Below, piece by piece: positions 1 to 23,660 of a stretch of DNA of 23,660 bases. The first letter of the stretch is position 1, and each line of letters opens with the position of its first letter. The notes under the pieces were generated by a model, which was given only the letters and a program-made list of their open reading frames with translations, was not told the origin of the DNA and did no database searches. The stretch covers positions 1 to 23,660 of the IMG/VR virus record IMGVR_UViG_3300013004_000192, one strand, 5' to 3'. Source of the stretch: a virus. The translations under genes and the position numbers were made by a program.

Positions 1-1
1 T

Positions 2-709
2 CATGGTAGCAGAGGATTTGGTGCTAATCTTTACAAAGAAGGATTATACAAAGCACAGCAATTTAGACAAGAATTAAGCCCTAATAGTAATCCTAAACAC
101 CCATGGATTCCTTTTGATACTAAAGAAGGACAGGATTATTGGGAGGCTTTACAGATTACTAGGAAATGGACAAGACATAATCATGCAATAATTCATGGTC
201 TAGTATCTCATAAAGTTTGTTGCTTACAGGGAAATAGATTCTGGAATGAACATAATTTTGTGTTCAAGAAGGATTATCTCTTCTATCATGCTAAGGGAGC
301 AACTCCTTTGGATGATGTTTTTGTTCCAGACTCATACAACGGACTACGATTAATACCTATGAATATGAAAGATGGGATATTAATTGTTAAGGGAGAAACT
401 ACATATACTAATCTTGGGTTTGCTCCGCATGGGGCTGGGCGTAACTATAGTCGATCAGACCATAGACGATCTAAATTAGATTCAACAGGTAAAACAAAAG
501 AACAAATTGTACAAGAAGAAACAGCCGGACTTGACGTAAGATTCTTTTCTGGACAATCTGATATAACTGAACTACCATCAGCATACAAAGATGCCAACAA
601 GGTTAAAGAACAGATAAAACACTTTAATCTTGGTTCTATTGTTGATGAAATAAAACCTTATGGATGTATTATGGCTGGCGAAATAGATAAACCATGGAGG
701 AAAAAGTGA
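2..709 (+). CDS. rtcB: RtcB-type RNA ligase, C-terminal part (5' truncated by window edge)
   Basis: The reading frame is open from base 2 and enters the window mid-gene; 235 residues are visible. RtcB joins RNA 2',3'-cyclic phosphate or 3'-phosphate ends to 5'-OH ends, using GTP, Mn2+ and a guanylylated histidine. Visible motifs in order: HGSRGFG (fragment residues 1-7, metal-ligand His), H84-N85 (another metal ligand), YHAKGAT (95-101), and APHGAGR (141-147), whose His143 matches the guanylylated His of the family. The usual Pro-Gly-Ser-Met-Gly loop reads PMNMKDG here (119-125), a departure from cellular RtcB. It ends PYGCIMAGEIDKPWR before the stop. The GTG at 260 is internal, not a start, because motifs continue upstream of it. 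A second RNA ligase of another family lies about 400 bases downstream, so an RNA-repair role is likely. Confidence 0.9.
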   Translation, partial: HGSRGFGANLYKEGLYKAQQFRQELSPNSNPKHPWIPFDTKEGQDYWEALQITRKWTRHNHAIIHGLVSHKVCCLQGNRFWNEHNFVFKKDYLFYHAKGATPLDDVFVPDSYNGLRLIPMNMKDGILIVKGETTYTNLGFAPHGAGRNYSRSDHRRSKLDSTGKTKEQIVQEETAGLDVRFFSGQSDITELPSAYKDANKVKEQIKHFNLGSIVDEIKPYGCIMAGEIDKPWRKK

Positions 710-951
710 GAATTATAAGCGAAAAATACTATGGTTCAGACCAAAGCAAATCCCTTTCTTCTGCTATCATAGAGTATGATGGTAGATTGTTTAGAATTGC
801 TGATTATTCTCCAACTAAATTATTTGTATGGTCAGGATTAAATGGCTGGCTATACATAGATAACGGAGATAGGAAAGAGACAACAAAAGAACATATAGAA
901 CAATTCCTTCCAGTAATGAGAGCATTTAGTAATGAAAAAGAAAACTTCTAA
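706..951 (+). CDS. Small hypothetical protein, 81 aa
   Basis: Not recognised. A GTG start at 706 is preferred: GGAGG at 696-700 sits five bases upstream, and GTGA overlaps the rtcB stop codon by four bases. The in-frame ATG at 694 would contain that Shine-Dalgarno sequence within its own first codons. The protein looks like a small beta-rich fold (IIEYDGRLFRIADYSPTKLF, then WSGLNGWLYIDNGDR) with an acidic C-terminal helix. It is translationally coupled to rtcB and overlaps the next gene by 20 bases. Function unknown. Confidence 0.75.
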   Translation: MRIISEKYYGSDQSKSLSSAIIEYDGRLFRIADYSPTKLFVWSGLNGWLYIDNGDRKETTKEHIEQFLPVMRAFSNEKENF

Positions 952-1123
952 AAAGAAAAACAAAGCTAAAACCGATCCTGTTCTATCTAGATTAGACAGA
1001 TTAGAAGAATCAATGAGTGAGCTAATTGATCTAGTAGAACAAATAAGATTTAGACTTCCATATGTTCCTTTGAATGGAGAGAAAAATTATCCTTATCCAG
1101 AACAGCCTATAGTTTGGTGGTAA
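932..1123 (+). CDS. Small basic protein with short coiled coil, 63 aa
   Basis: Not recognised. The first 14 residues are almost all Lys/Ser/Thr (MKKKTSKKKNKAKT). A probable amphipathic helix with heptad-like spacing follows (LSRLDRLEESMSELIDLVEQI), then a Pro/Tyr-rich tail ending in WW. The basic head could bind nucleic acid (inference). It overlaps the upstream gene, and its stop at 1121-1123 directly abuts the ATG of the RNA ligase, so the two are probably translated together. Confidence 0.7.
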   Translation: MKKKTSKKKNKAKTDPVLSRLDRLEESMSELIDLVEQIRFRLPYVPLNGEKNYPYPEQPIVWW

Positions 1124-2146
1124 ATGAGAAAACTAGCTAGTATACAAACAATTAAATACATTAAACCTATTCCAGATGCCGACAGTATAGAAACTGTGGG
1201 AGTTTTAGGTTGGGAAGTTGTAAGTAAGAAGGGTGAATTTAAACCCGGCGATCTTTGTGTATTTTTTGAGATTGATTCTTTATTACCAGAAATTCCAGAG
1301 TTTGAATTTCTTCGTAAGAGTTGTTGGAATGATAATCTGAAAAAGTATAGACTCAAGACAGTAAAGTTGCGTAAACAACTGTCTCAGGGTTTAGCTTTAC
1401 CATTGTCTGTCTTTCCTAACCTAGCAGGATTGACCGCTGGTTTTGATGTTACCTCTCTGTTAGGTGTTGAAAAATATGAACCACCTATTCCAGCACAAAT
1501 AGTTGGAGATGCCAGATCTTTTATTTGGCCCATAAGTAAAACTGATGAAACAAGAGTTCAATTAGATGATGAATACAAATTTATTGAGAGTTTAACCGGC
1601 AAACCATACTATATTAGTTTAAAATTGGATGGTACAAGCTCCTCATTCTTAATTGACCCTAAAGATGGAACCTACCATGTTTGTGGGCGTAATTATAGTT
1701 ATCGTAGATCCCATGACCACTCATTCTGGAAAATATCTGAAAGATATAATATTGAACAGGGATTGAGAAACTTTTGGGAAAGGGGTCACAGACTAGCATT
1801 ACAGGGAGAAGTTGTTGGGCCGGGAATACAAAAAAACCCACTAGGATTATCTCATGCTGATCTTTACATATTTAATGTGATAGATATTAGAACTGGTCAG
1901 AAGTTATGTTTAGATAAATCTTTAATTGTAACCTCTCAACTTGGTTTGAATTTTGTTCCTATAGTTGACAAAGGCTCAAGTTTCGGATATACTAAGGCCG
2001 ATCTACTAGAGATGGCAAAGGGCAAATATAGCCAACACTTTAACTCTGCTAAACCAAGTCAAGATCGTGAAGGAATAGTAATTCGCAGCATTTGTGGAGA
2101 GATCAGTTTTAAGGCTATTAATAATGATTTCTTATTGAAAGAATAA
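1124..2146 (+). CDS. RNA ligase, DRB0094/Rnl5-like family
   Basis: 340 aa. A covalent nucleotidyltransferase that should seal 3'-OH/5'-phosphate RNA nicks through a lysyl-AMP intermediate. The N-terminal part (about 1-115; IKPIPDADSIETVGVLGW, then GDLCVFFEIDSLLP) resembles the OB-type domain placed in front of the catalytic domain in the Deinococcus DRB0094 ligase. Catalytic motifs: motif I KLDG with Lys167, motif III-like LALQGEVVGPG (225-234), motif IV REGIVIR (315-321), motif V SFKAIN with Lys330. All key residues are present and the length fits the family. Its ATG abuts the preceding stop. With RtcB close upstream, the virus could seal both 3'-phosphate and 3'-OH RNA breaks. The family call comes from domain order and motifs. 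Confidence 0.9.
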   Translation: MRKLASIQTIKYIKPIPDADSIETVGVLGWEVVSKKGEFKPGDLCVFFEIDSLLPEIPEFEFLRKSCWNDNLKKYRLKTVKLRKQLSQGLALPLSVFPNLAGLTAGFDVTSLLGVEKYEPPIPAQIVGDARSFIWPISKTDETRVQLDDEYKFIESLTGKPYYISLKLDGTSSSFLIDPKDGTYHVCGRNYSYRRSHDHSFWKISERYNIEQGLRNFWERGHRLALQGEVVGPGIQKNPLGLSHADLYIFNVIDIRTGQKLCLDKSLIVTSQLGLNFVPIVDKGSSFGYTKADLLEMAKGKYSQHFNSAKPSQDREGIVIRSICGEISFKAINNDFLLKE

Positions 2147-2147
2147 A

Positions 2148-2414
2148 ATGTGGCAGATTGAAGATCATATTCCTATCAGTCAAGCACTACAATTAGAGAA
2201 TCTTAAAGCTCATTATGGATTTAGTTTAAACTTTGTTGAAGTTACGATTCCTCTGACCGTTAATGAAATGATTGATATTTTTGGAAATAAATGTAAAGAA
2301 TATTCTAGACAATGTGTTATATGTAAAGCTTGGGATGATTGGCATCTTAATACTTACAAGGTAAAAGTAATAGTTTCTAGAGACTCTATTGTAAAGGCAG
2401 CAAAAAATGACTAA
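2148..2414 (+). CDS. Hypothetical protein, 88 aa
   Basis: Not recognised. It starts two bases after the RNA ligase stop and overlaps the next gene by eight bases. It has a single CVIC pair (residues 56-59) with no second Cys pair, so zinc binding by a monomer is not clear. Mixed alpha/beta character, with a basic beta-strand-rich end (TYKVKVIVSRDSIVKAAK). The position suggests co-transcription with the RNA ligase. Confidence 0.75.
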   Translation: MWQIEDHIPISQALQLENLKAHYGFSLNFVEVTIPLTVNEMIDIFGNKCKEYSRQCVICKAWDDWHLNTYKVKVIVSRDSIVKAAKND

Positions 2415-2877
2415 TATTTCCTTAACAGATATAGAGAACTTAAAAAAGATTCTTGATAACTGTTTAATTTATACTGACCTTAAAGGAGAAAAATATGTGT
2501 CACTAGAAAAAATTTATAAGGAACTCAAAAGAGAATTTAAAATGGAAAAGGCACTGGGCAAAATTGAGAAGGTTAGTTTTGGATATGGTGGATACCAAGA
2601 TATGCAATTTGGTCTTACTGTGACATTAAGTTTTCGAGGTATGGGTTGTATTGATTTTATTGAGGGTGGATGGAGCGAAGATGTTAAGGTGGATAAGTAT
2701 ACTAAATGGACAGAAGAAGATCGATCTAATCAAAGAGTAAAGATGGTCAAAAAAATTAACGAACTTCTTAAAGATGCCAAAGTAAATAGTATTGACCAGC
2801 TAAAAGGCAAGCCGATAGAAGTTACTAATGAAGGACTCAAGCTTAAAAGCTGGAGAATTCTTACAGAAGTATTATGA
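2407..2877 (+). CDS. Conserved phage protein of the FGxGGYQD type, 156 aa
   Basis: Residues 51-156 match a small family that I recognise from many phages and prophages: KIEKVSFGYGGYQDMQFGL, then a strand pair ending DFIEGGW, then WTEEDR, DAKVNSIDQLKGKPIEV and a closing LKSWRILTEVL. The biochemical role is unknown. The first 45-50 residues (lysine-rich, helical) are an extension compared with the members I remember. An ATG at codon 46 (2542) could start a family-sized protein, but AAAGG at 2393-2397 supports the upstream start. It overlaps both neighbours by a few bases. Confidence 0.85.
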   Translation: MTNISLTDIENLKKILDNCLIYTDLKGEKYVSLEKIYKELKREFKMEKALGKIEKVSFGYGGYQDMQFGLTVTLSFRGMGCIDFIEGGWSEDVKVDKYTKWTEEDRSNQRVKMVKKINELLKDAKVNSIDQLKGKPIEVTNEGLKLKSWRILTEVL

Positions 2878-3077
2878 CTAATCAAGAATTTTTAGATAAG
2901 CTACGAACTTTAGTAGTAGACTATGATAGAGATCATAGAGAATATCCAGAAAGTGAATTTGAGGGGCTTGCATTTTATTCTCACGCTCTATATGCTTTAG
3001 GAATCGAAGACGATTCTAGTAATATTGAAGATCAATATCCAGAAATTTATAAGAGAAAACTTCATTACTATGACTAA
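2874..3077 (+). CDS. Small acidic hypothetical protein, 67 aa
   Basis: Not recognised. The ATGA junction with the preceding gene (2874-2877) suggests translational coupling. The protein is rich in Asp, Glu and Tyr, probably helical, with no cysteine pairs or membrane segment. It overlaps the following membrane-protein gene by eight bases. Confidence 0.75.
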   Translation: MTNQEFLDKLRTLVVDYDRDHREYPESEFEGLAFYSHALYALGIEDDSSNIEDQYPEIYKRKLHYYD

Positions 3078-3243
3078 ATCAGAAAAGCTAAAACTAATAC
3101 TCATATATAGTGTTACTGGATTATTTGTTACGTCCTGCATATACTGGAACGATCCACTATTATCGTTGTTGTCTATAGGATTTATACTAGGATTTATGTC
3201 ACATGAAACTTTTTTTACAGAAAGAAAATATGATGAGAAATAG
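3070..3243 (+). CDS. Small membrane protein, 57 aa, two predicted helices
   Basis: The start is placed at ATG 3070 (MTKSEKLK); the ATG at 3025 lies deep inside the previous gene. Two hydrophobic segments are visible at about residues 8-24 and 29-44, joined by a short YWNDP turn, with a charged C-terminus (TERKYDEK). First of three consecutive tiny membrane-protein genes. Such clusters in phages can encode holin-like, spanin-like or superinfection-exclusion proteins, but nothing here decides which. Confidence 0.7.
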   Translation: MTKSEKLKLILIYSVTGLFVTSCIYWNDPLLSLLSIGFILGFMSHETFFTERKYDEK

Positions 3244-3427
3244 TGATTTTGGTATTCTTGGTGGAATAATTCTACTAGTAATAGTACTGTTGTTTCTATC
3301 TCCTTTTATCAGTATTTGGTCGATCAATACTTTGTTTCATACTGATATTTCTATTAATTTGTGGACATATCTAGCAGCACTGTGGCTAACAGGATTAGTC
3401 GCTGGTAGTGGAGTAAGATCAAAATGA
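3230..3427 (+). CDS. Small membrane protein, 65 aa, two predicted helices
   Basis: Start chosen at ATG 3230 (or the adjacent ATG 3233), with AAAGAAAA just upstream; ATG 3203 is in frame but lies further inside the previous gene. Hydrophobic segments at about residues 8-30 and 44-60 frame a short polar loop (HTDIS). It overlaps the previous gene by 14 bases and the next by four (ATGA). Function unknown. Confidence 0.65.
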   Translation: MMRNSDFGILGGIILLVIVLLFLSPFISIWSINTLFHTDISINLWTYLAALWLTGLVAGSGVRSK

Positions 3428-3690
3428 TAAATGTTCTGGCCTTTCTCAACGTCATTTTAGGCTTATTCAGTTTTATTCCTTGTATTATGGCTGGGGGCAT
3501 GAGCATGGATAGTCCTCAAGCACAGGAGAGTTTTTGGGCGCATGTAATATGTTTGATGATAATGTCTTTTCCATTAGTTTGTTGGATTTGTGCGGGGTTG
3601 GCCTATTATTTTAAATCTTACCTAATAGGACTATATCCTATAATTGAAGCAGTTTTATTCGTAACAACGCTATGGGTACTATCAAAATGA
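3424..3690 (+). CDS. Small membrane protein, 88 aa, about three predicted helices
   Basis: Hydrophobic segments lie near residues 3-24, 38-62 and 66-86, with a polar loop (MDSPQAQESFWAH) between the first two. It has Cys and Trp residues in the second helix, and no family is recognised. Its ATGA start is coupled to the gene before it and its stop overlaps the next start. Third member of the membrane-protein cluster. Confidence 0.75.
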   Translation: MINVLAFLNVILGLFSFIPCIMAGGMSMDSPQAQESFWAHVICLMIMSFPLVCWICAGLAYYFKSYLIGLYPIIEAVLFVTTLWVLSK

Positions 3691-4082
3691 GTTTCCTAAA
3701 AGGTTTTACCAGTTTATTTGATTGGATGTTTCCTAAGACTCTTGATGAGAGTATGCAAGACCTATATGATAACATGGGATGGGGAAAGTATAGTGCCTAT
3801 CCAACAGCATCAGCATTTAATATGGCAGTAGATATTACTTCTACAAAAGAACCCCCTCCACAAACTATTTATGCCAGCAAAGAAACCTTAAATCAATTAT
3901 TGCTAGATATGAATAAAAATATGCCTAGCGATATCAAATTAACTAAAGATCAAGAGTTTACTATTTGGTGGCTATATGATCGTGAGGCTGGTAGATTTCC
4001 AAACAAAGATACTATCATAGTTAATGGGATCAACATCACAGAAACTGTTAGAGAATTACTAAAAGATAGGTTATTCATATGA
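3687..4082 (+). CDS. Hypothetical protein, 131 aa
   Basis: The start is set at ATG 3687, which forms an ATGA overlap with the preceding stop; the upstream in-frame ATG at 3672 lies inside the membrane-protein gene. Visible: an aromatic N-terminus (FLKGFTSLFDWMF), then a YASKETLNQLLLDM segment, and a C-terminal half with DQEFTIWWLYDREAGRFPNKDTIIVNG. The middle resembles the surface-exposed segment of other phage proteins of unknown function, but I assign no family. Confidence 0.75.
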   Translation: MSFLKGFTSLFDWMFPKTLDESMQDLYDNMGWGKYSAYPTASAFNMAVDITSTKEPPPQTIYASKETLNQLLLDMNKNMPSDIKLTKDQEFTIWWLYDREAGRFPNKDTIIVNGINITETVRELLKDRLFI

Positions 4083-4453
4083 CAACTAAAATAATTGTTA
4101 ATAGTATACAGGAAGCCTATTCAGAATTTATGTCGGGCTTTACCAAACTACTGCCATCTTTAAACAAAGATAGTATTGGTCAAATAGATAATATTAGTAT
4201 TTTTACAGCAAAGATACCTGAAACAGAAAATATGAATGAGGTTTATGGGTGGGCTGAAATAAATAAACAAGATTATGGTTATGCTGTTTACTGGAAAGAT
4301 ACTGGAGAATTTACCCCAAAAGATTTGCTACAGTATTTTCATAAAGAAATGGTTGAATCATTCTATGCAGTAACATTTAGTGAAATACTGTTTCATTCCC
4401 ATAAAGATAAAAAAGATAATCATAGATATCATATTAATGCCCGAGGATTTTAA
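4079..4453 (+). CDS. Hypothetical protein, 124 aa
   Basis: ATGA junction with the previous gene. Soluble alpha/beta protein with a central aromatic strand pair (EVYGWAEINKQDYGYAVYWK), a FTPKDLLQYFHKEM helix and a His/Lys-rich tail (HSHKDKKDNHRYH). No recognised family or catalytic signature. The histidine-rich tail could bind metal, but this is only a composition-based guess. Confidence 0.75.
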   Translation: MTTKIIVNSIQEAYSEFMSGFTKLLPSLNKDSIGQIDNISIFTAKIPETENMNEVYGWAEINKQDYGYAVYWKDTGEFTPKDLLQYFHKEMVESFYAVTFSEILFHSHKDKKDNHRYHINARGF

Positions 4454-4457
4454 AAAT

Positions 4458-4889
4458 ATGAATAATAAATTAACTTACGATGAATTGATACAAATAAATG
4501 ACGAACTAAGATATATCATAGCTGACTTAAAAAAAGAAAAAGCAGAATTTGAAAAATGCACAGCGAGAGTTTATTCGCCTAATAAAAGTTATAAAGACTT
4601 AGAAGAAAAACTAGCAAACTCAGAAGAGCAAAGAAAAAAAGATATAGATGAATTATGGACAACAAGAATAATCCCTTTACAAAAGAAAACTGAAGAACAA
4701 GATATTAAACTTAATAATGCATTTAAGTCTGATCTTAATAATTTGCAACGAATTAAAGACTTGGAAAGAGTGATAGAGAAACAAAATGTTGTTATTAATC
4801 TTGCTGCTGGCTACATTAGTTCAACTCCTCAGTTTAGTAATGAGCATCCTATTAATGTTAAGAAGTGGTTGATGGGTGGTATGGAATGA
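4458..4889 (+). CDS. Coiled-coil protein, 143 aa
   Basis: Start set at ATG 4458 (MNNKLTYDEL), just after the preceding stop; a GAGG sits at 4443-4446, slightly far upstream. ATG 4437 is an alternative that would overlap the previous gene, and ATG 4380 is less likely. Residues 5-120 are highly charged and heptad-like (EKAEFEKC, DLEEKLANSEEQRKKDIDEL, LQRIKDLERVIEKQ), indicating a long coiled coil. The globular tail ends KKWLMGGME. Function unknown; an oligomeric scaffold or tail-associated protein is possible. Confidence 0.75.
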   Translation: MNNKLTYDELIQINDELRYIIADLKKEKAEFEKCTARVYSPNKSYKDLEEKLANSEEQRKKDIDELWTTRIIPLQKKTEEQDIKLNNAFKSDLNNLQRIKDLERVIEKQNVVINLAAGYISSTPQFSNEHPINVKKWLMGGME

Positions 4890-5056
4890 GCGATTTATAT
4901 TTTAATGTTAGGTTTGGGTCTTATCATTACAAATTTGGTCCAAGAGGATTCAAGATTCAATATAATGACTATCATAGTAGATCTAATAGAAAATCAATAG
5001 AGAACTGGAAATGGTTTGAAGTCTATGAATGGTTTAATAATCTTAATAAGAGATAA
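4886..5056 (+). CDS. Small aromatic-rich protein, 56 aa
   Basis: The start at ATG 4886 overlaps the previous stop as ATGA; the in-frame ATG at 4865 is inside the coiled-coil gene. It is unusually rich in Tyr, Phe and Trp (FGSYHYKFGPRGFKIQYNDYH, then WKWFEVYEWF). It may be a compact beta fold. No family recognised. The next gene begins three bases after the stop. Confidence 0.7.
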   Translation: MSDLYFNVRFGSYHYKFGPRGFKIQYNDYHSRSNRKSIENWKWFEVYEWFNNLNKR

Positions 5057-5059
5057 AAT

Positions 5060-5311
5060 ATGACTAAATACAGTATATGCGAATTCCAAGATGGAAATGG
5101 TAAAAGATGGTATCAGATTAAAGTACATTGTAGGTGGCTATCACCATATTTTTATGGTGCGACTACTTATGCTAATTATGATACTCCTGCTAGGTGGAGA
5201 GAACCGACCAGATACTTTGTTTATGAATCAGCAGAGGCTACGGTTCAAAGATTGTTACAAGAAGAAAAAGCTAAAAAAATAGAATTAATAGGCTGCAAAG
5301 ACTATGAGTAA
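5060..5311 (+). CDS. Conserved small phage protein, KYxICxFxxGNG family, copy 1 (83 aa)
   Basis: The N-terminus shares KY-IC-F-GNG-WYQ with the next gene, as does the end (KKIELIGCKDY against IKKVECFDY). I recognise this as a small family common in phages, with no known activity. The shared Cys positions (7 and about 24) and aromatic strands suggest a small beta domain. The pair most likely arose by tandem duplication followed by divergence. The two genes overlap by eight bases. Confidence 0.8.
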   Translation: MTKYSICEFQDGNGKRWYQIKVHCRWLSPYFYGATTYANYDTPARWREPTRYFVYESAEATVQRLLQEEKAKKIELIGCKDYE

Positions 5312-5552
5312 ATACAAAATCTGTAAATTTGTTAATGGAAATGGAGAAGAATGGTATCAAGTTCAGAAAAAATGTTTGTTTTTTTGGTATTATTTGTGGG
5401 GTTATAAAGGTGGAGCGCCAGAATTTACTCCAACTAGAATTCCATTAGTTTTTAACTCTGTAAAAGATGCTATCCATCACATCGATCTGCAAGAAAGTGT
5501 GAATAGAAGTATAACTATTAAGAAAGTAGAGTGTTTTGATTATGTTCCATAA
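5304..5552 (+). CDS. Conserved small phage protein, KYxICxFxxGNG family, copy 2 (82 aa)
   Basis: Paralogue of the preceding gene. The first about 20 residues align without gaps (KYKICKFVNGNGEEWYQV), while the middle has diverged (KCLFFWYYLWGYKGGAPEF), with an NSVKDAIHHIDLQE helix where copy 1 has ESAEATVQRLLQEE. Its ATG lies inside the end of copy 1, so the two are probably coupled. Its end overlaps a short membrane-protein ORF at 5542. Function unknown. Confidence 0.8.
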   Translation: MSKYKICKFVNGNGEEWYQVQKKCLFFWYYLWGYKGGAPEFTPTRIPLVFNSVKDAIHHIDLQESVNRSITIKKVECFDYVP

Positions 5553-5679
5553 TCTTGAACCAGACCCCATATTCAAACTAATGTTTTCTATAGTAGCAAC
5601 TTTAGCAACACTGGGTATGGTGACACTATTGCTTCTTATAGGACTAGGAATGTGGAAATTTGTGGAGTTAATATCATGA
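5542..5679 (+). CDS. Very small membrane protein, 45 aa
   Basis: The ORF starts at ATG 5542, inside the end of the preceding gene, and its stop overlaps the next gene's ATG as ATGA (5676-5679), the junction type used throughout this train. One long hydrophobic segment spans about residues 13-38 (FKLMFSIVATLATLGMVTLL and on), after a polar HNLEPDP head. Without it there would be a 120-base gap in an otherwise gapless region. No family recognised. Confidence 0.7.
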   Translation: MFHNLEPDPIFKLMFSIVATLATLGMVTLLLLIGLGMWKFVELIS

Positions 5680-6191
5680 CTACTAAAATAGAACCATATC
5701 AACAATTCCTCATAGTATCTGCTATGATTTTGTTCATATTATCATTTTTAATTCCTGAAAAGTATAATTTATATGACTATCTCAAATCTATACGATTACA
5801 ATCTTATAATGAGAAACACAAAGAAATCTTCATAAGATGTTTGTATTGTAAGGGTTCTGGAGAACGAGAAGAAGATATTAATGAATTAATGTATCAAGCC
5901 AAGATGACACTATGGTTTAACAAGCACATTCATATTGATAGATGCAAAGTTTGTGATTTAATTGAAGACAAAGATCAATATCCTTTTGGTGGTAAATTTC
6001 TTTGTCCATTAGCCAAAACTACTTTTATGATGATGATGAAAGAATATGCTGAAAAAGGTCCAAAGATGGAAAAAACAGGTTGTAGTAAATGTATGGGAAT
6101 GGGAACATTCTCCAGTTTTGATATGAAAACAGGAAAGTATTTAACTCAGGAAGAATATGAAGCAAGAGAAAAAACTAAATCCAATGACTAA
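5676..6191 (+). CDS. Membrane-anchored protein with DnaJ-like zinc motifs, 171 aa
   Basis: The start is set at ATG 5676 (ATGA overlap), not the in-frame ATG 5652. A hydrophobic segment at residues 10-26 looks like a single N-terminal anchor. The rest is Cys-rich: C55-LY-C58-KGSG, C90-KV-C93, and C136-SK-C139-MGMG. The first and last fit the CxxCxGxG repeat of DnaJ zinc domains, here split by about 80 residues and without a J domain. A Met-rich stretch (FMMMMKEY, about 117-124) lies between. A zinc-binding role is likely, a chaperone role uncertain. Confidence 0.75.
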   Translation: MTTKIEPYQQFLIVSAMILFILSFLIPEKYNLYDYLKSIRLQSYNEKHKEIFIRCLYCKGSGEREEDINELMYQAKMTLWFNKHIHIDRCKVCDLIEDKDQYPFGGKFLCPLAKTTFMMMMKEYAEKGPKMEKTGCSKCMGMGTFSSFDMKTGKYLTQEEYEAREKTKSND

Positions 6192-6525
6192 CAAAGAAAA
6201 ACTTTTGAAGATTCGTCGTCTGTTAAAAGAAGCATATGACCATTATTTCAAGTTAAGCGACGGTAACTGCAAAAGCGGAGAAGGTTTTATTAGTATAGAA
6301 TTTGGTGATTATTGGAGCGATCCCAAGTGTGGGTGTGAAATCAAAGGAGTTTGTATAGGTTCTTATGTTTTTGGTCCGCATAGAACGCACTACTATGATT
6401 CTTTAGATGAAGCATTAGAAGATGTTACCAAGTGGCACAAAGAAGAAATGAGTATGACATACGAAGATTATCATATGGATGATGAAGAACCAACTACGTT
6501 GGATCAAAAATCAAAAACTAACTAA
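6184..6525 (+). CDS. Hypothetical protein, 113 aa
   Basis: Start ATG 6184 (MTNKEKLLKIRRLL) overlaps the previous stop by eight bases; ATG 6157 is in frame but further inside. A basic helix is followed by a beta-rich core with a CGCEIKGVCIGSYVFGPHRTHYY segment, a DSLDEALEDVTKWHKEEM helix and an acidic tail. The GPH-RTHYYDSLDEAL part resembles small phage proteins of unknown function. It is the last gene before a promoter-like palindrome, so it may end a transcription unit. Confidence 0.75.
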   Translation: MTNKEKLLKIRRLLKEAYDHYFKLSDGNCKSGEGFISIEFGDYWSDPKCGCEIKGVCIGSYVFGPHRTHYYDSLDEALEDVTKWHKEEMSMTYEDYHMDDEEPTTLDQKSKTN

Positions 6526-6532
6526 TTTAGGG

Positions 6533-6554
6533 TATAATTATAGTAGTAATTATA
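6533..6554 (+). promoter_or_regulatory. Promoter -10 box inside a perfect palindrome (operator candidate)
   Basis: TATAATTA (6533-6540), a TAGTAG spacer (6541-6546) and TAATTATA (6547-6554) form a perfect 8-bp inverted repeat. Its left arm contains a consensus TATAAT (6533-6538). The -35 region is poor (ATCAAA near 6510), as expected for a regulated promoter. GGAG at 6555-6558 and the ATG at 6565 follow. A second possible stem pairs TAGTAGT (6541-6547) with ACTACTA (6559-6565) around the ribosome binding site. Binding of a repressor is inferred. Confidence 0.5.
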
Positions 6555-6564
6555 GGAGACTACT

Positions 6565-6834
6565 ATGATAATAAGAAGTTCTATTGATAGTGATTGTGAA
6601 GGTCGCATGTATTATACATATACAAGTATGGGTAAAGAGTATAAAGAATATCTACCTAAGTATCGCACAAGACTTAGTGAGTATAATACTGAACAGCTTA
6701 TACAAGACTTAAAAAAAGATCCAAATGTCAAAGATATTTATATCTATAAAGTTAACTATAGCGATGGTCGTATTTCTTTATTGGCAAATCCAAATTACCC
6801 TATAGGAAAATTATCTTGTGAGGACAATGATTAA
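6565..6834 (+). CDS. Hypothetical protein, 89 aa
   Basis: Preceded by GGAG at 6555-6558, six bases from the ATG, and by the palindromic promoter candidate, so it may begin its own transcript. Tyr-rich alpha/beta protein (GRMYYTYTSMGKEYKEYLPKY, then LIQDLKKDPNVKDIYIYKV), plausibly a small single-domain fold. No family recognised. The first gene after a possible operator could be regulatory or early expressed, but no DNA-binding motif is visible. Confidence 0.75.
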   Translation: MIIRSSIDSDCEGRMYYTYTSMGKEYKEYLPKYRTRLSEYNTEQLIQDLKKDPNVKDIYIYKVNYSDGRISLLANPNYPIGKLSCEDND

Positions 6835-6839
6835 AGGTC

Positions 6840-6868
6840 TTGACTAGAGCCTACCGATATGGTATCAT
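6840..6868 (+). promoter_or_regulatory. Sigma70-type promoter
   Basis: TTGACT (6840-6845), a 17-base spacer and TATCAT (6863-6868). The expected transcription start falls at about 6875, exactly on the ATG of a 25-codon ORF. The spacer carries CGAT, as in three of the other promoters of this window. It also serves the coupled genes from 6949 on. Confidence 0.65.
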
Positions 6869-6874
6869 AAGTCA

Positions 6875-6952
6875 ATGAGAACAGACTGGACATGGTTCGT
6901 AGAGTTAGTATTTATTTTTGCCGCATACTATCTTATTAAGATATTTTTATGA
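6875..6952 (+). CDS. Tiny putative membrane peptide, 25 aa
   Basis: ATG 6875 to TGA 6950-6952. The peptide begins MRTDWTWFVE and is hydrophobic from about residue 8 to its end (LVFIFAAYYLIKIFL). Its stop overlaps the next start as ATGA (6949-6952), the usual junction here. No Shine-Dalgarno sequence is present, and the ATG lies only seven bases after the -10 box, so translation would be leaderless or nearly so. It may act as a leader ORF coupling translation to the next gene. Short length keeps confidence modest. Confidence 0.45.
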   Translation: MRTDWTWFVELVFIFAAYYLIKIFL

Positions 6953-7314
6953 GAATTGACTTAGCACAAGATATTTTTATTGGAGACATAATTTATAATT
7001 GCTTTATGGATCAGTTGATAGTAACATCTATTAAAAAAGATATGGCTGACAATAGAGGTTTTCATCGCATAGTATTTGAGACTATAGATAACAATTCACA
7101 CAAAGCAAATTATAGTTCCGATGATGTCTATTTTTCGGATCTTTATGGAGAAAGCGACGATGAAAAATCTTGGGTGGGTTGGGCCAAAGAAAATAGAGAT
7201 TTTTTTGAAGTGTTCGACCATATTGAAACAATGAAAGAAATCTATAAAATAGGATTTTGCAATGGTTTTGAATATAGGCGTAAAATATCTTTTGAGGAGA
7301 TGATGCAAAAATGA
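6949..7314 (+). CDS. Hypothetical protein, 121 aa
   Basis: Not recognised. The ATGA junction joins it to the tiny ORF upstream. N-terminal beta-like segment (IGDIIYNCFMDQLIVTSIKK), an acidic middle (SSDDVYFSDLYGESDDEKSWVGW) and a C-terminal helix with MKEIYKIGFCNGFEYRRK, a pattern often seen at the end of small phage proteins. The GAGGAG at the end (7294-7299) serves as ribosome binding site for the next gene. Confidence 0.75.
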   Translation: MRIDLAQDIFIGDIIYNCFMDQLIVTSIKKDMADNRGFHRIVFETIDNNSHKANYSSDDVYFSDLYGESDDEKSWVGWAKENRDFFEVFDHIETMKEIYKIGFCNGFEYRRKISFEEMMQK

Positions 7315-7523
7315 GTGGTCTACATAGTAAATTGATTATTAAACTGAGCAAGGCTCTTAGTATGCTTAGTCAAAAAGTGTATACTGACATTCTTACAGAA
7401 AAAGATCCTAGTCAGGATTATTCTTTGTTTAATTTATTGTCTGAGTGTCGTAACGAGTTAGCAAAGATAGACGATAGAGATTTAATGAAAATTGCCAAAA
7501 TGGTAGAAAAGGAAAGTCAATGA
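7311..7523 (+). CDS. Small helical hypothetical protein, 70 aa
   Basis: ATGA overlap with the preceding gene, and GAGGAG upstream at 7294-7299. Mostly helical (KLIIKLSKALSMLSQKVY, then LLSECRNELAKI, LMKIAKMVEKE), with no membrane segment or Cys pair. Not recognised. The next gene again starts at an ATGA overlap. Confidence 0.75.
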   Translation: MSGLHSKLIIKLSKALSMLSQKVYTDILTEKDPSQDYSLFNLLSECRNELAKIDDRDLMKIAKMVEKESQ

Positions 7524-7765
7524 GTTGGGATGGAACTTTTAAGTATGAACCGATGAACGAATCAAAAGTCAATGAAATATTGACTCAATATAAAGGACAG
7601 CCAGTTCTAGACTATATAATAGAACTTTATCGTCTCATAGAATACCAAAGACAAGTTATAACCCAACAAGAAAAACAAATAATAGCCCTAAAACATATGG
7701 ATGCATGGAAACATTACGAAAAACCTATAGAGTCTTACAATCCTAAAACAAGAAAATATGAATAA
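7520..7765 (+). CDS. Small helical hypothetical protein, 81 aa
   Basis: ATGA overlap with the gene before; GGAAAG lies just upstream. A short head (MSWDGTFKYEPMNESKV) leads into a long charged helix (LIEYQRQVITQQEKQIIALK) that may form a coiled coil, and a tail ending PKTRKYE. No family recognised. The last member of this coupled run; the next gene has its own spacer and ribosome binding site. Confidence 0.75.
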   Translation: MSWDGTFKYEPMNESKVNEILTQYKGQPVLDYIIELYRLIEYQRQVITQQEKQIIALKHMDAWKHYEKPIESYNPKTRKYE

Positions 7766-7775
7766 GGAATAGTAT

Positions 7776-8033
7776 ATGCTTTGGTCAGAAGTAAAAAGAT
7801 GGGCAAAAGATCAGGGTTTTGAAGTAGTTAAGGAAAAGGATGATTCTATAAATGGAGCATCTTATTATTGGGCAAAAAGTTCGGATCACTCTGTTAGCGG
7901 TATTGCACCAAGCGTTAGTAAATTAGCCACCGCTATTTTTAATACTATAACAGAGAATAAGTGGACCGAATATCAAAAAGAATATAAGGAAAAACAAGAA
8001 TACAAACACTTCACTGTTACAGATTATAATTAG
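7776..8033 (+). CDS. Conserved small phage protein, MLWSEVKxWAK family, 85 aa
   Basis: AAGGA at 7764-7768 is seven bases before the ATG. The pattern MLWSEVKRWAKDQGFEV, then SYYW, then a Ser-Val-Ser-Lys-Leu-Ala-Thr-Ala-Ile-Phe-Asn run (residues 46-56) followed by NKWTEYQKEY, is one I recognise from small proteins in large phages. No function is known to me. A helix-turn-strand architecture is likely. It sits directly upstream of thyX. Confidence 0.8.
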   Translation: MLWSEVKRWAKDQGFEVVKEKDDSINGASYYWAKSSDHSVSGIAPSVSKLATAIFNTITENKWTEYQKEYKEKQEYKHFTVTDYN

Positions 8034-8042
8034 GAGTTATGA

Positions 8043-8687
8043 ATGTCTAATGTTAAACTTGTCTCTGTCACACCAGATTGTGAAAAATTAATGGCTTACT
8101 GTGCTAGAGTAAGCAATCCAACCAATCAAAATAACGAGAACTATTCTAAACTCCTGAAATATTGTATAGATCATCATCACTGGAGTATTTTTGAACAAGG
8201 ATTTATGACCCTAGAAATCAACACAACTAGAGGTCTGGCAGCACAAATATTAAGGCATAGAAGTTTTACGTTTCAAGAATTTAGTCAGAGATACGCTGAT
8301 ACAACTTTATTGTCTGATGAAATTCCTTTATTTGAATTAAGGAGACAAGACAATAAAAATAGACAAAATAGTATTGACGATATATCTGATGAAATTAGAG
8401 TAAAATGGAACGTAAAAATTAGAGAACATTTTGCCAAGGCTAAGGCTATTTATGACGGTATGATAGCGGACGGTATTGCTAAAGAATGTGCTAGATTTGT
8501 ATTACCTCTAGCCACTCCTACCAGACTTTATATGAGTGGAACTGTTCGTAGTTGGATTCATTACATAGAATTACGTTCAGGTCATGGTACACAAAAAGAA
8601 CATATGAATATCGCTAATCAATGCAAGAGTATTTTTGCTGAACAATTTCCTACTACATCTGAGGCTTTAGGGTGGAACCATGAATAA
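8043..8687 (+). CDS. thyX: Flavin-dependent thymidylate synthase ThyX
   Basis: 214 aa, the usual size. ThyX makes dTMP from dUMP with methylene-tetrahydrofolate, FAD and NADPH, supplying precursors for viral DNA. The signature is at residues 71-83: [13 protein letters not shown], a variant of RHRxxSxxExSxR with Thr at the first Ser position. Supporting features: [15 protein letters not shown] (45-59), [20 protein letters not shown] (147-166), and [21 protein letters not shown] (171-191), which carries the C-terminal substrate-binding region. AGGAG at 8032-8036 lies six bases before the ATG. It is likely active on dUMP, since the catalytic motif is intact. Confidence 0.95.
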
Positions 8688-8859
8688 ATATAGTATATCC
8701 GCACAAGTATATAATACATTTGATGACCATAAACAAACTCTACTTGTAAACGAAACAATATCGGCACTATCTAAAGAAGAAGCTGCCCATAAATATCAGT
8801 ATGAGCATCCTAATCCAAATAGAAAAGTTGTTAAAATCTATTCAATAGAACAAATATAG
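8680..8859 (+). CDS. Small hypothetical protein, 59 aa
   Basis: ATG 8680 overlaps the thyX stop by eight bases, and the stop at 8857-8859 is two bases before the next ATG, so it fits exactly between two genes. Alpha/beta pattern: strand ([14 protein letters not shown]), strand ([12 protein letters not shown]), helix ([14 protein letters not shown]), strand ([11 protein letters not shown]). It is a plausible small phage domain; no family recognised. Confidence 0.75.
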
Positions 8860-8861
8860 TT

Positions 8862-9467
8862 ATGGAAACTAAACAAAATTTCACAATCAAAGTTGTAAGA
8901 GAACTTTTATCTTATGGTTTCTCTGTACATTTACATCAAAAAGAACATATCGACGGGTATGGTGGATGGTTTGGTACAGATGAAGGGCAAGAAGAATTTG
9001 TTGTTGCCATGAAACATCACATGGGATTTGAAATATTAATTCATGAATATTGTCATTTCTTACAATGGAAAACTGATCGTAAATTATGGGATAAAAGTAC
9101 TGAAACATACGATATATTATTTGATTGGATTTCTAATAAAGACTCTGTATTCTCAGATGAACAACTTGATAGGAGTCTACACGATATATTGGAAATAGAA
9201 CACGATTGTGAAAAAAGGGTTTTGAAAATTATTAAAAACTGTCCCATAGAAGAATTTGATGCAGATAAATATATGAGGGCTGTTAATGCCTACCTATGGA
9301 GTTATCATCTTAATAGAGAATTAAGGTTAAGGCCAAAAAGACCAATTTACTCAGAAAGAGTGCTGGATCATATGCCTAATGTTTTTAATTCTGATCTGTC
9401 GTTTTATTTGGATCGTAGTAATCTTACCGATTCAATTAGACAAGCATTGTTGGTTGAGTACGAATAA
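8862..9467 (+). CDS. Putative zinc metallopeptidase-like protein (HExxH), 201 aa
   Basis: Residues 61-65 are HEYCH inside ILIHEYCHFLQWKTD, a typical zincin active-site helix with catalytic Glu62 and His61/His65 as zinc ligands. Downstream, LEIEHDCEKRVLKII (110-124) may give the third acidic ligand. The N-terminus (FTIKVVRELLSYGFSVHL, then GYGGWFGTD) and an HxxNRELRLRPKRPIY segment resemble proteins I associate with large phages, but I cannot name a family. No signal peptide, so probably cytoplasmic. Substrate unknown; a protease, anti-defence or housekeeping role is open. Confidence 0.75.
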   Translation: METKQNFTIKVVRELLSYGFSVHLHQKEHIDGYGGWFGTDEGQEEFVVAMKHHMGFEILIHEYCHFLQWKTDRKLWDKSTETYDILFDWISNKDSVFSDEQLDRSLHDILEIEHDCEKRVLKIIKNCPIEEFDADKYMRAVNAYLWSYHLNRELRLRPKRPIYSERVLDHMPNVFNSDLSFYLDRSNLTDSIRQALLVEYE

Positions 9468-9481
9468 TTCTAAAGTGCCGG

Positions 9482-9510
9482 TTGACAATCTGACGATACT
9501 AGGATATAAT
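9482..9510 (+). promoter_or_regulatory. Consensus sigma70-type promoter of uvsE
   Basis: TTGACA (9482-9487), a 17-base spacer and TATAAT (9505-9510): a perfect match to the bacterial consensus in both boxes and spacing. The spacer holds CGAT seven bases before the -10 box. GGAGG at 9520-9524 and the ATG at 9529 follow, leaving a short leader of about a dozen bases. Strong constitutive early transcription by host polymerase is expected. Confidence 0.85.
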
Positions 9511-9528
9511 CGGACCAACGGAGGCTTT

Positions 9529-10446
9529 ATGAATAAACTTGGATTGTGTTGTATTTCTCTCACCTTGAAAGATCAAGGTTTTGGTCATCAAACTATGACC
9601 TATAAGCGTTTTAGTTCTTTGCCTAGAGAAGAAGCACTCGATATTCTTGGATCTCGTATTCTCAATAATCTTGTTGTTACAAATAAGACTATACAGTTTT
9701 GTGCAGATAACAACTATGTTTATCGCGTTAGTAGCGATATATTTCCGCTTATTACTTACGATGAAGCGAATGTTAGTTTAGAGGATTTACCTAATCACGA
9801 TGAAATACAAGATGAGTTTGATAATATTGCGGAAACTATTTCCTCTACTAGCGTTCGTGTTTCTGCTCATCCAAGTGAATTTAACAGTTTGGCTAGTCTC
9901 TCCGAAAAAGTTGTTGAAAAAACCATCACAGAACTCAACTTCTACAGCAGTTTCTTTGACAGAATTGGACTTCCAGCAGATACTAGATCACCAATGAATC
10001 TTCATGTTCATAACAACAATGGAACAAGAGAAGAAATTGCACACAGATTTTATCAAAACTTTAAAAGACTTGATACAAATTGTCAGGCTAGACTCACTAT
10101 CGAAAATGACGATAAGCTTAATTGCTGGAGTGTACGAGAACTTGTAGATATTTTTCATCCAATTACCCGCATACCAATTTGCTTCGACTATTTGCATCAT
10201 AAGTGTCATTCAAATAATACTACTGAGGTAGAAGCAATTAATATGTGTTATGATACTTGGCAAACAAGGCCACTTTTTCATTATAGTGAAAGTCGCCCCG
10301 GAAATAATCCACGCGCCCATGCAGATTATCCTGAACAAACTTTCGATAATTATGGTCTAGAATTTGATATAGATATGGAACTTAAGGCTAAAGACTTAGC
10401 AATCGCTGAATACAATAAACTTTTAACTACACTTTCAACTAAGTAA
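9529..10446 (+). CDS. uvsE: UV damage endonuclease UvsE/UvdE
   Basis: 305 aa. A TIM-barrel metal-dependent endonuclease that nicks DNA 5' to UV photoproducts. The start at 9529 has GGAGG four bases upstream and a consensus promoter; the longer in-frame extension upstream would cross the promoter. Motifs: GLCCISLTLK at the N-terminus, SAHPSEF (112-118), LHVHNNNG (158-165), LTIENDD (189-195), CFDYLHHKC (218-226), HYSESRPG (251-258), and AHADY (263-267). These supply the clustered His/Asp/Glu metal ligands. Monocistronic promoter control suggests early expression. Light-exposed hosts fit, but this is inference. Confidence 0.93.
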   Translation: MNKLGLCCISLTLKDQGFGHQTMTYKRFSSLPREEALDILGSRILNNLVVTNKTIQFCADNNYVYRVSSDIFPLITYDEANVSLEDLPNHDEIQDEFDNIAETISSTSVRVSAHPSEFNSLASLSEKVVEKTITELNFYSSFFDRIGLPADTRSPMNLHVHNNNGTREEIAHRFYQNFKRLDTNCQARLTIENDDKLNCWSVRELVDIFHPITRIPICFDYLHHKCHSNNTTEVEAINMCYDTWQTRPLFHYSESRPGNNPRAHADYPEQTFDNYGLEFDIDMELKAKDLAIAEYNKLLTTLSTK

Positions 10447-10457
10447 GGAGATTAATT

Positions 10458-10604
10458 ATGGGCCAAATTGGATCTATTGTAATCGATGATAATGTAAATA
10501 CTCAAGCGGTAATCAACTTGCTTAAAGAAGATAAAAAGATTACTATTGGTAAGGAACAGGTTACTGAGGATGGGGTTCGATATATTCCAATAGAGAAAAA
10601 CTAA
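10458..10604 (+). CDS. Small hypothetical protein, 48 aa
   Basis: AAGGAG at 10445-10450 is seven bases upstream of the ATG, a clear ribosome binding site. The 48-residue product has a GQIGSIVIDD strand, a NTQAVINLLKEDKKI helix, then GKEQVTEDGVRYIPIEK, consistent with a compact alpha/beta domain. Not recognised. Its stop is one base before the ATG of the next tiny gene, and both probably share the uvsE transcript. Confidence 0.75.
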   Translation: MGQIGSIVIDDNVNTQAVINLLKEDKKITIGKEQVTEDGVRYIPIEKN

Positions 10605-10605
10605 T

Positions 10606-10752
10606 ATGAGTGCATGGTTAATTGCTTTTACTGGCTGCGTATATGCCTATGTAGCATTTGAACAAGGATACAAAGGGAATACTGGTATGCTTATAGCATA
10701 TTTAGGATATGCTTTTGCTAATATTGGATTGTATATGTTAGCATCTAAATAA
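10606..10752 (+). CDS. Very small membrane protein, 48 aa, two predicted helices
   Basis: ATG 10606, one base after the previous stop; TAA at 10750-10752. Hydrophobic segments at about residues 3-18 (AWLIAFTGCVYAYVAF) and 26-46, with a short charged turn (EQGYKGN). A helical hairpin with Gly and aromatic residues. Not recognised. The AAAGGA overlapping its stop acts as the ribosome binding site for the next gene. Confidence 0.75.
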   Translation: MSAWLIAFTGCVYAYVAFEQGYKGNTGMLIAYLGYAFANIGLYMLASK

Positions 10753-10764
10753 AGGATTTATTCT

Positions 10765-11001
10765 ATGAAAGAACCACAAAAAATTCCATTAGATCCATCA
10801 ACACCAAAAGCAAAACAGGTTAAACAATTACCATTAAGAGGATTGTATCCAGAAGCGATGCATGATGATGTCTATATTAGACCAGACAACGATTCAGTAT
10901 ATATACCAGTGGATATTTTAAATAAACCAGTTGAACAGTCATTTATTGAAAACTCAATAAACAATTTGGATAAAAATGAAGATTCTAAAAACAGCGATTA
11001 A
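10765..11001 (+). CDS. Small Pro-rich hypothetical protein, 78 aa
   Basis: AAAGGA at 10751-10756 lies eight bases before the ATG. The first half is Lys/Pro-rich and probably extended (PQKIPLDPSTPKAKQVKQLP), then DDVYIRPDNDSVYIPVDIL gives two strands, and the tail is acidic (DKNEDSKNSD). No catalytic motif. It overlaps the deaminase-like gene by 26 bases. Confidence 0.75.
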   Translation: MKEPQKIPLDPSTPKAKQVKQLPLRGLYPEAMHDDVYIRPDNDSVYIPVDILNKPVEQSFIENSINNLDKNEDSKNSD

Positions 11002-11476
11002 ACTTTCTTACGAGCGTTTTATTCCTAATCCGTATCAAAGAAGGTATCATTTTGCAATAGCGTTTGATGGCAACAGACCAATTTGTCTCAGCCAAAACAA
11101 CCCGATCAAGGTTAATGCTAAGGCATTTAGAATGGGTCAAAGATTTAATATACAAACCTATAAGGAATTTCCATATAATCATGCTGAGTCTCATCTTATT
11201 TCTCAATTACTTGATCGCTATAATACCATTGGTGTTGATTGGAGCATTGTTGTTGTACGAATTGGAAGAGATGGAAGAATGAGGCTTAGTAAGCCTTGCG
11301 TTAATTGTGCTAAAATTTTAAATGCAGTTGGTTTGAATGATATTTACTGGAGTGTGGGCGACAATAATTTTGAAGATAGTGGCGGTGATCAAATAACAAT
11401 AGATAGTGATTATTTTTTTAAGTATGCCAAAGGAAAGTTTTATGCTAAGAACAAGAATTCATTATTGGTCATCTAG
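10976..11476 (+). CDS. Zinc-dependent deaminase-like protein, 166 aa
   Basis: It carries the two zinc half-sites of the cytidine/deoxycytidylate deaminase superfamily: H69-A-E71 (HAESHLISQLL, catalytic Glu71) and P107-C108-VN-C111 (SKPCVNCAKIL). Spacing of about 37 residues between them is normal. The N-terminal RRYHFAIAFDGNRPICLS is consistent with the first strands. Probably deaminates a nucleotide or a modified base; substrate cannot be read from the sequence. With ThyX nearby, dCMP-to-dUMP supply is one possibility. It overlaps both neighbours and starts with ATG 10976. Confidence 0.8.
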   Translation: MKILKTAIKLSYERFIPNPYQRRYHFAIAFDGNRPICLSQNNPIKVNAKAFRMGQRFNIQTYKEFPYNHAESHLISQLLDRYNTIGVDWSIVVVRIGRDGRMRLSKPCVNCAKILNAVGLNDIYWSVGDNNFEDSGGDQITIDSDYFFKYAKGKFYAKNKNSLLVI

Positions 11477-12185
11477 TAAATTTGCTGACTGGATTAGAGG
11501 AGAACAGAAACCCCTTGCTTTAGAATGGGATGCATGGGATGACTATTATAATGATCTGAAGAAAAGAAAACCTATTAGGTATTGGTTTACAGAAAAATTT
11601 CTAAAATGGCTACAAAACACAATATATTTTCCGTATGATGTTTATAGAGAAATTAAGATCTATGTTCGTAATAGATGGATAGATAAAACTCATTATCTAA
11701 AAACAGGATTAAAACCAGGACACTGGTATGAATTTGACTATCGACTAATGCATGGATTATTTAATGAGCTTGTTGATTTTGTAGAAATTGAATTAGCAGA
11801 TCAAATGACATGGAAAGATAAAGAAAAATACAAATTTAAGAATGGTCGATGTGTTGAGGCTGCTTATGATTATTTTAAGTGGGCTAATAATCTGAAAAAT
11901 AAAAATCAGCAAGGGAAAAGAGTTTTGAGTGAACAAGCAAAAGCAAGTCGCAAAATTCAAAAACTGTATGAGTGGTGGACGATTAAAAGACCGAATAGGT
12001 TAGAGCCAGCAGCAAAAAGCGCATGGGATCAAGTCTATGATAAAATAGAAGCCAATGATTTTAAAGCTAGAAAAAATGCTCATAAATATTATCTTAAAAT
12101 GCTGAAAATAGAAGAAGCATATGATCAAGAGGACGAAGATATGATGATAGAACTCATTAAAATTCGTCGCCACCTGTGGACTTAA
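11442..12185 (+). CDS. Conserved large-phage protein of unknown function, 247 aa
   Basis: Start at ATG 11442 (MLRTRIHYWSSSKFADWIRG), with AAAGGAAAG just upstream; ATG 11406 lies inside the deaminase-like gene. The pattern MLRTRxHYWSSSKFADWIRG, YWFTEKFLKWLQ, then RNRWIDKTHYLKTGLKPGHWYE is one I recognise from many large phages. It is basic, Trp-rich and mostly helical, with no catalytic residues that I can point to. Its wide conservation suggests a core phage function that has no name. It closes the uvsE transcription unit; a promoter follows. Confidence 0.85.
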   Translation: MLRTRIHYWSSSKFADWIRGEQKPLALEWDAWDDYYNDLKKRKPIRYWFTEKFLKWLQNTIYFPYDVYREIKIYVRNRWIDKTHYLKTGLKPGHWYEFDYRLMHGLFNELVDFVEIELADQMTWKDKEKYKFKNGRCVEAAYDYFKWANNLKNKNQQGKRVLSEQAKASRKIQKLYEWWTIKRPNRLEPAAKSAWDQVYDKIEANDFKARKNAHKYYLKMLKIEEAYDQEDEDMMIELIKIRRHLWT

Positions 12186-12199
12186 TCTTTAAAGAAGTG

Positions 12200-12228
12200 T
12201 TGACAGAACGACGATAGTGTGATATAAA
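12200..12228 (+). promoter_or_regulatory. Sigma70-type promoter
   Basis: TTGACA (12200-12205), 17-base spacer, TATAAA (12223-12228). The spacer contains CGAT and TAGTGTG, both also present before the promoter at 13860. In the leader, TCTTG (12234-12238) and CAAGA (12244-12248) can form a short hairpin near the transcript start. AGGAGA at 12253-12258 and ATG 12264 follow. Confidence 0.8.
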
Positions 12229-12263
12229 CAGGGTCTTGGCACTCAAGATCACAGGAGAACACT

Positions 12264-12482
12264 ATGGTTTGTCTTTATTGTCGCAGCATGATTCCAGAGG
12301 GCAGGGTGGAGTTTTTGCAAGAATACAATAAGCCAATGGTTTGTATAGAATGTTCAACAGAACAACGTGCCGTTGGTTTTATGGACTGGAATCATAAAAC
12401 AGCACCTAGTTTGGTTATGGTTCCTGCAAATGCTAGAGAAACTATTCGTAAACTTGATAGGGCAAATAGGAGAGCAAGATGA
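12264..12482 (+). CDS. Small C4 zinc-finger phage protein, 72 aa
   Basis: C3-LY-C6 and C27-IE-C30 form a four-cysteine zinc site (VCLYCRSMIPEGRVEFL, then KPMVCIECSTEQRAVGFMDW), followed by NHKTAPSLVMVPANARETIRKLDRANRRAR. The pattern matches a small DksA/TraR-like or related zinc-finger family common in phages. Its own promoter and good ribosome binding site (AGGAGA, five bases before the ATG) suggest efficient early expression. A transcription-modulating role is possible but not shown; the name DksA-like is only by resemblance. Confidence 0.85.
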   Translation: MVCLYCRSMIPEGRVEFLQEYNKPMVCIECSTEQRAVGFMDWNHKTAPSLVMVPANARETIRKLDRANRRAR

Positions 12483-12709
12483 ACACAAAAACAACTATGA
12501 CTTGGCTTGATCTTTATAATTTCCTACATGATCAGGCTAATAAATTTGAAAATATAGGCACTTTTAACTGGAATAATCCAGTAATGATGCACGATGCTTC
12601 AACTGGTGAAGAAGCATATTGCGATACATTGGTGATAGATAATGATAGAGTAGTATTGGCTACTAATATTGAGAGTATTTTTGCTGAAAACAAGGAGGGC
12701 CGATCTTGA
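12479..12709 (+). CDS. Hypothetical protein, 76 aa
   Basis: ATGA overlap with the zinc-finger gene. The core MTWLDLYNFLHDQANKF, then NPVMMHDASTGEEAYCDTLVI, NDRVVLATNIE, is typical of small phage proteins of unknown function that carry a helix followed by two or three strands. It ends with AAGGAGG (12692-12698), the ribosome binding site for the next gene. Confidence 0.75.
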   Translation: MNTKTTMTWLDLYNFLHDQANKFENIGTFNWNNPVMMHDASTGEEAYCDTLVIDNDRVVLATNIESIFAENKEGRS

Positions 12710-12939
12710 TGCACGATATAGAGATAGAGAGTCTTTTGTTTAAACAAGTTGAAAAACCTAAGCATCATCTAATGACAAAGGTGATTAATGTCTATGATAA
12801 TAGATATAGAATTAATATCTATATTCAAATAGAAGAAGATGGTCTGATCAAAAAGAAAATTGCGGCTAGTTATTTCTGTCACTATAGTCCAGGTAATCTT
12901 ACAATTATACCAGACATAGATAAGAAAGATGAAAAATGA
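12709..12939 (+). CDS. Hypothetical protein, 76 aa
   Basis: Two starts compete: ATG 12709 (overlapping the previous stop by one base) and TTG 12706 (TTGA overlap). AAGGAGG ends at 12698, ten bases before the ATG and seven before the TTG, so spacing favours TTG and codon type favours ATG. The product is a beta-rich, charged small protein (KVINVYDNRYRINIYIQIEEDG, then KKKIAASYFCHYS). No family recognised. Confidence 0.7.
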   Translation: MHDIEIESLLFKQVEKPKHHLMTKVINVYDNRYRINIYIQIEEDGLIKKKIAASYFCHYSPGNLTIIPDIDKKDEK

Positions 12940-13163
12940 TCAATGAAAAACCAGTATTCGGAGTTCGGGGATTTTTCTTGTATAGCCCAATTTCTCAAAA
13001 ATACTTTTTTAGAGTCTATTATTTAGATGGTAAATTTATAGATTATGACATAAGATGCGAAGAAATAGAAATCGAACTAATAGGAGAATGGAACTCCCTG
13101 TACCATAATACAGAAACAGACGAGCATTATATTGATTGGTCAAGCAAGGCACTAAAGAAATGA
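12936..13163 (+). CDS. Hypothetical protein, 75 aa
   Basis: ATGA overlap with the preceding gene. Beta-rich pattern (GVRGFFLYSPISQKYFFRVY, then YDIRCEEIEIELIG) with a terminal YIDWSSKAL. No catalytic motif. It overlaps the next start, also as ATGA, so four consecutive genes from 12264 are coupled. Not recognised with confidence. Confidence 0.75.
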   Translation: MINEKPVFGVRGFFLYSPISQKYFFRVYYLDGKFIDYDIRCEEIEIELIGEWNSLYHNTETDEHYIDWSSKALKK

Positions 13164-13579
13164 CAGAAACACTACAGTCCCAACTCTGTGCTAAATATAG
13201 CTCCCTATTTGTTCTTAAAGATAATATTACTGAACCAATTGGTGCTTATGGTATAGAGTGTGGTGATGGCTGGTATGATATTATATCCTCGGTTTGTTTT
13301 AGTATAACACAACATGAGTTTAGCATACAAGACAGAAACAAATACTTGGAGCAACAAAATAAAACTACCATAGACTATGAACCTGTTAGGTTCACCCAAA
13401 TAAAAGAAAAATTTGGGGCATTAAGAATTTATTATTACGGAGGCGATGACTATATTAGAGGGTTGATCAGAATGGCTGAATGTTGGAGTTTAACCTCTTG
13501 TGAAAAATGTGGAGAAAAGGGTAAACCAGATAAGAGTAGTTGGATTATGACACTTTGTAATAATTGTAAGAGGAAATAA
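13160..13579 (+). CDS. Conserved phage protein with ECGDGWYD and zinc motifs, 139 aa
   Basis: Start ATG 13160 (ATGA overlap); the longer in-frame ATG 13136 is less likely. Recognisable landmarks: GIECGDGWYDII (31-42), QIKEKFGALRIYYYGGDD (80-97), then a zinc-ribbon-like end C114-EK-C117 and C133-NN-C136. I know this arrangement from a widespread small phage family without assigned function. The four Cys probably hold one zinc ion. Confidence 0.85.
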   Translation: MTETLQSQLCAKYSSLFVLKDNITEPIGAYGIECGDGWYDIISSVCFSITQHEFSIQDRNKYLEQQNKTTIDYEPVRFTQIKEKFGALRIYYYGGDDYIRGLIRMAECWSLTSCEKCGEKGKPDKSSWIMTLCNNCKRK

Positions 13580-13849
13580 ATGTGGAACTACTATTTAGTT
13601 CAAGAACTAATCATGAATCAGCAATGGATTGATCAGAATGGTGGTAATTGGTCTGCTGGTAGAGTAGAGTGTTATGACACCGAAAATTCTTATGGATATT
13701 CCAATCGTGAATACTTTCTAATCATAGATAAAAAAGATTGGTATAAATTTGATGATTATTTACGATCAATCAATACAGATCAACTAAAAACTTTGGAAGA
13801 ATTAATAGCGATGAGCGACCTACCGATCATTCAATTCCAGAATGTCTAA
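13580..13849 (+). CDS. Hypothetical protein, 89 aa
   Basis: Its ATG directly abuts the preceding TAA. N-terminus MWNYYLVQELIMNQQWIDQNGG, then a middle with YGYSNREYFLIIDKKDWYKF and a C-terminal helix (DQLKTLEELIAMS). Beta-hairpin plus helix layout likely. It is the last gene of the 12264 transcription unit; the next promoter starts 11 bases after it. No family recognised. Confidence 0.75.
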   Translation: MWNYYLVQELIMNQQWIDQNGGNWSAGRVECYDTENSYGYSNREYFLIIDKKDWYKFDDYLRSINTDQLKTLEELIAMSDLPIIQFQNV

Positions 13850-13859
13850 AGAAAGCGTG

Positions 13860-13887
13860 TTGACAATGCCGATTAGTGTGTTATACT
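13860..13887 (+). promoter_or_regulatory. Sigma70-type promoter
   Basis: TTGACA (13860-13865), 16-base spacer, TATACT (13882-13887). The GTGTTGACA start and the CGAT-TAGTGTG spacer closely match the promoter at 12200. The ribosome binding site AGGAG (13913-13917) precedes ATG 13925. Confidence 0.8.
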
Positions 13888-13924
13888 TACAGCGTAACAA
13901 CTACAAAACCATAGGAGCATAACA

Positions 13925-14335
13925 ATGGCTAAGGGTCAAAAGACTTGCGATAAGTGTGGAACTACAACTGGTCCCCGTGCATATATGTGCAAGAAGTGTA
14001 ATACGCCTTTTGTTTTTAAGGCAAAAAGCAAAGAGGCTAAGAATACAAAGATCATCCGAGACTTTAATTGGAGAGAACTTGTTAAGGGTGATCGTATTAG
14101 GGTTACTGGCGGGCCTTATTTCGTTACCAGTGGCGAATTCATTCCAATGGGATATAGGGGTAGGTTTGTTGTTGAGGGTCTTGATCAAAACGGTATTCTT
14201 GCTTGGGGTTTGGACAAACATACTGGATTCGCCCACATTTACATGGGTGGAGATATTCAGAACAAGGAAACTGGCGTCTGGAAAACAAAGCACAAGATGA
14301 TGAAGTTGAAGCAGAAAACGGAGAATTTGTCGTGA
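13925..14335 (+). CDS. Zinc-ribbon phage protein, 136 aa
   Basis: A four-cysteine zinc ribbon (C8-DK-C11, C22-KK-C25) is followed by a beta-barrel-like part: VKGDRIRVTGGPYFV (53-67), GEFIPMGYRGRFVVEGLD (70-87), then GFAHIYMGGDI (101-111), and a basic tail. I recognise the pairing of a KGQKTCDKCG-type ribbon with this domain in large phages. SH3-like or nucleic-acid-binding character is plausible (inference). It has its own promoter, pointing to early high expression. Confidence 0.8.
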   Translation: MAKGQKTCDKCGTTTGPRAYMCKKCNTPFVFKAKSKEAKNTKIIRDFNWRELVKGDRIRVTGGPYFVTSGEFIPMGYRGRFVVEGLDQNGILAWGLDKHTGFAHIYMGGDIQNKETGVWKTKHKMMKLKQKTENLS

Positions 14336-14616
14336 GTATGACGAACGAACAAAAAAATGAGTTGGATAAATTGATGGAGTATAGGGATGATATAGTGGCT
14401 TCTCTATTTAAAATAGAGACAATACTCAAAGTGTATTTCCCTGAAGAGTTTGAGAGAGCGATTCAATTTTATATACCGCAAATTACGACTGCTCTTTATG
14501 AAGATAAAAAGTGGCTAAGTAGGGGAGACTATAGTTTGCAAAATACTATTGACAATCTGCTTGAGCGGTGTAAAATTAAAGATAGTCAACTTGGTGGAGT
14601 GAAAAAATACTTTTAA
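14332..14616 (+). CDS. Helical hypothetical protein, 94 aa
   Basis: Start set at GTG 14332: GGAG at 14320-14323 lies eight bases upstream and GTGA overlaps the preceding stop. ATG 14338 is the alternative, but it would be 14 bases from that site. The longer in-frame ATG 14203 sits inside the previous gene. Mostly helical, charged, with no motif I recognise. Confidence 0.7.
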   Translation: MSMTNEQKNELDKLMEYRDDIVASLFKIETILKVYFPEEFERAIQFYIPQITTALYEDKKWLSRGDYSLQNTIDNLLERCKIKDSQLGGVKKYF

Positions 14617-14628
14617 TTTGGACAATAT

Positions 14629-14988
14629 ATGGAAAACTACAGTATTATTGATATGAATGGTTATGCTATCGGTATGCGTGAAGGCGTAGCCAAATCATTT
14701 TCAGAGGATTATTCAGAAAATCTTGATGAGTTTATTAGTGTCGATCAAGTTATTAGTCTGGTCGAACAACATAGTCTTGGTCAAGATGAGGACGGGTATC
14801 ATATCATTAATGAAGAAGTTTTCAATGATATTTTTAATGATCTTAGAGAATGGATGTATGGTGTTGGTTTATCAAAGTTAGCATCAAAAGGTTATGTAGA
14901 ATGTGCTTGGGATGATGATGCAAACGAAATGATTTTTTGGCTTGCGGACAAGAATAAAACATCAATACCCAATAAACCATCGGCATAA
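14629..14988 (+). CDS. Acidic hypothetical protein, 119 aa
   Basis: Not recognised with certainty. It is strongly acidic and helical in the middle (SEDYSENLDEFISVDQVISL, then INEEVFNDIFNDLREWMYGV), then a LSKLASKGYVECAWDDDANEMIFWL end with a winged-helix-like strand pair. The last part (a lysine-helix then a strand pair) could be a small DNA-binding or protein-protein domain, but that is a guess. No strong ribosome binding site. Its stop overlaps the next ATG by one base. Confidence 0.7.
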   Translation: MENYSIIDMNGYAIGMREGVAKSFSEDYSENLDEFISVDQVISLVEQHSLGQDEDGYHIINEEVFNDIFNDLREWMYGVGLSKLASKGYVECAWDDDANEMIFWLADKNKTSIPNKPSA

Positions 14989-15152
14989 TGTCAGATAAAG
15001 AAAAAATAATACAAATAAAAGAACAAATAGATGATTTAAAAGAATACCTACACTCTGATATTTGTAGAAGTTGTGGTGAGATTGCACTTAAACTTGAAGG
15101 ATATATTCAGGAATTAACATCTTTACTAAATAAAAATGACACTAATTGTTAA
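14988..15152 (+). CDS. Small coiled-coil protein with a CxxC pair, 54 aa
   Basis: The ATG at 14988-14990 shares its first base with the preceding TAA, and the ORF ends at 15152, overlapping the next start at 15136. Helical, charged (KEKIIQIKEQIDDLKEYL), with one C27-RS-C30 pair and a second helix (EIALKLEGYIQELTSLL). A dimer through the Cys pair or zinc binding is possible. It fills what would otherwise be a 150-base gap. Not recognised. Confidence 0.65.
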   Translation: MSDKEKIIQIKEQIDDLKEYLHSDICRSCGEIALKLEGYIQELTSLLNKNDTNC

Positions 15153-15657
15153 TTTTTTCGGTGGGCCTGGGGTTGGAAAAAGTACGCTGGCTTCTGGAAC
15201 CTTTTTTCATTTGAAGCAAAAACGTATCAAGTGCGAACTAGTGACAGAATATGCTAAGACATTAACTTGGGAAAACAGACACTCCACACTACAATGTCAA
15301 CCATATGTTTTTGGTAAACAGTTGTATAGTCTGGAAATTCTTATTGATCAAGTCGATGTTATTATTACAGACTCTCCTATTTGTCTAAGTTTATTTTATA
15401 AAGCGGATAGATATCCTCCATCTTTTGCTCAGTGCGTAATTGATATCTTTAATAAGTTTCACAATATCAACTACTATGTCTCAAGAGCAGAAGATCAGTA
15501 TGACGATGTAGGCAGACTAAGCAGCATTAGTCTTGCAAAAAATATAGATGAGAAAATTTTAACATTTTTAGATGAATTCTACATAGACTATAAAAATATT
15601 CCAAGAAACTTTGAGAGTGCAGAACTGGTAGCCAAAGAGGTTATAGAAAAACTATGA
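15136..15657 (+). CDS. P-loop NTPase, nucleotide kinase-like (AAA_28 type), 173 aa
   Basis: Walker A GGPGVGKST (9-17) and Walker B-like VDVIITDSP (73-81). The arrangement, with EYAKTLTWE after the P-loop and TDSPICLSL later, resembles the NadR/kinase-like ATPase group often found in phages. The substrate is unknown; nucleoside, nucleotide or NAD-related phosphorylation are options for related proteins. It overlaps the SpoU methyltransferase gene by four bases (ATGA). Confidence 0.8.
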   Translation: MTLIVNFFGGPGVGKSTLASGTFFHLKQKRIKCELVTEYAKTLTWENRHSTLQCQPYVFGKQLYSLEILIDQVDVIITDSPICLSLFYKADRYPPSFAQCVIDIFNKFHNINYYVSRAEDQYDDVGRLSSISLAKNIDEKILTFLDEFYIDYKNIPRNFESAELVAKEVIEKL

Positions 15658-16187
15658 ATGTTATTGATGCTCTAAAAGATTTGTCTATAGATACAATCAA
15701 AACATATTGCCAAGATAATGCCATATCAGCCGATGTTGCTATGATTAATATTGGCGGAGACTTTAATTTAAGTACAATGGTCCGTAATGCAAATTTTTTT
15801 GGTTTTAAATCTGTACATTATGTGGGTAAAAAGAAATGGGATAAAAGAGGTAGTGTAGGAACGTACCACTACACTCCAATGTATAACTATAATACAGAAG
15901 AATCTTTTATTTCACATTTTACAAATAGAACAATTATAGCTATTGAAAATAATATTCCCGAATTTGCAGATAAAACAATAGAATTATTTGACTATAATTT
16001 TTCTGGTATTATTGATCCTATTTTTGTCTTTGGTGAAGAAAAGAGAGGGTTGTCACATTACATACTTGATCGTGCAGACATAATTCTTACTATTAAGAAC
16101 CATGGTAGTGTTCGTTCATTGAATGTTGGTACAACGAGCGGAATAGTTATGTCCTATTATAGAAGTATTTTATCTCAAAGAAAATAG
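15654..16187 (+). CDS. SpoU/TrmH-type RNA ribose methyltransferase, 177 aa
   Basis: SPOUT-class knotted methyltransferase that transfers a methyl group from SAM to a ribose 2'-OH in RNA. The three motifs are in order: motif 1 INIGGDFNLSTMVRNANFFG (31-50, catalytic-type Arg44), motif 2 FVFGEEKRGL (124-133), and motif 3 GSVRSLNVGTTSGIV (151-165). Length fits the minimal domain without the N-terminal substrate-recognition extension of some bacterial members. The target is unknown; tRNA or rRNA is likely by family. Upstream of the tmRNA gene by about 250 bases. Confidence 0.85.
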   Translation: MNVIDALKDLSIDTIKTYCQDNAISADVAMINIGGDFNLSTMVRNANFFGFKSVHYVGKKKWDKRGSVGTYHYTPMYNYNTEESFISHFTNRTIIAIENNIPEFADKTIELFDYNFSGIIDPIFVFGEEKRGLSHYILDRADIILTIKNHGSVRSLNVGTTSGIVMSYYRSILSQRK

Positions 16188-16188
16188 C

Positions 16189-16431
16189 ATGAAACAACAC
16201 CCTGTTTTTATTATTTTGGTCGGGCTTTTCATTTGCTCTTTGGGGTTTAATATATCTATGTGGCAAAGTAATAAAAAACTAGTTTACCAAATACAAAAAT
16301 TAGAGGCTGGCCCAGCAAAAGGATTATTTTTAACCCCAGACGAAAAAACAGATAAAAGACTATCTGACGAAGAAATCCAAGAATTAATTAGGCAGATGCT
16401 AGATAAGATTCAAAAAGAAAGGATGACATAA
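16189..16431 (+). CDS. Single-span membrane-anchored protein, 80 aa
   Basis: A hydrophobic segment at residues 6-24 (VFIILVGLFICSLGFNIS) looks like an uncleaved signal anchor. A short soluble tail follows, with a helix (DEEIQELIRQMLDKIQKERM) predicted to be charged. The ATG follows the previous stop by one base and its TAA ends at 16431, one base before the tmRNA. Function not recognised; topology suggests the tail outside the cytoplasm. Confidence 0.75.
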   Translation: MKQHPVFIILVGLFICSLGFNISMWQSNKKLVYQIQKLEAGPAKGLFLTPDEKTDKRLSDEEIQELIRQMLDKIQKERMT

Positions 16432-16432
16432 T

Positions 16433-16784
16433 GGGGGCGTAATGGTATCGACTACGCTATGTGATTTATATTTGCAGGTAGTGGTTGATCGACCGGCCAC
16501 TTTAAAAGTCGATTAAACGCTTTAACTGGCGAAACTCAGTTAGCCCTTGCTGCTTAATAAAAAGCAGTAACAATCTTAGAAAGCGATGAAGGTAGCGTTC
16601 AAAAGATTGTCGTAAAATCCTTCGGCTGCTAGAATAGCCAACGGGTTCTAGCCTGAGATTTGTTGGTGCAGAAAGAAGAATGTTTTTTGTTCTTTATTCT
16701 TTCTTAAGACTTATGAACAAAATAAACCTGTAGACAATATAATGATCTAACGATAGGACAGGGGTTCGACTCCCCTCGCCTCCA
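16433..16784 (+). ncRNA. ssrA: tmRNA (ssrA), 352 nt
   Basis: tmRNA rescues stalled ribosomes and tags the unfinished protein for degradation. The 5' acceptor strand GGGGGCG (16433-16439) pairs with CGCCTCC (16777-16783); the G3-U70 wobble needed for alanine charging is present, followed by discriminator A16784. The conserved GTAATGGTATCGAC 5' end is clear. The T arm is AGGGG-TTCGACT-CCCCT (16760-16776). A pseudoknot precedes the tag: GTGGT (16481-16485) with GCCAC (16496-16500), and ATCGAC (16488-16493) with GTCGAT (16508-16513). The message ends in a doubled TAA. The bases after the discriminator are CTA, so CCA is not encoded and must be added. No promoter is evident; probably processed from the upstream transcript. 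Confidence 0.95.
16525..16557 (+). other. tmRNA tag-peptide reading frame
   Basis: In the only frame ending LALAA, the codons read TGETQLALAA then TAA TAA. The frame extends upstream as NAL before this. The resume codon is inferred to be ACT (16525) because it lies 11 bases after the first pseudoknot, the same distance as in E. coli, and gives 10 encoded residues. The GCT at 16519 is the alternative, giving ALTGETQLALAA. The C-terminal ALAA is the classic ClpXP-type degron. Confidence 0.7.
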
Positions 16785-16793
16785 CTAAATACT

Positions 16794-17363
16794 ATGATTG
16801 ATAAATCAGATGTAATTACATATACCATAGAAGATAATCTAACAAGCCTCATAATCTCTAATGCAAAAAAAGCAGAGATAGGAGGTACTTCTCAAATTAG
16901 AAAATCTCAAGACAGAAAATCTAGTCTTGCTGAAGATCAACTTGTAGGACAAATATCTACATATTGTGCATCTATGATACTGACAGGATCTCCTAATGGA
17001 TATATTAAAGCAAGAGAAAAAGCTAATAATAATCCATTTATAGGAGATAATGGTATCGATATAGATGGTTTAACGAATATTGATATCAAAGGTAGTCTGA
17101 TGAGATACTCATCCGATCCTCTAAAATATAGACTGTTAGTTAGATCAAAAGAAAGACATGATAATTGGATATATGTTTTGGGTTTAGTACCCAAAGAGCG
17201 TCCATATAAGTGTCACCTTGTAGGATGGATTAATGATTCAGAATTACCTTCGTCCACCTATAATGGACCTATAAAGTCTTTACATGGTGCATACGTTGTG
17301 GAGGCCACAAATCTCAAAAAAATAAAAGAATTAATAACTCAAACAAAAAATATAAATCTATGA
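16794..17363 (+). CDS. PD-(D/E)XK nuclease-fold protein, 189 aa
   Basis: Core pattern of the restriction-endonuclease-like fold: a helix with Glu47 (AEDQLVGQISTYCASMIL), GDNGIDIDGLTNIDIKGS (84-101) with Asp89 and D97-I-K99 as candidate metal and catalytic residues, then strands YRLLV and WIYVLGLVP (125-133) and HLVGWINDSELP (141-152). This last set, YVL-LV followed by GW and ELP, is a pattern I recognise from phage nuclease-like proteins of unknown role. Begins ten bases after the tmRNA; overlaps the next gene by four bases (ATGA). Target DNA is unknown. Confidence 0.8.
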   Translation: MIDKSDVITYTIEDNLTSLIISNAKKAEIGGTSQIRKSQDRKSSLAEDQLVGQISTYCASMILTGSPNGYIKAREKANNNPFIGDNGIDIDGLTNIDIKGSLMRYSSDPLKYRLLVRSKERHDNWIYVLGLVPKERPYKCHLVGWINDSELPSSTYNGPIKSLHGAYVVEATNLKKIKELITQTKNINL

Positions 17364-18604
17364 ATAGAAGACATTTTATATCTCATTTATCATCAGTGTC
17401 TACTTCGCTATATGCTTCTTTGACTTTTAGGAATAGTATAGCGGCAAATGCTGAAACTCTCCGTAAAAATAATAAAAGTGCTATTCTAATATGGTTAGGT
17501 GGTGGTGCTAGCACTATAGATATGTGGGATTTAAAGACCGGAGCAGCAACCGGCGGTGCATTTAAACCTATAAATACAAATGCTGATGGTATTCAAATTT
17601 GTGAACATCTACCTCTTTTAGCAAAAAATATGGATAAACTAAGTATTGTCCGTAATATGAGCACAAGAGAAGCGGATCATACAAGAGGTAGATATTATAT
17701 GCATACCGGATATATACCAAATCCTAATATTGAATATCCTAGTTATGGTAGTGTAATATCTCATGAATTGGAATATTTATGTAAAGATTTAGACATACCT
17801 TTATTTGTTAGCATAGGCGGAAGTAGTATTGGTCCAGGATTTTTAGGCATGAGTTATGCTCCATTCGTTGTCAATACTAATGGAACTGTTAGAAATCTTG
17901 ATATGGGGTTAGACGATAACAGAATCAAACAACGTATGGAAATGTTGGCAACAATTGAAAATAAATTCATTAAAGAAAATCGTGGAGAATTTAGTATCGA
18001 TCATTATAAAATACTAAATAAAACTTGGAAAATTATGCACAGCGATCAGATGGATGCGTTTAAAATTCTTTCTGAAAAACAACAAGTCAAAGACAGATAT
18101 GGTAATTCTGCTTTTGGTAAAAGCTGTCTTATGGCTAGAAGATTAGTAGAATCTGGGATACCTTTTATCGAAATCGATTTTGGTGGTTGGGATAATCATA
18201 CTGATATTTTTACAACATTACAGAACCAAAAACTTCCAGACTTGGATAAAGGTATGAGTGCTTTACTTGAAGATTTAAATGATAGGGGTCTGTTAGATAC
18301 CACAACTATTATATGCATGGGCGAATTTGGTCGAACCCCTTCTATTAATTCTAACGCTGGTAGGGATCACTGGGCTAGAAGTTGGAGTGTTGTTGTAGGA
18401 GGAGGTTCTTTTAAAAGAGGTATGATTGTTGGTAAAACCAATGAAGATGGTAAAGAAGTTGTAGGAGATATATACACTTCACAAGATTTAATGGCTAGTG
18501 TCTTAAAAAGTTTAGGCATTTCATTAGAAATTATATTTACTGCTAAAAATGGTAGACCTATGAAAATTGCAAATTCTGGTAAAGTTATTACAGAATTATT
18601 TTAA
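17360..18604 (+). CDS. DUF1501 family protein (sulfatase/phosphatase-fold relative), 414 aa
   Basis: Full-length match to DUF1501, a family abundant in Planctomycetes and related bacteria and thought to belong to the alkaline phosphatase/sulfatase superfamily. Landmarks: MNRRHF then a short apolar stretch and AANAE (possible Tat/signal-like start, about 1-31), IWLGGGASTIDMWD (44-57), PFKPI-like AFKPINTN with EHLPLLAK (82-89), TREADHTRGRYYMHTGY (102-118), GGWDNH (275-280), MGEFGRTPSIN (320-330) and GRDHWAR (334-340). It ends GRPMKI-ITELF as in the family. Position 52 is Thr, where the bacterial members I remember have His (GGPSHxD). Codons are AGA/ATA-rich like its phage neighbours, so it is not a very recent insertion. 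Role in a phage is unknown. Confidence 0.92.
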   Translation: MNRRHFISHLSSVSTSLYASLTFRNSIAANAETLRKNNKSAILIWLGGGASTIDMWDLKTGAATGGAFKPINTNADGIQICEHLPLLAKNMDKLSIVRNMSTREADHTRGRYYMHTGYIPNPNIEYPSYGSVISHELEYLCKDLDIPLFVSIGGSSIGPGFLGMSYAPFVVNTNGTVRNLDMGLDDNRIKQRMEMLATIENKFIKENRGEFSIDHYKILNKTWKIMHSDQMDAFKILSEKQQVKDRYGNSAFGKSCLMARRLVESGIPFIEIDFGGWDNHTDIFTTLQNQKLPDLDKGMSALLEDLNDRGLLDTTTIICMGEFGRTPSINSNAGRDHWARSWSVVVGGGSFKRGMIVGKTNEDGKEVVGDIYTSQDLMASVLKSLGISLEIIFTAKNGRPMKIANSGKVITELF

Positions 18605-18606
18605 TT

Positions 18607-18954
18607 ATGTCTAGAAAAATTTGTACTTACTGCGGTAAAAGAAAGAATAAAGCAAGTTTTCCCAAGCATAGTATGTATAAAGATAATTTAGATAGTAGAT
18701 GTAGAAAGTGTATAAAAAAACATTCAAAGATAAGAAGTAAATTACATAAAAAGGCTCCACCAAAACCAGAAGTTTGTGAGTGTTGTGGAAAAGTACCTTA
18801 TAAATGGTGTTTAGACCATGACCATGAAGATAATAGTTTTAGGGGCTGGCTTTGTGAACCATGTAATACTGGTATTGGTAAATTGGGAGACAATATACAG
18901 TCTATTGTCAATGCTATGAATTATTTTCTGTCTAGGGAAAAAAGATATGAATAA
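18607..18954 (+). CDS. Recombination endonuclease VII-like nuclease, 115 aa
   Basis: His-Me (treble-clef) endonuclease related to T4 gp49, which resolves branched DNA. C-terminal core: C57-EC-C60, CLDHDHEDNSFRGWLCEPCN (68-87) with catalytic-type His71/His73 region and Asn87, then GIGKLGDN. C83/C86 complete the zinc site. An extra N-terminal zinc pair is present (C6-TY-C9 and C32-RK-C35) on a Lys-rich arm, giving two zinc sites in 115 residues. Can also be a free-standing homing-type nuclease. Three bases after DUF1501. Confidence 0.88.
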   Translation: MSRKICTYCGKRKNKASFPKHSMYKDNLDSRCRKCIKKHSKIRSKLHKKAPPKPEVCECCGKVPYKWCLDHDHEDNSFRGWLCEPCNTGIGKLGDNIQSIVNAMNYFLSREKRYE

Positions 18955-19159
18955 TATTAGAAAACATTTACAAGAAAATAATATGAGTTATTTACAGCAT
19001 TTTCATTTTGCTTGGATGCATGGTGCTGTATGTTTAGTAGCAGGATTATGTTTAATGATTCATGCTATATTTCCCTGCTGGTTTCAAACCACTGGAAGTG
19101 ATTTAGTTGGTCTTTTGGCAAATGTGTTCAAGAAACGACGCAGAATAGACGATACTTGA
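18947..19159 (+). CDS. DUF6356-like small membrane protein, 70 aa
   Basis: The pattern HLQENNMSYLQHFHFAWMHG, then CLVAGLCLMIHAIFPCWFQTTGSDLV, agrees with small bacterial proteins annotated DUF6356 (YLQH, G-L-H-FP, TTGS). One transmembrane helix near 26-45 and a basic tail (KKRRRIDDT). ATG 18947 overlaps endonuclease VII by eight bases; the match begins before Met13, which supports this start. Function unknown in all members I know of. It precedes the ligase promoter. Confidence 0.75.
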   Translation: MNNIRKHLQENNMSYLQHFHFAWMHGAVCLVAGLCLMIHAIFPCWFQTTGSDLVGLLANVFKKRRRIDDT

Positions 19160-19184
19160 CAATACAGATATGCTATGTTATACT
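19156..19184 (+). promoter_or_regulatory. Sigma70-type promoter of the DNA ligase gene
   Basis: TTGACA (19156-19161), 17-base spacer, TATACT (19179-19184). It overlaps the last codons of the DUF6356-like gene. AGGAG at 19195-19199 is ten bases before ATG 19210. Confidence 0.8.
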
Positions 19185-19209
19185 GGACGTACACAGGAGA
19201 CTTTGAAAT

Positions 19210-20517
19210 ATGAAACATCATTTTGACTATGTTTGGGGTATGGTTCGTGATCTTCGTGCTACAAGCAGCACTATTGATAAGCAAGGCATTATTGAGGATT
19301 ATTGCAACCATAATTCCGAGGCTGCAAACTTTACTAAGAAAATTCTACTCTATACTTATCATCCTCTTTGGCAATATAATGTCACCAGCGACAACTTGAA
19401 GAAAAAGGCATCTCTTACAGGAAAGAAATATGACAATATATTTAAGCTTTTGGATGATCTCAAGTCTCGTTGTATTACCGGGCATGATGCTATTGGTGCT
19501 GTTAATAGTTTCATTGATCAACATCAAGAATATGAAGAATTGATTCATTGTATTGTTGACAAAGATCTAAAAACCCGTGCTGGAGATAAGATTATAAATA
19601 AGGCTATTCCAGACCATATTCCAGAGTTTAGCGTTGCTCTGGCAGATAAGTATGATCCTAATATTGTAGACTGGAAGGACGGATGGTATGTTAGCAGGAA
19701 GATTGACGGTGCTAGATGTGTCGCTATTGTTGATTCTAATAGTAACACTACTTTCTACTCCCGCACAGGAAAAGAATTTGATACTCTTGGCGTTGTTGCT
19801 GATGGTATTAAGGCTCTTGGTATTACTAATGTAGTATTTGATGGTGAGCTTTGTCTTGTAGATGAAGATGGAAATGAAGATTTTCAGGGTGTAATGAAAC
19901 AACTGAAAAAGAAAGACCATACGATTCCTAATCCTTCATATAAAATTTTTGACCTAATAACGCACGACGAGTTTTATAGCAAGAAGGGAGAGCATAACAG
20001 ACCATATTCTATCAGATATGCTGATCTGGTCGAAACTATGAAACTGAATGACTGTCCTTGTTTGACAGTACTAGAACAAGACAAAATAAACAACGATGAC
20101 CATTTTGCAGAGTGGGTTGCTAAGGTTGGTGCTAATTCTTGGGAGGGTTTGATGCTTCGTGCTGACGAACCCTATAAGGGTAAGCGTAGTAAAGATCTAC
20201 TAAAATACAAATCATTTTCCGATGATGAGTATGAAGTTATTGATGTAGAAATGGGTCCATTTAGATATGTTAAGGATGGTGCAGAGTGTGAGGAGAGTAT
20301 GTTGTCCTGCGTCACTATTATGCACAAAAATCACCCTGTTCGCGTCGGTTCTGGATTCAGTATTGAACAAAGACAGGACTTTCATAAAGACCCCAAAAAG
20401 ATTCTTGGAAAAATTATTACTGTTCAGTATTTTGCAGAGAGCAGGAATCAGGATGGTGGTATTAGTCTGAGGTTTCCAACATTTAAGATGTTGCACGGAT
20501 TTTTTCGTGAAGTATAG
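19210..20517 (+). CDS. ATP-dependent DNA ligase, 435 aa
   Basis: Seals 3'-OH/5'-phosphate DNA nicks. Motifs: an N-terminal helical domain (about 1-135), motif I SRKIDGARC with Lys164 (162-170), FYSRTGKEF (182-190), motif III VVFDGELCL (208-216), motif IV SWEGLMLR (310-317), motif V DLLKYKSF (329-336), then an OB-fold C-terminus (RVGSGFSIEQRQDF, then ITVQYFAESRN). All catalytic residues are intact. Its own consensus promoter, and Ile mostly as ATT with many CGT Arg codons, suggest high expression. It does not overlap any neighbour. NAD-ligase features are absent. Confidence 0.95.
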   Translation: MKHHFDYVWGMVRDLRATSSTIDKQGIIEDYCNHNSEAANFTKKILLYTYHPLWQYNVTSDNLKKKASLTGKKYDNIFKLLDDLKSRCITGHDAIGAVNSFIDQHQEYEELIHCIVDKDLKTRAGDKIINKAIPDHIPEFSVALADKYDPNIVDWKDGWYVSRKIDGARCVAIVDSNSNTTFYSRTGKEFDTLGVVADGIKALGITNVVFDGELCLVDEDGNEDFQGVMKQLKKKDHTIPNPSYKIFDLITHDEFYSKKGEHNRPYSIRYADLVETMKLNDCPCLTVLEQDKINNDDHFAEWVAKVGANSWEGLMLRADEPYKGKRSKDLLKYKSFSDDEYEVIDVEMGPFRYVKDGAECEESMLSCVTIMHKNHPVRVGSGFSIEQRQDFHKDPKKILGKIITVQYFAESRNQDGGISLRFPTFKMLHGFFREV

Positions 20518-20560
20518 ACATATTACACAGTAGTGTATACATAAGTGTGTCTAAATTTTT
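20515..20560 (+). terminator. Possible rho-independent terminator after the ligase gene
   Basis: TAGACA (20515-20520, containing the ligase stop) pairs with TGTCTA (20548-20553), followed by AAATTTTT. An inner hairpin TACAC (20524-20528) with GTGTA (20533-20537) sits between them. The stem is AT-rich and interrupted, so termination strength is uncertain. The rest of this 74-base gap to the next ATG shows no clear promoter. Confidence 0.4.
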
Positions 20561-20591
20561 AAAACTTCACTAGGTTATTAAAATAAATTAT

Positions 20592-22412
20592 ATGAATATA
20601 GAAGAATTTTATGCTGCAAATTTATTAGATCCTAATTTTGATGAAAATTTTTACGAACAGGAATATCCAGAAACAAAAAATTTTTATCAACCATATTGTG
20701 AACACCACAACATAAGTAATAAATATCGATTGTATTTTCATTGGATAAAATATGGATTATCTAGATTTTACAAAAATTATCAAGATAAAATAGCTGCCAA
20801 TAATCCAGAGGAATACTATAAAGATTATCCAGATACAATATCTAATGAAATATTATTAATCTGTAATATCTATTCTGGATCTAGCAGATACAAAGACTTA
20901 TTGCCCCATTTTATAAACTATTATATTAGTTTGGGTATTAATACTATTATTTTTATATGTGACGAATCTGTTAAAAATTATATCTTGTCATTAAATCTTC
21001 ATACTGAGCAGTTAAGTTTTGTGGTGTATGAAGATGGTTCTATGGTAAAGCCAAGAGGACATAACGGAACAAATGATTCTATTAGAATAAATACTATAAA
21101 AAAACAAAAACAATCTTGGTATGTAGTAGCAGACCTTGATGAATTTCATGACATAAGTCCATATGAATCATTTACTTGTCTCATAGATGTGTGTGTGCAT
21201 GAAAAGGCTTACTTTGTTAAATCTGTCTTACTAGACAGGATGGCTTCAACGGGAGTTATACCAAAACACATAGATAACAATATACCAATCATACAACAAT
21301 TTCCTACAATAAAAAATATTACTAAAGATATAATGTTAGCTGATTCCTCCAAGTGCATATTGATGCATCATAGTGTGGATGTTTTAGCTGGTCACCATTC
21401 TGTATATAATAGTAAAAATCTGAAAGCTTTTAGTCAAACTTTTGTTACGAATCACTATAAGTGGTTTGGCGAGGTTTTGAGCATAGAAGAATTTAAAATG
21501 AACGAAAGAAAAAAGATAGGGTTCGACTACTATAAAGAACAAGAAAGACTTTTATATAGTAATCTATTTAATGCAAAAAATAAGAAACTTTTTTTTACTA
21601 TAGTTGATAGCTCATTCAAAAAAGAAGCATTAATATGTATTAAAAACGCTATGAAATACAATAAGGATTGTGATTATATTGCTGTTATAACAGATATGGA
21701 ATTCGAGCCTTTTGTTTTTAACGGAATAACTTTTAACTCACTATTGGAAATTAAAGATGAAATTATTCCTACTAAATATAGGTCAAATAATAATGTATTG
21801 AGATGGTCTTTAAAGCCAGTAATGATTGAACATTTTTTACAAATATATGATAAAGTTATTTATGTTGATCCAGATATTTTATTTATTAACTATTGGCACT
21901 TTTTATTTGATGATATCACAGGGGTTTTATTAACTAAACATAATAGGTCGTTATACCCTGGAGGATATCAATATGCTATAAATTTTACGGATGGATTTTT
22001 TAATGCAGGTTTTATTGGCGCTTCTAAAAAAGGTATCCCGGCAATAAATTGGTGGAAAAAAGCCGTAGAATGGAAGTGTGAAAAAAATTTTACTGAAGGG
22101 TTATTTGACGATCAAAAATATTTAGATATAATGACTTTAGAGTATTTTAATTTAGTGAATATATCTCAGCATAAAGGTTGTAATATTGCGCCCTGGAACT
22201 CTAAACTCATAGAAACATACTGCGCTAATAAAACTTGGTATCTTAAAGAAAATAATTCACCAGTCATTTTTATTCATTTAACAAAAAATTCATATTCGTC
22301 ACCAGATCCAATATTATCCTATCATTGTTCTAAATTAGAAAGAAAAAAAATAAAATATGATAAATTTAACAGTATGCTTATTGAATTGGCGAAGACCAGA
22401 GAATCTAAATAA
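20592..22412 (+). CDS. Two-domain glycosyltransferase, 606 aa
   Basis: Two transferase-like domains. Domain 1 (about 85-300) resembles the GT92/GT2-type group that starts with a YISLGINTIIFICD strand and carries WYVVADLDEF (177-185) as the nucleotide-sugar/metal DxD element. Domain 2 (about 332-575) resembles GT8-like transferases: FFTIVDSSFKKEALICIKNA (335-354), KVIYVDPDILFIN (421-433, Asp426/Asp428), DGFFNAGFIGASK (467-479), DDQKYLD (506-512) and IHLTKN (561-566). The first 80 residues are Tyr-rich (EEFYAANLLDPNFDENFYEQ, YFHWIKYGL), as seen ahead of other phage and bacterial glycan enzymes. Sugar and acceptor unknown; surface or DNA glycosylation are possible. Confidence 0.8.
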   Translation: MNIEEFYAANLLDPNFDENFYEQEYPETKNFYQPYCEHHNISNKYRLYFHWIKYGLSRFYKNYQDKIAANNPEEYYKDYPDTISNEILLICNIYSGSSRYKDLLPHFINYYISLGINTIIFICDESVKNYILSLNLHTEQLSFVVYEDGSMVKPRGHNGTNDSIRINTIKKQKQSWYVVADLDEFHDISPYESFTCLIDVCVHEKAYFVKSVLLDRMASTGVIPKHIDNNIPIIQQFPTIKNITKDIMLADSSKCILMHHSVDVLAGHHSVYNSKNLKAFSQTFVTNHYKWFGEVLSIEEFKMNERKKIGFDYYKEQERLLYSNLFNAKNKKLFFTIVDSSFKKEALICIKNAMKYNKDCDYIAVITDMEFEPFVFNGITFNSLLEIKDEIIPTKYRSNNNVLRWSLKPVMIEHFLQIYDKVIYVDPDILFINYWHFLFDDITGVLLTKHNRSLYPGGYQYAINFTDGFFNAGFIGASKKGIPAINWWKKAVEWKCEKNFTEGLFDDQKYLDIMTLEYFNLVNISQHKGCNIAPWNSKLIETYCANKTWYLKENNSPVIFIHLTKNSYSSPDPILSYHCSKLERKKIKYDKFNSMLIELAKTRESK

Positions 22413-23511
22413 AATACTAGATTTGTTATATGGAAAAGTAAAAATTTTTTTATGGGATAACAGCGGAATCTGGCCTAAAGACTCTAGGGTGGATTGGCAA
22501 ATTACATCATCTGCCAATAAAAAATGTCCTCCTAGATGGTGGATGTTGCAACAAGCACAGACAGATTTTGTGTGTTCTTTAGATGACGATTTGATATTTA
22601 AGGATATAGAAATTTTTAATGAATTAATAAAGTTTATGGATAATAATTCTGACTGCATCGCTGTGGGTGGTTTTGGCAAAAAAATTCATAGATATTTACC
22701 TTATAAAAATTGGGGGTGGATCACTGATGTAGATGAAGATACAGAGGTAGATTTTCTACTTGGTAGATTTATATTCACTAAACAAAAAAATATAAAAAAT
22801 ATCATTATTGATGATCTAGAAGATGATATACAACTATGTGCTACTTTACGGAAAAAATATAATCAAAAATTGATTGTTCCTCATCTATTAAGAGATCAAA
22901 TATTGGAATTACCAGATGATTTCGCCTTATGGAGAGAACCAAACCATTTTACAAATAGGCAAAATGCGGTGGATAAATACTGGTTTATAGATCATAGATA
23001 TCAAATAAGTAATTTGTTGCAAGATGATATTGTTGGATGTGAGCTAGGTGTTTTTGAAGGAGATTTTGCTAAAGTATTAATAGATACTAAAAAATTTAAA
23101 AAACTATATTTGGTAGATACGTTCAGTGGTGTTATTCATGGAACTAAAGAAAAAATATACCAAGATGGAAGTGTCTTATTTGACAAAGTTAGGCAAAGAT
23201 TTCTTAGTGATCACAATGTTCATGTAGTCAAACATGACTCAGTTGGATTTTTAAATTCATTAGAAGATAATAGTTTAGATTTTGTATATATAGATACTGT
23301 TCACACATACCAACAATGTATACAAGAACTTAATGCCGCTAGAAGAGTTGTTAAAAATGATGGTCTTATCTGCGGACATGACTATATGAGAGATAGATTT
23401 CCAGGCATTTGTCAAGCTGTTGAAGAATTTACCGCAAATTATGGTATAAGATTTAGATTAACTCAAAAAGAAGTATATAAAAGTTTTTTTATAGTCAATC
23501 ATAAGGAATAA
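22357..23511 (+). CDS. Glycosyltransferase-methyltransferase fusion, 384 aa
   Basis: N-terminal half (about 1-205) is a GT2-like domain: LTVCLLNWRRPENLNKILDL (4-23), FVCSLDDDLIF (71-81, DxD-like D76-D78), GWITDVDED and GRFIF. C-terminal half (about 225-380) is a Rossmann methyltransferase: VGCELGVFEGDFAKVLI (226-242, SAM loop), LYLVDTFSGV (250-259), LDFVYIDTVHTYQQCIQEL (307-325), and DGLICGHDYMRDRFPGI (335-351). Methyl transfer to a sugar just added is an obvious combination (inference). The start at 22357 overlaps the previous gene by 56 bases; no better start was found, since motifs begin at residue 4. Confidence 0.82.
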   Translation: MINLTVCLLNWRRPENLNKILDLLYGKVKIFLWDNSGIWPKDSRVDWQITSSANKKCPPRWWMLQQAQTDFVCSLDDDLIFKDIEIFNELIKFMDNNSDCIAVGGFGKKIHRYLPYKNWGWITDVDEDTEVDFLLGRFIFTKQKNIKNIIIDDLEDDIQLCATLRKKYNQKLIVPHLLRDQILELPDDFALWREPNHFTNRQNAVDKYWFIDHRYQISNLLQDDIVGCELGVFEGDFAKVLIDTKKFKKLYLVDTFSGVIHGTKEKIYQDGSVLFDKVRQRFLSDHNVHVVKHDSVGFLNSLEDNSLDFVYIDTVHTYQQCIQELNAARRVVKNDGLICGHDYMRDRFPGICQAVEEFTANYGIRFRLTQKEVYKSFFIVNHKE

Positions 23512-23519
23512 ATAATATT

Positions 23520-23660
23520 ATGCAAGAAATCAAAAATTTATTAGAAACAATAGAGCAATTCCCTCCGAATTTAGATGATATTATTGGTAAAAAGGGTTTA
23601 TTCATTAGAAAAGAAAAAGAATATTGGATAGGGGAGGTAAAGGCTCAACATCAAGCCCAA
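23520..23660 (+). CDS. 5' end of a hypothetical gene, cut by window end
   Basis: ATG 23520 opens a frame that stays open to the last base; 47 residues are visible (MQEIKNLLETIEQFPPNLDD, IIGKKGLFIRKEKEYWIGEV). AAGGA at 23503-23507 lies 12 bases upstream, a weak site. No family can be recognised from this part. Confidence 0.6.
   Translation, partial: MQEIKNLLETIEQFPPNLDDIIGKKGLFIRKEKEYWIGEVKAQHQAQ

Follow-up and report, generated by a model that had tools for sequence, protein, structure and literature searches.

The window analysed here is a whole IMG/VR record of 23,660 bases, and its + strand carries a single tmRNA gene (Table 1). ARAGORN places the gene at 16433-16785 and the RF00023 covariance model is matched end to end (model positions 1-374; E 1e-48), so that two independent methods agree on a complete one-piece tmRNA at 16433-16784/16785. 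The preliminary description had proposed such a complete gene and suggested a covariance model as a check; its coordinates are right and the score is high. The encoded part of the mature RNA ends at the discriminator A and is followed by the letters CTA (context CCACTA), and the CCA of the tmRNA 3' end is not encoded. Two elements that had been described earlier, a G-U pair for alanine charging in the acceptor stem (G3.U70, in GGGGGCG/CGCCUCC) and a pseudoknot upstream of the tag frame (PK1), are both found in place.

Table 1. Coordinates of the tmRNA, its parts and the neighbouring genes in the 23,660-base window.
Feature	Position	Strand	Evidence or remark
SpoU/TrmH-family RNA 2'-O-methyltransferase gene	15654..16187	+	PF00588, E 9.6e-21
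80-aa protein with hydrophobic N-terminal segment	16189..16431	+	stop codon 1 nt before the tmRNA
One-piece tmRNA (ssrA), mature encoded part	16433..16784	+	ARAGORN; RF00023, 124.6 bits; covariation in 64 homologues
Acceptor stem, 5' strand GGGGGCG	16433..16439	+	includes G3 of the G3.U70 alanine identity pair
Pseudoknot 1, before the tag	16480..16514	+	both helices covary
Hairpin around the resume codon (CGC 16518-16520 with GCG 16529-16531)	16518..16531	+	covariation; analogy with helix m
Tag reading frame GETQLALAA, then UAA UAA	16528..16560	+	ARAGORN; codon analysis
Helix 5, encloses the stop codons	16547..16570	+	covariation
Pseudoknot 2	16571..16623	+	covariation
Pseudoknot 3	16628..16666	+	covariation
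Pseudoknot 4	16670..16722	+	covariation; second helix least well paired (84%)
T arm AGGGG-UUCGACU-CCCCU	16760..16776	+	RF00023 match; covariation
Acceptor stem, 3' strand CGCCUCC	16777..16783	+	discriminator A at 16784
Protein of unknown function, starts 9 nt past the tmRNA	16794..17363	+	phrog_18407 (unknown function), E 5e-5
DUF1501 protein gene	17360..18604	+	PF07394, E 1.6e-97
Endonuclease VII gene	18607..18954	+	PF02945, phrog_2633
ATP-dependent DNA ligase gene	19210..20517	+	phrog_114, E 8e-82; tag-independent lineage marker

The tmRNA is co-directional with the genes of the cassette around it, as was described before, and these neighbours are viral rather than bacterial, which agrees with its earlier assignment to a phage. 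Of the two flanking proteins, the upstream one, described earlier as membrane-anchored, has a hydrophobic N-terminal segment, and its homologue adjoins the tmRNA in another contig (L015). The nuclease fold that was proposed for the downstream product is not borne out, as this product has no Pfam, NCBIfam or PDB match and phrog_18407 is its sole match. RtcB, an RNA ligase of phrog_968, ThyX and UvdE are also encoded in the window. The SpoU-family gene adjoins the tmRNA in several relatives too, and its product could modify the tmRNA, tRNA or rRNA. Promoter-like signals at the tmRNA show no excess (10 sites vs 9.3 in shuffles), in line with the earlier remark that no promoter of its own is visible, and processing of the tmRNA from a longer transcript is therefore likely.

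The DUF1501 protein, which starts with MNRRHF, has relatives in six other contigs (L015, L029, L037, L042, L043 and L080) and no match among the INPHARED phages; in several relatives, too, its gene is a neighbour of the tmRNA. This family is typical of Planctomycetota. Its best plasmid match, in Singulisphaera, has 30% identity and is not decisive for assigning a host.

The fold was analyzed in 64 distinct homologous RNAs. For the 95 predicted pairs, including the four pseudoknots, 95.9% of 6049 pair cells are paired, a fraction that is biased upward because the RNA of the window served as template for the structure, with slid controls reaching only 37-45%. Two-sided changes are found at 74 of the 95 pairs (831 cells) and back each of the four pseudoknots, and in a shuffle control none of 500 reached the observed values of pairing or of two-sided changes. 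The acceptor stem is paired at 7/7 positions in all 117 copies scored. Its G3.U70 pair is kept in 64/64 homologues; G1-C72 and G2-C71 are likewise invariant while acceptor pairs 4-7 covary, which suggests that selection acts on alanine charging.

The first tag codon is GGC (16528), and the sole residue ahead of its G is the Ala that the tmRNA carries. The preliminary description had read the tag as TGETQLALAA; the ALAA end stands, whereas the leading T comes from an upstream ACU triplet and does not belong to the tag, which is GETQLALAA, with 9 aa. Counted on a tree, codons 4-9 (QLALAA) show one amino-acid change (L to F) vs about 33 synonymous codon changes, where some of the constraint is structural because these codons lie partly inside helix 5; codons 2-3 show 32 amino-acid changes. 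The tag reading frame, its stop codon and the degron are, judging from these codon changes, under strong purifying selection. Among the 45 tmRNAs of a tag-free scan, 35 encode GETQLALAA and the others GVNQLALAA, GANQLALAA, SETQLALAA and GVNQFALAA. DNA-ligase loci add GTNQ, GTTQ, GNTQ, GNNQ, GKTQ and GSHQ, each followed by LALAA, and the divergent GEVSTLALAA and GEVTLALAA. The long tag that ARAGORN gives for contig L124 was set aside as misplaced, since the alignment gives GEVSTLALAA. The selection on frame, stop codon and degron would be needless if the RNA acted mainly as a decoy that titrates SmpB or EF-Tu without tagging. An inhibitor derived from a phage tmRNA has been proposed before, in the case of a tmRNA fragment without a tag in mycobacteriophage DS6A (PMC4131195), and we consider this role very improbable for the tmRNA described here.

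The variation of the second tag residue is connected with a short hairpin around the resume codon, which pairs tmRNA positions 86-88 with 97-99. Of the 64 copies, 50 have C-G and 13 have U-A at its outer pair, 86-99, and in the remaining one (L124) this pair is broken. Its two sides switched together in 7/7 phylogenetically independent comparisons (sign test p 0.016), a count that is weakened by the distance of only 13 nt between both bases, as local recombination could carry both. As tag codon 2 begins with base 99, the choice for residue 2 between the sets E/V/A and T/N/S/K is made by the hairpin; apart from this covariation with the upstream base, codons 2 and 3 vary freely. A 'helix m' at the same place in earlier tmRNA models was predicted from energy and weakly supported (PMC1168896). 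The hairpin found here is analogous to it, and covariation now backs a resume-codon helix that was previously an energy prediction only.

One of the questions raised by this locus is how widely the tmRNA is distributed. Tag-independent scans find the same RNA in more than 100 IMG/VR contigs. A degenerate pattern for GETQLALAA, restricted to TAA stops, is found in 51 viral contigs, and the same pattern has one match in 84,980 bacterial and archaeal species genomes, in a Chloroflexi MAG that uses different codons. A scan with the flanking RNA and the first eight tag bases gives 72 contigs, and the scan without the tag gave one false match besides its 45 tmRNAs. When the DNA ligase was used as the marker, each of the 32 loci that extend 3.5 kb or more upstream contained the tmRNA, six of these contigs being already known from the RNA or tag scans. 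Based on these loci, the tmRNA is apparently universal in the lineage, as a core gene.

Dozens of contigs share this gene order along a single strand: ThyX, UvdE, a deaminase, small ORFs, sometimes SpoU or tRNA-Ile, the tmRNA, sometimes DUF1501, endonuclease VII and the ligase. A syntenic 197-kb contig carries genes for terminase, portal, rIIA, RNR, DNA polymerase, DnaB and UvsX; its terminase shares only about 25% identity with those of isolate phages (Bacillus phages) and no match was found for its capsid candidate. These large phages have been little sampled as a group, and no INPHARED phage record matches the RNA beyond the T-arm. In two related phage contigs, group I introns follow the ligase (L137 12992-13188 and L141 14080-14267).

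Mobile elements often integrate at tmRNA genes, and one could suppose that the gene is a captured passenger, i.e., a host gene fragment without a role, or that the contig is misassigned bacterial sequence. With viral neighbours, no match to the tmRNA in a plasmid search, deep covariation and presence in every testable locus of the lineage, this explanation is hardly credible.

The tag had also been suggested as a pointer to the host, and this suggestion fails, as the Chloroflexi MAG is the only genome among the 84,980 species with GETQLALAA. Similar tags exist in the class of this MAG (L053), where Chloroflexota tmRNAs share G-initial tags that end in LALAA, including GETQLALAA and GERQLALAA, after AACU; the pattern AACTGGC..Q(L/F)ALAA is present in 8 of 400 genomes of its phylum. 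Yet, the RNA likeness outside the tag is weak (profile E ~1e-10 at best) and the full resume hairpin is absent from the 19 Chloroflexota tmRNAs checked. This comparison covered Chloroflexota only, so no host is assigned.

Another question is why such a tag is kept. One option is that the phage tmRNA outcompetes that of the host mainly in order to change the tag and the fate of the rescued proteins, through the choice of adaptor or protease or through evasion of host signals. The near restriction of GETQLALAA to these viruses and the strict conservation of its C-terminal half would fit this option. In E. coli, the LAA end is what ClpX needs and adaptors bind the half of the tag that holds residues 2-3. 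These are the residues that vary freely here, while the LAA degron is kept, which points to ordinary degradation and makes a tag swap unlikely as the main purpose. Somewhat less doubtful, though still speculative, is the idea that the whole large-phage lineage may have evolved and fixed a tag of its own, GxxQLALAA, distinct from that of the host, which would be installed at each infection as part of the host takeover and be partly dictated by the resume-codon hairpin.

The explanation that best fits our data, to which we give a probability of about 0.8, is that the RNA is a functional, lineage-specific phage tmRNA that would rescue stalled ribosomes together with host factors. Based on the sequence comparisons we infer the following course. 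The tmRNA would be transcribed within the polycistronic cassette and matured by host RNase P, 3' processing and CCA addition, after which host AlaRS would charge it through G3.U70. Host SmpB and EF-Tu would then deliver it to ribosomes that stall on truncated mRNA during infection, the ribosome would append Ala-GETQLALAA and terminate at UAA, and host Clp-type proteases would degrade the tagged product via its LAA end. SmpB was not found in 39 related viral records, most of them incomplete, and this implies the use of host SmpB. The phage would thereby keep ribosomes available at a time when mRNAs and tRNAs, its own and those of the host, are being cut, a benefit suggested by the nearby RNA ligases and tRNA genes. 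With a near-identical tag across the phage family that is almost absent from sequenced bacteria, ribosome rescue seems to be a built-in part of infection by these viruses.

In many relatives (L003, L007, L008, L012, L014, L016 and others) the tmRNA is preceded on its own strand, at a distance of no more than about 1 kb, by a tRNA-Ile(TAT) gene. Together with the RtcB and RNA ligase genes of the window, this would also suit a replacement copy: the tmRNA and tRNAs of the host would be cut or depleted, either by the host's defence or by the phage, and the phage would provide resistant versions of the tmRNA and of some tRNAs, mended by its RNA ligases. No nuclease that targets tmRNA was identified and ARAGORN finds no tRNA gene in the window, so that we regard this explanation as possible but clearly the less probable one.

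A pathway in which the phage supplies its own ClpP protease along with the tmRNA was considered as well and set aside. A ClpP-family protein is encoded in 15 of 18 large relatives (e.g., L207 1387-2028 and L212 1465-2130), and its best family match is the head maturation protease phrog_94. It is probably such a capsid protease, and its gene adjoins the terminase in two genomes. In most of the genomes looked at, the gene is not beside the terminase.

Phage tmRNAs as such are already known, from Bacillus phage G and the mycobacteriophages Bxz1 and Wildcat (PMC4131195), from huge phages (PMC7162821) and from Melnitz (PMC9004378), and the one described here likewise belongs to a large phage genome. 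Their rarity had been overstated: with tmRNA in 402 of 18,146 phage genomes (PMC9004378) they are uncommon rather than very rare. The Melnitz tmRNA is two-piece and riboswitch-linked, whereas that of the window is one-piece; some huge phages also carry SmpB, unlike the 39 records of this lineage; and the tags that ARAGORN reads in four other phage regions are unrelated to GETQLALAA, a tag that was not met in the literature searched. With the standard one-piece bacterial tmRNA (RF00023) it shares the G3.U70 acceptor, T arm, long helix 2, PK1, tag frame, helix 5, PK2-PK4 and the LAA degron, and it differs in a tag found in 1 of 84,980 species genomes and in the covarying 3-bp resume hairpin. What is new is the tag of this virus lineage, the apparent universality of the tmRNA within it and the covarying hairpin. 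A curated database holds 79 unique phage sequences among 97,179 tmRNAs (PMC11915505), to which this one uncultured lineage adds at least 64. With these sequences one can test if phages depend on a ribosome rescue of their own and for what reason they keep a fixed tag.

Counting somewhat against the functional reading, non-canonical T-loops were seen in 15 of the 117 family tmRNAs (about 13%; contigs L003, L005, L009, L011, L029, L032, L059, L075, L077, L103, L140, L150, L151, L154 and L159), the tmRNA of the window not being among them. Several of these variants are missed by ARAGORN and a few by RF00023. Some have 6 nt (TTCGAT, TTCAAT, TTCGCC, TTCGCA, TGCGAT and GTCGAA), and others have 7 nt without TTC (GGCAGNN and TGCAAAT) and are accompanied by a D-loop without GG, as if, judging by these paired losses, the elbow contact had co-evolved.
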